Source of the DNA: Spongiibacter thalassae
GTDB taxonomy: Bacteria; Pseudomonadota; Gammaproteobacteria; Pseudomonadales; Spongiibacteraceae
NCBI RefSeq assembly: GCF_012272835.1
Contig: NZ_JAAWWK010000003.1
Location: 372,001 to 436,000 of the forward strand
Direction: 5' to 3'
Length of the DNA: 64,000 bases
This document shows, piece by piece, positions 1 through 64,000 of this stretch; position 1 is the stretch's first letter; each line of letters starts with the position of its first letter. A program made the translations under genes and the position numbers. The notes beneath the pieces are model-generated. The model did not search any database, was not told where the DNA came from, and saw only the letters and a program-made list of their open reading frames with translations.

Positions 1-3000
1 TGGCATTAGTCCTGTTGCTGGGGCTGTTGGTCTGGCGTCAATTCGCTAGCGGCCCCGACGCCGAACTGCCGGAGTACGACCTGGATATTCGGGAGGTCGC
101 TGCACCAAAAAAGGTATTACAGCCGCTGATCGTCCGTAACACAAAAGTCGAAATGCGCTATGAGCAGCAGATCGAGCGTGAGGAAGTGATGAATCGCGTC
201 GATTTGATGAAATCAGCGCTGGTTCGCTTGCAGGCACTTAACCCTAACAGCCCCGATGTCTACTTCTTTCAAGCCTGGATGGCGGTAGAAGAAGGCCGCA
301 TGGAAGAAGCGGAAGGGATACTGCAAACCATGCAGCTGGAGTGGCCCAAAGCGACCAGAACGGCCCAACTTGAAGATTATCTGCGGGTCAAGGGCGAAGA
401 TAAAGCGCAATTGCAAACCGCTCGGGTTCTGGCCAAGGCCGGACGCCCGGAGCAGGCCTTGGTGCTATTCGAGAAATTGTTCCGCGACTCTCCACCGCTA
501 CTCTCTCTTCAGCTTGAATACCTGCGCCTGATGGGACGGGTGGATGCGCGCAAGGATGAAGCCCTGCAGCGCCTTGAACAACTAAATGAGAAGTACGAAA
601 ACTTCCCACCGGTTCAACTTGCCCTTGCCGAAGAGCTTGCCTCCACCGAGGAAGGGCGTCCCCGCGCGCGGGAGATTTTTGCCGATATCGCCAACGGCCC
701 TGCCTATGGCTTGGCTGCAGCGCAGTCCTGGCGCCGAATGCTGGAACGCCAGGAAATCAATCCCGAGGTTCTGCGTGACTACGAGGTGCTGGCGCTGCGT
801 TACCCCGGCGATTTGGCGATCCAGGAGTCTTATCGCGGTGCGATAGAAGCCGAACAAGCGGAACGGGAGCGCATGCGTAACCCGTACTACCGTGCCAAGA
901 AAGAAGCGCTGGCCTATATGGATCGTGGCCTTGGTTACAAGGCTCGTCCAAAACTGCTGTTCGCGCTACGCGGTCGCCCCGAAGACCCCGAGCTTCACGG
1001 TAATCTCGGTATTCTGGCCCTGCGCGCCGGCCAGCACGAAGCGGCCGTGTCCTATTTCAATCGCGCACTTCACTATAATGTTGACCCCGATAAAACCAGT
1101 CGCTGGGAAAGTCTGAAAACCACCGCATCCTTCTGGTATGAATTACGCCGTGGTGAAGCACTTCGCGACGACAGACGCTACGTCGATGCCCGCGCCGCCC
1201 TGCAACGGGCCGGAGAAATCGATCCGCTGGCACCGGAACCCTTTGTAGTGCTTGGTGAAATCGCCTGGGCACAACAGGATTTCAACGGCGCTGAAGCCTT
1301 CTACTATGAGGCCCTGCGACGCGACCCTTATTCGGAAGCGGCCCTTTGGGGACGGGTGCAAATGCGCTACGAAAAAAGTGGCTTCAATGCGGCGCAGGCT
1401 TTGGTAAACAGTTACGGGCCTGCCGAGCGCAAGGCCATCGCGTCATCCTGGGCTGGATTAAAACGTGACAATGCCATACAACATCTCGAGAAAATTCGCC
1501 GCAGTGGCTCTACTGCGCAAATTGCTTCAGCGATAGACAATGTTATTGCTCAGGAGCCCTTGAGTGCGTGGCAACGCAGTGATGTTGTGGAGGCCATGCA
1601 GCAAATCGGGCAAGCCGAACGCGCCGATCAATATATGGAGCGCTGGGCCAGCCGTGACCGGAGCCCTGAAATGCAATTTGCCTACGCCCTGTACTTGTCG
1701 AAACGGGGTGAAGAGCTGATGGCAATTGCAGTGCTGGAACGTATACCGGAGTCCCGTCGCAGCGATGCCATGAACAACAACCTCGCTCGGCTTCAACTCA
1801 ATGCGGAGCTGAACCGCACCGCAGATATCGACAACGAAAGCGAGATCGAAGCAATCGCGCGCCTCGAAGAGCGCTTTGCCGGACAAGATGGTCCGTTGTT
1901 GCGCGTGGCAAATCGCTGGTTTGACGTCGGTGAGCGCGAGCGGGCCGCAACGCTACTTGCAAGCTTGACTCCCATCGCTGAACAACCGATGTACCGTCAA
2001 CTTGAAATGGCGCGTCTTTATTTGCGGCTGGAAGATTTCGAGGCCTTTTCCGCGTGGTACGACGAGGCGATAGTTGATACCAGCAAGCTGGACGCGGTAG
2101 AACTGGCGGAATTGACTGCGATGTCGGCGGAATACGACATGGCTCGGGCTCGTCAGTACGAGGAAGAGGGCCGTTACGTAATCGCCGCGTCTATGTATCA
2201 GCGTGCGATGAAGGTTCCCGGCCAACACCAGACAACAGCGCGCCTGGGGGTTATTCGCCAACAGGGTAACCTGGGCAATGCGGTGGAATTCCGCCAGCAA
2301 AGCGAATACCTGTTGACGCAATCGGCAACCCTGAGCAATCAGCAACTATTGGATTTTGCTGCCTTACAGGCGGATTACCAGCAGCGCGACCTGCAGTTCC
2401 AGGCACTGCACACGCTGGCCGCCCGCCCCGATGTATCCGATCAGTTGATGCGCTCGGCAATGTTGCAGTCAGTTGATGCCGAACGCTGGGACATCGCCGA
2501 GGAGTATGCCTATGCCGCCCTGCAACGGGCGCAGGGTGCGACCGTACTGCGCTTCTCTCTGTCCGAAAAAGAAAAGCGAAACCTCTATAAGTCGGCGGAC
2601 AGAAACTACTGGTTAAGCAGCAGTGTAGTCGCCAACATTCAAAAGATGCGCGAGCGCACCGACAGTTACATCAAGTTCGGTATCGATGTGAACGAACGCA
2701 GGGCAGGGGACAGCACCGCACAAATCCCGGTAGATCTGCGACTTGCAATTCCTTCGCTGGACGGTCATTTGCGCCTGCGCTTGGACTACGTACGCATTCG
2801 CTCCGGCGATGTTGACTACCTCGACCCCGATGGCAGTGTACCTCCGGTTATCACTCGTATTCCTTTTTCTGAAGAGCCAACGGGCGTTGCTCTAGGCATC
2901 GGCTGGGAAGCCGACACCTGGCGGGCAGATATCGGCACCACGCCGCTGGGCTTTGAGAAAACCGGGGTTGTAGGTGGCTTCCGCTACGACGGTGATATTG

Positions 3001-3725
3001 GTGATGCGGGCTGGAGTCTTGCACTGTCACGTCGCGCAGAGACCGGCACTCCACTATCTTACGCTGGCATGACAGTGCCTTCTAATGCGGCTACCGGCGC
3101 AGGTCAAACCTGGGGTGGCGTATTGCGCACTGGAGCGAAGCTCGGCTTCAGCTATGACCTGGGCGGCAAATATGGTTACTGGAGCAGCCTGCAATACCAT
3201 CAATTGACCGGGGATACCGTCGAGGACAATACCCGGATTGGCGTTTTGGGTGGGGTCTACCGTCGAGTAATTGCGGAAGACCATCGCAATCTGCGAATTG
3301 GCCTGAATCTGCTCCACCTGCAATACGACAAAAACCTGGAGGAATACACCCTCGGTCACGGGGCCTACTACAGTCCGCAAAATTATCTGTCACTGTCGAT
3401 TCCGGTCAGATATTTTGGGCGGGGTAGCGACAACTGGTCTTACTTGATTGGCGGTTCAGTATCCCGCTCATGGAGTAGCTCCGATGCGCCTTACAAATTA
3501 GGCACAGGAAGCTCTGATGGCGGCGGCTTTGGCTACTATCTCGAGGCCGCGGTGGAACGTCGCATCAGTCGCCGCTGGTATATTGGTGCTGCCGCCGATA
3601 TCCATCGCGCGGACTTTTACGAGCCCAACCATATCTCGATTTATGCGAAATACCACTTCCAGGAAAACTGGGATGCGATTGTCTCGCCACCGGAGCCACC
3701 CATTCCCTACAGCGAATTCGATTAA
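1..3725 (+). CDS. bcsC: BcsC-like cellulose export outer-membrane protein (5' partial)
   Basis: The frame is open to the first base of the window, so the true start lies upstream; the first visible residues (ALVLLLGLLVW) look like the end of a signal or membrane segment. The long middle part (about residues 60-850) is made of helical tetratricopeptide-like repeats. The last 330 residues are beta-barrel-like and carry the BcsC C-terminal signature (PQNYLSLSIPVRY, then SIYAKYHFQENWD at the end). BcsC proteins guide nascent cellulose through periplasm and outer membrane; the gene normally ends a bcsAB operon, here out of view. Some NfrA- or PelB-like TPR/barrel proteins share this layout, but the C-terminal signature favours BcsC. 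Confidence 0.75.
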   Translation, partial: ALVLLLGLLVWRQFASGPDAELPEYDLDIREVAAPKKVLQPLIVRNTKVEMRYEQQIEREEVMNRVDLMKSALVRLQALNPNSPDVYFFQAWMAVEEGRMEEAEGILQTMQLEWPKATRTAQLEDYLRVKGEDKAQLQTARVLAKAGRPEQALVLFEKLFRDSPPLLSLQLEYLRLMGRVDARKDEALQRLEQLNEKYENFPPVQLALAEELASTEEGRPRAREIFADIANGPAYGLAAAQSWRRMLERQEINPEVLRDYEVLALRYPGDLAIQESYRGAIEAEQAERERMRNPYYRAKKEALAYMDRGLGYKARPKLLFALRGRPEDPELHGNLGILALRAGQHEAAVSYFNRALHYNVDPDKTSRWESLKTTASFWYELRRGEALRDDRRYVDARAALQRAGEIDPLAPEPFVVLGEIAWAQQDFNGAEAFYYEALRRDPYSEAALWGRVQMRYEKSGFNAAQALVNSYGPAERKAIASSWAGLKRDNAIQHLEKIRRSGSTAQIASAIDNVIAQEPLSAWQRSDVVEAMQQIGQAERADQYMERWASRDRSPEMQFAYALYLSKRGEELMAIAVLERIPESRRSDAMNNNLARLQLNAELNRTADIDNESEIEAIARLEERFAGQDGPLLRVANRWFDVGERERAATLLASLTPIAEQPMYRQLEMARLYLRLEDFEAFSAWYDEAIVDTSKLDAVELAELTAMSAEYDMARARQYEEEGRYVIAASMYQRAMKVPGQHQTTARLGVIRQQGNLGNAVEFRQQSEYLLTQSATLSNQQLLDFAALQADYQQRDLQFQALHTLAARPDVSDQLMRSAMLQSVDAERWDIAEEYAYAALQRAQGATVLRFSLSEKEKRNLYKSADRNYWLSSSVVANIQKMRERTDSYIKFGIDVNERRAGDSTAQIPVDLRLAIPSLDGHLRLRLDYVRIRSGDVDYLDPDGSVPPVITRIPFSEEPTGVALGIGWEADTWRADIGTTPLGFEKTGVVGGFRYDGDIGDAGWSLALSRRAETGTPLSYAGMTVPSNAATGAGQTWGGVLRTGAKLGFSYDLGGKYGYWSSLQYHQLTGDTVEDNTRIGVLGGVYRRVIAEDHRNLRIGLNLLHLQYDKNLEEYTLGHGAYYSPQNYLSLSIPVRYFGRGSDNWSYLIGGSVSRSWSSSDAPYKLGTGSSDGGGFGYYLEAAVERRISRRWYIGAAADIHRADFYEPNHISIYAKYHFQENWDAIVSPPEPPIPYSEFD

Positions 3726-3758
3726 AAGCCTAACTGCTTGATTAGTTGAAGTTTATTG

Positions 3759-3792
3759 AAAGCCCGGCGACGACCTCGTTCCGGGCTTTTTA
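3759..3792 (+). terminator. Rho-independent terminator after bcsC
   Basis: AAAGCCCGG pairs with CCGGGCTTT around a 13-nt loop and is followed by T residues, 33 bases after the bcsC stop codon. It probably ends the bcs transcript. Confidence 0.8.
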
Positions 3793-4136
3793 GTTTTCTT
3801 CACGCTGCCCGGTCGGCAATCCCCCTCCCGGGGCGGCCAAAATATTGCATTCCGCGTCGGTATCTGCCATTTTAAACATCGAAGTGCCCGACTTGTCAGG
3901 CGCAAACAGCACTGCCGCTTATACTAATGAAAACACCACTAAGCCGCCAAGGTGGCCAGGGCGACAAAGCTGATAGGGCAATAGCAGTTTCGCAACAGCG
4001 ACGTAATGCACGACAACGATAATAATAGAACGGCTGGTTTTACTTCATAGGTTCGACATGGAGGCGGCATTCGAAATTACGACTGTTTCGGATACGGACG
4101 TGCGCGTAACCAAGGCACAGCTGACGGAGACAAAGT
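3793..4136. other. Intergenic region, no gene seen
   Basis: About 340 bases between the bcsC terminator and the amidohydrolase. I see no convincing gene, RNA or riboswitch. It should hold the promoter for the genes to the right. A GGAGAC Shine-Dalgarno-like run lies 5 bases before the amidohydrolase start. Confidence 0.5.
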
Positions 4137-4919
4137 ATGAATCATATGATTTTCGATGCACATCTTCACATCATTGATCCGAACTACCCCTTGGTCAGTA
4201 ATGACGGTTTTATCCCCGCGCCTTTTACGGTTGACGACTATGTTGGGCACACGGCGCAACTGGGTGTTGGCGGGGGAGCAGTGGTATCCGGCTCCTTTCA
4301 GTCCTACGATCAAAGCTATCTCGTGGCGGCCTTGCGGCACCTGGGCCCGAGTTTTGTTGGGGTTACCCAGCTGCCGTACACCATCTCCGACACTGAACTT
4401 TTTCGGCTTCACGACAAGCGAGTTCGCGCCGTGCGCTTTAACCTGCGGCGCGGGGGCTCAGAGTCAGTAGAGCACCTGTGCTATTTTGCCGAGCGAGTTC
4501 ACGACCTGTTGGGATGGCATGTGGAAATATACTGCGACAGTATTGAACTGGAAGATCTGGAGGACAGCCTGTGCCGCCTGCCCGCGGTCAGCATAGACCA
4601 CCTTGGGCTGAGCAAAAGCGGTTTGCCCTTGCTTTACCGTCTGGTTGAGTGTGGAGTGAAGGTTAAGGCTACCGGTTTTGGTCGCGTGGATTTTGCCGTC
4701 AGTCAGGTGGTTCGTCGTATCTACGATATTAATCCCGACGCCTTGATGTTCGGCACCGATTTGCCGTCAACCCGGTCGCCGCGCCCCTTTAACCCAGTCG
4801 ATATAGAAATCATTGGCAACGCCCTTGGTGACTATGGCGCCCGCAAAGTGCTTTGGGAAAATGCCTTGGCCTTCTACAAGTTGGAAGACATCGCCCTACA
4901 GGAGGTGGTCGCGGTCTAA
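4137..4919 (+). CDS. Amidohydrolase-family TIM-barrel hydrolase
   Basis: 260 residues. The N-terminus has the metal-binding DAHLH motif (His9, His11), and the family's other landmarks follow: IDHLG near residue 152 and FGTDLPSTR near residue 207, the latter supplying the catalytic Asp. This is the pattern of amidohydrolase-related proteins such as 2-pyrone-4,6-dicarboxylate lactonase. The substrate cannot be read from the sequence. The gene lies 133 bases upstream of cbiB on the same strand, but nothing else ties it to cobalamin synthesis. The ATG is preceded by GGAGAC. Confidence 0.75.
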   Translation: MNHMIFDAHLHIIDPNYPLVSNDGFIPAPFTVDDYVGHTAQLGVGGGAVVSGSFQSYDQSYLVAALRHLGPSFVGVTQLPYTISDTELFRLHDKRVRAVRFNLRRGGSESVEHLCYFAERVHDLLGWHVEIYCDSIELEDLEDSLCRLPAVSIDHLGLSKSGLPLLYRLVECGVKVKATGFGRVDFAVSQVVRRIYDINPDALMFGTDLPSTRSPRPFNPVDIEIIGNALGDYGARKVLWENALAFYKLEDIALQEVVAV

Positions 4920-5052
4920 ACGCCGCCCGAACGCCCATCCGCTTCCAGTAAACTTTGCTTGATCCCCTTTGCGCCCTTGTTTAGAGTCACCCCCTTTATG
5001 TGTTGCTGATCGCGCCGTCACCCCAAAGGTGCCACGCAAATCCCGGGCCGCA

Positions 5053-6018
5053 ATGATTACTGACCTTTTTTTAACCGTCGCCACGACCCTGGCGGCCCTC
5101 GCACTCGACCGATATTTCGGTGAGCCTCGTCGCTTCCATCCCTTGGTTGGCTTTGGTGCACTTGCGCAAAAGGTCGAGCGCTTTTGTAATGCCGGTGGTG
5201 CGACAGTTCAATATATTGCCGGTATAGGCAGCTGGGGGATTGTCGTCCTACCGATTATCATCGCCGTTTATCTGGCGGATCGTGCGCTGTCTTTTAACCT
5301 CTGGCTGGCCTGCTTTTTTGATGCGCTGATTCTCTACCTCGCGATAGGGTGGCGCAGTATGTGTGAACATATCGAGCCAATATATCGAGCGCTGGCCAGT
5401 GGTGATATCGACAGTGCACGTCAGCGTTTGTCCTACGTCGTCAGTCGGGATACGGCCGCGCTGAATCACGACGACATCGTGGCTGCGACCATCGAAACCA
5501 CGCTGGAAAACAGTAGCGATTCCCTGTTTGCCTCACTGTTCTGGTTTGTCCTTCTGGGCCCGGCGGGGGTCATTTTGCATCGCCTCTCCAACACCCTTGA
5601 CGCGATGTGGGGTTACCGCAATGCCCGCTTTAATTTCTTCGGTGCTTTTGCCGCCCGTGTCGATGATGCTTTAAATATCCTTCCTAGCCAATTGGTAGGT
5701 TTCAGTTTTTTCATTGTTTCCCGCTCATCTGCAGCACTGCGCTGCCACGTCCGTCAGGGTTGGCGCTGGAAGAGCATCAGCGCCGGTGCGGTGATGGCCT
5801 CTGGTGCCGCAGCGTTAGGAGTTGAACTCGGCGGAACAGCGAGTTACCACGGTGTCGCCAATACAAGGCCGCCTTTGGGGGAAGGGCGAGCGCCGAATCT
5901 TGAGGACATCGCCAGGGCGATAACACTGGTAAACCATACGCTACTGTTATGGCTCGGGGTGGGCATCACGCTATACGCCCTGTTGTTGGCCAGCCAAGTA
6001 GTGGGAGGGCTCAAATGA
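5053..6018 (+). CDS. cbiB: Adenosylcobinamide-phosphate synthase
   Basis: 321 residues with several hydrophobic membrane segments and the family's N-terminal DRYFGEPRRFHPLVGFG stretch, plus the conserved C-terminal GGTASYHG and RPPLGEGR motifs. CbiB/CobD joins aminopropanol phosphate to adenosylcobyric acid at the inner membrane in late cobalamin synthesis. The open frame extends 28 codons upstream, but MITDLF is chosen because homologues begin with the same hydrophobic helix. Its TGA overlaps the ATG of the next gene (ATGA), implying translational coupling with the L-threonine-phosphate decarboxylase. Confidence 0.9.
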   Translation: MITDLFLTVATTLAALALDRYFGEPRRFHPLVGFGALAQKVERFCNAGGATVQYIAGIGSWGIVVLPIIIAVYLADRALSFNLWLACFFDALILYLAIGWRSMCEHIEPIYRALASGDIDSARQRLSYVVSRDTAALNHDDIVAATIETTLENSSDSLFASLFWFVLLGPAGVILHRLSNTLDAMWGYRNARFNFFGAFAARVDDALNILPSQLVGFSFFIVSRSSAALRCHVRQGWRWKSISAGAVMASGAAALGVELGGTASYHGVANTRPPLGEGRAPNLEDIARAITLVNHTLLLWLGVGITLYALLLASQVVGGLK

Positions 6019-7031
6019 TGCAGCCCCCCAGACATGGCGGCAATCCCCTGGAAGGGCGCGGTGTATCGCTCAATGTTGCCACCGGCATTAACCCCTGGCC
6101 GTGGCCGATGCCGGAAGTGCCGTCCCGCTGTTTCACCGAATTGCCCTATGACAATAGCCGCTTGCGCCAGACTGCCGCCGACTATTATAGAGTAGACATC
6201 GACAATATCGCGCTTTGCGCGGGCAGTCAGGCCATTATCCAGTTGCTGCCCCGTCTCCTGGACCAAGCCAGTGTGCTGGTGCCACGTGTGGCATATGAAG
6301 AGCACGCTTATCGCTGGTCACGGGCAGGGCATACGTTGAACTATTTCAGGGACTACAGGGAAGACAAGGTGCTGGAAGATATCCATCGGCACAAGGTCAA
6401 ACACCTGGTGCTGGTCAGCCCTAATAACCCCGACGGGACCATTGTTGATATCAATGTGCTACGCCGCTGGTTGCGCGCACTTCCCGCTGACGGCTGTTTG
6501 ATTCTCGATCAAGCTTTCGCTGACGGCACGCCGGACAGTGATGCCCGAGAGCTGCTGGACGAGGGCAATATTCTGATTCTGCGCTCGGTAGGTAAATTTT
6601 GGGGGCTTCCCGGCCTGCGTCTCGGCGCGGTATTGGCCAATTCCAGTTGGATAGACCGGCTGGAGTCGGAACTGGGACCGTGGCCAATTTGCGGGGCGGC
6701 GCAATACCTTGGTGAACGATTGTACGCCGATCGCGGGTGGCAGCTGGCGATGCAACAACGGCTTGTCCTCGCAGCAGAGGCGCAATCGACGCTCCTCGAG
6801 GAATACTTTCACGGGCGATACACCAGTATTCACCGGCAATTGCTGTTTACCACTTTTCGACTGGCTCTGCCCGAGGCTCTTGGGTATCAGCAGGCAGCAT
6901 TCTCGGCGGGTATCCATACCCGGGTTTATCATTGTGGCAGTGAGGGGTATATGCGCTGGGGTCTTGCCGCTGACCAAAAAGACCTGGCTCAGCGCCTGAA
7001 CAAAATGTTTGCCTGTCTGGGCGCAGCCTGA
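6015..7031 (+). CDS. cobC: L-threonine-O-3-phosphate decarboxylase
   Basis: 338 residues, a fold-type I PLP enzyme. The early RHGGNPLEG and LNVATGINPWPWP motifs are typical of the CobC/CobD decarboxylase that makes aminopropanol phosphate for the nucleotide loop of cobalamin. SPNNPDG marks the cofactor-binding loop, and the Schiff-base lysine lies in SVGKFWGLPGLRLG (Lys at about 194). The start overlaps the cbiB stop; upstream in-frame codons belong to the cbiB overlap. Substrate and acceptor enzyme are thus adjacent. Confidence 0.88.
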   Translation: MMQPPRHGGNPLEGRGVSLNVATGINPWPWPMPEVPSRCFTELPYDNSRLRQTAADYYRVDIDNIALCAGSQAIIQLLPRLLDQASVLVPRVAYEEHAYRWSRAGHTLNYFRDYREDKVLEDIHRHKVKHLVLVSPNNPDGTIVDINVLRRWLRALPADGCLILDQAFADGTPDSDARELLDEGNILILRSVGKFWGLPGLRLGAVLANSSWIDRLESELGPWPICGAAQYLGERLYADRGWQLAMQQRLVLAAEAQSTLLEEYFHGRYTSIHRQLLFTTFRLALPEALGYQQAAFSAGIHTRVYHCGSEGYMRWGLAADQKDLAQRLNKMFACLGAA

Positions 7032-7366
7032 TGCCCCGCGAAATGCCTGAAAACCTCAGCTATCTGCTTGAGCAGATGCAATGTCTGGGGCCAGTAGAGG
7101 CCCGCCGTATGTTTGGTGCTTACGGTATTTTTATCGACGGCATCATGTTCGGCCTGTACAGCGATGAGCAGCTCTATCTAAAGGCAGACTCAGTGTCAGC
7201 GGAAAAGTTTGAGCAGCGTGGCCTGCCTCCATTCATTTACCAACGCTCAGGCAAGGAAATAGCCTTAAGCTACCGCTGCGCACCGGAGGATTTTATCGAC
7301 GATACCGAGGTAATGTCTGTCTGGGGTATGGAAGCCATTTTTGCCGCCCACCGCAGCCGTCGCTGA
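7031..7366 (+). CDS. TfoX N-terminal domain protein
   Basis: 111 residues forming a stand-alone TfoX-N domain: MFGAYGIFIDGIMFGLYSDEQLYLK near residues 25-50 is the family core. TfoX proteins are linked to competence regulation in some bacteria, but single-domain versions have no fixed role. The start overlaps the cobC stop (TGATG), so it is probably co-transcribed by position rather than by function. Confidence 0.75.
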   Translation: MPREMPENLSYLLEQMQCLGPVEARRMFGAYGIFIDGIMFGLYSDEQLYLKADSVSAEKFEQRGLPPFIYQRSGKEIALSYRCAPEDFIDDTEVMSVWGMEAIFAAHRSRR

Positions 7367-7445
7367 GTTCTCCCTGCCGTGCAAGCCTTATGGCAGCTCG
7401 CCGGGGAGTGATATACTTTGCCCCCGACGAACAGGGGAGTCGATA

Positions 7446-7772
7446 ATGCAAGTTGAACACACCATCCGCGACAAAGTCAGTGCCGCCTTTGCACCCAGCC
7501 ATATTGAATTGCTCAATGAGAGCCATATGCACAGTGTGCCGGCCAATTCTGAAACACACTTTAAACTGGTGCTTGTTTCGGAGCATTTTCGCGGAGTGCG
7601 CAAGGTTGCCCGCCACCAGCAGGTTTACGCCTGCGTTGCCGAGGAACTGGCCGGCCCCGTCCATGCTTTGGCCCTGCACCTTTACGATCCCGACGAATGG
7701 CTCGCGCGCAACGCCCCAGCGCCAGATTCACCCAATTGCCTCGGCGGCAGCAAAAGCGAGGGCAGTCGCTGA
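7446..7772 (+). CDS. bolA: BolA-family protein
   Basis: 108 residues with the BolA fold signature: [30 protein letters not shown] and the downstream [13 protein letters not shown] helix. BolA proteins partner monothiol glutaredoxins in Fe-S handling and stress responses. The ATG has AGGGGAG upstream, and the trhO start follows its TGA by one base, so the two genes are closely coupled. Confidence 0.88.
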
Positions 7773-7773
7773 G

Positions 7774-8727
7774 ATGGAAAAGATCGTTGTCGCCGCGCTA
7801 TACAAATTTGTTGCACTACCGGATTACCACGAACTGCGGGAACCCCTGCTGGAAGAGTGTCTGGCACTGAATATACGAGGCACCTTGCTACTGGCCGCCG
7901 AAGGCATTAATGGCACCGTCGCCGGGAGCCGCGAAAATATCGACAGCCTGCTTGCCTATTTGCGTAAGGATCCTCGGCTTGCCGACCTGGACCACAAGGA
8001 GTCCTTTGATTCGGCACAGCCGTTTTATCGAATGAAGGTGAAGCTCAAGAAAGAGATAGTCACCATGGGTGTTGAGGGTGTCGACCCCAACGAAGTGGTC
8101 GGCACCTATGTGAAACCCGAAGCCTGGAATGCGCTGATTTCAGACCCGGAGGTGGTGCTTATCGACACCCGCAACGACTATGAAGTGGAAATCGGCACCT
8201 TTAAAGGGGCGGTGGATCCGGCGACGACAACCTTCCGTGAATTTCCTGAGTACGTGCAAAAGCACTACGATCCGGCCAAGCACAAAAAAGTCGCCATGTT
8301 CTGCACCGGCGGTATTCGCTGTGAAAAAGCATCTGCCTATATGAAACAGCAGGGTTTTGAAGAGGTATACCATCTGGAGGGGGGGATACTGAAATACCTG
8401 GAGGAAGTCGACGAAAACGACAGCCTTTGGCAAGGGGAGTGCTTTGTCTTCGACAATCGCGTGTCGGTGAAGCAGGGTCTCGCGCCCGGTATTTACGAAC
8501 TGTGTCACGGTTGCCGACACCCCCTTCACCCCGATGAGCGCCAGCACCCCAAGTTTGAGGAAGGTGTCAGCTGCCACCGTTGTTACGACACACTGACTGA
8601 CGATCAGCGTAAGCGTTTCAGAGACCGGCAAAAGCAGATCGAACTGGCAGCAAAACGTAATGTCCCACATGTGGGCGCGCCACCGCCTGAACGGCAGCGG
8701 CGTGATGAAACAGGACGCCGCGACTAG
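7774..8727 (+). CDS. trhO: tRNA uridine 5-oxyacetic acid/5-hydroxylation rhodanese TrhO
   Basis: 317 residues. It has an N-terminal acylphosphatase-like part ([14 protein letters not shown]), a central rhodanese domain with active-site Cys177 in [12 protein letters not shown], and a C-terminal Cys pair region (CHGCRHPL and CHRC). TrhO (YceA) hydroxylates U34 of certain tRNAs using O2. Upstream in-frame sequence overlaps bolA and is not used; the ATG is one base after the bolA stop. Confidence 0.9.
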
Positions 8728-8962
8728 CCCCATCGACTCAAGCGCAATTCGTTCTCCGGCGTGTCACTCACGCCGAAGCAGCACACACCAATATATAAAC
8801 GAAAAGACGCTAGGCCGTCCGGCGTATATCTTCGGTGGAAAATATCGTTATGATAGGGTTTTTCCTTATTTCGCTGGAGCGGGGTCTTCAAGGCACTTAA
8901 CAGGCCCTGAGATAAACCGCTATCCTTACGTGAAGTAAAAATAAATATATAGAGGTTATTGC

Positions 8963-10657
8963 ATGAAGCAGCTAGGTGTACTCGACTCAGCCTTTGTCAA
9001 TCTGGAGCATCCGACTACACCACAGCATATCGGTGGTTTGGGCATCTACGATCCATCGACCGCCCCCGGCGGTTTTGTTAGGTTCAAGGGGGTCATTGCC
9101 AACTTCGAACGCCGCCTGAAAAAACACGATATGTTTCGTTCCCGACTGGTGTCGGTCCCCGGCGACCTCGATCGGCCTTATTGGGTTCTCGATGCCAACT
9201 TCGACGTAGAATTCCACATTCGCCACCTCGCTCTGCCACAACCCGGCGACTGGCGTCAGCTGTGTATTCTCGTCGCCCGACTGCATGCCCGGCCGCTCGA
9301 TATGGCACGCCCCTTGTGGGAGGCCTACATCATCGAGGGTCTCGACAATATTCCTGGCGTGCCCAAAGGCGGTTTCGCCATCTACACCAAAATGCATCAC
9401 TCTCTGGTTGATGGTGCCGGTGGGTCGTCGATTATGTCGGTCATTCACGACCTCGAACCAGACCCGGCGGCGGTGCCGGAAGGGCCTGATACGGTAATGG
9501 TTGATGTAGCGCCCGGAGCCTTGTACCTCGGTACAGCCACGGCGGTTAACCAGCTCAAGAACAGCGTCAAAATGGTGGGAAGTGCGGCCAGCACACTGAA
9601 AGACCTCGGTAAGCTGGCTTGGGGCGTTGCCAAAAAACAAATACCTATGCCATCGATAAGCTCGCCGCGCACCCGCTTCAACAATCCGGTAGGTCCCTAT
9701 CGAGTATTTGAGGCCGCGGAGTTTACGCTGCAAGACGTGAAGCTGGTGAAAGACGTCAACGGCGTGAAGATCAACGATGTGATCCTTGCTGTGGTTGGCG
9801 GCGCCATGCGCCATTATTTACAGCATCACAATGAGCTTCCCGATGATAGCCTCGCGGTGAGTATCCCGCTGAATATGCGCCCACGCCGTGGGGTATCAGA
9901 TGACAACAACCAGATCGGCTCGGTATTCGTTGAAGTACACACCGATGAGCACGACCCTATCGACCGGCTCAAGGCCGTGTATGCCAGCTCTCAGGAAGCC
10001 AAGGTTTTCGGTGAAAACTCACCCTTGGTGGATGTCCTGCGAGTTGCGGGCGTACTGCCACCGGTGTTTACCAAGAGCGTTGTGCAAACCTATGTTAATA
10101 ATGAACTGACCCAGCACCTGCCCCTGGGCATCAGTTCAGTGGTATCGAATGTTGCCGGTGCACCGTTTCCGCTGTATTCAGCGGGTGCAGAGATGGTTCG
10201 CTACTACGGTTTGGGCCTGTTGACGCCGGGTGTCGGCCTGTTCCATCTTGCCTTTAGTTCCGCTGGAATTGTGACTTTGTCAGTGCTGGGCGACCGCGAG
10301 TCGATGCCGGACCCGGCCTTCTACCGGGAATGTATCGAGAAATCCTTTAAGGAGTTGCACGAGGCCAGCTTGAAGCTCGCCTCGAATGCAAAGGCAAGCG
10401 AGGCTGAAAAAGCCAAAAAAACGGCACCCGCCAAGAGCGCAAGCAAGGCGAAAGCCACCCCTGCGAAGACGCCGGTTCGCGGCCGCAAAGCGGCGGCGAG
10501 CAAAGCCGACACGGCAAGCCCCGGCAAACCGCCGGCAAAAAAAGCACGGGCAACGACCAGGAAAGCCACCAGCCGCAAAACTGATGCGGTAGCGTCGGTG
10601 TTCGAAGGCAACAATGAAACCAATGTGGTGTCCTTACCTGGCGGGAGCCGCAGCTGA
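8963..10657 (+). CDS. Wax ester synthase/diacylglycerol acyltransferase with Lys/Ala-rich tail
   Basis: 564 residues. The acyltransferase motif HHSLVDG is at residues 145-151, and the N-terminal MKQLGVLDSAF and later ISVVSNVAGAPFP-like segments are typical of bacterial WS/DGAT enzymes, which esterify fatty acyl-CoA to alcohols or diacylglycerol for storage lipid. The catalytic part ends near residue 460; the last ~100 residues are a low-complexity run rich in Lys, Ala, Pro and Thr, not part of the usual enzyme and reminiscent of histone H1- or phasin-like tails. It has its own 235-base upstream region and converges on the multicopper oxidase gene. Confidence 0.88.
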   Translation: MKQLGVLDSAFVNLEHPTTPQHIGGLGIYDPSTAPGGFVRFKGVIANFERRLKKHDMFRSRLVSVPGDLDRPYWVLDANFDVEFHIRHLALPQPGDWRQLCILVARLHARPLDMARPLWEAYIIEGLDNIPGVPKGGFAIYTKMHHSLVDGAGGSSIMSVIHDLEPDPAAVPEGPDTVMVDVAPGALYLGTATAVNQLKNSVKMVGSAASTLKDLGKLAWGVAKKQIPMPSISSPRTRFNNPVGPYRVFEAAEFTLQDVKLVKDVNGVKINDVILAVVGGAMRHYLQHHNELPDDSLAVSIPLNMRPRRGVSDDNNQIGSVFVEVHTDEHDPIDRLKAVYASSQEAKVFGENSPLVDVLRVAGVLPPVFTKSVVQTYVNNELTQHLPLGISSVVSNVAGAPFPLYSAGAEMVRYYGLGLLTPGVGLFHLAFSSAGIVTLSVLGDRESMPDPAFYRECIEKSFKELHEASLKLASNAKASEAEKAKKTAPAKSASKAKATPAKTPVRGRKAAASKADTASPGKPPAKKARATTRKATSRKTDAVASVFEGNNETNVVSLPGGSRS

Positions 10658-10671
10658 GCGCGGCTGTGGGC

Positions 10672-12096
10672 TTACACGACAGCCAGGTAACCCATTAAGC
10701 CGGTTTTCATATGCTCGATGACATGGCAGTGAAACATCCAGCGGCCGGGGTTATCGGCCACAAACGCAATGCGCGCGCGCTCGTTTTTTTCCAGTAAAAT
10801 CGTATCGCTTTGATAGGGAATAACGGCGCGCTTGTCCGACGTCAGCACAGTGAAGATCATGCCGTGTAGATGGATCGGATGGTGGTGGGGTGTCGCATTG
10901 TGCAGATCGACAATATAGGTCTTGCCCCTTTCCAGTGTCGCCAGTGGCTCCGGCAAATGTTCGTGGCTGTGGTCGCCCCAGGCGCGCCGGTTTATCAGCC
11001 AGAAGCTGTGGTCCACCTTGCCGTCTTTTCCCGTGGGTGACAGGGCTCCCTGCCACTCGAACACGAAGCTGAGCGATTCGGCCTTGTGTAAATCAGGCTG
11101 AGGGATGGGGTTAGGTGGTAGCGTCGGCAGGTTTTCCGGTTTAATTGTGGCGACGGTGTCGCCCTGTCGCTCAGCCCCCCGCGCAACGGTTTTCAGGCGA
11201 CACAGCTCGATGTTAAACCGCCCCTTCCGGTCGGCAAGGATAAATTCCTGGTTTTCCGTATCCGGCGCCTGAAAGGCCAGGTCCATACGCATACCTGCCC
11301 CCAAAGGGGTGAGTTCAAAGGGCCGGTGGGGAGTTAAAGGGCTGCCATCCAGCGACAATATTCGGCTGCTGACACCGTCAATACTGGGTCGATATACCCG
11401 CGTATTATCCATATTGGCAATGCGCAAACGGACAAGTTGGCCTGCGCCAATTTCAATCGTGGGCCGCTGCCGACCATTCACCGTGTTGATGGTGCCCAGG
11501 GTTCCATCTCGCGCCGCCTCTCTGGGAATAGAAAGGGGGAGATAGCCGCCACGGCGATCCAGCCGCCAATCCTTCAAGCCGATAATATGTTCTTCGTAGG
11601 GGCTTGCTGCCTTTTCTTCAACAATCAGCACGCCCACCATACCCATTCCGAGTTGACGAATACTATTGATATGGGGGTGGTACCAGAAGGTCCCGGCGTC
11701 GGCGCAGCGGAATTCGTAATCAAAGCTCTCGCCGGGGGCAACCGGCGCCTGACTGATCCCCGGCACCCCATCCATATCTATAGGCAGGCGTATGCCGTGC
11801 CAGTGAATGGTACTGGCTTCGTTCAAATGGTTCTCAAAGCGTACACGTAAAACCTCGCCCTGCTTAACCCGAATGACTGGCGCGGGAAACTGCCCATTAA
11901 AACCAAGGATCTCGGTCGAGTAGTCTGCCACGAGCTGATGGCTGCCGTAGTCCGCGCGAAGGATATAGCGGCCCTCAGGCCCATTGCCGGCAGTTGGGCG
12001 GGCCATCGCGAGGCTGAAACGGGGCAGGGCACAGGCGCCCGACAGCAACAGGCCATTCTTAATAATGCCGCGCCTATTCAACAACATAGGTAACAA
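10672..12096 (-). CDS. Periplasmic multicopper oxidase (Tat-exported)
   Basis: 474 residues. The N-terminus NRRGIIKNGLLL resembles a twin-arginine signal. Copper-binding motifs are present in order: HWHG (98-101), WYHPH, HPIHLHG and HCHVIEH (456-462). The residue ten after the type-1 Cys is Leu467 where CueO-like enzymes have Met, which is compatible with a higher-potential copper site. Such enzymes oxidise Cu(I), Fe(II) or phenolics. It is the last gene of a leftward run behind two imelysins, a di-haem oxidoreductase and DUF1513, 18 bases from the latter, so a metal-oxidation role is plausible. Confidence 0.88.
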   Translation of the reverse strand: MLPMLLNRRGIIKNGLLLSGACALPRFSLAMARPTAGNGPEGRYILRADYGSHQLVADYSTEILGFNGQFPAPVIRVKQGEVLRVRFENHLNEASTIHWHGIRLPIDMDGVPGISQAPVAPGESFDYEFRCADAGTFWYHPHINSIRQLGMGMVGVLIVEEKAASPYEEHIIGLKDWRLDRRGGYLPLSIPREAARDGTLGTINTVNGRQRPTIEIGAGQLVRLRIANMDNTRVYRPSIDGVSSRILSLDGSPLTPHRPFELTPLGAGMRMDLAFQAPDTENQEFILADRKGRFNIELCRLKTVARGAERQGDTVATIKPENLPTLPPNPIPQPDLHKAESLSFVFEWQGALSPTGKDGKVDHSFWLINRRAWGDHSHEHLPEPLATLERGKTYIVDLHNATPHHHPIHLHGMIFTVLTSDKRAVIPYQSDTILLEKNERARIAFVADNPGRWMFHCHVIEHMKTGLMGYLAVV

Positions 12097-12114
12097 ACCT
12101 CGAAATATTCTATT

Positions 12115-13224
12115 TTAACTCCACCCCTCGGGCAGGATGACAAGGTGATTGTCCCACTGCACACCCGGTGCATAGGCGAGGGGTAGTAAGTCACGGTGAC
12201 CAGGCTTGGCCGCCATCAACTGGCCGCGACCATTGCTGACGACAAACTGCTCATAGCGCGGGTCGTAACAGGCTCCCGCGCTGTCACGCAAATGCCAGCT
12301 TTGCAGAAACCGTCCATCGTTGATCGACCACAGGGTGAGCAAATTATCCCTTGGCATACTGCACAACACCTTGCCCTTATCGTCACAGGCAACACTGGCC
12401 ACATAGTCGCGGAGCAGTGGCAGGGAATTGTTTGCCTGCAATGCCTCAAGTAGGCCACCACGCCGATGCCGATACACCAACGCGCGACCAGAGGGGACAG
12501 GCCCCTGATATTGCGCACCAACGATGACGTCGCCGTCGACGCTGACATCAAGGTGACGCAGACTAAGCTGAGGGTGGGGCGCATCGACGAACTCACTCAC
12601 CTGCGCTGTTCCCAGGTTGATATATGCAAGACCCGGACGGAGATGATCGGGGTTCAGGGTCTTGCGGCCATGACTGGGCAGGGTTTTCAAACCGCCGATG
12701 GCCACAACCAGTTCCTCCCCCCCCGGCATCAGAGCCAGCTCATGGGGACCGATGCCGCCGCTGTCGAGATGTTTGAGCCAACGGTAGTCTTGCTGGCAGT
12801 CATAGACGCCAATGACACCCTCGCCACCGGTCCCCGCATTGTTTTCAGTGGTGTACAGGTAGCGCCCATCAGCGCTTATAATTCCGTGCCCGTAAAAATG
12901 GTGGCCCGCTTGAGCTGCAATTCTGTGGTGCAGCCGTCCACTACGTCCGTCAACAACGTAAAAATAGCGGCCGGGACGACGCTCAAAAAATACGACCTCA
13001 CGCTGCTGTAGGTGGAGACAAACATCGTGGCCGCGCAGAGGAGCGTCGAGACGAAACTCCCAGCCGTTGTCCTGCCACACCCCGAGCTGATGCCCGCCAG
13101 CCCTGCTGTTGGCAGCGCTGCATACCGGGCTGAACCGCGGACTTGCGCAGAGTGCTGGCGCCGTCGGAATCGCAAGCGCCAGACTGAGCTGTGTACTGAG
13201 TTTCACCAGTTCTCGACGACGCAC
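12115..13224 (-). CDS. DUF1513 beta-propeller-like protein
   Basis: 369 residues with an export signal beginning MRRRELVKLSTQLSLALAIP. The conserved motifs HFYGHGIISADGRYLYTTENN and GIGPHELALMPGG are those of DUF1513, a family of unknown biochemical function found almost always beside imelysin and di-haem oxidoreductase genes. Only two bases separate its start from the imelysin lipoprotein stop, so it is coupled to that operon. Confidence 0.8.
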   Translation of the reverse strand: MRRRELVKLSTQLSLALAIPTAPALCASPRFSPVCSAANSRAGGHQLGVWQDNGWEFRLDAPLRGHDVCLHLQQREVVFFERRPGRYFYVVDGRSGRLHHRIAAQAGHHFYGHGIISADGRYLYTTENNAGTGGEGVIGVYDCQQDYRWLKHLDSGGIGPHELALMPGGEELVVAIGGLKTLPSHGRKTLNPDHLRPGLAYINLGTAQVSEFVDAPHPQLSLRHLDVSVDGDVIVGAQYQGPVPSGRALVYRHRRGGLLEALQANNSLPLLRDYVASVACDDKGKVLCSMPRDNLLTLWSINDGRFLQSWHLRDSAGACYDPRYEQFVVSNGRGQLMAAKPGHRDLLPLAYAPGVQWDNHLVILPEGWS

Positions 13225-13226
13225 GG

Positions 13227-14348
13227 CTAGTCCCCGTCCTTGCTGTTGAAACTTAAAGTGATATTCAACGCCTTGGGCAAATCCCGTTTTAACAGTGTAA
13301 GCAGCTCACTGACGGTGACATACAGCCGGGTCACTCGGGGGTCTCCACGGGGATCACTAGCCACCTCAAATAGACTGCTATCCAGTGCATTCACAGCTAC
13401 CAATGCCCGCTGGAATGCCTCGTCTACCTCCTGCGACAACTTTGCATGACCTTTGGCAGCCAGATAAGCGGCCAGGCCCTCTTGTGCATCACCGCTGTAA
13501 AGGCGATGCATGGCGGTGAGGTTGGCAAGAATCATTTCCCTGGAGTAGCGGCTGCGCCACCACTCGACGAGATAGGGCTGGGGTAGAGGCGACTCGCGAT
13601 CAAGCCCCATGGGTCGTTCAATTTTATCCCGTTTAATCAATTCCGCGCCGAAGATCAGGCTTTCGGCAATAGCAGCGACCGCAAGATTTAGATCAGGGTA
13701 GTCCGGGTTGTCGGGGCCGGGCCGGGTAAAGGTGGCGGTGTAATTACCGCCGTCAGCGTCCCAACTGTGGTACAACCGGGTCGCTATGTTCTGCTGGTAG
13801 TCCGCGATAGTCTGAAGCAGAGCGCAACGCTTTGCGCCGCTGTCACGCTGGTAGGCAGCCAATTGCCCCCCTTTGACGTCAAACAACAGATACTCTGCAG
13901 CACTCAAACCGCGAATGATGACACTGGCCTGAGCCAGTGACACGTCGTTGATCTCGTCGCCGCCGCGCAGCAAAGCCTCGACCTTGCGCGCCACCAGATT
14001 CTTGCGGTCGGGCCAGAATTGAACCTGCCAGCTGATATTATCTTCGGTGACAGGGCCAAAGGGCATGACCTGGGGCCCCGCCCAGGCCGAGGCGCTATCC
14101 CGCCAGGACTGGCGAACCGACTCCATATGTTCTTCATCCACCGCCTGACAAAAGGCGCGACTGGCCACGACCAGATTTTCACTGGCCTGCTTATAGGTAA
14201 AATAGGCCGGTAGTACGCTGCTTTCGACCACGCTGGCAAGCAGCCGAGGCTCAGGCGATGGACTGCACGCTGACAGCACCGTCAGAGCACTGAAGGGCAG
14301 TACGAGAAGCCGTGCAAGAACGGCGCGGCATGACGATAGATACAACAT
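13227..14348 (-). CDS. Imelysin-family lipoprotein
   Basis: 373 residues. The start is taken at the ATG giving a lipoprotein signal with lipobox LSAC (residues 25-28); longer in-frame sequence upstream overlaps the previous gene. The body matches imelysin-like proteins (FWPDRKNLVARKVEALL; SVIIRGLSAAEYLLFD), which are iron-responsive surface or periplasmic proteins. The GxHxxE motif of the sister imelysin is replaced here by GLSAAEYLL, so metal binding may differ. Its ATG overlaps the TAA of the di-haem gene (TAATG). Confidence 0.8.
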   Translation of the reverse strand: MLYLSSCRAVLARLLVLPFSALTVLSACSPSPEPRLLASVVESSVLPAYFTYKQASENLVVASRAFCQAVDEEHMESVRQSWRDSASAWAGPQVMPFGPVTEDNISWQVQFWPDRKNLVARKVEALLRGGDEINDVSLAQASVIIRGLSAAEYLLFDVKGGQLAAYQRDSGAKRCALLQTIADYQQNIATRLYHSWDADGGNYTATFTRPGPDNPDYPDLNLAVAAIAESLIFGAELIKRDKIERPMGLDRESPLPQPYLVEWWRSRYSREMILANLTAMHRLYSGDAQEGLAAYLAAKGHAKLSQEVDEAFQRALVAVNALDSSLFEVASDPRGDPRVTRLYVTVSELLTLLKRDLPKALNITLSFNSKDGD

Positions 14349-15655
14349 TAGAGTGCCTGCAAAAATTGAATAAGATGTTCCCGAGTGTCGTCGGCCAGGC
14401 CGAGGTAAGCCCTGCGAGACGCGGCGGCTTCGCCATCGTGCCAAAGAATGGCCTGATGAATCGATGTCGCGCGGCCATCGTGCAGCAGGCGAATTGGCTG
14501 GCTGCCACTAATGCGTAAGCCCAGTCCCCATAGCGGCGCAGTGCGCCATTCAGCGCCACTGGCTGCGCCTTCACCTGGCGAATCAGCCAAACCTGGCCCC
14601 ATATCATGGAGCAAAAAATCGCTGTAAGCGTAGGCATAATCCTGCGGCTCGTCACCCCGCACCTGCAAAGCGACCCTGGGCTGGTGGCACAGATGGCATT
14701 CGGCCTGAAAAAATGCCGCTGGCGCGATCGATTGGCTGGGCGGTAGCGCAAGATTTGCCACGTAAAAAGCCACGGCATCAAGTAATTTTTCGCTGATTTC
14801 CACGACCAAGCCATCATTTGCCACCACGGAGTTTCCATCGGCAGTATTCTGTTGTTGCCGCTGAGAACTGGTTATACCAATATCTTCAGCAAAGGCGGCG
14901 GCAATCTGAGTTCTCAGGCTGGGTTCAGCGGCCTTCCAGCCAAATATTCCGATGGTATCGCTCCGAGTGTTATCGAGGGTATTGGCACGCCCGGAAATAC
15001 CATCGCCATCCACGTCATCGGGGTCTGCTGCTGCCCGCAGTGCTGTCCGGTCAATGCGGTCGATCAAACCCATGCCCACCAGCGCCGGCGCCAGTCGCGC
15101 TGAAACAGGGGCATCGTATGCGCTGCCGGCAGTGAGAGCGTGTGCCTCCATTCGATAGTGCCGCCACGGCAGTGACACCGTGTGCTGCTCTGATATCGAA
15201 ACCGCCTGGTGCCGGGTTTGCCAACGAATCTTGCCTTCTGCGACATAACCCGGCAGAGCAAAGGTTTGCAGTTGCTTGCCGACTGCACTGTCAGGAGAAA
15301 GCTTGAGTATCAAGCCAGGCCCTTGTTCCGGTAACATCCCCTGGCCATTGTCAATGTGGCAGCTTGCACAGCGATTGGCATTAAACAAGGGTCCGAGGCC
15401 ATCTCTGGCAGCGGTGCTGGCGGGGGCTGACACCCAGGCCTGGCGGGCAAAACTACGGCCCACCGCCCAGTCCAGCTGTTGGGCCAGAGAGAGGCTCGCT
15501 GATGGACCCATTAAATAGCGGGCATGGGGATAGTCTGCCTGACAGGGCGATAGACCGAGCAGTAACCACGCGGTGCATTGCGCGACCCGTATTGCCAGCC
15601 TGACAGAACTAGCTGGCGTTGGCGTTGACATTGATTGCAGAGGCGGCCTGTTCAA
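14348..15655 (-). CDS. Di-haem oxidoreductase (DHOR, DUF1111-type cytochrome c)
   Basis: About 435 residues from the longest start; an internal ATG at 15631 gives a cleaner signal peptide (ending SPCQA), and both overlap the 3' end of the upstream imelysin gene. Two covalent haem sites are visible, CASCH (residues 96-100) and CHLCH in the C-terminal half, with the family's DDVDGDGISGRAN calcium-like loop between them. It is periplasmic, and the consistent partner of imelysins in presumed iron acquisition. Operon position 2 of 5. Confidence 0.85.
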   Translation of the reverse strand: MNRPPLQSMSTPTPASSVRLAIRVAQCTAWLLLGLSPCQADYPHARYLMGPSASLSLAQQLDWAVGRSFARQAWVSAPASTAARDGLGPLFNANRCASCHIDNGQGMLPEQGPGLILKLSPDSAVGKQLQTFALPGYVAEGKIRWQTRHQAVSISEQHTVSLPWRHYRMEAHALTAGSAYDAPVSARLAPALVGMGLIDRIDRTALRAAADPDDVDGDGISGRANTLDNTRSDTIGIFGWKAAEPSLRTQIAAAFAEDIGITSSQRQQQNTADGNSVVANDGLVVEISEKLLDAVAFYVANLALPPSQSIAPAAFFQAECHLCHQPRVALQVRGDEPQDYAYAYSDFLLHDMGPGLADSPGEGAASGAEWRTAPLWGLGLRISGSQPIRLLHDGRATSIHQAILWHDGEAAASRRAYLGLADDTREHLIQFLQAL

Positions 15656-16835
15656 TGCTGCGCGTTTGCTGCTCGAGCCGCTGCAGTATGCGAGTCAGCA
15701 GTGCGCGCCCCTCGGGGTGATCCGGTGAGATGAGCATGTCGAATTTTTGCGGGGCAGCGGGGCGTTCCGCCCACTCGGTAAGGGTTTTCAGCTCGGCCAT
15801 GGTAGCGTCCAGGTCCTGACGTAGCTGTTTGTCCACCTGGGGTGCGACAGCGGCTACCGCTGCACTGAGCGAGGGGCCACGAAGCAGGGTGCCGTCGCGA
15901 CGCTGATATTCGCCCAGATACACATTACGAATACCCAGCCCGTTGTAATAGTGCGACCAGTGAGTATTGTCACTGAAACAGTCGTGCTCATCCTCTGGAG
16001 AATTCGCCTCCAGCGCGACCTTGATTCGCTCGCCGCCCAGTTCGCCGAGCGACAGTGAACCCATGCCCTTCACTATGCGCGCCAGCGCCTGCTTTGGGGG
16101 CAGACTGAGCAGTTCGGCCCGGTAGTTGGCGGTGTTCCCCGGCGCCCACTGGCTGGCCATATAGCGCAGGTCGCTGACCAGTTGTTGGGTTGCCGCGCGG
16201 AGGTAGGCCGCGCGCCGTTCGCAGTGGCCATGACTGCACGCCTCGCCGACAACAAAATCGGTATAGGGACGCTGTCCCGCACCGGCCTGGTGACCGTTCA
16301 AATCCTGCCCCCACAGCAGAAATTCAATAGCGTGATAGCCTGTTGTGACATTGGCCACAGCGCCACCCACTTCGTGCAGATCCTCCAGCAACGCAGGAGA
16401 AATCTGGGCGGCGTCGATCACGGCACCGCCGAGGTCTATGTGAGGGTTGGCGATAATATTCATGTCGGCGGCGATATTACCCAGACTTGCGGCATAGCTG
16501 TCGTCCACATAGTCAATCAGCCCTTCGTCCAGCGGCCAGCTGTTAACCCGGCCCTCCCAGTCATCAACCACCGGATTACCAAATCGGAAGACTTCGCTTT
16601 GTTGGTAAGGCACCCGCGCCGCCTTCCACGCGGATCGCGCACCGGCCAAGGTGTTCTCATCGGGTTTGCTCAGTAGCGCATCCACAGAATTGAGCAACTG
16701 TGCGGCAGCGGCAGCGGAATCGCCGTAGACAGCGTGAGCGATCGCGGCATAGTGTTCGACTATCTCCCGCTCGGTCGCAGCGGACGCCACCTGTGAGAGC
16801 ATCAGTGCCAGGGTGACGATCAGGTGCTTAATCAT
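15609..16835 (-). CDS. irpA: Imelysin-family iron-regulated protein
   Basis: 408 residues with signal peptide MIKHLIVTLALMLSQVASA. The signature GYHAIEFLLWGQDLNG contains the GxHxxE motif thought to bind metal, and NSWPLDEGLIDYVD is also typical of the insulin-cleaving metalloprotease/IrpA group. The start at 16835 is chosen because it begins a proper signal peptide; 12 extra in-frame codons lie upstream. It is the first gene of the imelysin operon, with a possible Fur site 57 bases before its start. Confidence 0.85.
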   Translation of the reverse strand: MIKHLIVTLALMLSQVASAATEREIVEHYAAIAHAVYGDSAAAAAQLLNSVDALLSKPDENTLAGARSAWKAARVPYQQSEVFRFGNPVVDDWEGRVNSWPLDEGLIDYVDDSYAASLGNIAADMNIIANPHIDLGGAVIDAAQISPALLEDLHEVGGAVANVTTGYHAIEFLLWGQDLNGHQAGAGQRPYTDFVVGEACSHGHCERRAAYLRAATQQLVSDLRYMASQWAPGNTANYRAELLSLPPKQALARIVKGMGSLSLGELGGERIKVALEANSPEDEHDCFSDNTHWSHYYNGLGIRNVYLGEYQRRDGTLLRGPSLSAAVAAVAPQVDKQLRQDLDATMAELKTLTEWAERPAAPQKFDMLISPDHPEGRALLTRILQRLEQQTRSIEQAASAINVNANAS

Positions 16836-16891
16836 GGTCTTCCTCGGTATAAAAGCGATAAGTCTGTACAATGACCGGGGCCATTCTACCG

Positions 16892-16910
16892 TTAAATGAA
16901 AATTATTCGC
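16892..16910 (-). promoter_or_regulatory. Possible Fur box upstream of imelysin operon
   Basis: TTAAATGAAAATTATTCGC agrees with the 19-bp Fur consensus at 12 of 19 positions by eye, and it lies between irpA and the divergent CitE-like gene. Imelysin operons are classically iron-repressed, which supports the site. Confidence 0.45.
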
Positions 16911-17019
16911 AATTAGAGTGGCGATTTATTTCACGGCAACGCTTGAATACCCATCAACCGCCAAAGGGCTGCGGGGCGAGGGCGCTGTGGTAAACTTGAC
17001 GATTTTCCGGAGTGAACAA

Positions 17020-17886
17020 ATGGAATTCAAACCCCGTCGTTCGGCGCTGTATATGCCAGGTGCCAATACTCGAGCACTCGAAAAAGCTCGCACACTGCCC
17101 GCCGATGTTTTGATTCTCGATCTGGAAGACGCGGTGGCGCCGGCGCAAAAGGCCGAGGCACGCGCGAATATCCTCACCGCCCTCGCCGAAGGGGGCTACG
17201 GTCACCGAGAGTTGGTAGTCAGGGTAAACGGCTTCGATACCCCTTGGGGACGGGACGATATTGTGGCCTTTGCCAAGGCGCCGATCAGCGCGCTGTGCCT
17301 GCCCAAGGTAGAATCCGCCGCGGAAGTTTCCGCCGTGGTGCAGCTACTCAAGCAAGAGCAAGCGAGCCCGGACTTGAAACTGTGGACAATGGCGGAAACG
17401 CCCCGTGGCATTCTGAATATCGACGAGGTTGCCGGCGCTGATCCGCGTATGGCCGCAATTGTGCTCGGCACTTCGGATCTCGCCAAGGATCTGCGTACTC
17501 CCCACACCCCCGAGCGGCTGGGGCTATTGACCTCGCTGGGTATGTGCGTGCTCGCTGCCCGTGCCCACGGTCTTGATGTGTTTGATGGCGTTCATCTGGA
17601 CCTCAACGACCAGGTGGGTCTTGAACAGGCCTGCTCACAGGGCGTTGAACTCGGTTTCGATGGCAAAACACTGATACATCCCAAACAGATCGAGGCCGCG
17701 AACAAAGCTTTCGCTCCCAGCGCCGAGGTCGTTGAGCGGGCAGGGCGAATCCAGGCAGCGTGGCAAGAAGCTGAAGCTGCGGGTAAGGGGGTCGTACTGG
17801 TAGATGGTCGTCTGGTTGAAGCCCTTCATGTTGAAGAGGCGATTCGTATACTGGCCATAGATGCAGCGCTGCAACAGCGCGACTAG
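17020..17886 (+). CDS. HpcH/HpaI aldolase / citrate lyase beta-like protein
   Basis: 288 residues. The N-terminal RRSALYMPGANTRALEKA, the DLEDAVAP motif and FDGKTLIHPKQIE near the C-terminus define CitE-like C-C lyases acting on CoA thioesters such as (S)-citramalyl-CoA or malyl-CoA. It stands alone without citrate lyase alpha or gamma genes, so true citrate lyase activity is unlikely. The ATG at 17020 follows a CGGAG Shine-Dalgarno; earlier in-frame codons look non-coding. Confidence 0.82.
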   Translation: MEFKPRRSALYMPGANTRALEKARTLPADVLILDLEDAVAPAQKAEARANILTALAEGGYGHRELVVRVNGFDTPWGRDDIVAFAKAPISALCLPKVESAAEVSAVVQLLKQEQASPDLKLWTMAETPRGILNIDEVAGADPRMAAIVLGTSDLAKDLRTPHTPERLGLLTSLGMCVLAARAHGLDVFDGVHLDLNDQVGLEQACSQGVELGFDGKTLIHPKQIEAANKAFAPSAEVVERAGRIQAAWQEAEAAGKGVVLVDGRLVEALHVEEAIRILAIDAALQQRD

Positions 17887-17947
17887 CACTGTATCCGTGC
17901 TGCTACTGCGGCGAGGCCTGAACAGGGAGACTCATCAGCAGTCGTTT

Positions 17948-18967
17948 TTATGACTCCGATGTCGCCTTGCGCCCCTTGGCCATCTTGCGGGGGTAGCGCG
18001 CCAGGTTAATCAATTCAACCACACGTTCGTCGGCCCAGCTGTCCAGTTTGAGGTTTTTGACAAAGCCACAGTGCCCGCCAAACTGGCAGCACTCTACGCT
18101 GAGCATGGGCGAAGGTGCCAGCTGCGCAAGGTCTTCGGCCAGTATCATTGGATCGTCCTGGGTGGCGATGACGTGGGCGGGGCTATCCAGTCCCGTCAGC
18201 ACGTCGCCGACGATTCCGTAGGCCTGCAGGTAGTCCTCGGGGCGCTCGAATTCAGTATGGTTCGGCACAAAATAAGCGTTCATAGCCGCCAGTGATGTGA
18301 AGGAGGGGAGCTCGTCCTGATATCCTAACTCCGGGTAGTAGCGCAGTTTTTTAATCAGTGATCGCTTCCATTTCCGCACAAAGTATTTTTCATAAAGCCA
18401 CCAGCCGTTCTCCAACGCAGCCATGGTCTTGACCGGGTCGAGCAGGGGGCAGATGGCAATGGTTTTGTTCAGGGAAATGCCTTCAGACCTGGCCCTCGCC
18501 GCCATCCTCAGCGCAAAATTGCCGCCCAGCGAAAAGCCCACCAGAAAGTGCCAGTCGCGGGGGTAATTAGCATGAATCTGTCGCAGGGCCGCAAGCATTT
18601 CATCGAGACGGGTGGAATTGAACAGGTCGCGATTCAGGTGGTGGCTGGGTCCGTGGTCGCGCATGTTCAGCCGAAACACATCGTAGCCTTCGGCAAACAG
18701 CGCCGAGGCAGCAGAGAGCAAATAGGTAGAGTTGGAGCTGCCCTCCCAGCCGTGAATCAAGGTGACCAGGCCCCGCGCGGGAATATCGTGGGCCGAATAA
18801 TCGCCACAGAGTTGCACGCCGTTGCCGCAGTCGAGCACCACTTCCCTGGTTGCTGCCTGAAGGCGTCTTACCCGAGGAAAAATACGCAGCCGGCGCAAGC
18901 GCGTCGACGCGAGAATTGACTGAACGTGGGGGTTTTGCAAAAAACCGGGCGGCGAAAAATCCGTCAT
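17948..18967 (-). CDS. YheT-family alpha/beta hydrolase
   Basis: 339 residues. The N-terminus PPGFLQNPHVQSILAS, HGWEGSSNSTYL and the nucleophile elbow GFSLGGN (Ser146) are typical of the YheT/ABHD family. A C-terminal GGHCGF supplies the catalytic His. The physiological substrate in bacteria is not established; esterase activity is likely. It converges on the CitE-like gene. Confidence 0.85.
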   Translation of the reverse strand: MTDFSPPGFLQNPHVQSILASTRLRRLRIFPRVRRLQAATREVVLDCGNGVQLCGDYSAHDIPARGLVTLIHGWEGSSNSTYLLSAASALFAEGYDVFRLNMRDHGPSHHLNRDLFNSTRLDEMLAALRQIHANYPRDWHFLVGFSLGGNFALRMAARARSEGISLNKTIAICPLLDPVKTMAALENGWWLYEKYFVRKWKRSLIKKLRYYPELGYQDELPSFTSLAAMNAYFVPNHTEFERPEDYLQAYGIVGDVLTGLDSPAHVIATQDDPMILAEDLAQLAPSPMLSVECCQFGGHCGFVKNLKLDSWADERVVELINLARYPRKMAKGRKATSES

Positions 18968-19092
18968 AACGTCTGTGTGTTAGCTCCGTGAACAATCCCT
19001 AAACCATATGGGGGATACTCATCAGACCCCACCAGAGGGAGTATATCCCGCAAACTTCCAATAATCGTTAATTCTTCCACGGGTAGGTGTCA

Positions 19093-21273
19093 ATGAAATC
19101 CACGATTCATCGCACAGGAGTTGCGCTGTGCGCTGCGGGTGCTATTGCCGTTGTACCAAATATCGCAGCGGCAAAGCTTGAGCTGGAAGAAATACTGGTC
19201 ACGGCGGAAAAGCGTGAATCCAGCCTGCAGGACACACCGATTTCACTGCTGGCATTCTCCCAACAAAAGCTCGAGCGCTTTGGCATCAGCGACCTTGGAG
19301 ATATCGCCGGGCTTGCCCCCAACGTGACCATTACCCCATTCCCGAACAGCCGTAGCTCGCTGGTGGTCTTTATGCGCGGGGTGGGTAACAACGACAGCCA
19401 GACCACCCAGGACCCTGCTGTGGGCATTTATATCGACGGTGTCTATATTGCCCGAAGCGTCGGTTTGACCAGCGATATTGCTGATTTACAACGTATTGAA
19501 GTCCTGCGTGGCCCCCAGGGAACCCTTTACGGCCGCAATACCACCGGGGGCGCCATCAATCTTATCACCGCTAAACCCGGCGATAAGCTGGCTTTTTCCC
19601 AAACACTCAGCGCGGGGAATCGGGACTATTTTCGCTCACTGAGTAAGCTGGAAACAGGTCGCATCGGCGACGTTGCCGTCAAGTTGAGTTACCTTACTGG
19701 CGAGCACGCCGGCTGGGTGGAAAACACCGGACAGGGCGATAATTTCGGGGAGGAAGAAAAGGAGGCCGGGCGCGCAGCCTTGCGCTGGGATATCAGTGAG
19801 GGCATCACACTGGATTACGCCTACGACTTTTCCGACATCGACGGCCCGCAACACTTTTACCAAACCACCCAGTCCTCAGGTGCGCCCCCAGCCCAGGCCA
19901 GTCGCCAGGACGAAGGATCGTGGAACGGTGGTGTCGAGCCCAGTGTCACCGGCATCAAGGGACACAGCCTGATCCTGTCCTGGGCGTCTGCCATTGGCAC
20001 CCTGACCGCAATTACCGGTTACCGCGAACTGGAAGAGACAATTGTTCAAGACTACGGCGGCGGCACCCCGGGATTCAGAATCAACGTAACATTGTCCCAG
20101 GAGCAATTATCCCAGGAGTTCCAACTGGTAGGGGATTTGGGCAGCGACTGGCGTTATGTCGCCGGGCTTTATTACTTTGAAGAAGAAGGACTGGAGGAGG
20201 AGCAGGCCTTTGTACCCGCCGTCGTGCCGAACCCGGTGCCGACAATGCCCCCTACAGTAATTACCGCCACACTTGAAGACCGTCGCATTGAGTCTGCCGC
20301 GGAGGCCTACGCCGCCTATGGGCAACTCAGCTGGTCGCCCCAACGTTTCGATCGTCGCCTCGACGTTACCCTCGGCGGTCGCTACAGCATCGATAAGCGG
20401 CAGGCAGCCAAGAACAGCGAAATCTATTTCGTCGATGGCGAACAGAGTGGCAGTCACGACTGGAGTAACTTCAACCCCAGTGTCGTGGTTGACTACGACT
20501 GGAGCGAAAATTTTTCTACCTTTGGCAAAGTGGTTACCGCCTATAAAAGCGGCGGTTATAACGTGCGCAGCACCGAGGAAGGTTTTCAACCGCCCTTTGA
20601 CGAGGAGCATCTGATTTCCTATGAACTGGGCATGAAGTCAACTTGGTTTGCCAACCGCCTCAGTGTGAACGCGGCGATATTCCGCGCCGACTATGAGGAT
20701 ATGCAATTACAGCAGATCACCAATAACGCGACGATTTTTCTTACCGATGTGTTCAACGTGGGCAAGGCGCAACTGGATGGCGGCGAAATCGACCTGGTCG
20801 CGGTGCTGGCCGAGGGCTTAACCTTTCAAGCCTCCTACGGCTATACCGATGCCGACTTTGTGGAATATATCGACCAGCGTGGAGGCAGTCAGACCGAGGG
20901 CGAGAATATCGCCAGTCAGGCGGAAATGCCCTATGCCCCGGAACATAATTATACGATTGGGCTGGAGTACCAGCGGCCGATCAGCACCGCGAATTTAACC
21001 CTTACCCTCGACTATCAGTGGACTGACGAGCGCTACGGCACCGCATTGAATGACGATATGGCGGGCTTTTTCCTCGACGATTACGGGATTATTAATGCGC
21101 GCATGGCACTCTCCGGCCTGTTCATGGAAGGTGCAGAGCTGAGGGCAGCGGTGTATGTGCGCAACCTTACTGACGAAGAATACAAGGTGCATTCCATCAG
21201 TCTGGGTACCCACCACGCGGCCTACTTTGGCGAGCCCCGCAGCTACGGCTTTGACCTCAGTCTCCATTTCTAG
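19093..21273 (+). CDS. TonB-dependent outer-membrane receptor
   Basis: 726 residues. After a signal peptide ending NIAAAK comes the TonB-box-like EEILVTAEKR, then a plug domain with DGVYIARS and IEVLRGPQGTLYGRNTTGGAINLIT, and a C-terminal barrel ending in an aromatic residue (FDLSLHF). It belongs to the broad group that imports siderophores or organic ligands; the ligand cannot be told. The start is the ATG after GGTAGGTGTCA. The next two genes, SnoaL-like and dienelactone hydrolase, are damaged by a transposon and may once have been co-transcribed. Confidence 0.88.
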   Translation: MKSTIHRTGVALCAAGAIAVVPNIAAAKLELEEILVTAEKRESSLQDTPISLLAFSQQKLERFGISDLGDIAGLAPNVTITPFPNSRSSLVVFMRGVGNNDSQTTQDPAVGIYIDGVYIARSVGLTSDIADLQRIEVLRGPQGTLYGRNTTGGAINLITAKPGDKLAFSQTLSAGNRDYFRSLSKLETGRIGDVAVKLSYLTGEHAGWVENTGQGDNFGEEEKEAGRAALRWDISEGITLDYAYDFSDIDGPQHFYQTTQSSGAPPAQASRQDEGSWNGGVEPSVTGIKGHSLILSWASAIGTLTAITGYRELEETIVQDYGGGTPGFRINVTLSQEQLSQEFQLVGDLGSDWRYVAGLYYFEEEGLEEEQAFVPAVVPNPVPTMPPTVITATLEDRRIESAAEAYAAYGQLSWSPQRFDRRLDVTLGGRYSIDKRQAAKNSEIYFVDGEQSGSHDWSNFNPSVVVDYDWSENFSTFGKVVTAYKSGGYNVRSTEEGFQPPFDEEHLISYELGMKSTWFANRLSVNAAIFRADYEDMQLQQITNNATIFLTDVFNVGKAQLDGGEIDLVAVLAEGLTFQASYGYTDADFVEYIDQRGGSQTEGENIASQAEMPYAPEHNYTIGLEYQRPISTANLTLTLDYQWTDERYGTALNDDMAGFFLDDYGIINARMALSGLFMEGAELRAAVYVRNLTDEEYKVHSISLGTHHAAYFGEPRSYGFDLSLHF

Positions 21274-21303
21274 ACGGACACTCACCATAAAAAGGAATGA
21301 CCC

Positions 21304-21603
21304 ATGACCGAGACAACAAACAACGGCTTTGGCAAGTCTGCCCAACAGGCCAGTTTTCAATCCGGGCAGTTCGTCGCCGCCGGTGATAAGGCTTCCTGGC
21401 TGGCCCTGTTCGCCGACGATGCCATTGTGCAGGATCCGGTCGGCGTGTCCCCGCTGGACCCCAGTGGTGAGGGGCATAAAGGCAAGGCCGCCATCGCCAA
21501 TTTCTGGGACACACTGATTGCGCCAGGAAAGATCAGTTTCGACATTGTCAGCTCTCACCCCGCCGGTGACGAATGCGCCAATGTGATCCACATGGGGTAC
21601 TAG
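21304..21603 (+). pseudogene. SnoaL/ketosteroid-isomerase-like protein, 3' truncated by transposon
   Basis: The frame reads a nuclear-transport-factor-2-like protein (FVAAGDKASWLALFADDAIVQDPVGVSP; GKAAIANFWDTLI) but real sequence stops at 21593, where the terminal repeat of the Tn3-family element begins; the last codons and stop come from the transposon. About a third of the usual 130-150 residues is missing. The remainder is not found on the far side of the element. Confidence 0.8.
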
Positions 21604-21675
21604 GGATTTTCCGTCCAAAAACGACAAAAATCGCTGAAAGCCCCGCCATCCGTGGCCTCTCAGGGAGTATTACTA
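21594..21675 (+). repeat. Left terminal inverted repeat of Tn3-family element
   Basis: About 82 bp. The first 37 bases match the right end exactly; beyond that the match is imperfect but recognisable to GTATTACT. Confidence 0.85.
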
Positions 21676-24600
21676 TTACCGAACCGGTAAATATCCCTCG
21701 ATTGTGCGCATCAGTTCCTCCAGATCCGGTAACTTTTCACTCAATTCGAAGGTATAGATACCCTTTAAGTTGATGTTATACCAAGCCACTGGAGAAGCCT
21801 GTTTGACTATCTGTATTCGTTTATCGTCATTCTGATATTCGAAGCTGGTAAGCAGCTGGCTGAGTATGCTGGAGTTAAAATAGATGATGGCGTTGGTGAC
21901 CAGACGTGCACATTCGTTCCAAAGTTGGATTTCTTCATCAGAGCTACCCCGGAACTGATCCCCATTGACGTTACTAATCGCTCGACGCAATTGGTGATAG
22001 GCCTCCCCCCGGTTAAGGGCGCGCTGAACATAGTTGCGCAGACTGGCATCATCGATGTAGTTAAGCAGGTAATTCGCTTTTACCAGGCGATTGTACTCGG
22101 TCAGGGCCTCCAACAAGGGATAGTTTTTCTTGTATCCGGAGAGTTTCCGAACCAACGTGGCCTGTGTTGTCTTTCGTTCTTTGAGTGACACTGCGATTCG
22201 TTGGATAGTGTCCCAGTGCTGCATGATACGTTTGGTGTTGATGGGCTTTTTCAGGTGTAGCTGGATTCTCTGATCCTTCCCTTCCTTTACATCAAACATC
22301 TCATTGATGACGCGGCCAACCTGCGCGTAGCGCGGCGCAAAGCTGTAACCGAACAGATCCAACAGAGCGAAGTTGACGTGATTGACCCCATGGGTATCGG
22401 TAGAGAGGACATCCGGAATGATCTCGGAGCTGTTGTTCATCAGCAAGTCAAAGATGTGGTGGGATTCGTGTTCATTCGCACCGATCACCCTGGCGTTAAC
22501 GGCAGCGTGATTGGCGATTAAGCTCATGGCCGAGACGCCTTTCTGAGTGCCAAAGTACTTCGATGAGTAGCGCGTTTTGAAGGTTTCGCGCCGAGCCTCG
22601 AACTTTTGGCCATCGGCACTGGCGTGGATAATATCCTCTTGGATGTTGTAATGCTTGAAGATGGGCAGCTTGGCCGTCGCGTTGTTGATGTTATCGCTGG
22701 CTACATTCAAAGTTTCCAGTCGTAGATAGTTTGCCTGGATGGTGCTGAGTTGATCATAGGTGCGATCGGAGATTTGAGCCATGCCGTAGATGCCTTGGTT
22801 TGTCGCATTTCCCACCAGAATCGCTAGCAGGTCATATTCGTGGACTCGGCTCTTGGACTGGGAACCCATTACATGTTCAAAGCAATCAATGAACCCTGTG
22901 TCGCGGTCAACCATGCGCAACACATCGGCGACGCCCGTCGTCGGTATCTGCTGGAAGAAGGGGTTGTTGACCAGGTACTTTTTACTCGCTGTCGGTAACC
23001 GCCATAAGCGCTTACCCTTGGGATTGCGCAGGATGATATTACGGTTATCATCTTGTTCCAGGTAATCACTGACCTCATGAAAACGGATCTCCAGATCCCT
23101 GGCCATTTGCTCGATCAGTTTATGCGGTTCAGCGGTCAATTTTGGTAGCTGGGTTTGATCCAGCAACTCAGCCTTTTCTCTTTGCCAGCGTCCTCGACTC
23201 ACCAGATCAGCCTCCAAAGCCCGGTATTTAACGACATTCGGCAAGGTCAGTTGCCCATTCAATCGGTCAGGGATTTGTAGATACAGGTACCATTCGTAGC
23301 GACCTGGGTTAAAATTTCCGCCCTCGTCCTGCAAGAAAGGCAACTGTTTTTTGGGTGGCAGCCGGCCGTCTATATTTGCCGTTGAGATGACTCCTGGGGC
23401 TGAGAAGTCAAGTCGGGCGTGATCCAGTACTGCTGCTAGGCGTTGAGTGCCCTCACTGCCTTCGAAGCGCAGGCAAAGAAACAGCTGCCGGAGCAAACCT
23501 TCCCTTAAGCTATCTCTCTGGTCATAATACTGCCACGTAGCTTCTTCAACGGAACGCTTTTGTTCATTCAGAAACAGACAGACGGACTCCAGGTCTTTCT
23601 CCGCAAGAAGCTTCAGGGCTTTCTGCTTTACCGACCCAAACGGTTGCTGTTGATCAATGCTGCCATCAATGAATAGGTGCAGAACTTCTGCCGCCTTGCT
23701 GACATTTTTAGCAGCTTTTTGCCAGTCCTTATAAACTGCTTCCTGCGCATAGGTCTTGGCTTTTTGCTTGATCTGTCGGACATGATGAACAAAACCATCA
23801 GCTATGCGCTCCAATGCCTGCTGCCAGCGGGACTGCAGATAGCACAGGAGATAAAGCCGCTGATTGCCCACAGACTGCCGTTTCATCTTGGCACCATAGT
23901 AGTCGACCCGCTCAGCAAGATGTTGTTGATTTTTCTGGGACAACGATAGTCCGCTCAAGAGGGAATTCACTTCCGGCATCCAGTGCTGGATATGGAAATG
24001 TACGGCCAGCTCCTTCTCCAGCTCGGTACCAGTAAAGTTACGGGCATATTGACGCAACTGTCGTAATGTAAGCGTTCCGTCACCATTTACAAGGGTGGCC
24101 AATGCTTGTTTTAAATCCGGAGACAGCTCAAATTCTACGTGGGTAATCAGCCGTTCTTGTTCCTGACCAACAACCTGGCTGATGATTTTTTGCAGTGTGC
24201 TGTAGGCTGGGATCGCAATTTTCTGCCCTGACAAATACTCAATGGCTGCATCGAAGAGGTATCTCGGAGCAGACCAAGCTTTGGCCTGCTTGATTAGGTG
24301 GGCTACCAAGGCAGATTCATGGCCTTTAGAGCTCCAGCGCTGGTATTCACAGAGTTCGAATATCCGCTGGTAAATCCGCTCGTTTTCTTTCTGAGATAGA
24401 TTGAACGGCCTAAAGCCCGGTCCTGGTAGTACTGTTTGGTGGACGTGCTTGAGATCATGTTTTATCTGATGAAAACCAAGGTTTAGCGCGACAGGCTTAG
24501 CCTTAAAATAACCCAACAACAAGAAAAACATGTAGCGCTGGCCACGATTTCGGAATTTATTGCCAACTGCCAGTTCCTTGTCGTTAAGAGAGAAAAAGAA

Positions 24601-24690
24601 TCGTTGATCGTTAGATGTGAAAATTGGGGGGCCGTAAAAATCATCTTGTTCTGCATCAGACAGGATCTGAACACGTTCTTCATATGCCAT
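21676..24690 (-). CDS. tnpA: Tn3-family transposase
   Basis: 1004 residues, full family length. The C-terminal half has DDE landmarks of Tn3 transposases: ADGQKFEARRETFKTRYSSKYFG, LSTDTHGVNHVNFALLDLFGYSFAPR, and a final NECARLVTNAIIYFNSSILSQLL. Transcribed leftward from just inside the right terminal repeat. It appears intact, so the element may still be mobile or act on related copies. Confidence 0.93.
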   Translation of the reverse strand: MAYEERVQILSDAEQDDFYGPPIFTSNDQRFFFSLNDKELAVGNKFRNRGQRYMFFLLLGYFKAKPVALNLGFHQIKHDLKHVHQTVLPGPGFRPFNLSQKENERIYQRIFELCEYQRWSSKGHESALVAHLIKQAKAWSAPRYLFDAAIEYLSGQKIAIPAYSTLQKIISQVVGQEQERLITHVEFELSPDLKQALATLVNGDGTLTLRQLRQYARNFTGTELEKELAVHFHIQHWMPEVNSLLSGLSLSQKNQQHLAERVDYYGAKMKRQSVGNQRLYLLCYLQSRWQQALERIADGFVHHVRQIKQKAKTYAQEAVYKDWQKAAKNVSKAAEVLHLFIDGSIDQQQPFGSVKQKALKLLAEKDLESVCLFLNEQKRSVEEATWQYYDQRDSLREGLLRQLFLCLRFEGSEGTQRLAAVLDHARLDFSAPGVISTANIDGRLPPKKQLPFLQDEGGNFNPGRYEWYLYLQIPDRLNGQLTLPNVVKYRALEADLVSRGRWQREKAELLDQTQLPKLTAEPHKLIEQMARDLEIRFHEVSDYLEQDDNRNIILRNPKGKRLWRLPTASKKYLVNNPFFQQIPTTGVADVLRMVDRDTGFIDCFEHVMGSQSKSRVHEYDLLAILVGNATNQGIYGMAQISDRTYDQLSTIQANYLRLETLNVASDNINNATAKLPIFKHYNIQEDIIHASADGQKFEARRETFKTRYSSKYFGTQKGVSAMSLIANHAAVNARVIGANEHESHHIFDLLMNNSSEIIPDVLSTDTHGVNHVNFALLDLFGYSFAPRYAQVGRVINEMFDVKEGKDQRIQLHLKKPINTKRIMQHWDTIQRIAVSLKERKTTQATLVRKLSGYKKNYPLLEALTEYNRLVKANYLLNYIDDASLRNYVQRALNRGEAYHQLRRAISNVNGDQFRGSSDEEIQLWNECARLVTNAIIYFNSSILSQLLTSFEYQNDDKRIQIVKQASPVAWYNINLKGIYTFELSEKLPDLEELMRTIEGYLPVR

Positions 24691-24750
24691 ATTTTTAGCC
24701 TAAAAAAGCTAAATTTTAACCAAAATCGGTGTAAATATGGACTTCAGAGA

Positions 24751-24832
24751 AAGTAATACCATTTGGGAGACTACGGATGGCGGGGGCTACAGCGTTTTTT
24801 GTCGTTTTTGGACGGAAAATCCCTAGTACCCC
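24751..24832 (-). repeat. Right terminal inverted repeat of Tn3-family element
   Basis: Mirror of the left repeat at 21594-21675; the outer 37 bases are identical. Confidence 0.85.
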
Positions 24833-25510
24833 TACATGGCCTGGGATGATGAATTCGGGCAAAAGCGTCCGGGCGTTCTGGTGGTCCATGAATGGTGGGG
24901 GCACAATGAATTTGCCCGGAATCAGGCAGAACGGCTTGCTTCAGCCGGCTATACGGCGTTTGCGCTGGATATGTATGGCTCTGGCAAACAAGCCGACCAT
25001 CCCGATACCGCCCAGAAGTTCATGCAGGAAGCCACCCGGGACATGAGTCAGGTCAAGGCGCGCTTCATGAAGGCGATGGACATCCTGAAGAACCACGAAA
25101 GTGTTGATGCGTCCCAAATTGCGGCACAGGGTTACTGTTTTGGCGGCGCCGTGGTTCTCAACATGGCGCGCATGGGCGTCGATCTGGACGGCGTTGTCAG
25201 CTTCCACGGCGCGCTCGGCAGCCCCCTCACGGCTGAACCCGGGTCCGTGAAAGCCAGGATCCAGGTGTACACCGGCGGTGCCGACAAGCTGGTCCCCTCG
25301 GATCAGGTCGCGGGCCTGGTCAAGGAGATGCAGGATGCCGAAGTCGACCTTACACTGGTGAGCTTCCCCGGCGTGCTGCACTCATTCACCAACCCGGGCG
25401 CCGACAAGATCGCCGAAAAGTTTGGTATGCCGGTTGGTTATGACGAAGAGGCTGCCAGCCGTTCCTGGGATGGCACCATGCGTTTCTACAAGGCCATCTT
25501 CACCCAGTAA
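24833..25510 (+). pseudogene. Dienelactone hydrolase-family protein, 5' end lost to transposon
   Basis: The open frame has an ATG at 24836, giving 224 residues, but homologues carry about 20 more residues before YxAWDD. Here YMAWDD begins exactly at the transposon end, so the natural start has been removed and the ATG is probably a former internal codon. The rest is well kept: RPGVLVVHEWWG, nucleophile Cys in QGYCFGGA, Asp in GGADKLVP and His in LHSF. A product might still be made from this ATG but no good ribosome site is visible. Confidence 0.8.
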
Positions 25511-25594
25511 CACAAGCGAGTGCAAACAAACCGAAACCGGCAGTATTTACAGTGAATTCTGGAACACCAACCGAAAAGCATGATGAGGTGCAAC

Positions 25595-26686
25595 ATGGCA
25601 ACTGAGAGTTTACCACTGTTCGATGGAGACAATCGTCCAGACTATAAGTCGCTGGGCAACTCGGGGCTGTTCGTATCCGAACTGTGCCTGGGCACCATGA
25701 CCTTCGGCGGCGATGAGGACATCTGGGGCCTGATCGGCCAGTTGCAGCAGGAACAGGCCGACGAACTCGTGAAGATCGCCCTGGAGGCGGGGATCAACTT
25801 TATCGATACCGCCAACATCTATGGTTTCGGCGCCAGTGAGCGCATCGTCGGCCAGTCCCTGAAGAATCTCGGCGTTCGCCGCGAAGATGTGGTGCTGGCG
25901 ACCAAGGTGCTTGGCCCTATGGGGGCTGGCCCCAATGCCCGTGGTGCTTCCCGCGGCCATATAATGAGCGAATGCAAGGCGAGCCTGGCGCGCCTGCAAA
26001 CGGATTATATTGACCTGTACCAGATCCACGGTTTTGACCCGGCCACGCCGATCGAGGAAACTCTGGAGGCACTGAACACCCTGGTGCAGCAAGGCCATGT
26101 GCGTTACGTGGGCCTGTCCAACTGGGCCGCCTGGCAAGTGATGAAAGCCATCGGCATCACCCGGGCCCGCAACCTGTGCCCGATCATATCCATGCAAGCC
26201 TACTACACCCTCGTAGGTCGCGATCTGGAGCGGGATATTATTCCGATGCTGGAATCTGAGAACGTCGGTCTGATGGTGTGGAGCCCACTGGCCGGGGGTT
26301 ACCTGTCCGGTAAATACGAGGGGCCGGACGTTTCCGAAGAAAACCGGCGCGCCAAGTTTGACTTTCCGCCCGTCAACCGCGAGCGGGGCAGCGAAGTCAT
26401 CAAGGTTATGCGGGAGATTGCCGATGGCAAACAGATCGACGGCGAACCGGTCAATGTGGCACAGATTGCCCTGTCATGGCTGCTACACCAGAAGCCTGTG
26501 ACCAGCATCATCGTTGGCGCCAAGCGGCCCGAGCAGCTCAGGGACAATATCCGCGCGGCCCAAATCCGCTTGTCCGACGATGAACTGGTAGCCCTGGATG
26601 AAGTCAGCCGCCTGCCCGAGGAGTACCCTGGCTGGATGATGAAGATGATGGCGGGGTACCGGGATCCGGTAAAGCCGGGAGAATGA
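25595..26686 (+). CDS. Aldo/keto reductase
   Basis: 363 residues. The YKSLGNSGLFVSELCLGTMTFGG start, the catalytic Asp/Tyr segment FIDTANIYGFGASE and the C-terminal NADPH-binding SIIVGAKRPEQLRDNIRAAQ are typical of aldo/keto reductases. The ATG preceded by GAGGTG is preferred over codons five upstream. The substrate is unknown; it follows the dienelactone hydrolase gene by 84 bases. Confidence 0.87.
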   Translation: MATESLPLFDGDNRPDYKSLGNSGLFVSELCLGTMTFGGDEDIWGLIGQLQQEQADELVKIALEAGINFIDTANIYGFGASERIVGQSLKNLGVRREDVVLATKVLGPMGAGPNARGASRGHIMSECKASLARLQTDYIDLYQIHGFDPATPIEETLEALNTLVQQGHVRYVGLSNWAAWQVMKAIGITRARNLCPIISMQAYYTLVGRDLERDIIPMLESENVGLMVWSPLAGGYLSGKYEGPDVSEENRRAKFDFPPVNRERGSEVIKVMREIADGKQIDGEPVNVAQIALSWLLHQKPVTSIIVGAKRPEQLRDNIRAAQIRLSDDELVALDEVSRLPEEYPGWMMKMMAGYRDPVKPGE

Positions 26687-26748
26687 TGTCGCCAATTGAT
26701 ATCACGGGTAGCCGCGCCGCTCTGGTGCGGCTACCGGGGGAGGAGAGC

Positions 26749-27388
26749 ATGAATATATTGTAAAACGCAGAAGCGCATGCTCACTGATCGCTGCATTGTA
26801 TTTGCTGGCTGTTGCAGCGCCAAGCGTGGCAGGCGAAGAATGGGAAACCAGTCTCGGGGCCGGTGCGCTCTATGCTCCTGATTACCTGGGCAGTGATGAC
26901 TACGAAACCCGGGCCTTGCCGATACTGAGGCTGAGCTATGGCGATCGTTTCTATTTTAATTTAACGTTCGCGATGGGCTGGGCTGGAATGCTATTCGCCA
27001 AAGTAATTGGCGGGTCTCACCCTTCATTGGCTATACAGCAGGGCGTGACAATGATAATGATCTTCAATTACTGGAAAAGGTTGATGGCGGCGCCATTGCC
27101 GGTCTACGCATTGCCTGCGCTGATAATGCCTGGTCCTACAGCGCCACCGCACAGACACCCTTTACCGGCGACGTAAATGGTTATCAATTGGCGTTCAAGG
27201 CGCAATGGCGCGATCAACTCAGTGAGAAATGGTCCGCTTCCTTCGGACCAAGCCTGACATACAGCAGTGAAGACTGGACCGAAGACATGTTTGGCATTTC
27301 CCCGAGCGAAAGTGTCCGGTCTGGCCTGAGTACCTACAGCCCTGATGGCTACTTTCGTTTTGGTCTGACCGGCAGCATTAGGGGGCTT
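26749..27388 (+). pseudogene. MipA/OmpV-family outer-membrane protein, frameshifted
   Basis: An ATG at 26749 is followed within four codons by TAA, but one base later the frame reads a signal peptide (KRRSACSLIAALYLLAVAAPSVAG) and GAGALYAPDYLGSDDYETRALPILRLSYGDRF, typical of MipA/OmpV. A second shift near 26975 moves the sequence to a frame reading GWNAIRQSNWRVSPFIGYTAGRDNDNDLQ, continuing to SGLSTYSPDGYFRFGLTG. The 3' end is replaced by an HsdM fragment. At least two frameshifts and a truncation: a dead gene. Confidence 0.8.
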
Positions 27389-27687
27389 CTGTACAACTCT
27401 CCGAGACGATGGCGTGGGCTAGGGGGACTATCTGGAGCCACTTACCTACCTGATGTTCCTGAAAATGGCGGATGAGTACAGCAAGACGCCCTACAGTCGC
27501 GATGTGGCGGTCCCGGAGTAGTATAGCTGGCAGTCGCTCACCCGTAAGAAGGGGGCTGAGCTCGAAGTGTTGTATGTTGAGCTATTGCGTGAATTGGGCA
27601 GGCAGACCGGAATGCTTGGGCAGATCTTCACCAAGGCTCAAAACAAGATTCAGGACCCGGCCAAGTTGTACGGGGCGGTCCATTGAT
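27389..27687 (+). pseudogene. hsdM: Type I restriction-modification methyltransferase (HsdM) N-terminal fragment
   Basis: In one frame, interrupted by two stop codons, the sequence reads LRDDGVG, DYLEPLTYLMFLKMADEYSK, and GMLGQIFTKAQNKIQDPAKL, which is the start of HsdM proteins. The catalytic domain and the other hsd genes are absent. It abuts the MipA fragment directly, marking a deletion joint. Confidence 0.78.
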
Positions 27688-28106
27688 GAAAAAACGCTCG
27701 CCGCAAAATTATGAGTTGCGCTTGAGCACGCGGGAGCGAGCCATGCGGCTCGTGAAAAGCAAGCGTTTGTGAGAGCTTTCAGTGAACTGACGCCCAAGGG
27801 GCAAGCGAAATTACTGGCGACGTTCAGCGGAAAGCTCAAATGGGCAAAACAAGTTCTGGAGTAACCCAGTGGCGAAGCCGTTTCTGTTAACGCTCAATAC
27901 CCAAGACCCTCAACCTGAAGTTCTGGATTCTGGTCAGTTGTACTGACTCGGGCATAGCCTCTGGGGCTGGTCCATCTTGGGAAGTTATCCCCGGATTATT
28001 CGCATGCAGTCAATTCCGGTGAAGAAATCCCAGCATGACAACCTTACCCTGTTTTTGTGACATAGGGCCAGGAGTGGGGCCTATCCTTCAAACCATAAAT
28101 GGCTTC
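27688..28106 (+). other. Debris with an unrecognised coding remnant
   Basis: Around 27716-27864 one frame reads VALEHAGASHAARE then FSELTPKGQAKLLATFSGKLKWAKQVLE and a stop; it looks like the C-terminal end of a lost protein that I cannot name. From 27865 to 28106 I see no gene. Confidence 0.35.
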
Positions 28107-28135
28107 TTGCTCTGTACGGTAAATGTCCGTACAAT
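28107..28135 (+). promoter_or_regulatory. tacAT promoter with overlapping palindromic operator
   Basis: A -35-like TTGCTC (28107-28112) and a -10-like TACAAT (28130-28135) are 17 bases apart. The spacer is a perfect palindrome, TGTACGG-N7-CCGTACA (28113-28133), that overlaps the -10. This is where a DUF1778 ribbon-helix-helix antitoxin would bind to repress its own operon. Confidence 0.75.
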
Positions 28136-28176
28136 TTGGGTGTGTCTTTCAAAGGCGCTGAAGAAAGAGAGAAATA

Positions 28177-28563
28177 TTGTCCAACACAATAACGGGAGAT
28201 GCTGAGGAAAACTCTTTTAAAGAGAAATTTCCAGCAGATGAAAAAATGCAGCATAAAGTCGCAAGGCTGGACCTACGATTGGATCCAGACATCAAGAACC
28301 TTGCGGCGCGGGCTTCTGCTTTAGTGGGCTCGAAAACTTTGAGCGATTTTGTAGTGCAAGCAATTCGCGAAAAAGCCAGTCGAGCAATCGAGGAAGCAGA
28401 AGTTGTGCGGTTGAACAGCGAGGCCTTTGCTGCCTTTAAGGCGACATGCGAGTCACCAGAGACAGCAAATGAAGCGTTGTCAGCAGCCATGCGCCGCCGA
28501 CATAAACGGAAACAGGAAAGTGCTTTTTATAGAAGAACTGAACAAGAAACTTCACGACCGTAA
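28177..28563 (+). CDS. tacA: TacA-type antitoxin (DUF1778 ribbon-helix-helix)
   Basis: 128 residues from a TTG start preceded by AGAGAG; an ATG at 28246 is an alternative start. The segment VARLDLRLDPDIKNLAARASALVGSKTLSDFVVQAIREKA is the DUF1778 DNA-binding core, and the C-terminal helices would cover the acetyltransferase toxin. The N-terminus is about 20 residues longer than usual. The toxin frame begins inside its 3' end, a typical overlap. Confidence 0.85.
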   Translation: MSNTITGDAEENSFKEKFPADEKMQHKVARLDLRLDPDIKNLAARASALVGSKTLSDFVVQAIREKASRAIEEAEVVRLNSEAFAAFKATCESPETANEALSAAMRRRHKRKQESAFYRRTEQETSRP

Positions 28564-29204
28564 AACGTTTGATTGCGGGCTTGCTGACGTCAATGAGTTC
28601 CTGAAAAAGCGGGCGAGTCAGCAAGCCCAGCAATCCATCAATAGAACCTGGGTGGCACTCGATGATGAAATGGTGGATTTTCATCCAACGCCAATAGTTG
28701 GGTTTTACACTCTAACCAGTTGTACGGTGGCTCATACAGACATCCAGGGGAACTATCCCCACTACCCATTACCCGCTTTTAAGTTAGCCTGGTTCGGTGT
28801 TCATAATGAATATCAGGGCACTCCAATGCGCGTTGGTGAAGAACTGCTAGCTAGTAGAGGCACTGCTTCAGTCTTGGGAGCTCTTTACCCACACTCAACT
28901 AGGTGTTGCCTTAGTTGTTGACCCGTTAACCCAGAAAAGTGAAGACTTTTTCCGGAAATACGATTTCCAGGAAATTGGGCGCTCTTTCCATGGTCAAGAA
29001 ACTCTCTATTTGCCGATGAGAAAAATCCGACAGATGATTGAAGCGGATCTGCTTCTGGGGGCCGAGGAAAAGTTTGGCTCAAGAACGAAAGCTGAACGTT
29101 GGTTTGATACACCTGATTCACTGTTTGGTGATCTCTCGCCTCGAAAGATGATCGATGTAGTCGGTGGCGTCGGCATTTTGGAAGATGCGATCTATGAGAG
29201 TTGA
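28520..29204 (+). pseudogene. tacT: TacT-type GNAT acetyltransferase toxin, frameshifted
   Basis: From a GTG at 28520 the frame reads FIEELNKKLHDRKTFDCGLADVNEFLKKRASQ and IVGFYTLTSCTV, the typical start of TacT toxins that acetylate aminoacyl-tRNA. Near 28855 the frame shifts by one; the other frame continues SWELFTHTQLGVALVVDPLTQKSEDFFRKYDFQEIG to LYLPMRKI, the normal end. The region carrying the acetyl-CoA loop lies at the break. The shifted frame runs on for about 60 more residues (AERWFDTPDSLFGDLSPRKMIDVVGG), resembling the DUF2384/MbcA toxin-binding domain, an unusual fusion or deletion joint. Confidence 0.78.
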
Positions 29205-30059
29205 AGGCGGCGCGCGTCAGCTCTGATTCTTGTTTACAGATCAGTTTCAGCTTCCTGAGCTGTTTTTACGCTATCGGGGGGAATGACATGCTCAGCGCCT
29301 GGATCAAGTTTCGAAACCAGGTTGTGTACCAGTTTTCCCTCCACTTGGCCACGTGATCTCCTGTGTCACAGACGACATGGCCCGCTTACCAGCAGGCAAT
29401 AGCAGTGCCAGAGCCAGAACCTTTCGTGCCCCAGTAAAGGCCGCCATCGTATTGAAATTGGTCGTAGCGAGTCGGAAGTTGTTCGATTGGGCCTCGGTGC
29501 TCCATCAAAAGGCTACGCGGGCACCATTGAAAAATTTAAGTTGAACTGCCTGGGCTAATAATCAGATTTCCATTTAGTAGCACAATGAATTCAGACTATC
29601 CTTAATTTATCTCGTAAAAACAATGAGTTAAAATATTATAGATTAATAGAATAGGATTTTTATTTGCAATAGCCTAGAGTGATCAATGGTAACTGGATCC
29701 AGATGGGAAGATGCGTATGTCGATCAATGACCTTCTGAAACGTAGCTCCTCCCATGGTACGGAGGAAGCAGAAGTAGCTTTCTTCTCAGCTATAGAGGCT
29801 TGTGGCCTGTTCCTGAATCAGTGACTCTACGCTTGAATATACTCACCCGGGCAGGACTCAAGCCAATTTTCCCTGGAATCTAGCCAAAGCCGGTTTGTTG
29901 ATGGCGGAAATGCCTAGGACAGGTTCGGTCAGCTGCCCGAGATTGATTATTTTGAGACCGGAGCCTGATGTTCCTACAATACCCGATTGCCCCGGCACAG
30001 TTTCCGGGTGATCCCAGGGTGAAGGCCGTTATTGAGCTGGCTTATCCGGAGGCTGATTC
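29205..30059. other. Non-coding debris, no gene recognised
   Basis: About 850 bases. Short open frames occur on both strands but none shows a recognisable family; 29969-30069 reads as AQFPGDPRVKAVIELAYPEADSL in one frame and may be a protein scrap. The part from about 29545 to 29700 is strikingly AT-rich. Confidence 0.4.
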
Positions 30060-30780
30060 GCTAACACGGTGTCACGTCTCAAGACGAGGTGGCTGCAAGA
30101 GCGCCAAGATTGGCGTCGCCGTGAGCTGAGAAGAAGCGCTCATCTACTGGTGGACGGATGGTGTCTACAGCAATGGTTGTCTAGATGACAGGCTCTGCCT
30201 GTTGGTGATCATAGGAGTTACCGAGTATGGCCACAAGGAACTGGTCGCGGTTGAAGATGGCCATCGGGGGTCTGAAGCCAGCTGGCGAGAGCTGCTCACC
30301 GGCTTGCGGGAGCGGGGCCTGGATTATGCCTCCAAGCTGGCCGTAGGCGACAGGGCTCTGGTTTCTCTATCTGGCGAAGACCCGTGAGGGCGCTCACAAA
30401 GCCTTTGACAGCACCTTGAAGCGATTCCGGGACAAGTACCCGAAGGCCATGGAAAACCTTGAAAAGGATCGGGATGAACTGCTCGCCTTTTACGACATCC
30501 CGGCAGCGCACTGGATTCATTTGCGGACCACCAATCTGATTGAGTCCACCTTCGCCAAGGTAAGGCTGAGTACAAAGCGAACCTGGTCCTGTGGCAACCC
30601 GACACCACGTTATCGATGGTGTTCAAATTGCTCCATTCCGTTCAGAAACGCTGGAAGCGGATCAAGGGGTTCAACCAACTGAAGCTGGTGGTGAACAACG
30701 TCCAGTTTCGGGATGGAGAACGCGTGGATGATCAATCAATCTGGCAGAGACGCCGCCTTATGGCCATTTGCCAGATTTGA
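30060..30780 (+). pseudogene. IS256-family transposase relic
   Basis: Pieces in different frames together give the C-terminal two thirds of an IS256 transposase: SRLKTRWLQERQDWRRREL, then GHKELVAVEDGHRGSEASWRELLTGLRERGL, KLAVGDRAL, KYPKAMENLEKDRDELLAFYDIPAAHWIHLRTTNLIESTFA and finally MVFKLLHSVQKRWKRIKGFNQL. At least three frameshifts; no terminal repeats identified. Lies immediately before the xylS-like regulator. Confidence 0.82.
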
Positions 30781-30895
30781 TAATAACTCCAGATAGTGCG
30801 GATTGATGTGTAATCAAAAAAAGGGGCGTTGCAACCCCTCCCAAATTTACCCATAATTAAAGCGTTGACAATAGTTACAACATACGGTGCAAGCC

Positions 30896-31861
30896 ATGTT
30901 ATCAAACGTGCTCAGTAATGCCGTGGTTTTTGCTCAGGCACACCCGCTAGAAGTATCCGATTACTTCAGTCGTCATGTCGGGCACCACATACTGGAATTT
31001 GCGGATCGGGTTTGCAGTCGCACGCAAGCCTCTCGCCTCAATTACCGTGATTTCGCTGGCCTCGGGCTGGCATCCATCAGCTACGGTGATAAGGTGAATG
31101 TTCGTTGTCCCGAACCTCGAGAGATCTACCATTTTCAGTTTGTGGCCCGAGGTGAATGCCTTTGGCGCTTCCCGGACAAGAACATTCGGCTGTTGCCTGG
31201 TCAAGCACTTATGGTTAATCCCTATGATCGAGTATCGCTAACGTATTCTGCTGATTGCGAAAAAGTTATTGTTACAGTGCCTCCAGCGCTGATCAACGAA
31301 ATATGCCTTGATCAGGCAGGCTCATTGCCTCGTGAAGGGGTTAAGTTTTCATCTGATGTTATAGACTTGAGTGAATCGGCATGTTTCCTGAGGTTGCTGG
31401 ATGTGCTGTTAGCAGAGGCCAATGGCAGCGAGTTGGGTCTGGAGCATGTGCAGCGGCCCTATCGCGAAATTCTGATCCGCAAGCTGCTGCATCAGTTCAG
31501 CAGCAATATTGCCTCCGAGCATGGCCTACACGCCAATGATCCCAGTTTTTGCCACCTCTTGGCTTACATCGAGACCAATATCCGCGCTGACCTGAGCGTT
31601 GAAGAACTGGCGCAGGTGGGGAATGTGAGTACCCGCACCGTCTACAACTTGTTTGCCAAGTATTTTAGTGTGACGCCGAAGCTGTTCATCAAGCAAGCCA
31701 AGCTGAAAAGCCTGCGTGAAGATTTGGCCGGTGGCAAGGCTATTCGCAATGTGACGGAAGTTGCTTTGGACTACGGCTTTACCCACCTTGGGCGTTTTTC
31801 ATCCGACTATCGCAAGATGTTTGGTGAGCTGCCGTCGGAAACGCTGCAGCGCAGGCGCTGA
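30896..31861 (+). CDS. xylS: XylS/BenR-type AraC-family activator
   Basis: About 321 residues (a GTG three codons upstream is an alternative start). The N-terminal effector domain shares with XylS the order VSDYFSRHVG, ISYGDKVNV, YHFQFVARGECLWR and PGQALMVNPYDRVSLTYSADCEK. The C-terminal double helix-turn-helix reads LSVEELAQVGNVSTRTVYNLFAKYF and TEVALDYGFTHLGRFSSDYRKMFGELPS. XylS/BenR proteins bind benzoate or toluates and activate Pm-type promoters. Two promoters with matching boxes lie in this window, near xylX and upstream of xylC. On pWW0 xylS follows the meta operon; here it precedes the upper operon. Confidence 0.85.
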   Translation: MLSNVLSNAVVFAQAHPLEVSDYFSRHVGHHILEFADRVCSRTQASRLNYRDFAGLGLASISYGDKVNVRCPEPREIYHFQFVARGECLWRFPDKNIRLLPGQALMVNPYDRVSLTYSADCEKVIVTVPPALINEICLDQAGSLPREGVKFSSDVIDLSESACFLRLLDVLLAEANGSELGLEHVQRPYREILIRKLLHQFSSNIASEHGLHANDPSFCHLLAYIETNIRADLSVEELAQVGNVSTRTVYNLFAKYFSVTPKLFIKQAKLKSLREDLAGGKAIRNVTEVALDYGFTHLGRFSSDYRKMFGELPSETLQRRR

Positions 31862-31906
31862 AGCCACTGAATGCCACCAAGTGGTAGCTCACTCGGTTAA
31901 TATGAG

Positions 31907-31931
31907 CGGCACGCCTGATTTAGGCGTGCCG
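31907..31931. terminator. Hairpin between convergent xylS-like and IclR genes
   Basis: CGGCACGCC and GGCGTGCCG form a perfect 9-bp stem with a 7-base loop. The last codons and stop of the IclR gene lie inside it. It could terminate both convergent transcripts, although the T-tract is weak. Confidence 0.6.
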
Positions 31932-32741
31932 TTTCAGTTGTGGCTGACCGCAGATCTCATCCGTGACCTTCTGTACGCAGGTTATCAGCTGTTGCCGTAG
32001 CGGTGAACCCGAGGTGATGTCGGTGTCGCAGGCCATCCCTATCAGGCTGACGGCCGATGAGATGTGGCCGTTGATATCGTAAATGGCGCTGCCCGCCACG
32101 TTCAGGTCCGGTAAGTAGTCGCCGTAGAAACAACACAGGTTGTCGTTCCTAACCTGAAGCAGGTGTTGTCGAAACTGTTCGCGCTCAAGGGCACGGCCGC
32201 CATGACGAGGCAGGGCCGGTGGATGCTGGAAAAACTGCTCCAGTATCTCTTCACGGCGCTCATGGGGTAGGCTGGCAAGGAAAATTCGGCCTGACACTGA
32301 GAAGAAGGGAGACAGTTCCAGCCCCAACCGTATATTGACAGCGACGGGAGAGGTGGAGTCCAGCCATTTGATTACCAGCGGCGCATGGCCGTTCCAGATT
32401 GTCACCGATACGGTCCTGTTGCTGGCCTTATTCAGCTCTTCAGCCGCACTGAAAACCAGTCGAATCGGATCGATGCGGCGAATGGCTGCTACTCCGAGTG
32501 TCAGGCAGGATCTGCCCAGCGTGTAGCCGTTGCCGGTGTCATGAGCGATATGGCCCATGCGCAGCAGGCTGACCAAGTACTTGTGCAGTCGGCTGGGCGA
32601 AAGCGACAGCCGGTCGGACAGGTTTTTGAGGGTCACGGGCCTGGGTGACTCTGCAATGGTATCCAGAATTCGCAAGCCGATCTCAAGAGAACCGATCCCT
32701 TGACGTGGGGGGTTGGCATTTTTTTCTATTTCTGCAGTCAT
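31920..32741 (-). CDS. IclR-family transcriptional regulator
   Basis: 273 residues. N-terminal winged helix (IGSLEIGLRILDTIAES, TLKNLSDRLSLSPSRLHKYLVSLLRMGHI) and C-terminal effector domain (TIWNGHAPLVIKWLDS; FSVSGRIFLASLP). IclR regulators often control aromatic catabolic operons, and position suggests a role in the xyl genes or a flanking operon, but TOL plasmids have no such gene. Convergent with the xylS-like gene. Confidence 0.85.
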   Translation of the reverse strand: MTAEIEKNANPPRQGIGSLEIGLRILDTIAESPRPVTLKNLSDRLSLSPSRLHKYLVSLLRMGHIAHDTGNGYTLGRSCLTLGVAAIRRIDPIRLVFSAAEELNKASNRTVSVTIWNGHAPLVIKWLDSTSPVAVNIRLGLELSPFFSVSGRIFLASLPHERREEILEQFFQHPPALPRHGGRALEREQFRQHLLQVRNDNLCCFYGDYLPDLNVAGSAIYDINGHISSAVSLIGMACDTDITSGSPLRQQLITCVQKVTDEICGQPQLKRHA

Positions 32742-33016
32742 AGGCGGGGTCCCTGTAGTGCTGCTTGGATGGGGGATTGTACTCGTAACCGATCCGGATC
32801 GGGTGGCAAGTAAGTTGTTCAGACAGCGAGGTTGGACTCAACCTCGTCCAGCCGTGCCATCAGCTGCTCGGAATTGTCACTGAATATCAACCTGCCTTGG
32901 TCACTTGCCGCCATATATCGCTCATTTCACTGAATGCTTATCCGGGACTCTGGGAATAATTCAGGCTGTTGCTTTCGGTGTTGTTAATAGTGTGATGCAT
33001 TCCAAAATACAACATT

Positions 33017-33078
33017 TGCAGTATCAGGACAAAGAATGCGCTGTCCGGATAGTCACCCCCGGGGACTTATATCATTAT
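33017..33078 (+). promoter_or_regulatory. Diverged second Pm-type promoter upstream of xylC
   Basis: TGCAGTATCAGGACA (33017-33031) and TGCGCTGTCCGGATA (33037-33051) are two direct boxes, each one base off the XylS consensus TGCA-N6-GGNTA. They are 20 bp apart start to start, with CATTAT exactly 21 bases after the second box. The xylX promoter at 50089-50150 has the same box spacing and the same 21-base gap. Similarity continues about 23 bases further upstream (32994 versus 50066; 22 of 27 bases from there through the first TGCA). A duplicated Pm rather than a chance match. Confidence 0.75.
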
Positions 33079-33098
33079 CAACAAGAATAAAGGAATCC

Positions 33099-33233
33099 AC
33101 GCAAGGCAATAGAATGGCAAAAGTAGGCAGCGTTATCAAAGGCTACGGCGAAAAACACCTTTGTCGTGACCGTTGGGGCATGGTTGTTGATCCTGAGTTG
33201 TTCGAGCACAGACGAAGAATGCGGGGGGGATAG
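33099..33233 (+). pseudogene. 5' relic of a second xylX (dioxygenase alpha subunit)
   Basis: Codon by codon alignment with the start of xylX at 50176 holds without gaps: position 1 is ACG instead of ATG, then position 6 is ATG (33114), followed by AKVGSVIK, and VDPELFE matches TDPELFE of xylX. Similarity ends near 33212 and a stop follows at 33231-33233. An ATG-started peptide of 39 residues remains possible from 33114. It shows that the promoter just upstream came from a benzoate/toluate dioxygenase operon. Confidence 0.75.
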
Positions 33234-33406
33234 TAACGTCTGTCTGGCGCGTGGAAACCAGGGCACAATTCTAACAGTTAGTCCAAGACGCAATCTGGTC
33301 AGAAGGTTAGGCAGTAGTGCGTTCTCGTATTCCGCTTGACTCCGGGGTCGGAATGTATTTGATGCGGGCGCAATAATCAATAACTATTAAATGTGGAGGG
33401 GGAGTG

Positions 33407-34873
33407 ATGCAGCAAGAAAGAAGAGAGGCCTCTATTTGGTCTAGAAAAGTGTTCAGCTCTGGGTGGGTAGAAGCGCGGGGTGGTGTCTGTGATGTTACCG
33501 ATCCATCCAATGGCGATCTGCTTGGCGTTACGGGCATTGCAAATGGTGAGGATGTCGCCGCTGCTGCGCAGACAGCCAGGCGAGCTCAAAAGGGGTGGGC
33601 TGCAATACCCTTCAGTGAAAGAGCCGAGATTGTACGAAAGGCTGCGGAAAAACTGAAAGAGCGCGAAAATGAGTTCGCCGATTGGAACGTTCGGGAATGC
33701 GGCGCGATTCGACAGAAAGGCTTGTGGGAGGCCGGGATTACCTATCAGCAGATGCATCAGGCTGCGAGTTTGGCGTTCTTGCCTGATGGTACGTCGTTTC
33801 CATCGGCCGTTGCAGGGCGGCTGAACCTTTGTCAGCGAGTTCCAGTTGGCGTGGTCGGTGTGATTGCACCGTGGAACTTCCCGCTGTTCCTGTCTATGCG
33901 TTCGGTAGCGCCAGCGTTGGTGCTGGGTAATGCCGTAGTCTTAAAACCCGACCCTCAGACTGCCATCACTGGAGGCGCGCTCATTGCTGAGATATTTTCC
34001 GAGGCGGGTTTGCCAGATGGCGTTCTCCACGTCCTTCCGGGGGGGGCAGAAGCGGGGGAGTCAATGGTGGCGAGTCCAGAAATTGACATGATTTCTTTTA
34101 CCGGGTCGACCCAGGTGGGTCGGTTGATTGGAGAGAAATGCGGGGGAATGTTGAAAAAGGTTGCGCTTGAGCTCGGCGGAAACAATGTCCACATCGTTTT
34201 GCCTGATGCAGATCTTGATGGAGCCGCCAGTTGCGCTGCATGGGGCACATTTTTACATCAGGGCCAAGTGTGCATGGCCGCTGGGCGTCATCTGGTGCAT
34301 CGTGACATTGCGCAGGAATACGCAGAGAAGCTTGCGCTACGTGCTCGGAATCTGGTGGTTGGAGATCCGAAAACGGATCAAGTACACCTCGGTCCTCTTA
34401 TCAACGATAAACAAGTGGCACACGTCCATGCTCTCGTAGAATCTGCGCAAAAGGCCGGCGCAAAGATCTTGGCGGGAGGTACCTATCAGGATCGCTACTA
34501 CCAAGCTACCGTGCTCATGGACGTAACGCCGAAAATGGATGTTTTCAAGTTGGAAACTTTCGGCCCAGTGGCACCAATCACAGTTGTCGACAGCGTAGAG
34601 GAAGCCATCGAATTGGCAAACAGTTCGGAATATGGCTTGGCTGCGTCTATTCATACTGAGGCCTTGGCGACGGGGCTAGAGATTGCGAGGAGTTTAAAGA
34701 CAGGAATGGTCCATATCAATGACCAACCGATCAACTGTGAGCCACATGTTCCTTTCGGAGGGATGGGGGCTTCGGGTAGCGGTGGAAGGTTTGGCGGACT
34801 TGCAAGTATTGATGAATTTACTAAGTCGCAATGGATTAGTATGGTTGAGAAGCCAGCTAGTTACCCATTCTGA
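33407..34873 (+). CDS. xylC: Benzaldehyde dehydrogenase
   Basis: 488 residues, very close to XylC of TOL plasmids throughout (for example KVFSSGWVEARGGV near the start and GMVHINDQPINCEPHVPFGGMG near the end). It oxidises (methyl)benzaldehydes to benzoate/toluates with NAD+. Catalytic Cys is in FLHQGQVCMAAGR, and ELGGNN holds the general-base Glu. An ATG after GGAGGGGG is used; a GTG one codon upstream is possible. First gene of the upper operon, 28 bases before xylM. xylU and xylW, which precede xylC on pWW0, are absent. Confidence 0.95.
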   Translation: MQQERREASIWSRKVFSSGWVEARGGVCDVTDPSNGDLLGVTGIANGEDVAAAAQTARRAQKGWAAIPFSERAEIVRKAAEKLKERENEFADWNVRECGAIRQKGLWEAGITYQQMHQAASLAFLPDGTSFPSAVAGRLNLCQRVPVGVVGVIAPWNFPLFLSMRSVAPALVLGNAVVLKPDPQTAITGGALIAEIFSEAGLPDGVLHVLPGGAEAGESMVASPEIDMISFTGSTQVGRLIGEKCGGMLKKVALELGGNNVHIVLPDADLDGAASCAAWGTFLHQGQVCMAAGRHLVHRDIAQEYAEKLALRARNLVVGDPKTDQVHLGPLINDKQVAHVHALVESAQKAGAKILAGGTYQDRYYQATVLMDVTPKMDVFKLETFGPVAPITVVDSVEEAIELANSSEYGLAASIHTEALATGLEIARSLKTGMVHINDQPINCEPHVPFGGMGASGSGGRFGGLASIDEFTKSQWISMVEKPASYPF

Positions 34874-34900
34874 GTTGACAATAATAAGTAGGAGAGATAT

Positions 34901-35992
34901 ATGGATGCGCTACGTTATTACCTGATTCCTGTTGTAACTGCCTGCGGGCTGATCGGATTTTACTATGGCGAAGATTGGGTTTGGCTTGGCGCCGCCACGT
35001 TTCCGGCGCTGATGGTGCTTGACATCCTTCTGCCGAAGGATTTTGCGGCCCGAAAGGTCAATGCGTTTTTGGCATACCTTCCTTTATATTTGCAATTGCC
35101 AATGATGATTGGACTATATGGCTTCTTGATCTGGGGAGTCCGAGAGGGGCGTATCGATCTTGGTGAGCCCTCACAAGTGATAGGATGTATTCTTTCCTTG
35201 GGTTGGCTGAGTGGTGTGCCTACTCTGCCGGTCAACCATGAGCTGATGCATCGCCGCCACTGGTTGCCGCGTAGGATAGCGCAGCTATTAGGCACGTTTT
35301 ATGGTGATCCGAGCCGGGATATTGCACATGTCAATACGCATCACCTTTATCTAGATACGCTTTATGACAGTGACACTCCATACCGTGGCCAAACTATATA
35401 TAGTTTTGTGTTCACTGCAACGGTAGGTTCTGTCAAAGACGCACTGAAGATCGAGGCCGAAATTTTGCGCAAAAGAGGGAAGTCGCCTTGGCACCTCTCC
35501 AACAGAGTATATCAATACCTTGCGCTCCTGTTTGCCCTGCCTTGCTTGGTTGCGTACTTGGCAGGACCGGCTTTAGGGTTGATGACGGTTGCTGCAATGA
35601 TTGTAGCGAAAGGACTTGTCGAGGGTTTTAACTACTTTCAGCACTATGGATTGGTGCGGGACCCCAATCAGCCCATCCTTCTACATCATGCTTGGAATCA
35701 TATGGGCAGGATCGCTCGTCCGCTAGGTTGCGAAATTACTAACCATATCAATCACCATTTGGACGGATATACGCCGTTTTATCAACTGCGCCCGGAAAGG
35801 GAGGCCCCGCAAATGCCCTCGCTCTTCCTCTGTTTCCTGCTAGGGCTAGTGCCGCCGCTTTGGTTTAATCTTGTTGCGAAACCCAAATTGAAGGATTGGG
35901 ATCTGCAATATGCCACGCCCGGTGAGCGAAAGTTGGCCGTGGAGGCTAATAAAAGTGCAGGCTGGCCAAAGTGGATACCACAGGAAGCTTAA
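34901..35992 (+). CDS. xylM: Xylene/toluene monooxygenase hydroxylase subunit
   Basis: 363 residues, an AlkB-type membrane di-iron enzyme that hydroxylates the methyl group of toluene and xylenes. Histidine boxes are present: HELMHRRH, HVNTHH and NHINHH, plus NYFQHYG. Several hydrophobic segments flank them. The N-terminus RYYLIPVVTACGLIGFYYG is nearly that of pWW0 XylM. Electrons come from XylA. The DNA of xylM-A-B-N looks more AT-rich than the meta genes. A strong hairpin follows the gene before xylA. Confidence 0.95.
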   Translation: MDALRYYLIPVVTACGLIGFYYGEDWVWLGAATFPALMVLDILLPKDFAARKVNAFLAYLPLYLQLPMMIGLYGFLIWGVREGRIDLGEPSQVIGCILSLGWLSGVPTLPVNHELMHRRHWLPRRIAQLLGTFYGDPSRDIAHVNTHHLYLDTLYDSDTPYRGQTIYSFVFTATVGSVKDALKIEAEILRKRGKSPWHLSNRVYQYLALLFALPCLVAYLAGPALGLMTVAAMIVAKGLVEGFNYFQHYGLVRDPNQPILLHHAWNHMGRIARPLGCEITNHINHHLDGYTPFYQLRPEREAPQMPSLFLCFLLGLVPPLWFNLVAKPKLKDWDLQYATPGERKLAVEANKSAGWPKWIPQEA

Positions 35993-36008
35993 TGATTATA
36001 TTAAGCTG

Positions 36009-36081
36009 GTGGCCGTTCACGTCTGGCAATCTCGACTGAAAAATTTGGGATTGCTGGCACCTGATTGGGGGGAACGGCCAC
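36009..36081. repeat. 10-bp inverted repeat after xylM
   Basis: GTGGCCGTTC (36009-36018) and GAACGGCCAC (36072-36081) are exact complements 53 bases apart, in the 299-base xylM-xylA gap. No gene is seen in this gap. Confidence 0.5.
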
Positions 36082-36121
36082 TAGGTTAATAGCAGTCAAC
36101 GTGTAGAATTTTTTTGATGTT

Positions 36122-36165
36122 GGCCGTAGAAGCCTATGGAGCAAAATGGCTCTACGGCCTTTTTT
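36122..36165 (+). terminator. Terminator-like hairpin inside the upper operon (xylM-xylA gap)
   Basis: GGCCGTAGAAGCC pairs with GGCTCTACGGCC (one unpaired A) around a loop of about 13 bases and is followed directly by TTTTTT. By sequence it is a strong intrinsic terminator lying between two genes whose products form one enzyme, so it may lower xylA-B-N expression or reflect a joint. Confidence 0.7.
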
Positions 36166-36291
36166 ATCAAAAGAATTTGTGTGCCGGCGGACGCGTCATC
36201 TCCCCTGCTGCCATAAACGCCTGGAGCAAAGATGTCGTTCTGGTATTTGCACAAGTAATGACCACGAAGTTTTAATGATGGACGCTTGAAT

Positions 36292-37344
36292 ATGTTTGAG
36301 AAAATCATTGGCCTATTTGCTCCTTCTCGAGAACTAACTGTTTCTGTGAAAGAGCAAGGAGTGAAATTTAAAGTTCCACGAGGTCTGACAATTTTGGAAA
36401 GTGCGCTGCATCAAGGGCTTGCGTTTCCACATGAGTGCAAAGTTGGAAGCTGTGGTGCGTGTAAATATAAACTAGTCTCGGGGAAGATAGGCGAACTGGC
36501 ATCATCTGCTATGGGGCTAAGTGGTGATTTATATCAGTCTGGATATCGACTGGGTTGCCAGTGTATACCTAAGGAAGACTTGGAAATTGAACTGGATGCA
36601 CCACTCGGAAGGGCTATTATTCCTGAAGAGACCACAGCCTCGATTAGTGAACAGAAAACTCTGGCACATGATGTAATCGGATTGACTCTAATACCAGAAA
36701 AACCAATATCTTTTAATCCTGGTCAGTATGCTGATATTGAATACACAGAACTGTCTGTTGTAAGAAGTTATTCATTTTCGACTCCACCCCAAGCTGACGG
36801 CAGCCTGAACTTTCATGTCCGCGTAGTCCCAGGAGGCGTTTTCAGTGGTTGGCTATTTGGTGGTGATCGAGCTGGGACCACCGTGACGTTGCGAGGCCCG
36901 TATGGACAGTTTGGGTTCCATGAAAGCGACGACGTGATGGTCTGCGTGGCTGGTGGAACGGGGCTCGCACCCATTAAATGCATTTTGGAGAGCATGACCG
37001 GAACCCAACGCGAGCGTGATGTTTTCTTATTTTTTGGGGTGCGGCAGCAGCGTGATTTATATTGCCTTGAACAAATTCAAGCGCTTCAACGGGATTGGGG
37101 TGGACACTTAGAGCTTATTCCAGTGTTGTCCGAAGAACCGGCGACATCCTCCTGGAAAGGGAAACGAGGCATGGTGACTGAATATTTTCAAGAATATCTG
37201 CAGGGGCGGTCGTGTGAAGCATACCTCTGCGGGCCACCGCCGATGGTTGACGCGGCTGAGACCGAGCTTCTTCGACTTGGTGTGGCGCATGGATCGATAT
37301 ATGCAGATCGTTTTTACAATCGAACCGCTGCGACCGCGCAATAG
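36292..37344 (+). CDS. xylA: Xylene monooxygenase electron-transfer component
   Basis: 350 residues. N-terminal plant-type 2Fe-2S domain with CKVGSCGACKYK and CQC (residues about 48-86), then an FAD domain (RSYSFSTPP) and NAD-binding domain (GGTGLAPIK; CGPPPMV). It passes electrons from NADH to XylM. Close to pWW0 XylA along its length, including GDLYQSGYRLGCQCIPKEDLEIEL. An ATG at 36292 is used; a TTG two codons upstream is possible. Confidence 0.95.
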   Translation: MFEKIIGLFAPSRELTVSVKEQGVKFKVPRGLTILESALHQGLAFPHECKVGSCGACKYKLVSGKIGELASSAMGLSGDLYQSGYRLGCQCIPKEDLEIELDAPLGRAIIPEETTASISEQKTLAHDVIGLTLIPEKPISFNPGQYADIEYTELSVVRSYSFSTPPQADGSLNFHVRVVPGGVFSGWLFGGDRAGTTVTLRGPYGQFGFHESDDVMVCVAGGTGLAPIKCILESMTGTQRERDVFLFFGVRQQRDLYCLEQIQALQRDWGGHLELIPVLSEEPATSSWKGKRGMVTEYFQEYLQGRSCEAYLCGPPPMVDAAETELLRLGVAHGSIYADRFYNRTAATAQ

Positions 37345-37467
37345 TGCCAGGAGTGTAAGGGGGAATTACCTTTTTGGTTAAGCACATCCGGAAAAGAGTG
37401 TGTTGAGCTTGGCGAGAGATGATGAGTGGTTTTTAAACTGTGTGATGATTCAAAAACGGAGACCAAA

Positions 37468-38568
37468 ATGAAAATAAAAGCAGCAGTTGTTCGTCAAAAA
37501 AGTGGTCCATTTGAACTCGAAGATTTAGTCCTTAATGAGCCTGCTGAGGATCAAATTCTGGTTCGAGTGGTTGCGACGGGAATGTGTCATACCGATCTGA
37601 TTTGTCGTGATCAGCATTACCCGGTTCCTCTCCCGATGGTGTTTGGGCATGAGGGGGCTGGCGTGGTTGAGAAGGTTGGATCTTCTGTCAAAAAAGTACA
37701 ACCGGGCGATCATGTTGTTCTGACTTTTTATACTTGTGGTGGTTGTGAAGCATGCCTTTCCGGTGATCCCACAAGTTGTGCCAACTCTTTCGTCCCCAAT
37801 TTTATGGGGCGCTCAGTTACCGGTGAGTGCACCATTCACGAACACAATGGAGAGGAAGTTGGGGCGAGTTTTTTTGGGCAGTCTTCCTTTGCGACCTATG
37901 CTTTGTCTTACGAACGCAACACTGTGAAGGTCACTAAAGACGTCCCACTTGAACTCCTTGGGCCGCTCGGGTGCGGCATTCAGACGGGCGCAGGGTCTGT
38001 TCTTAATGCACTCAATCCTCCTGCGGGCTCCGCTATCGTGATCTTTGGTGCTGGGGCCGTAGGTCTTTCTGCAGTGATGGCTTCCGTCGTGGCCGGATGT
38101 ACGAAGATTATCTCCGTCGATGTCAAGAAAAATCGCCTGAAATTAGCTCATGAGCTTGGGGCGACCCACGTGATTGATGCAACAAATACTGATCCAGTTG
38201 AGGAGATCAAGAAACTGTGCGCTGATGGGGCTCCGTATGTGCTGGAAACCAGCGGTTTGCCTTCCGTGCTGTCGCAAGCGATCTTGAGCTCCGCCGTAGG
38301 TGGTGAGATCGGTATTGTTGGTGCACCACCAATGGGGACCACAGTCCCTGTTGATGTTAATTTTTTACTATTTAACCGTAAGCTCCGAGGAATTATTGAG
38401 GGTCAAGCTGTTTCGGATATCTTTATTCCAAGATTGGTGGAGTTGTATCGCCAAGGAAAGTTTCCGTTTGATAAATTAATTAAATTTTACTCATTTGATG
38501 AAATTGATCGAGCTGCGGAAGATTCGGAAAAAGGAATAACACTTAAGCCGGTAATTCGTATCGTTTAA
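37468..38568 (+). CDS. xylB: Benzyl alcohol dehydrogenase
   Basis: 366 residues, the length of TOL XylB. Zinc-dependent medium-chain alcohol dehydrogenase: catalytic zinc ligands in [15 protein letters not shown] and the later [10 protein letters not shown], structural zinc Cys in [15 protein letters not shown], and NAD-binding GAGAVG. It oxidises benzyl alcohols to benzaldehydes. The frame is open 14 codons upstream, but [10 protein letters not shown] is the conserved start. Confidence 0.95.
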
Positions 38569-38746
38569 AGGGATAAGAGTTCCTTCAAGCCTCGGTGCGC
38601 TGTTCTTACGGATAGCGTACAACCTCCTAATAAGTCGAAAGGCTTATAAATACAGTTTTATGCCGTTTATGCTAAAAGGAGGCATGATCGGTTGATAAGC
38701 TGAAATCATGGTTCATTAAACAAAAATAAAAAGGTGGTGAAAGGAT

Positions 38747-40142
38747 ATGCGATTTAAAATATTCAATAAATGCATTATCGGTCTGGTTCTGTATGTGATC
38801 TCATGCTACGCGATAGCGACGGAGGGATTGTTTCTAGAGGGATTTGGAGCGATTTCCAGGGGTATGGGAGGAACGGCCGCATCTCATTATGTCGGGCCTG
38901 CGTCAATGATGGTTAACCCGGCGACGATGGGTTTGTCCGATACGACAGGTGAAGTGTTGCTAGGGTTCGACCTGATTACTACGGATATTAGCGCGACGAA
39001 TCTTGGCACAGGTGAAAAGGTATCATCGAGTACGCACTCACATAATCGAGGGCCATATGTAGCCCCTCAGATTGCTTTCACCAGTAAAGTTTCAAATTGG
39101 ACCTTTGGTGCGGGCATGTTTGCTCAAGCTGGAGTGGGTGTTGAATATGGTGAATCTAGCTTTTTGTCGCGCGGCGATATTGGTGAGACGGGCTATGCTG
39201 CCGGTGCTGATACGGGGCTCGAGAATGCAAGTCGTCTGTTTATTCTCGACATACCGCTTGCTGCGAGTTTTAAGGTTAATGACGATCTCTCCGTCGGTGC
39301 AACCCTGGATGCAAAGTGGACAGGTTTGAATCTTGATTATTTGTTTGGAAGTAAACAGTTGGGTAGTCTCATTGGGGATGGCCGCGCGTCCGGGTCGCTA
39401 CTGGGATTGGTCGGGACTTTACCTGATCCACGCGGAGTACACATAAGCGTCAGCAAAAACAAAGAAGTCTCAAGTGGTGTTGATGGTTGGGGGTACTCGG
39501 GTAGATTAGGTATGGCGTACAAGGTGACGCCCAAAACAAATTTGGGCATTTCCTACATGTTCAAGAGTAAAATGAACGATTTGAAAGGGAACGGAACGGT
39601 CACTGCGGTTGACGGTATCGTGGGAAATATACCTATTGAAGGACAAGTACGAGTTTTGGATTTTAATAGTCCTGCCAAATTGGATGTAGGGGTGAGTCAT
39701 CAATTCACTGACAAATTCCTGGTCGCTTTAGATCTGTCTCGGGTTTTCTGGAAGGACGCCCTGAAGGATATTAAGGTGGGGTTTGCCAGTGACCGCCGGA
39801 GATGTTGATCTGAAGCTTCCTCAGAATGCCAAGGATCATACGATAGTGGCGATTGGAGCGTCGTATGCCGCGACCCAAAATTTAACGTTGCGGGCAGGAT
39901 ACCGTCAGGCTACGCAGCCATTCAATGATGAGGGGTTGTTGGCCCTGATTCCAGCAGTTCTGAAGAGGCATGCAACCTTAGGCATTAGCTACCAAGTTTC
40001 AAAATCAGGCAGGTTCGATGCCGCATACTCTCGAGCCTTTGAGCATAGCATGACCAACCAATCGGATTTTAACACCTCATCAGCTGTCAGGTCGTCCATA
40101 GCGCAAGATAATTTTGTTTTTGGCTATACCCATTCATTCTAA
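38747..40142 (+). pseudogene. xylN: Outer-membrane xylene channel XylN, one-base frameshift
   Basis: A FadL-type barrel with signal peptide (LVLYVISCYAIA) and the hatch-like start EGFGAISRGMGGTAAS. The first frame reads to KVGFASD near 39790, then stops at 39808. Skipping one C around 39791-39793 restores AGDVDLKLPQNAKDHTIVAIGASY and reads to the barrel end FVFGYTHSF. Joined length is about 464 residues, the pWW0 length (465). Either a recent mutation or a sequencing error. XylN carries aromatic hydrocarbons across the outer membrane. Confidence 0.85.
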
Positions 40143-40469
40143 TTAGAATTTACTACTTCGTGCGTAAGTAAGCGGGAATGTTTATGCAGGTTCGTCCGAA
40201 GCTTCTGGAAGTATTGGTTGGCGCACTTCCAAGATTCCGTTAAAGCACCAGATGAACGACCTGCTGAGAGATCAAAACTAGAAGACACTGTTGTCGTGTG
40301 CGGTTGAAGAACCGCAATCATCCCGGCACCATTCCCAAAACTACGCTCCACGCGGAGAGCAAAAATTTCACCATAACTCAGACCATCGGAGTGATAAGCC
40401 AGGTTCTCAAAGCCTCGGAACCGTTTGCAACGCGCTCAGAGAATTCGACAGAGGACTCTGCGTCTACGG
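40143..40469. other. Gap after xylN, no gene recognised
   Basis: Short open frames only; no family recognised. The segment before the epoxide-hydrolase-like fragment probably includes its degraded N-terminal part. Confidence 0.35.
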
Positions 40470-40740
40470 AAGCGTCGGACTGACCCTTGCGAAGAGCCCA
40501 GAGGGGTCGATAATGGTTATGAACGGTTTTGTCGATGGGATCGACTCTAACGATTTCAAGATGAAGATAGTGTCAGCGATCCGATGCGGCGAATCAGTGA
40601 TGACTGAGCGAATCGATGATCTTTGCGACGCAAGTGGCAAAGTCTTGGCCGGCCTGCGTCTGATGAGTATTTTCCAAGTCAAAGACAGAAAGATTACCGC
40701 TTGGCGTGACTATTTCGACACAGCACCATTCAAGGGCTGA
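40470..40740 (+). pseudogene. Limonene-1,2-epoxide hydrolase-like (SnoaL fold) C-terminal fragment
   Basis: The frame reads MVMNGFVDGIDSNDFKMKIVSAI, ESVMTERIDDL and FQVKDRKITAWRDYFD, the C-terminal half of the LEH/SnoaL-like fold. The N-terminal third, expected to begin with a helix and the first catalytic residues, is not recognisable upstream. Its place behind xylN is not part of the known TOL upper operon. Confidence 0.6.
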
Positions 40741-40950
40741 GGTATTTTTGCTCGTTTATAGGAGGACGGCTATGGTTGTGCGCTGATGGACCTTAGCCGC
40801 GCTTCGTGTCCCAAAATGGCGTGAAACGCGATTTAGTTACGGAGTCGGTCACCCCTCGTTTCTACGCTGTATTGTGCGATAGGGCGGGGTGTTTGGGGGC
40901 GGTCAGTTCTGACCGTCATTCTAAAAACATTACAAATTGAGGATGAATCG

Positions 40951-41304
40951 ATGGAACTTATACAGTGGGCATTCTGGGTGCTGGCTGCTGCTGCTGCGGG
41001 CGGGCTGCTGTTCGCGCTGCTGTCGGCAATGAAGGTGCGTTATCCCTCATGGTTCGGCGTGGGGCATGGCGTGCTGGGCTTTGTCGGTCTCATAATGCTG
41101 GGATATGCCTTGTATACCGCCGGACCCGACGCCACGATTCCGCAGACCGCATACTGGGCGCTCGGCCTGCTGGGCGCGGCGTTTCTGGGTGGGGCGTTGT
41201 TTTTTGGCGTGGTGTTCCGCCAGGCCAAACCCTGGTGGGTGATCCTGAGTCACGGCGGCTTGGCGCTGGCCGGCGTCGTCGTGCTATTTTTTGCCGCTTA
41301 CTGA
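40951..41304 (+). CDS. Small four-helix membrane protein, unknown function
   Basis: 117 residues with four clear hydrophobic helices (WAFWVLAAAAAGGLLFALL; GVGHGVLGFVGLIMLGYALY; YWALGLLGAAFLGGALFFGVVF; HGGLALAGVVVLFFAAY). TTGAGGA precedes the ATG by a short distance, and the length, hydrophobic pattern and absence of stops support a real gene. I do not recognise the family. It lies between the upper operon and the transposon cluster. Confidence 0.55.
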   Translation: MELIQWAFWVLAAAAAGGLLFALLSAMKVRYPSWFGVGHGVLGFVGLIMLGYALYTAGPDATIPQTAYWALGLLGAAFLGGALFFGVVFRQAKPWWVILSHGGLALAGVVVLFFAAY

Positions 41305-41436
41305 GGTGGGGCGCGTCCCTTCCTGGCGACTTGCACCATTACTGAGCCTCCGGGCCGTCGACGTGAGCAACCTGTCGTTTTCGGGGTATTGCGAAAAGGT
41401 AATTCCCCCATTTTTAACGGAGTTCAAAAGTAGACC

Positions 41437-41660
41437 TCAGGCCAGCATGGCCAACTTCTGTTGAGGAGTAATTCCTCCGAGTCCCATATTGGGTCGTTCG
41501 TGATTGTAGTGCCAGAGCCAGCGAGTGGCATAATCCTGGACTTCTTCGGTGCTGTCGAACAGATATTGTGCCAGCCAATCGTAACGGACCGTTCGGTTGT
41601 AGCGTTCGATATAGGCGTTCTGCTGCGGCTTGCCCGGCTGGATAAACGCCAGCTTGATCT
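41437..41660 (-). pseudogene. IS3-family transposase, 3' part (split gene)
   Basis: Reading leftward: LAFIQPGKPQQNAYIERYNRTVRYDWLAQYLF, then NHERPNMGLGGITPQQKLAMLA and a stop at 41437-41439. This is the end of an IS3 integrase core including the last catalytic Glu region. Its upstream part lies at 46349-46683; an inserted element with a 9-bp duplication separates them. Confidence 0.85.
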
Positions 41661-41752
41661 CAAGCCGTTTACCTTAAGTGGTGCTGGCTTGGGTGACAAG
41701 GCCGACGAAAGCGCTATACTACTGGATATCCAGACAGTATGGCGCTTTTTTT

Positions 41753-42678
41753 ATGGGTTCGATATCTGGCCAGCAGCAACATCCCCGCATCCCTCTTCCA
41801 GTGGCTGGCATTCAGGTCAATGGGTGCCGCAATCCGACATGTGAAAGCTTTTTGGCACTGACTCCTGTCAAAAATTCTGATGGAGCAGTTGAAGTTAGCC
41901 TCGGCGCTTACGAGAAAGGGAGTGGTCTCTTTCAAGTGTCCGGAACCGGTAAAGGAACCTCATCGATTTTCTGTTTAAAGTGCCGTGAGAAAAAGCGCGA
42001 TGGACTTGAGGTTGGCGCAATTTCTACCTCACTGAAAAGCAATCAGGCTGTGGTTGAAGAGTTAAACCGAATTTCACGTCATTTAGATCCAAAGATGCCT
42101 TCTTGTCCAAATGCCGACTGTGATAGCAATATAGGTAACGTCGCCGGATCAGTCAAAAGAAATGGCCGAACGGCATCCGGCAATCAGCGCCTGAAATGTG
42201 GGGTTTGCGGCAAAGGTTTTACATCGCGCCCAAAAACCCGGAAGCATTCCAAGCCTCACATTGACATCCAGATACTTAAGCTTCTCGTTAGCAAGGTTCC
42301 TATTCGCAGAATCGCGTTCCTCTGTGACATATCCACGAAAACTGTTTACGACAAGATTCGGTTCCTCTATCGGCAGTGTCAGGAATTTTCAGCCGGTAGA
42401 GAAAGGGATCTTGAGAACAGAGCGTTCAGGAGAATGTATTTTTGCACGGATCGTCAAGTTGTGGTGAGCAACTGGACCAAGCGAGAGGACAAACGAAATT
42501 GCGATATCTACGGGATTGCTACAGCGTGCAAGGATACCGGTTACGTATTTGCCTTTAACTTTAATTTCGACGGCAGTGTCGATGCAGAAGAAATTGAGAA
42601 GGACGCTGAGGCGATTGGCGAATATGAAACCCCTCGACACCACCGAAAGTACGCCCGTGTATGGCTACGGCAAGAGTT
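41753..42678 (+). pseudogene. Unclassified zinc-finger transposase, 5' half
   Basis: From an ATG at 41753 (MGSISGQQQ). It has two Cys clusters: CRNPTC with CLKC about 45 residues later, then CPNADC with CGVCGKGF. These resemble zinc ribbons of IS1- or IS1595-like transposases. A helix-turn-helix-like stretch follows (ILKLLVSKVPIRRIAFLCDISTKTVYDKIR). Interrupted by IS21 within codon 309. A 9-bp target duplication recalls IS1, but the protein is far larger. I cannot place the family. Confidence 0.7.
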
Positions 42679-42695
42679 GCATATTCCGGCCCAAT

Positions 42696-42766
42696 CTGAA
42701 CACCGATTCTGATTGAACGTGAACACCCATTCCGATCGAACGTGAACACCGATTCCGGTGCAACGT
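42696..42766 (+). repeat. Tandem terminal repeats at left end of IS21 element
   Basis: Three units of about 23 bases, each close to GAACACCGATTCCGRTYGAACGT, in tandem; related inverted copies occur at 42785-42835 and near the right end (45268-45300). These are likely transposase-binding sites. Confidence 0.8.
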
Positions 42767-42897
42767 GAACACTTTTACCGGCTTTTCCGGAATCGGTGTT
42801 CATCATCCCGGAAGGGGTGTTCACGTTGCCCCGGAATCCTTCCCAACGCATTGATTTTTCTTTGATTTGCTACCCTCTCCGATTTTTTGGAGCGGGT

Positions 42898-44439
42898 ATG
42901 TCAGCCAAGAGGATCACCATGCGTAATATTCGAGAAGTCTTGCGGCTGCGCTTTGCCGCCAAGTTGTCCCTGCGTCAGATCAGGGCCAGTACCAAGATTA
43001 GCCTGGGCGCCATCCAGAAGCTGGTCGCCCGGGCCGAGGAACTGGGCCTGGATTGGCCCCTGTCTGAGGCGCTGGATGAGCAACGGCTTGCTCAGCTGTT
43101 CTACCCCGGGGCCGACACTACCGTCTCCAGCCGCTTTCCATTGCCGGACTGGTCGACAGTCCATCAGGAGCTCAAGCGCAAGGGCGTGACCAAGCTGCTG
43201 CTGTGGGAGGAGTACACCCAGCAGCACCCCAACCGTTGCTACAGCTATTCTCAGTTCTGCGATCTGTACCGCCAGTGGTGTCAGACCCAGAAGCGTTCCA
43301 TGCGCCAGACTCACAAGGCCGGTGAGAAGGGCTTTGTCGATTACTGCGGCCAGACGGTGCCCATCGTCAGCGCCAGCACCGGGGAGATCCGCGAGGCGCA
43401 GGTCTTTGTCGGGGTGCTGGGTGCGTCCAACTACACCTTTGCCGAGGCCACCCTGAGCCAGTCCCTGCCGGACTGGCTGGGCAGCCATGTGCGGATGCTG
43501 GAGTTCTTTGGCGGCGCCCCAACGATGGTGATTCCGGACAACCTGCGCAGCGGGGTCAGCAAGGCTTGCCGCTATGATCCCGACCTCAACCCCAGCTACC
43601 AGCAATGGGCTGAACACTATGGGGTGGCGGTCGTACCCGCACGGCCCTACAAGCCCAAGGACAAAGCCAAGGCCGAAGTCGGCGTTCAGATCGTGGAGCG
43701 CTGGATTCTGGCAAGATTACGCCGCCAGACTTTCTTCTCGTTGGCGGAGCTGAATCAGTGTATCCGCGCCTTGCTGGAGGAACTGAACCGCAAACCCTTC
43801 AAGCAACTGCCCGGCAACCGCCGCGAGGCCTTTGCCGCACTGGATCAGCCGGCACTGCAACCGCTACCTACACAGCCTTACCGCTTCGTGGACATCAAGC
43901 CGGTGAAGGTCAATATCGACTACCACGTCCAGTATCAGCAGCACCATTACTCGGTGCCGCACCAGTATGTGGGCGAGACCCTGGAGCTGCAGGCTGGCGA
44001 ATCCCTGGTCACGCTGTACTTCCGCCAGCGCCAGATTGCCAGTCACCCGCGTAAACCCCATCCCGGCACCACCACCGATGCCGCCCATATGCCCACCCGC
44101 CATCGCCAGCATCAGCAGTGGACACCGGGGCGGCTTAAAAACTGGGCGAAGGATGTTGGCCCAGAGGTGCTGATCTGGGTCGATCGACAACTGGCGTCCA
44201 GAGCCCATCCCGAGCAGGCCTACCGGGTGTGTCTGGGCCTGCTCAGCCTCAGCCGTGAGTATCCGGCAGCGCGATTGAATGCCGCCTGCCAGATCGCCAA
44301 TGCCGAGGGCCTGGTTCGCCTCAAGCAGATTAAATCCGTCTTGCGCAGTCATCGCGACAGTCTGCCCAAACAGGCCGATCTGACGCTGGCGCTACCGCAG
44401 GATCACGACAATATCCGTGGCCCCAAGCACTTCCACTGA
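42898..44439 (+). CDS. istA: IS21 transposase IstA
   Basis: 513 residues. N-terminal helix-turn-helix (IREVLRLRFAAKLSLRQIRASTKISLGAIQKL), then an RNase H-like integrase core with GEKGFVDYCGQTV, VIPDNLRSGV and KAKAEVGVQIVERW providing the DDE triad. The ATG at 42898 follows GGAGCGGGT; upstream in-frame codons overlap the terminal repeats. Confidence 0.93.
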   Translation: MSAKRITMRNIREVLRLRFAAKLSLRQIRASTKISLGAIQKLVARAEELGLDWPLSEALDEQRLAQLFYPGADTTVSSRFPLPDWSTVHQELKRKGVTKLLLWEEYTQQHPNRCYSYSQFCDLYRQWCQTQKRSMRQTHKAGEKGFVDYCGQTVPIVSASTGEIREAQVFVGVLGASNYTFAEATLSQSLPDWLGSHVRMLEFFGGAPTMVIPDNLRSGVSKACRYDPDLNPSYQQWAEHYGVAVVPARPYKPKDKAKAEVGVQIVERWILARLRRQTFFSLAELNQCIRALLEELNRKPFKQLPGNRREAFAALDQPALQPLPTQPYRFVDIKPVKVNIDYHVQYQQHHYSVPHQYVGETLELQAGESLVTLYFRQRQIASHPRKPHPGTTTDAAHMPTRHRQHQQWTPGRLKNWAKDVGPEVLIWVDRQLASRAHPEQAYRVCLGLLSLSREYPAARLNAACQIANAEGLVRLKQIKSVLRSHRDSLPKQADLTLALPQDHDNIRGPKHFH

Positions 44440-44481
44440 GTCCCACAAACACACTCAACCCACACACCAAGGAGCACCACC

Positions 44482-45237
44482 ATGAGCACTCAAACCCTGA
44501 CCCACTTGCGCCAGCTTAAACTCGGCGGCATGGCCAGCGCCCTGCAAACCCAGTTGGAGCAGCCGGGCACCTACGAGGGCCTGGCCTTCCTTGAACGGCT
44601 CAATCTACTGCTGGATGACGAGAACCTCAGCCGCCAGTCGCGTAAGCAGGAACGACTGATCCGTCAGGCCCGCTTTAAACTGCGCGCCAGCGTGCAGGAC
44701 ATCGACTACCAGCACCCCCGGGGCCTCACACCCAGCACGGTCGCGTCATTGGCTCAGGGCGACTGGATAGCGCGGGCGCAGAACCTGCTGATCACCGGCC
44801 CCTGCGGCAGCGGCAAAACCTATCTGGCCTGTGCACTGGGGCACAGTGCCTGCCTGCGCGATTACAGCGTGCGTTACTACCGGCTGTCGCGTTTGCTGCT
44901 GGCGCTCACACAGGCCAAGGCCGACGGCAGCTATCACAAGCAGCTCGCGCAACTGGCCAAGGTGGATTTGCTGGTGATTGATGACTGGGGACTAGACGCA
45001 CTCACGGCGGCCCACCGCAACGATCTGATGGAGATCATGGACGACCGCCACGGCCATCGCGCCACCCTGATGATTAGCCAGCTGCCCACCGACCAGTGGT
45101 ACACCAGCATCGGCGATAACACCCTGGCTGACGCTATTCTCGACCGGCTCATGCACAACGCCCACCGGCTAAACCTGAAGGGTGAATCCATGCGGAAAAT
45201 TCTTGGCCAGTTGACCGAAGATGAACACCTGAGTTAA
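44482..45237 (+). CDS. istB: IS21 helper ATPase IstB
   Basis: 251 residues. AAA+ ATPase with Walker A GPCGSGKTY and Walker B LLVIDDWG, and the family C-terminal SIGDNTLADAILDRLMHNAHRLNLKGESMRK. Works with IstA in target selection and strand transfer. AAGGAGCACC precedes the start. Confidence 0.94.
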   Translation: MSTQTLTHLRQLKLGGMASALQTQLEQPGTYEGLAFLERLNLLLDDENLSRQSRKQERLIRQARFKLRASVQDIDYQHPRGLTPSTVASLAQGDWIARAQNLLITGPCGSGKTYLACALGHSACLRDYSVRYYRLSRLLLALTQAKADGSYHKQLAQLAKVDLLVIDDWGLDALTAAHRNDLMEIMDDRHGHRATLMISQLPTDQWYTSIGDNTLADAILDRLMHNAHRLNLKGESMRKILGQLTEDEHLS

Positions 45238-45323
45238 AAACACCAACCGATCAAGCGTTGAGAAATCCGGTGTTCACGTTACTCCGGAATCGCTGTTCAA
45301 ATTCACCGGAATACGCAAGAGTT

Positions 45324-46224
45324 CAATGAGTATTTGAAAGGGCTCCCTTCGAAACAGGACCTCCCAGTTGGAGGAAGCTTGAAGGATGAGGTCCAAATAA
45401 GGACTCTTGCCGACCAGAAATTGAATCTAAGTGACTCATCGGAACACTTTGACCGCACCAATATTCTTCCGCCCAAAGGTGTGCTGATTCACAATGAGTA
45501 CACGATGATGGCACATTTCTTTCTGTTAAAGCGGCTTTTCCAGAGTACCGAAAAGACCCGGTTTTTTATGGATCTTGATAGTGGCATGAAGGCAGCCTAT
45601 CTATCTGCTTTTCGTGAGATGGTTGCCGAAGGTAATTCGGACGGTTTTCTGATCCGAGCCGCGAAGAACAAAACTGTTGATGAAAAAGAAAAGATCGTCG
45701 CCAGATTCCGGAAAATGGTTTCGGTTATGTCCGGGGTGCCACTTCGTAGCCTGACCTATCAGGATATCGTTGATGTTTCGAACAACATCATACTGGAGCG
45801 TCTTCAAAAACCGATTCGGATTCCAAAGTCTCCTGAGAAATGGATTGAGCATCCAGGTGCCTCGATGGCAGAGCCAGAAAAAATGGTGGCAGCAATCACT
45901 GATGTTGAAAGGCTTGATCGTGAGCACCAGGCAAATTTATATAGGATTGCGACGCTGGCACCGGTTGATCGCTTTTTCATGAAGATTCGTCGATTCTCGA
46001 CATATTTTGAGAGACCTTTCACTTCGGGAACCAGCAAAGGCAGAACCTGGTATGGCTACTCAGCCTACGATCCCACCATGTATACCATGATTGGTGAGAT
46101 TTTCCGGGTCTACTACAACTACTGTAGCGAAAAGAAGACAGGTCAAACTCCAGCGATGAGGCTTGGGCTCGCGAGAGGTCCAGTCGAAGTGAAAAAAATC
46201 GTTTATCTCAATAACCGGCGTTAG
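45324..46224 (+). pseudogene. Unclassified zinc-finger transposase, 3' half
   Basis: Continues the frame of 41753-42678 once IS21 and one duplication copy are removed: RQE joins FNEYLKGLPSKQDLP. Notable segments are VLIHNEYTMMAHFFLLKRLF, RFFMDLDSGMKAAYLSAF and the C-terminal SAYDPTMYTMIGEIFRVYYNYC. The acidic residues in MDLDSG could belong to a catalytic triad. It has lost its start to the IS21 insertion. Confidence 0.7.
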
Positions 46225-46265
46225 ACAGGGATTTATTCTCAAGATATGTTCAGAAATTTTGACAA

Positions 46266-46305
46266 AAAAAGAGCCAGTGATTATCGGTCACTGGCTCTTT
46301 TTATT
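46266..46305 (+). terminator. Terminator inside unclassified element
   Basis: GAGCCAGTGA and TCACTGGCTC form a perfect 10-bp stem, flanked by A and T tracts that lengthen it. It lies about 45 bases after the transposase stop and could act in both directions. Confidence 0.85.
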
Positions 46306-46348
46306 TTGGCCGCCCCGGAAGCGAGCACCACTTAAGGTAAACGGCTTG

Positions 46349-46683
46349 GCTTGATCTCCCGTTTTTCAGCCCAGGCTGACAGCTTGCCGCTTATGTACTC
46401 AGGTCCGTTGTCACAGCGGATAGAACGCGGTTTACCCCGCCACTCAATGATCTGCTCCAGTGATCGGATAACCCGCTCTGCCGGAAGCGAGAAGTCCACT
46501 TCGATGCCAAGCCCCTCGCGGTTAAAGTCATCGATCACATTCAGCAGCCGGTAACTGCGTCCGTCGTTGAGCTGGTCGTGCATGAAGTCCATCGACCAAC
46601 TGTCGTTGATCATTTCCGGCACAGCCAATGGTTCCGGCTTTTCACGAACCAGACGCTTCTTGGGCTTGATGCGCAGATTCAGT
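46349..46683 (-). pseudogene. IS3-family transposase, middle part (split gene)
   Basis: Reading leftward: [36 protein letters not shown], then [31 protein letters not shown] and [23 protein letters not shown]. These are the DDE core of an IS3 orfB, joining the 41437-41660 piece. The start and orfA are missing: an IS66-like terminus begins at 46684. Confidence 0.85.
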
Positions 46684-47250
46684 GTAAGCGTTCATTCCAC
46701 GACGTAGTTGACCTACTTCACGTCACGCAGTGGCCTCATAACTCCGGCGAGACCTTGTACTGTTTGGTGCCGTCCTCGGCTAACACGATCACACTCTTGC
46801 GGTTGATCTTGGTGACGATGCCCAGCACGGGTCCGTCCCGGCCCTCGAAGGTCACTTTCAGGCCCACCCGCAACTGGCTCAGCGCCTGCAGATTTTCCTG
46901 ATCCCACAGTTCGTCGATGCGCCGGCAGATGTATTGGTTCAGTTCCAGCAACTGGTCGATGCTCATGTCTTCAATGCGCATGAACGGCCTCCGGCTGTTT
47001 GCTCTGTCGGCCAGGATGGCGCGGATCGATCAGCGCCCGTAGCGGATTTTCGGCAAACCGAGTTTTCCAGAGTCGCGGTGTCAGATCCACCACTTCACTG
47101 GCCGGATGCTGGCTGATGCGTTGCAGCACGTCCACCAGGTAAGTGTAGGGGTTAATATCGTGCAGCTTGCAGGTGCTGATCAGGCTCTGGATGATGCCCA
47201 GGTGTTCCGCGCCCAGTTCGGTCCAACTGGCTGTTTGCGGGATCACTGCG
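46684..47250 (-). pseudogene. IS66-family element remnant (small ORF and TnpC C-terminus)
   Basis: Begins with the IS66-type end GTAAGCG (46684-46690). On the minus strand, 46971-47250 reads TASWTELGAEHLGIIQSLISTCKLHDINPYTYLVDVLQRISQHPASEV, the extreme C-terminus of IS66 TnpC. After it, 46736-46981 encodes an 81-residue protein (LLELNQYICRRIDEL; VTKINRKSVIVLAEDGTKQYKV) of a type seen beside IS66 elements. The rest of TnpC is gone: at about 47250 it meets an oppositely oriented fragment. Confidence 0.78.
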
Positions 47251-47272
47251 CAGTGGTCAACGGGCAGCTGCG

Positions 47273-47439
47273 GTCATGACACTGATCCAGTCAGCCAAGC
47301 TGAACGGCCATGATCCCTATGCTTACCTGAAAGATGTGCTGACCCGCCTTCCGACGCAGAAGAACAACGCCATCGACGAGCTATTGCCCCACAACTGGAA
47401 GCCGGCTATACCTGACAAGGTGTGATGGGCGGCCGCTTA
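47273..47439 (+). pseudogene. Second IS66 TnpC C-terminal fragment and IS66 end
   Basis: Plus strand reads TLIQSAKLNGHDPYAYLKDVLTRLPTQKNNAIDELLPHNWKP and a stop at 47425, the C-terminus of a different IS66 TnpC, followed by GGCGGCCGCTTA, the inverse of the GTAAGCGGCCG terminus seen at 63782. It faces away from the 46684-47250 fragment, so the two remnants meet back to back. Confidence 0.78.
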
Positions 47440-49344
47440 GTACGCCAGGAAAAGCTGGCAAAAGATAGTGGGTGAAAGTCCCGCACGGGGTAAGGCCTAG
47501 CCAGCTGCCCCGGCCCCGAGTCATGCGCACCCGATCGCGAGGTCGCGTGTGAAGTGTTGACAGGGGAAACCATGGGCTCGGTATTGAGCTGCGAAACCCA
47601 ATTCTGGAGAGCGGATGTTGTTAAGCGAAACAGAAGGCAACAATCATCTCAGCGCGATGGCAAGCTGTGGTGGCACTCCACGCAGTCGTAGACCCGGTGC
47701 ACGTGGCGACGTCTTTTGTGCGGAACCTGGGAGGTCTCACCCACCCCGGCATAGCCGAGGCGACTTACCGAAGGGTAACACCGCAGGATGAGTATGAACG
47801 TGGGTGAGAAGTCGGATCCGGTCGTAGTACCTGAGAAGATCTCGAACAACGGTGCGAAGGTACCTGCGGAGAGATTGGAGGAAAGGACCGGACCCAAGGG
47901 AAACGGTCAGCGAGCCGCCGCAGTCTGGACTCAGAGCCAGGTCGCTGCGTCGCCCGGTTTGCTGACCGTGCGCCAGGCGGCGCAACGGAACAAAGAAACT
48001 CGCTTCTCTGCGTTGCTACATCATGTTGATATTCCGCTGTTACACCAAAGCTACTTTGCGCTCAAGCGCAGATCGGCCGCTGGTATAGACGGAGTGACAT
48101 GGGAAGCGTATGGGAGCGAGCTAGATGCGAGGTTAGAGAATCTCAACCGCCGTATCCACAAGGGGAGCTACCGAGCCAGACCCGCAAGGCGGGTTTACAT
48201 TCCGAAGGCGGATGGTTCGACAAGGCCCCTTGGCATCCAGTGCCTGGAAGACAAAATTGTTCAACAGGCAGTGGTGTTCGTCCTGAATGCGATCTACGAG
48301 CCGGACTTTATGGGGTTCTCCTATGGTTTTCGGCCGGGTCGAGGACAACACGACGCACTGGATGCGGTACAGGCGGGACTTTATAGGAAGAAGATCAACT
48401 GGGTCCTGGACGCAGACATCCGTAAATTCTTCGACAGCATGTCGCACGAATGGATGATGCGATTCCTGGAGCACCGTATCGCGGACAAGCGCTTATTGCG
48501 CTTGATTCGGAAGTGGCTCACTGCCGGAGTGCAGGAAGATGGGCAGGTAATCAGAAGTGTGAAGGGCACTCCGCAGGGAGCTGTCATATCACCGGTACTC
48601 GCCAACATCTACCTGCACTATGTCTTCGACCTATGGGTCGATACCTGGCGAAAGAGGAGAGCGTATGGCGATGTGGTGGTCATACGCTACGCTGACGACA
48701 CAGTGCTGGGATTCCAGTACGAGCGTGATGCGTACACCTTCAGGCAAGCCCTTGCTGGCAGGCTAGCTAAATTCGGTCTGGACTTACATCCCGATAAAAC
48801 CCGGCTGATCCAGTTTGGCCGTTTTGCGTCGGCGAAGCGTCGGCAAAGGGGGTTGGGGAAGCCGGAAACTTTCGAGTTTCTGGGCTTTACTCACTATTGC
48901 ACCCGATCTCGCCAAAATGGCTGGTTCAAGATTGCCCGCGTAACGTCGCGCAAGCGACTGCGGGCGCAGTTGCGGGCGGTAAAAGACGCCCTGCGACGGC
49001 GAATAAATCGGCCCATTGGCGAAACCGGGCGCTGGCTCCGCCGCGTAATCCAGGGGCACATGAACTACTTCGCCGTCCCTGGAAACGGGGAGAGGGTGTC
49101 GGGGTTCGTGTTCCGGGTATCTCGGCTATGGCTCAAGATGCTCCGGCGTCGAAGCCAACGCCACCGAATGCCCTGGTCACGCTTCGCTGCGATCCGTAAC
49201 TTCTTCTTTCCGAAAGTCCGTATCTTGCATCCACAACCGTTGCATCGTTTTGACGCCAGAACCCGAGGGAGGAGCCCAGTGCGTTAGCAGCGCACGCTGG
49301 GATCTGTGCGGGGGGTGCTGAGTGATCAGCATTCCTACCGCGAC
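47440..49344 (+). mobile_element. Group II intron with reverse transcriptase (boundaries approximate)
   Basis: The 5' region (47440-47787) is a structured-looking non-coding stretch containing GTGGGTGAAAGTCCCGCAC. The internal gene is a maturase-reverse transcriptase. The 3' part has domain V (GAGCCCAGTGCG...GCGCACGCTGGG, 49272-49300) and a domain VI-like hairpin with CCTACCG, ending near GCGAC at 49344. The left boundary is set by the abrupt end of IS66 sequence at GGCCGCTTA and is uncertain by tens of bases. Confidence 0.85.
47788..49287 (+). CDS. ltrA: Group II intron reverse transcriptase/maturase
   Basis: 499 residues. RT blocks are clear: RRSAAGIDGVTWEAY, RPLGIQCLEDKIVQQAVVFVLNAIYEPDFMGFSYGFRPGRG, DADIRKFFDSM, GTPQGAVISPVLANIYLHYVFD, and the catalytic VIRYADD. 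A maturase (X) region follows (RRVIQGHMNYFAVPGN). No HNH endonuclease domain is visible at the C-terminus. It promotes splicing and retrohoming of its host intron. Apparently intact. Confidence 0.93.
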   Translation: MSMNVGEKSDPVVVPEKISNNGAKVPAERLEERTGPKGNGQRAAAVWTQSQVAASPGLLTVRQAAQRNKETRFSALLHHVDIPLLHQSYFALKRRSAAGIDGVTWEAYGSELDARLENLNRRIHKGSYRARPARRVYIPKADGSTRPLGIQCLEDKIVQQAVVFVLNAIYEPDFMGFSYGFRPGRGQHDALDAVQAGLYRKKINWVLDADIRKFFDSMSHEWMMRFLEHRIADKRLLRLIRKWLTAGVQEDGQVIRSVKGTPQGAVISPVLANIYLHYVFDLWVDTWRKRRAYGDVVVIRYADDTVLGFQYERDAYTFRQALAGRLAKFGLDLHPDKTRLIQFGRFASAKRRQRGLGKPETFEFLGFTHYCTRSRQNGWFKIARVTSRKRLRAQLRAVKDALRRRINRPIGETGRWLRRVIQGHMNYFAVPGNGERVSGFVFRVSRLWLKMLRRRSQRHRMPWSRFAAIRNFFFPKVRILHPQPLHRFDARTRGRSPVR

Positions 49345-49666
49345 CGTTTGTCAGCCATGCAGTTCTGCAAGCAAGACCATATCGGCTACGCCAGTTTCTG
49401 CAACTGGCGCAAGCGCCTGTCCGATCCGTCGACTGATGAGTCGTCAGGTTCCGCTGAAGCCGGTTTTCTGGATGTCTCATAGTTGGTGGGCAGGTCTCCA
49501 TCATCCGGTCCGGGCTGGAACATTGTGCTTAGCCTCGGCAACGGCGCCAAACTGCGGCTGAGCCAGCACGGATGATCGGGCTCGATAGCCAGGCGCGCAT
49601 CTGGCTGTGTGCCGAGCCCACCAACATGCGCAAATCGTTTCGGGGCCTGAGTGCCCTGGTCCGGGC
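49345..49666 (+). pseudogene. IS66-family TnpA/TnpB remnant
   Basis: One frame reads RDRLSAMQFCKQDHIGYASFCNWRKRLSDPSTDE, an in-frame TAG, then LVGRSPSSGPGWNIVLSLGNGAKLRLSQHG and TGA: an IS66 TnpA with a nonsense codon and lost start. The TnpB start overlaps its stop (ATGA at 49572) and reads RIWLCAEPTNMRKSFRGLSALV before breaking off at about 49666. Confidence 0.78.
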
Positions 49667-49719
49667 GGCGACAACTTCGCCAGCACTGCTGCTTTACGCT
49701 CATCGGAATAACGAGGCAC
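49665..49719 (-). pseudogene. N-terminal scrap of an IS transposase helix-turn-helix ORF
   Basis: Minus strand from a GTG at 49719 reads VPRYSDERKAAVLAKLSPP, the typical start of an IS3-type orfA. It breaks off where it meets the IS66 TnpB remnant. Confidence 0.5.
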
Positions 49720-49756
49720 TATCAACACCTGAACCGCCAAACTGGTTAAAAATTAA

Positions 49757-50001
49757 GTAGTGCCAACTATCCTGCCAGAGGGGGCATGGCTGAATGAGGT
49801 GGGGGGCTGGTTTGGTCAGCTGGAACGTCGTGCTTTATACCGTGCATTTTCACAAGTGTGGGCGAACTCAAAACGGCGATTCGTCGCTTTATCAAGACTC
49901 ATAGTGAGAAGTTGGCAAAGCCGTTTCGCTGGCACAAGAGTGCAGAATCGATTATGACTTCCGTGGCGCGAGCAAAACTGAGTGTTATTGATAATAAATA
50001 A
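49757..50001 (+). pseudogene. IS630-family transposase C-terminal fragment, frameshifted
   Basis: Reads AWLNEVGGWFGQLERRALYRAFS, then after a shift near 49868 ELKTAIRRFIKTHSEKLAKPFRWHKSAESIM and a stop at 49999-50001. This is the last third of an IS630 transposase. It ends about 90 bases before the xylX promoter boxes. Confidence 0.78.
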
Positions 50002-50088
50002 ACGGATTACCCAGACAGATCACTAGTACGTTAATGACGCTGCCGTACGATTTAATTGAACAGAAGATGCAATACAAAATCCAGCCTT

Positions 50089-50150
50089 TGCAATCCTAGG
50101 ATAAAGAGTGCACTCACTGGATAGTGATTCCCGGGACGGCCCTTCAATAT
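50089..50150 (+). promoter_or_regulatory. Pm-type promoter of the meta operon with two XylS/BenR boxes
   Basis: TGCAATCCTAGGATA (50089-50103) and TGCACTCACTGGATA (50109-50123) both match TGCA-N6-GGNTA exactly. They are direct repeats 20 bp apart start to start. CAATAT (50145-50150) lies 21 bases after the second box, the same distance as the -10 in pWW0 Pm from memory. There is no good -35, as expected when the activator overlaps it. A start site near 50157 would leave a leader of about 20 bases before xylX. Confidence 0.85.
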
Positions 50151-50175
50151 GAAATCATAAAAAGGAGGGTGGTCC

Positions 50176-51522
50176 ATGCACAATAATCTGATAGCAAAAG
50201 TAGGCGGTCTAATCGAAACCGATGAAGAAAAAGGCCTGTATCGTGGTCGTCGCGACATGTTCACTGATCCCGAGTTGTTCGAGCTGGAGATGAAGTACAT
50301 CTTCGAAGGCAACTGGGTATATTTGGCGCATGAAAGCCAGGTTGCAAACCCAAACGACTATTTTACTGGTTATATCGGACGTCAGCCCATCGTCATTACC
50401 CGCAATAAAGATGGTGAGCTGAACTGCTTTATCAATGCCTGCACCCACCGTGGCGCTGTTCTTTGTCGCAAAAAAAAGGATAACAAGGCGGTTTTAACCT
50501 GCCCTTTCCACGGCTGGAGCTTCAATAACTCCGGAAAGTTGGTCAAGGTCAAGGATCCCGACAATGCCGGCTATCCGGATTCCTTTAACTGCGAAGGCTC
50601 TCATGACCTAAAAAAGGTGCGTCTGGAAAGCTACAAAGGCTTCCTTTTTGGCTCGCTGAATGATTATGTCAAACCGCTGACTGAACATTTGGGCGAAGCC
50701 GCCAAAATTATCGACATGATTGTAGATCAGTCGCCGGAAGGTCTGGAGGTGTTGCGTGGCTCATCGACTTACGTCTATGACGGCAACTGGAAAATGCAGG
50801 CCGAGAATGGTGCTGATGGGTACCACGCATCTGCTACTCATTGGAACTACGTTGCCACGGTGGCTCGTCGTAAGGCCGGCATGTCCACTGATGATGTTAA
50901 GGCGATGGACCTATCCACCTTTAATAAGCAAACCGGTGGATTCTATGCCTTCGAACATGGCCACATTCTGCTGTGGATGGACTGGCCTAATCCGGAGGAT
51001 CGCCCATTGTACTATCGCCGAAACGAACTTATCGAAAAGTTTGGCGCTGATCGTGCCGACTGGATGATAGGCAAGTTGCGTAACCTTTGCCTGTACCCGA
51101 ACGTATTCCTCATGGATCAGATGAGCTCCCAGATTCGTCACTTCCGTCCAATCTCCGTGGACAAGACCGAGGTCACCATATACTGCATCGCGCCCAAGGG
51201 GGAAAGTGCTGAAGCGCGTACCCACCGCATCCGTCAGTATGAAGACTTTTTTAACGCTTCCGGCATGGCGACTCCGGACGACCTAGAAGAGTTTCGTGCA
51301 TGCCAGGAAGGTTTTAAGGCCATGAAGCAACCTTGGAATGACCTAAGTCGTGGTGCTGAACACTGGATCGATGGGCCGGACGAAGGGGCGAAGAGTATCG
51401 ATTTGCACCCTATGATGAGTGGTAAGAAGTCTGAAGATGAGGGTCTGTTCATTGCTCAGCACCATTACTGGCAACAAATGATTGCCGAAGCGGCGCGCAA
51501 GGAAAAGGGAGAGCAACCATGA
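50176..51522 (+). CDS. xylX: Toluate/benzoate 1,2-dioxygenase large subunit
   Basis: 448 residues. Rieske centre CTHRG with CPFHGWSF (about residues 94-118); mononuclear iron ligands in the [12 protein letters not shown] segment (about residues 212-223). It adds O2 to benzoate/toluate to form the 1,2-cis-diol carboxylate. AAGGAGG precedes the ATG. The stop overlaps the xylY start (ATGA). First gene of a 13-gene operon in TOL order. Confidence 0.94.
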
Positions 51523-52013
51523 CAATCAGTTACGACGAGATCCGTGATTTTCTGCATTCTGAGCAGCGTGCGCTGGATGACAAGGATTATAATCATTGGC
51601 TTGAGCACTACGATAAGAACTCTGAATTCTGGGTACCATGTTGGGATGTGGACGGCGGGCTGACGGAAGATCCGCAGTCAGAGATGTCGTTGCTCTATTA
51701 TGATAAGCGGGATGGAATTGAGGATCGTGTTTTCCGCATCCAGACAGAGCGTTCCAGCGCCAGTTCGCTGCCGGAGCCACGTACTCAGCACATGTTGAGC
51801 AACCTGGAGGTGCTCGCTGCATCGTCCAATGATGCAGAAGTGCGCTACAGCTGGATGACCCACAGCGTACGTTATAACAACGTAGATACCTATTTCGGTA
51901 CCGCGTTTGTTACGCTGATTCGTGGTGAAGACGGCAAGCTGAAGATTAAGCGCAAGAAGGCTGTGCTGAAGAACGACTACATCCACCACGTTGTGGATAT
52001 CTATCACCTTTGA
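51519..52013 (+). CDS. xylY: Toluate/benzoate 1,2-dioxygenase small subunit
   Basis: 164 residues, NTF2-like fold: [38 protein letters not shown] is the family start. It is the structural partner of XylX in the oxygenase hexamer. Its ATG overlaps the xylX stop. A 160-base gap with a 12-bp hairpin separates it from xylZ. Confidence 0.94.
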
Positions 52014-52030
52014 ATTCGTTCCGATATATT

Positions 52031-52082
52031 AGCCTCGTGGTTATTTCTGTCAGTCAGCATACAGCAACCACGGGGCTTTCAG
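52031..52082 (+). terminator. Hairpin between xylY and xylZ
   Basis: AGCCTCGTGGTT pairs with AACCACGGGGCT (12 bp with one G-T) around a 23-base loop, followed by only three T residues. It could be a partial terminator or a stabiliser of the xylXY 3' end; whole-operon transcription must pass it. Confidence 0.55.
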
Positions 52083-52173
52083 CCGATATTTCCAGATCTG
52101 AATTACCCGGTTTAATAACAAGCGCCTCTCGGTGTGTCGTCGGCACCCTTGAAGGGGCCTGAGGTAGCAAACA

Positions 52174-53187
52174 GTGTATAAAGTAGCGCTCAATTTTGAA
52201 GATGATGTAACTCGATTTATTACCACGCTACCGATGGAAACGGTGGCCGATGCCGCTTATCGTTCCGGAATCAATGTTCCGCTCGACTGCCGTGACGGTG
52301 CCTGTGGAACCTGTAAGTGTCACTGCGAATCGGGCAGCTATGAGATGGATGGCTATATCGAGGATGCGCTGTCCGATCGGGAAGCCGAACAGGGGTATGT
52401 TCTGACCTGCCGCATGATTCCGGAGTCGGATTGTGTCGTTACCGTGCCGGCCTCGTCAGAAGTCTGTGTGCGCAGCCAGAAGGCCGACGTGCATGCCAGG
52501 CTGACTGAGATTAACCGTCTGTCTGACTCCACCCTGTCCTTTACCGTTTCCGGTGATCAGGTGCGGGCCATGCATTTTCTGCCGGGGCAGTATGTCAATG
52601 TACAGGTGCCGGGGACTGACCACTGGCGTGCCTACTCCTTCAGCTCCATGGTCAATCAGGCCGATGAGTCGGTGTCTTTTCTGATCCGGGTGGTGCCCGA
52701 AGGCTTGATGAGCACCTACATGACGGAAAAGGCCAGCGTGGGTGACAGCATAACTCTGCGCGGTCCCTTTGGCAGCTTTTACCTGCGTGAAGTGAAGCGC
52801 CCGGTACTGATGCTGGCTGGGGGAACGGGGCTGGCACCCTTCCTGGCGATGTTGGAAAGCATTCAGCAGGACGGAAGCGCCTATCCGATCCACCTAATCT
52901 TCGGCGTTACGCACGACGTTGATCTAGTCGAGCTGGACAAGCTTAAAGCTTTCGCCGGGGCCATCGACAACTTCACATTTGGTGTCTGCGTGGCCTCAGA
53001 CGAGAGCAGTTGGCCGCAGAAGGGTTACGTCACAGATCATATTGAACCTGGCCATTTGAATGATGGCGATGTCGATATCTATCTGTGTGGTCCGCCGCCG
53101 ATGGTCGAAGCTGTTAGCAGCTTTGTGCAGGAAAGGGGTAGTCAACCGGCCAGCCTCTACTATGAGAAGTTTACGACCAGCAAGTAA
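52174..53187 (+). CDS. xylZ: Toluate/benzoate 1,2-dioxygenase reductase
   Basis: 337 residues from a GTG preceded by TGAGGT. N-terminal 2Fe-2S domain (CRDGACGTCKCHCESG), FAD domain (WRAYSFSSM), and NAD domain (GGTGLAPFLAML; CGPPPMVEAV). It passes electrons from NADH to XylXY. Start verified by the conserved YKVALNFEDDVTRFI. Confidence 0.94.
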   Translation: MYKVALNFEDDVTRFITTLPMETVADAAYRSGINVPLDCRDGACGTCKCHCESGSYEMDGYIEDALSDREAEQGYVLTCRMIPESDCVVTVPASSEVCVRSQKADVHARLTEINRLSDSTLSFTVSGDQVRAMHFLPGQYVNVQVPGTDHWRAYSFSSMVNQADESVSFLIRVVPEGLMSTYMTEKASVGDSITLRGPFGSFYLREVKRPVLMLAGGTGLAPFLAMLESIQQDGSAYPIHLIFGVTHDVDLVELDKLKAFAGAIDNFTFGVCVASDESSWPQKGYVTDHIEPGHLNDGDVDIYLCGPPPMVEAVSSFVQERGSQPASLYYEKFTTSK

Positions 53188-53197
53188 GGAAAGCTAA

Positions 53198-53983
53198 ATG
53201 AGAGGTGAACGTTTTGAAAACCGCGTCGCTATTGTGACTGGAGCTGCCCAGGGTATCGGTCGTGCCGTTGCCCTGCAGATGGCCGCCGAAAAAGCTAGCC
53301 TGCTGCTGGTGGATCGCTCCGAGATCGTCAAAGAGGTGGCAGAGGAGGCTCTGGCCGCCGGTGCGGCAAACGTCCAGACCAGCATCGTCGATCTGGAGCA
53401 GTACGCAGGTGCCTGCAAGGCAGTAGATTCGGCGATAAGTCATTTTGGCCGTATCGACATTCTAGTCAATAACGTCGGCGGTACGATCTGGGTTCAGCCC
53501 TATGAAGTCTACGAGGAAGTGCAGATCGAAGCCGAGATTCGTCGCTCCTTGTTTCCGACCCTTTGGTGCTCCCATGCAGTTCTGGCGCAGATGCAAAAAC
53601 AGCAAAGTGGAGTGATCGTAAATGTGTCATCCCTCGCAACTCGAGGCACTAACCGTGTGCCCTATGCTGCGGCCAAGGGGGGCGTAAATGCTTTGACCGT
53701 GTGCATGGCGTTTGAAAATGCCAAATACGGCATCCGTGTCAATGCAGTAGCACCGGGTGGCACTGATGTTGGCGAGCGGCGGATTCCGCGTAATAGTGAA
53801 ACCATGAGCCAATTGGAGAAGGAGTGGTATCAGGCCATCGTTGATGAGGCTACCGAATTGAGCTTCATGAAGCGCTACAGCGTTCCGGAAGAGCAGGCCA
53901 ATGCCATACTTTTTCTGGCTTCAGACGAGGCCTCGTATGTTACAGGTATGGTACTACCGGTGGGCGGCGGTTATCAGGGGTGA
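53198..53983 (+). CDS. xylL: cis-Dihydrodiol carboxylate dehydrogenase
   Basis: 261 residues, a short-chain dehydrogenase: TGAAQGIGR nucleotide-binding motif, NNVGG, catalytic Ser in VSSLATRG and YAAAKGG active site. It oxidises and decarboxylates 1,2-dihydroxycyclohexadiene carboxylate to catechol. Starts ten bases after xylZ. Ends with GGGGTGACCC and a run of seven Ts, a possible weak terminator. Confidence 0.93.
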   Translation: MRGERFENRVAIVTGAAQGIGRAVALQMAAEKASLLLVDRSEIVKEVAEEALAAGAANVQTSIVDLEQYAGACKAVDSAISHFGRIDILVNNVGGTIWVQPYEVYEEVQIEAEIRRSLFPTLWCSHAVLAQMQKQQSGVIVNVSSLATRGTNRVPYAAAKGGVNALTVCMAFENAKYGIRVNAVAPGGTDVGERRIPRNSETMSQLEKEWYQAIVDEATELSFMKRYSVPEEQANAILFLASDEASYVTGMVLPVGGGYQG

Positions 53984-54171
53984 CCCTTTTTTTCCAATCA
54001 GGAGTCACGCACGGATTTCGTCTGTGGTTGGGTAGTGCGCGTTCGCCTTAAGAAGGTAGTTTCGGGCAGTAGCCTGTTGGACTTAATATGGAAAAACTCT
54101 CGGCAGCGGCTGACGGCGCGGTAGACAGGCGGCGCTCGGCTCTGTTCAAGAAGATTTGACCAGGAGGTAGC
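53984..54171. other. xylL-xylT gap
   Basis: 188 bases without a gene, beginning with a T-tract. By eye the genes to its right (xylT onward) are richer in G and C and more tightly packed than xylX-L, so this gap may be a joint between two ancestral cassettes. Confidence 0.45.
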
Positions 54172-54495
54172 ATGGCCGTGTTTCAGGTAGTTAACCGCAC
54201 GACGGGAGACCACTTTACCTGCCAGGAGGGCCAGAGTGTGCTCAAGGCCATGGAGCAGAGGGACCTGAAGTGTGTTCCCGTGGGCTGCCGGGGTGGTGGT
54301 TGCGGATTTTGTAAGATTCAGGTTCTGGAAGGGCATTTCGAGTGCGGCAAGATGAGCAAGCGGCACGCCCCGCCTGAAGCCGTTGAAAAAGGGGAAGTTC
54401 TGGCCTGCCGGATCTACCCACTGACTGATCTGATCATTGAGTGCGTGCCTCTGCCTGAGGCGGCACCTGCGAAGCAAACAACAAAAAACCGTTGA
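54172..54495 (+). CDS. xylT: Chloroplast-type ferredoxin that reactivates catechol 2,3-dioxygenase
   Basis: 107 residues. 2Fe-2S cysteines in [12 protein letters not shown] and CRIYP. XylT/DmpQ ferredoxins reduce the inactivated iron of catechol 2,3-dioxygenase. Directly upstream of xylE, as in TOL plasmids; CAGGAGG precedes the ATG. Confidence 0.92.
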
Positions 54496-54505
54496 GGTAA
54501 CTGTC

Positions 54506-55429
54506 ATGAAAAAAGGTGTAATGCGTCCCGGCCACGTTCAGATCCGTGTTCTCGATATGGATGAAGCTGTCAAACACTACACGGACCTGCTGGGCATGAT
54601 CGAAACCGACCGCGACGACCAGGGCCGTGTCTATCTGAAAGCCTGGACCGAAGTGGACAAATTTTCTGTGGTTCTGGTGGAAGCCGACGAGCCGGGCTGC
54701 GACTTCATGGGCTTCAAGGTGGTGGACGAAGCCGCCCTGAACCAGTTGGAAAAAGACCTTGTGGATTACGGTGTTGGGGTTGAGCAGATACCGGCGGAAG
54801 AGCTGAAAGACTGCGGTCGCCGCGTTCGCTTTACTGTGCCCTCCGGGCATGCCTTTGAGCTTTATGCTGACAAAAAGTACACCGGTAAGTGGGGCGTATC
54901 CAGCGTCAACCCGGAAGCCTGGCCCCGTGGCCTGCAAGGCATGAAAGCCGTGCGTTTTGACCACGCCTTATTCTACGGCCCTGAACTGGCCGCCGTGTAT
55001 GACATCTTCGTCAACGTGTTGGGCTTTTACTTGGCGGAACAGGTTCTGGACCCCGAAGGCACTCGCGTAGCGCAGTTCCTGACCGTCTCTATGAAGGAAC
55101 ACGATGTGGCCTTCATCCACCACGAAGACAAAGGCAAGTTTCATCACGCCTCCTTCTTCCTGGATACCTGGGAAGCGGTGCTGCGGTCTGCCGATCTGAT
55201 CTCCATGACCGATACCTCTATCGACATCGGCCCGACCCGTCACGGCCTGACCCACGGCCAGACCATCTATTTCTTTGACCCGTCTGGCAACCGTAACGAA
55301 GTGTTCTGTGGCGGTGACTATCACTATCCGGACCATAAACCCATTACCTGGAAGGCGGAAGACCTCGGTAAGGCGATTTTCTACCACGATCGCGTGCTGA
55401 ACGAACGCTTCCTGACCGTGTTGACCTGA
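54506..55429 (+). CDS. xylE: Catechol 2,3-dioxygenase
   Basis: 307 residues, the length of TOL XylE. Two-domain extradiol enzyme; iron ligands are His in RFDHALFYG, His in [10 protein letters not shown] and Glu in NRNEVFCGG. It opens catechol or methylcatechols to 2-hydroxymuconic semialdehyde. The open frame continues 23 codons upstream, but [17 protein letters not shown] is the conserved start, preceded by GAGGTAACTGTC. Confidence 0.96.
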
Positions 55430-55475
55430 TTAGGAACAGGCCGAACGTGATTAAATTTAACAGGACTAGGCAGCC

Positions 55476-56933
55476 ATGAAAGAGTTCAAACATTTTATTA
55501 ACGGCGAGTACGTGGCTTCGGCCAGCGGCAAAACATTTGAAAATCGATCGCCAGTGGACAATAGCCTGATCGGTCAGGTTCACGAGGCCGGTGAGGCGGA
55601 AGTCGATGCTGCCGTTCGTGCCGCTAAAGCCGCGCTTAAGGGCCCCTGGAGCAAGCTGACCCAAAACCAGCGTGCCGCCATGTTGAACAAGATCGCAGAC
55701 CGCATTAATGAGCGTTTCGACGAATTCCTGGCCGCAGAGTGCCTGGACACGGGCAAACCGCGCTCAATGGCCAGCCATATCGACATTCCCCGTGGCGCAG
55801 CCAACTTTAAAGAATTTGCTGACAGTATGAATCATCCGACTGAAGGCTTCCGAATGGATACCCCGGATGGCAAGGGCGCCGTGAACGTAGGCCATCGGAC
55901 ACCAAAGGGCGTTATTGCCGTGGTGTCTCCATGGAACCTTCCTCTGTTGCTGATGACCTTCAAGGTTGGCCCTGCGCTGGCCTGTGGTAACACGGTTGTT
56001 GTTAAACCGTCGGAAGAAACACCTGCTACGGCCACTTTGCTGGGTGAGGTCATGAACGAGTGTGGTGTGCCACCAGGTGTGTTTAATGTGGTGCACGGTT
56101 TTGGCCCTGACTCTGCGGGTGCTTTCCTGACGTCTCATCCATTAGTGGATGCGATCACCTTCACCGGTGAAACCCGTACCGGTGAGATCATTATGAAAGC
56201 CGCCGCAGTGGGCCTTCGTAATGTTTCCATGGAGTGCGGCGGAAAAAACCCTGGCCTTGTGTTCGCCGACTGCGATCTCGAAAAAGCCGTGGAGGGCACG
56301 ATGCGCTCCGCGTTTGTCAACTGTGGTCAGGTTTGTTTGGGCACCGAGCGGGTCTATGTAGAGCGTTCGATATTTGACCAGTTTCTCGCCCGTATGAAAG
56401 AAGAGGTGGCCAAGCTGAAACTGGGCCGACCAGAAGATCCCGATGCGAATTTCGGGCCGCTGGTCAGCTTGGAGCATCGTGACAAAGTTAAAAGCTATTA
56501 CGACTTGGCTCGCGAAGAGGGTGCAACCGTCGAGATTGGTGGTGGCATTCCTGACATGGGCGCAGAGCTGAACGATGGCGCCTGGATTGAACCGACCATC
56601 TGGACCGGCCTGCCTGAAGACGCCCGTGTTATCCGCGAGGAAATTTTTGGTCCGTGCTGTCACATCCGTCCGTTCGACACCGAAGAAGAAGCCATCGAGT
56701 TGGCCAATGACACCAGCTACGGTCTTGCCTGCGCCATCTGGACAGAAAATTCTGCCCGGGCTCTCCGCGTGGCGGAACAGATGGAAGTTGGTCTGGCGTG
56801 GGTGAACTCCTGGTTCCTGCGTGATCTGCGCACATCCTTCGGCGGTGCCAAACAATCAGGGATTGGTCGTGAGGGCGGCGTGCATGGTCTGGAGTTCTAC
56901 ACTGAAACCAAAAACATCTGTATCAAACTGTGA
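55476..56933 (+). CDS. xylG: 2-Hydroxymuconic semialdehyde dehydrogenase
   Basis: 485 residues. Aldehyde dehydrogenase with general base in MECGGKNPGL and catalytic Cys in NCGQVCLGTERV. Oxidises the ring-cleavage semialdehyde to 2-hydroxymuconate (4-oxalocrotonate branch). Seven bases separate it from xylF. Confidence 0.95.
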   Translation: MKEFKHFINGEYVASASGKTFENRSPVDNSLIGQVHEAGEAEVDAAVRAAKAALKGPWSKLTQNQRAAMLNKIADRINERFDEFLAAECLDTGKPRSMASHIDIPRGAANFKEFADSMNHPTEGFRMDTPDGKGAVNVGHRTPKGVIAVVSPWNLPLLLMTFKVGPALACGNTVVVKPSEETPATATLLGEVMNECGVPPGVFNVVHGFGPDSAGAFLTSHPLVDAITFTGETRTGEIIMKAAAVGLRNVSMECGGKNPGLVFADCDLEKAVEGTMRSAFVNCGQVCLGTERVYVERSIFDQFLARMKEEVAKLKLGRPEDPDANFGPLVSLEHRDKVKSYYDLAREEGATVEIGGGIPDMGAELNDGAWIEPTIWTGLPEDARVIREEIFGPCCHIRPFDTEEEAIELANDTSYGLACAIWTENSARALRVAEQMEVGLAWVNSWFLRDLRTSFGGAKQSGIGREGGVHGLEFYTETKNICIKL

Positions 56934-56940
56934 GGTAGCC

Positions 56941-57801
56941 ATGAACGTACCTGTAGATAGCCCTGAAATCGGGCGTGAGATCACCGCGGCCGGCTACCGG
57001 ACCAATGTGCACGATCACGGCGAAGGTGGCTTCCCCTTGATGATGATTCACGGTTCCGGCCCCGGGGTAACCGCCTGGGCCAACTGGCGCCTGGTGATTC
57101 CCGAGCTGGCCAAACACCGCCGGGTGGTTGCGCCGGACATGCTCGGCTTTGGTTACAGCGAGCGTCCGGAAGACAAGATCTATAACCGTGAGCGTTGGGT
57201 AAAACACGCCATCGGTGTTATGGACGAGCTGGGGCTTGATCAGGTCGATCTGGTGGGCAACTCCTTCGGGGGTGGTCTGTCATTGTCGTTGGCCATCGAG
57301 CATCCAGAGCGCGTTCGCCGTCTGGTGCTGATGGGCTCTGCCGGGGTCAGATTTCCGATCACCAAAGGCCTGGATGAAGTCTGGGGTTACCAGCCCTCGC
57401 TGGAATCCATGCGCCGGTTGATGGATGTATTTGCCTTCAACAAGGGGCTGTTGACCGACGAACTGGCAGAAATGCGTTACCAGGCAAGCGTTCGCCCCGG
57501 CTTTCAGGAATCCTTTGCCGCCATGTTTCCGGCCCCGCGCCAGCGCTGGGTAGACAGCCTGGCAAGCAACGAGGATGACATCCGCGCCCTTCAGCACGAA
57601 ACCCTGATTATCCACGGTCGCGAAGACGAGGTGATTCCCCTGGAAGCCTCATATAAGTTGGCTGAGCTGATTGATCGTGCCCAGTTGCATGTGTTCGGCC
57701 GCTGCGGTCACTGGACACAGATTGAACACGCCTCCCGGTTTGCCCGTCTGGTTGAGGATTTCCTGAACGAAGCGGATCAAGCCGCTGCCGGAGACAAATA
57801 A
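56941..57801 (+). CDS. xylF: 2-Hydroxymuconic semialdehyde hydrolase
   Basis: 286 residues, alpha/beta hydrolase. HGSGPGVTAWANW oxyanion motif, nucleophile GNSFGGG, Asp in HGREDEVIPL and His in RCGHWTQIEH. Hydrolyses ring-cleavage ketones from 3-methylcatechol and related substrates. Its TAA overlaps the xylJ ATG. Confidence 0.94.
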   Translation: MNVPVDSPEIGREITAAGYRTNVHDHGEGGFPLMMIHGSGPGVTAWANWRLVIPELAKHRRVVAPDMLGFGYSERPEDKIYNRERWVKHAIGVMDELGLDQVDLVGNSFGGGLSLSLAIEHPERVRRLVLMGSAGVRFPITKGLDEVWGYQPSLESMRRLMDVFAFNKGLLTDELAEMRYQASVRPGFQESFAAMFPAPRQRWVDSLASNEDDIRALQHETLIIHGREDEVIPLEASYKLAELIDRAQLHVFGRCGHWTQIEHASRFARLVEDFLNEADQAAAGDK

Positions 57802-58586
57802 TGGATAAGCAAAAAATCCAGCAGTTCGGAGACGAACTTTACGAAGCCATGGTCAAGCGGGAAGCAGTCTCCCCGCTGACTAGCCGTGGCGAAGACATCA
57901 GCATTGAGGATGCCTACCACATCTCCCTGCGCATGCTTGAGCGCCGGCAGCAAGCCGGTGCCCGGGTAATTGGCAAAAAGATCGGCGTCACCAGCAAGGC
58001 GGTGATGAATATGCTGAATGTACACCAGCCCGATTTCGGTTACCTGACCGACGACATGGTGTTTAACAGTGGAGAAGCCGTGCCCATCAGCGACCGGCTG
58101 ATTGCGCCAAAGGCTGAGGGAGAGATTGCCTTCATTCTGAAGAAAGACCTGGCCGGCCCCGGCGTGACCAATGCCGACGTGCTGGCGGCCACCGAATGCG
58201 TAATGCCGTGTTTCGAGATCGTCGATTCACGCATTCAGGACTGGAAGATCGCCATTCAGGACACCATCGCTGATAACGCTTCCTGCGGTTTGTTTGTGCT
58301 GGGTGACAACGCGGTCTCCCCTCGGGATGTTGACCTGGTGACTTGCGGCATGGTGGTGGAAAAGAACGGTTCCATCATCAGCACCGGTGCCGGCGCAGCT
58401 GCACTGAGCTCTCCGGTGAACTGCGTGGCGTGGCTGGCCAACACCCTGGGTGAGTTCGGCATTTCCCTGAAGGCAGGTGAAGTTATCCTGTCAGGCTCCC
58501 TGGTACCGCTGGAGCCGGTGAAAGCCGGTGACACCATGCGTGTGGACATTGGCGGGCTTGGCAGCGCATCTGTGCGCTTTGTCTGA
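57801..58586 (+). CDS. xylJ: 2-Oxopent-4-enoate hydratase
   Basis: 261 residues, of the hydratase/decarboxylase family ([42 protein letters not shown]-like [12 protein letters not shown]). Hydrates 2-oxopent-4-enoate to 4-hydroxy-2-oxovalerate. Paralogous to xylI in the same operon. Confidence 0.93.
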
Positions 58587-58610
58587 CCCGGACCAAATGA
58601 GGACAAGATT

Positions 58611-59546
58611 ATGAACAAGAAAATCAAAGCCGCCATCATAGGTTCGGGCAACATCGGCACCGACCTGATGATCAAGATCCTGCGTAACGGCAAGCATATT
58701 GAAATGGGTGCCATGGTGGGTATCGACCCGGAATCCGATGGCTTGGCCCGTGCCAACCGCATGGGCGTAGCCACCACCCACGAAGGCGTGGATGGCCTGG
58801 TGAAAATGCCGGAATTTGCCGACATCGACATCGTATTTGACGCCACCTCTGCCGGCGCGCACATGCACAACGAAGTGTTTCTGCGTGGCCACAAAGAAAA
58901 CATCAAGATTGTCGACCTGACCCCCGCGGCCATTGGCCCCTACTGTGTGCCGGTGGTGAACCTGGAGCAGAACCTGAGCGAAGGTAACGTGAACATGGTC
59001 ACCTGCGGTGGCCAGGCCACCATCCCGATGGTGGCCGCCGTGTCTCGCGTGGCCAAGGTGCACTACGCCGAAATTGTGGCCTCGATTTCCAGTAAGTCTG
59101 CCGGCCCGGGCACCCGCGCCAACATCGACGAGTTCACCGAAACCACCTCCAAGGCCATTGAAGTGGTGGGCGGCGCCCAGAAGGGCAAGGCCATCATCAT
59201 CCTGAACCCGGCCGAGCCTCCGCTGCTGATGCGGGATACCGTGTACGTACTTTCGGATGCGGCAGACAAGGCGGAAGTTGAGGCTTCCGTGGAAGAAATG
59301 GTGAAGGCCGTGAACAGCTATGTGCCGGGATATCGCTTGAAACAGAAAGTGCAATTTGACGACATTCCGGCCGATCAGCCCATGAACGTCCCGGGCCTTG
59401 GTCGCTTCAGCGGCCTGAAGACCTCCATTTTCCTGGAAGTGGAAGGTGCCGCCCATTACCTCCCGGCCTACGCCGGCAACCTGGACATCATGACCTCTGC
59501 AGCACTTGGCACCGCTGAGCGCATTGCCGAATCGCTGGTCAACTGA
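58611..59546 (+). CDS. xylQ: Acetaldehyde dehydrogenase (acylating)
   Basis: 311 residues. NAD-binding [12 protein letters not shown] at the N-terminus, catalytic Cys in [12 protein letters not shown]. It converts acetaldehyde from XylK to acetyl-CoA and forms a channelling complex with it. Followed by xylK after 13 bases. Confidence 0.95.
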
Positions 59547-59559
59547 GGAGGAAAAAACG

Positions 59560-60597
59560 ATGACTTTTAATCCTGGCAAGAAACTCTACATCTCCGACGT
59601 GACCCTGCGCGACGGCAGCCACGCCATCCGCCACCAGTACTCCATCAAGAACGTGCAGGACATTGCCCGTGCCCTGGACCAGGCCAAGGTGGATTCCATC
59701 GAAGTGGCCCACGGCGACGGCCTTCAGGGCTCCAGCTTCAATTACGGCTTCGGCGCCCACACCGATCTGGAATGGATCGAAGCGGTGGCCGAAGTGGTGA
59801 CCCACGCCCAGATCGCCACTCTGCTGCTGCCCGGCATCGGTACCGTCCATGACCTGGACAACGCCTACAACGCCGGTGCACGAATAGTGCGAGTAGCGAC
59901 CCACTGCACCGAAGCCGATGTGTCCAGACAGCACATCGAACATGCCCGGAAGCTGGGCATGGACACCGTCGGTTTCCTGATGATGAGCCACATGCAGACC
60001 CCGAAAGGTCTCGCGGAACAGGCCAAGCTGATGGAAGACTACGGGGCTACCTGCCTGTACGTGGTCGACTCCGGCGGCGCCATGAACATGAACGACATCC
60101 GCGACCGCTTCCGGGCCCTGAAAGACGTGCTGAAGCCGGAAACCCAGACCGGCATGCACGCTCACCACAACCTCGCCCTTGGTGTGGCCAATTCCATTGT
60201 TGCCGTCGAAGAAGGTTGCGACCGGATTGATGCTTCCCTTGCCGGCATGGGTGCCGGTGCCGGCAACGCCCCGCTGGAAGTCTGTGTGGCCGCCTTTGAC
60301 AAGATGGGTTGGGAGCACGGCACGGATGTCTACGCCCTGATGGACGCGGCCGACGATATTGTTCGCCCGTTGCAGGACCGCCCGGTACGGGTGGACCGTG
60401 AAACCCTGGCGCTGGGTTACGCCGGTGTCTATTCCAGCTTCCTGCGCCACTCCGAAGTGGCGGCGCAGAAGTATGGGCTGAAGGCCGTGGATATTCTGGT
60501 TGAGCTTGGCCGCCGCCGTATGGTGGGTGGCCAGGAAGACATGATCGTGGATGTGGCGCTGGATCTGCTGGCCGCCCAAAAGGAGCAAAACGCATGA
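59560..60597 (+). CDS. xylK: 4-Hydroxy-2-oxovalerate aldolase
   Basis: 345 residues, HMGL-like TIM barrel: [17 protein letters not shown] at the start and metal ligands in [11 protein letters not shown]. Splits 4-hydroxy-2-oxovalerate to pyruvate and acetaldehyde, passing the latter to XylQ. The ATG at 59560 follows AGGAGG. Stop overlaps xylI start (ATGA). Confidence 0.95.
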
Positions 60598-61388
60598 GCA
60601 AAACATTGAGCCGCGAGCAGATGCTGGCCCTGGCCGAACATGTGGAAAACGCCGAACTGCAGGCCCATGACATTACCAAGGTCACCAATGATTACCCGGA
60701 TATGACCTTCGAGGATGCCTACGACGTTCAATGGGAAATTCGCCGCCGCAAGGAGGAGCGGGGCAACAAGATCGTTGGTATGAAAATGGGGCTAACGTCC
60801 TGGGCCAAAATGGCACAGATGGGTGTCGAGACCCCGATCTATGGTTTCCTCGCCGATTATTTCAGCGTGCCAGATGGCGGCGTGGTCGACACCAAAGAAC
60901 TGATTCACCCGAAAATCGAGGCCGAGATTGCCTTCGTCACCAAGGCACCCCTGAAAGGGCCAGGGTGTCACATTGGCCAGGTTCTGGCAGCGACCGACTT
61001 CATGATTCCTGCTGTGGAAGTGATCGATTCCCGTTATGAGAATTTCAAGTTCGATCTGGTGAGCGTGGTTGCCGATAACGCTTCGTCGACCCGCTTTATA
61101 ACCGGTGGCCAGATGGCCGACGTTGCGGACGTGGACCTGAAAACCCTGGGTGTGGTGGTCGAGAAGAACGGCGAAGTGGTCGATGTGGGCGCAGGCGCTG
61201 CCGTGCTGGGCCATCCGGCCTCCAGCGTGGCCATGCTAGCGAACCTGCTGGCCGAGCGGGGCGAACACATCCCTGCAGGCACCTTCATCATGACCGGTGG
61301 TATCACCGCCGCCATCGCCGTGGAACCCGGTGACAACATCACTGTGCGTTATCAGGGACTGGGAACCGTTTCCGGACGATTCATCTGA
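60594..61388 (+). CDS. xylI: 4-Oxalocrotonate decarboxylase
   Basis: 264 residues, hydratase/decarboxylase family ([50 protein letters not shown]). Decarboxylates 4-oxalocrotonate to 2-oxopent-4-enoate and works in a complex with XylJ. Confidence 0.94.
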
Positions 61389-61406
61389 CTCTGACAAGGA
61401 GGCGTT

Positions 61407-61598
61407 ATGCCCATTGCTCAGCTTTACATTATTGACGGTAGAACGGACGAGCAGAAAGAAACCCTGATCCAGGAAGTGAGCGAGGCCATGGCCCGCTCCC
61501 TGGATGCCCCCATGGACCGTATCCGGGTAATGATCACCGAGATGCCGAAGCAACACTTCGGTATTGGTGGTCAGTCGGCCAAAAAACTGGGGCGGTAG
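61407..61598 (+). CDS. xylH: 4-Oxalocrotonate tautomerase
   Basis: 63 residues, exactly the small tautomerase type, with catalytic Pro directly after the initiator Met (PIAQLYIIDGRTDEQK) and Arg residues in LDAPMDRIRV. Converts the enol 2-hydroxymuconate to 4-oxalocrotonate. AGGAGGCGTT precedes the ATG. Last of the classical meta-pathway genes. Confidence 0.94.
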   Translation: MPIAQLYIIDGRTDEQKETLIQEVSEAMARSLDAPMDRIRVMITEMPKQHFGIGGQSAKKLGR

Positions 61599-61602
61599 AC
61601 AG

Positions 61603-62328
61603 GTGAGCAAACTGCCAGTGCTGTACCTGTCCTGCGAAACGGAAGCCCTGACCGGTCCCAAGGGACAGGAGAGTCTGCGCCGACTGGTACCGCGGGATCA
61701 AGTCGTGGACAGCGTGGCTTTTATCACCTCAGAGGAAGGCGGCGCACAGCCGAACATACTTCACCAGTGTGGTGAGGGCGTTCTGGCCAGGCGCCTGCAA
61801 TCCGACATGAAGGCGCGGGGGTTTGAGGTTGCCGTCAATGGTTCGCGGGAGCCCGGCCTCAAGCTGCTTGCCGAGAGCATGATACAGCTGGTGCCCGCGG
61901 AGGTGATTGAATTGCGCCTCAATACCGGGATGGCCAGTGAGCATTATCGGGAGATCGGCCACTGCATTGAAGCATTACGGGATCAGGGTGTATTACTGAT
62001 TTGCCTTGACCGACTGGACGCCAATGGCAATAACGCCAGCTATCATCAGCCCCACGACAGCTATATCCGGAACCTGATCCGGCAGTGGGAGGATGAGCAA
62101 AGGTGGGTGAATGCGATGTCGAACTCAAGCCTCAGGGGAGGTGGTTCGTACGCCACCAATGGCAGCCCCGTGGCAGAACCGACATTATGTATCCTCAATA
62201 CCGCCTTCAGCCTGGGCGGAATGAAAGCGCCCCAGCGCCTGTTCGGGTTTTCCCTGAATCAGAAAGGCAGTCCCTCGCAGGTTATGGTTGGATGCAATAA
62301 ACTACGGAAAAAACAAAGGATTCCGTAA
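61603..62328 (+). CDS. DODA/LigB-like extradiol dioxygenase relative lacking metal ligands
   Basis: 241 residues from a GTG four bases after xylH (no other good start). The order of segments follows class III extradiol enzymes of the DODA type: KLPVLYLS at the start, VAFITSEEG where VVSAHW is expected, EHYREIGHCIEALRDQGVLLI near residue 120-140, and DSYIRNLIRQWEDEQRW after it. The expected iron-binding His of SHGG, SAHW, GLDHG and SGSxxHN are absent (SCET, TSEE, SREPG, CLDR). Likely a non-catalytic or repurposed relative. Stop directly abuts the next ATG. Confidence 0.6.
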   Translation: MSKLPVLYLSCETEALTGPKGQESLRRLVPRDQVVDSVAFITSEEGGAQPNILHQCGEGVLARRLQSDMKARGFEVAVNGSREPGLKLLAESMIQLVPAEVIELRLNTGMASEHYREIGHCIEALRDQGVLLICLDRLDANGNNASYHQPHDSYIRNLIRQWEDEQRWVNAMSNSSLRGGGSYATNGSPVAEPTLCILNTAFSLGGMKAPQRLFGFSLNQKGSPSQVMVGCNKLRKKQRIP

Positions 62329-63273
62329 ATGCTCAAACTGTTGATGGTGGGTGCCGGCGGCATTGGTGGTTACTACGCAGCAAGGTTTCTGGAAGCAGGG
62401 CATCAGGTTGTACTTACAGCCCGCGGGGCTCATTTGCATGCGCTTAAGCGGAGCGGCTTGACAGTCCACTATGAAGGTCGCGAGCCGGTCCATATGGCGG
62501 CTGCTCATGACCATCAGGAACTTGTCACCCGATATAAGTCTGACGAGTTTGACCTTATCATCATCACACTCAAAGCCACGGCAACAGTTTCGGTGGTGAG
62601 TGAGCTCGGCGACTGGCTGAAGCAGGGACGGGCACCCGTGCTTTCCTTGCAGAACGGAGTCGATAATGAACCACTGCTAGCGAAAGCAGTTGGTGCTGAA
62701 AGAGTCATCGGTGGACTTGCGGTCCTTATAGGAGGACACATTGCGAGGCCGGGCGTTATAGAAGCCGAGGGCCTCGCGCAAATCGTGATGGGGGAATGGC
62801 CCAAAGTCAGCGGTAGGCAGGATTCCCGAACTCCGCTACTCAAGATCCTGGTTGCCGCTTTTAATGATGCCGGTATTCCAACTAGGTATTCCGATAACAT
62901 TAACTATTAGCTCTGGCGTAAACTCCTGATTAATAACGGGGTTAACCCACTCTCTGCCCTTACTGGCTTGGATACTCGAAGCCTTACCCATCACCCCGGA
63001 TTCAGAAAAATCGTGTATGGAATGATGGCTGAAACCGTCGAAGCCTCAAAGGCAGACGACGTGAATCTCGGAAAGAAGGACCTGGGCGAGATGTTTGAGC
63101 TGATCAGTAGCTTCAATGCGATCAAGACGTCAATGCTTGTCGATAGGGAAAGAGGTCGCCCGCTGGAACTGGATACCATTGCCGGGGCGGTACTGCGACG
63201 CTGCGAGCGTCTGGGGATTAAGGCTCCCTATACTGAGGCAGTCCACACATTATTGATGCACTCAGGTGATTGA
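62329..63273 (+). pseudogene. 2-Dehydropantoate 2-reductase-family protein with one amber stop
   Basis: N-terminal half reads MVGAGGIGGYYAARFLEAGHQVVLTARG, LSLQNGVDNEPLL; then TAG at 62908-62910 follows SDNINY, and the same frame continues LWRKLLINNGVNPLSALTGLDTRSLTHHPGF to ELDTIAGAVLRRCERLGIKAPYTEAVHTLL. Only this codon breaks a 314-residue gene, otherwise full length. The Lys of LWRKLLIN is the family's catalytic residue and lies after the stop. Starts one base after the preceding stop, so it was part of the operon. Confidence 0.85.
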
Positions 63274-63335
63274 AACCTTGGGATGAATTCATTGACGGGC
63301 GGGCATTGAAGCAACCGGAGGCTTGCCTGCGCTCG

Positions 63336-63701
63336 CTATTTGAACCTGTCCCAGTACGGAGGTTCGCCGAAAAAACTGTCGATAAAGTCGACAAAGCTAG
63401 GAACCTTGCTTGCCAACAACTGCCGGTGTGCATATACCGCATAAAGTACCATGGGCTCTGGTTCATGCTCTGGCAGGACGACCTTCAGTTTTCCTTCCCT
63501 GATCGCCGCCCCAGCAATGAAGGTGGGCTGCAGGGCGGTGCCGGCTACGGCAATCGCCGTTTCTATCAATACGTCACTGTTATTGCTGATCATCTCCCTA
63601 GTTTCGTCGCGACCACTGCCTTGTAGCCACTTCTGTACCGTGTGATCTGCATCCAGGGTAAGTAGTCGCCCCTGAAAAATAAAAACCTGAGTAAATGCAA
63701 T
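63336..63701 (-). pseudogene. LysR-family regulator, C-terminal fragment
   Basis: Minus strand reads EMISNNSDVLIETAIAVAGTALQPTFIAGAAIREGKLKVVLPEHEPEPMVLYAVYAHRQLLASKVPSFVDFIDSFFG, the end of a LysR effector domain, with readable sequence back to about 63701 where a stop occurs. The DNA-binding domain is missing. It faces the panE-like pseudogene. Confidence 0.75.
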
Positions 63702-63863
63702 TATTTACCGTGAATCTGGGGTATACAATCCACCATAAATTTACCCGTTTCGCTCAAAAACCGGGAAAATGCCCATGATCCGTAAGCGGCCGATAATCCC
63801 ATCTTGAGCCAGGCGCTGCCGCCGTCAGGATAGTGTCCACTTATTTTCTAGTGGACACTTAAC
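63702..63863. other. Left end region of an IS66-family element
   Basis: GTAAGCGGCCG at 63782-63792 is the IS66-type terminus, matching in inverse the end at about 47428-47438. AGTGTCCACT and AGTGGACACT (63832-63859) form a perfect 10-bp hairpin just before the transposon gene start. Confidence 0.65.
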
Positions 63864-64000
63864 ATGAACGAAGTAAGCGTAACCAAGCCCTACCAACGCC
63901 GTCGCCGGTTTTCCGGGGAATTCAAAGCCCAGATTGTTGCTCAATGCCTGGCACCTGGTGCCTCCGTTTCCCGGATCTCCCTGGATAACGTCCTCAACGC
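63864..64000 (+). CDS. tnpA: IS66-family accessory protein TnpA (3' partial)
   Basis: The visible 45 residues, KPYQRRRRFSGEFKAQIVAQCLAPGASVSRISLDN, are the helix-turn-helix start of an IS66 TnpA. The gene continues past the window edge, presumably followed by tnpB and tnpC. Confidence 0.82.
   Translation, partial: MNEVSVTKPYQRRRRFSGEFKAQIVAQCLAPGASVSRISLDNVLN

Follow-up and report, generated by a model that had tools for sequence, protein, structure and literature searches.

How the genes that convert toluene to benzoate are switched on is the question raised by this locus. In the window (the whole stretch of 64,000 nucleotides analysed here), the upper operon starts with xylC (benzaldehyde dehydrogenase, 33407..34873), followed by xylM (xylene monooxygenase hydroxylase subunit, 34901..35992) and by three genes which we take to be xylA (monooxygenase electron-transfer subunit, 36286..37344), xylB (benzyl alcohol dehydrogenase, 37426..38568) and xylN (outer membrane transport protein, 38747..40142, in two reading frames), all on the forward strand. 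xylW was absent before xylC, the best match in the window (28%) lying inside the xylB ORF. The first-pass annotation had reported XylR as missing from the window, and this was borne out and extended to the whole genome. The 210 N-terminal residues of XylR found no match in the window's genome, in the Alteromonas oceanisediminis genome or in the plasmids of Marinobacter sp. SBY-1 and Alteromonas macleodii EZ55, while both controls (pWW0 and a Stutzerimonas genome) matched. The search of the window's genome with PF06505 gave no match either, but 14 controls were silent as well, so the absence of XylR rests on the other genome searches, including that with the N-terminal part.

The upper operon was a mosaic when compared with SBY-1. 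xylC and the region of about 37000-40000 were 99-100% identical, 34604-36100 only 69-85%, and XylM of the window was 77% identical to that of SBY-1 and 99% to that of Zhongshania sp. BJYM1. The SBY-1 XylN protein aligned to 38747-40142 in two different frames, with its residues 1-349 in one and 342-464 in the other, which points to a frameshift or an assembly error. Downstream of xylN, the stretch 42679-45314, with an IS21-type transposase ORF (42796-44439), was missing from SBY-1 and interrupted a region aligning to a 608-aa SBY-1 ORF without Pfam match; the preceding window ORF (41678-42712) gave a weak IS1-type match below the cut-off. A group II intron reverse transcriptase/maturase (47788-49287) was located just upstream of the meta operon.

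The promoter copy and the xylX relic before xylC

The DNA before xylC resembles the beginning of the meta operon of the same window. Between 32994-33206 and 50066-50284, which holds the meta-operon promoter and the first 36 codons of xylX, 148 of 222 alignment columns were identical (67%, 11 gaps), the reference promoter at 50089-50150 being assigned via its boxes and its xylX and not by assay. When 32501-33700 was compared with 49601-50700 by blastn, a single long collinear match was obtained (E = 5e-14), with a runner-up of E = 0.56. The stretch 32994-33233 reached a local alignment score of 70, and the maxima were 28 among 1000 dinucleotide shuffles and 25 among 1928 random pieces of the window. 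Each half was sufficient by itself: the promoter half scored 50, where shuffles reached at most 26, and for the xylX half the figures were 58 and 27. An alignment of the two regions had been set beforehand as the test of the first-pass reading, in which 32994-33233 was a diverged copy of the meta-operon promoter plus the start of xylX, and a result so far above the shuffles confirms that reading.

Two XylS/BenR-type sites could be predicted in the copy from their sequence pattern, all elements being on the forward strand. The distal one is TGCA-N6-GGACA (33017..33031, GGATA in BJYM1), and the proximal one, after a gap of 5 bp, is TGCG-N6-GGATA (33037..33051, TGCA in both Alteromonas records). 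Each was thus one base off TGCA-N6-GGNTA in the window's genome (GGACA, TGCG), and the TGCG half-site also occurs in Pben of P. fluorescens and in the meta promoter of BJYM1. A weakly matching -10-like hexamer, CATTAT (33073..33078), comes after another 21 bases, or 22 in BJYM1 and EZ55. With a spacer of 17 bp assumed, arithmetic on these coordinates would put the -35 hexamer at 33050..33055, its first two bases lying within the proximal site, as is described for Pm (PMC4225500). In the paralogous meta-operon promoter, paired TGCA-N6-GGATA sites (50089-50103 and 50109-50123, together 50089..50123) precede a -10-like CAATAT (50145..50150), and the first gene behind it is an intact dioxygenase alpha subunit of xylX/benA type (50176..51522), these elements too being on the forward strand. 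The distance of 21 bases was the same in the copy, the meta promoter and Pm, and the coordinates of copy and meta promoter agree with the earlier description of two boxes, a 5-base gap and 21 bases to the hexamer. The paired-site pattern with a 5-bp gap had two matches without mismatch in the 4.40-Mb genome, namely the copy and the meta promoter, and five with at most one mismatch (reversed control, one); the pattern was built to cover both promoters, therefore this count says only that there is no third exact site.

Behind the promoter copy, codons 1-36 of a xylX-type gene survive as a relic (33099..33206), and the ACG that the first-pass annotation had seen in place of the start codon was found at 33099-33101. 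This ACG was common to the five copies read, the sixth (A. oceanisediminis) being identical to EZ55, and in all five the similarity to xylX fades near codon 36. The relic contains early stops and has no codon-position bias. A selected leader peptide was considered and rejected, with differences at the three codon positions of 2, 3 and 4 between the window and BJYM1 and of 3, 5 and 2 between the window and EZ55, in contrast to 8, 15 and 65 in xylC (window/BJYM1). Nonsynonymous and synonymous changed codons numbered 4/2 (window/BJYM1), 8/0 (window/EZ55) and 4/3 (BJYM1/EZ55). A 39-codon ORF with an in-frame ATG at 33114 (33114..33233) is not conserved: EZ55 lacks the ATG, its ends differ among the three lineages, and coding bias is absent. 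To judge from these codon counts, the relic is free of coding constraint. Its bases changed little, however, 7-9 of 89 differing between lineages in 33092-33180 and more in the flanks.

A donor of the relic outside this group was also sought and rejected, as tblastn with the 36 codons against 72,556 plasmid records (E <=10) hit three places, in SBY-1 and EZ55 only. Between the 39-codon ORF and xylC, the rest of the leader covers 33240..33403. A scan of 32700-33460 gave no terminator-like site (0.6 expected by chance), and a structured regulatory RNA was rejected, the folding of 33085-33410 being no more stable than that of shuffles (z 0.61).

Distribution and history of the module

The copy was found before xylC in six records: the window, SBY-1, the Marinobacter MAG L031, Zhongshania sp. 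BJYM1, A. macleodii EZ55 and A. oceanisediminis, which span the genera Zhongshania, Marinobacter and Alteromonas. The module common to them (32955..33403), at whose left edge the homology of BJYM1 begins, comprises the promoter copy, the xylX relic and the leader. Only two of the 72,556 plasmid records matched, the SBY-1 plasmid (98.5%) and pAltEZ55 of EZ55 (76%). In the family, one of 20 other genomes carried the copy (BJYM1, 82%); among 390 genomes drawn from the order, the window's genome and BJYM1 matched, and two more gave matches of 27-30 bp only. Three of 45 XylM loci had the copy (BJYM1 L025, L031 and A. oceanisediminis L032), and paired sites were found in the same three (control 0). 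Seven classical loci (L026-L030, L034 and L036) had xylW before xylC (98-99% in six, 89% in L030) and no copy, and five of the seven also had XylR in the surrounding DNA examined.

No difference was seen between EZ55 and A. oceanisediminis in 2030 bp, and SBY-1 matched L031 at 99.75%; therefore the six records represent three diverged versions (window/SBY-1/L031, BJYM1 and Alteromonas). Between these lineages the copies were 82-87% identical (that of SBY-1 was 97% identical to the window). The meta promoters were 86-95% identical among themselves, copies and meta promoters 57-67%, and copies and Pm of pWW0 46-50%. Upstream homology to the window stops at about 32955 in BJYM1 and at 32866 in EZ55, so the promoter moves together with xylC, not always accompanied by the IclR and AraC genes. 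Despite the different upstream DNA of BJYM1 and EZ55, none of the three lineages has lost the link between module and xylC. These data are best explained by a single old capture before the lineages split, which would be the simplest history. On such comparisons of sequence, we judge the promoter capture to be real and ancestral. A literature search covering titles and the beginnings of abstracts returned no description of this arrangement among the matches listed.

Candidate regulators and rival explanations

The AraC-family regulator at 30896..31861 (forward strand) is the proposed activator of both promoters. Among the proteins of the genome it comes closest to XylS (40% to that of pWW0, E 1.5e-69; next-best protein 28%), and it contains the AraC_binding_2 and HTH_18 domains. 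R247, N251 and R300 of XylS were invariant among five aligned proteins, and Glu299 was replaced by Ser in the regulator of the window; these four we take to be base-contact residues of XylS. An ortholog (82-99%) occurred in four of the five other copy-bearing genomes or plasmids, two of them plasmids (SBY-1 and EZ55) and two genomes (L031 and L032). In the 110-contig assembly of BJYM1 no ortholog was found, the best relative being 40% identical. This relative, at 2035-2985 of L094 (C66), has the same R247/N251/R300 residues and is possibly a substitute regulator.

A. macleodii EZ55 grows on toluene and xylene and its cluster has been described (PMC6972757), the main text of that paper mentioning neither XylS, XylR and AraC nor a promoter. 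Its plasmid has the promoter-copy arrangement, and XylR was not detectable on it. Proteins with an XylR-type N-terminal part were found elsewhere, three in BJYM1 (62, 40 and 32% to XylR) and one in the L031 genome (66%). Three of them adjoin phenol hydroxylase genes, and the fourth has another such regulator on one side and Rieske oxygenase genes on the other; because of these neighbours they are read as probable DmpR-like or other sensors and not as a hidden XylR. It is still conceivable that they act on the upper genes of BJYM1 and L031.

The copy might instead be a dead by-product of rearrangement, with the upper operon read from another, perhaps constitutive, promoter in the leader or upstream. 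We consider this unlikely, even though the boxes are imperfect, the -10 is weak and the xylX piece is dead. When three copies were aligned with three meta promoters, no change was seen at 16 of the 18 positions in the boxes. Of the remaining columns, 23 of 80 were invariant within 32994-33091 (Fisher p 3e-6) and 83 of 196 over the whole alignment (Fisher p 1e-4); these p values are too small because the compared sequences are related. A dead copy is favoured by the comparison of the copies alone, in which the boxes were not clearly better conserved than the flanks (Fisher p 0.11, 0.02 and 0.23, likewise from related sequences). In the same comparison, the relic at 33092-33180 evolved more slowly than its flanks (Fisher p 0.03, 1.6e-4 and 1.1e-4, with the same relatedness). 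For the conservation of this dead xylX piece the captured-promoter model gives no explanation. Against a dead copy also stands the attachment of the module to xylC in three lineages with differing upstream DNA. Moreover, no sigma-70-like site that could replace it was found in 32700-33460 (0.9 expected by chance), in a consensus scan in which the copy itself scored nothing.

Control by the IclR-family regulator (31920..32741, reverse strand), as repressor or activator with the AraC boxes secondary, is very improbable. Its gene is divergent from the promoter copy, starting about 275 bp from the distal box, and is whole in SBY-1 and L031 (99.6-100% identical), and the protein is distantly related to the PcaR/PcaU/PobR subfamily, far below the subfamily cut-off. 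In both Alteromonas clusters, however, what was found of the gene is a remnant of about 70 codons from its end, adjoining the AraC gene and not xylC, and the gene was absent from the 1.3 kb examined upstream in BJYM1, yet all of them keep the copy and EZ55 grows on toluene with this remnant in its cluster. Sigma-54 promoters have the -24/-12 consensus TGGCACG-N4-TTGCW, and we give very little credit to one inside the relic (GG-N10-GC, 33104-33119) served by some other toluene-sensing enhancer-binding protein. It would fit the unusual conservation of the relic, the GG and GC kept in the four records scanned, and the other sigma-54 activators present in the window's genome. The best score in 32742-33406 was nevertheless 8/12, a background level reached by 126 core-bearing sites (score >=8, both strands of the 64-kb window), against 11/12 upstream of xylW in pWW0; an XylR-type sensor domain was not found in the window's genome, and the 9/12 site of BJYM1 (L025:1246) lies outside the shared module, before it. 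That an unlinked toluene sensor of another kind, such as a two-component system, drives the operon is hardly credible: a PAS-HisKA protein is present downstream of xylN in EZ55, but the ORFs examined downstream of xylN in SBY-1 and the window had no such Pfam match.

Proposed control and comparison with known systems

The probable answer is a captured promoter of Pben/Pm type, through which an XylS/BenR-like activator answering benzoate or toluate would drive both xylCMABN and the meta operon. The first-pass annotation had proposed that the upper operon captured a benzoate-type promoter, and this held up: homology, occurrence in six records and box constraint speak for it, and neither XylR nor a Pu-like site nor xylW was found. 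Its further proposal, control of xylCMABN by benzoate or toluate through this promoter, is a prediction, if the likeliest one. In an ancestor of the marine TOL element, the meta-operon promoter and the first xylX codons would have been joined to the DNA just before xylC; the xylX piece would then have decayed into a leader free of coding constraint, and the promoter copy would have replaced Pu and XylR. The AraC-family activator (here 30896-31861), holding benzoate or toluate, may bind both 15-bp repeats and recruit RNA polymerase, so that transcription beginning near 33085 would pass through about 320 nt of leader before reaching xylCMABN. The meta operon would be driven from 50089-50123 by this activator as well. 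Both halves of the pathway could thus be turned on by one regulator in response to one signal, the product with which the upper pathway ends, and, with the inducer made by the upper enzymes themselves, there would be a positive feedback set off by basal expression. That XylR, Pu and xylW were lost, leaving a single XylS/BenR-type activator, and that this product-fed loop was fixed once and kept in three marine genera, is a history which we hold with somewhat reserved confidence. If the loop exists, induction by benzoate or toluate should be bistable and history-dependent, with no direct response to toluene. The matter concerns the timing of induction in marine oil degraders.

Among known systems, the copy is closest to Pben of P. 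fluorescens, where an AraC-family activator, BenR, serves benABCD and two TGC(A/G)-N6-GGATA sites with a 5 bp gap lie immediately upstream of the -35, their importance being, for the authors, still to be determined (PMC1360089). The TGCG half-site of the copy also occurs in that benzoate-inducible promoter (PMC1360089). By this half-site and the 5-bp gap, the copy is nearer to Pben than to Pm of pWW0 (gap 6 bp). Unlike Pben, which serves a benzoate dioxygenase, it precedes toluene-to-benzoate genes, carries a xylX relic and has GGACA in its distal box. At Pm, XylS occupies the proximal of two TGCA-N6-GGNTA repeats before the distal one, and two bases of the proximal repeat fall within the -35 (PMC4225500, PMC5481539). 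The copy has in common with Pm the type of repeat, though each of its boxes is one base off, the distance of 21 bases to the -10 and the implied two-base overlap, and in the window its paralogue serves the operon that Pm serves in pWW0. Unlike the copies, Pm drives the meta operon, has the wider gap and is only 46-50% identical to them.

The job that the copy would do, expression of xylCMABN, is done in pWW0 by Pu with XylR and sigma-54; here, XylR, a Pu-like site and xylW were not found, and the predicted inducer is the product instead of the substrate. xylS of pWW0 is partly under XylR (PMC3253710), a control for which the window's genome would have no counterpart, as XylR was not found in it. 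The TOL plasmid is a textbook case of a regulatory network. Its two-regulator wiring, in which XylR acts on Pu and xylS and XylS acts on Pm, has been interpreted as a metabolic amplifier (PMC3253710). If the proposed control is true, related enzymes under one regulator and the opposite order of signals would offer a natural control for that explanation, and promoter capture would have rewired a catabolic pathway and left a scar that is still readable. On naphthalene plasmids, NahR with salicylate lets a pathway intermediate induce the upper and lower operons via one regulator. NahR is of LysR type and uses other sites, whereas the control proposed here would be of AraC/XylS type and would have been reached via promoter capture.
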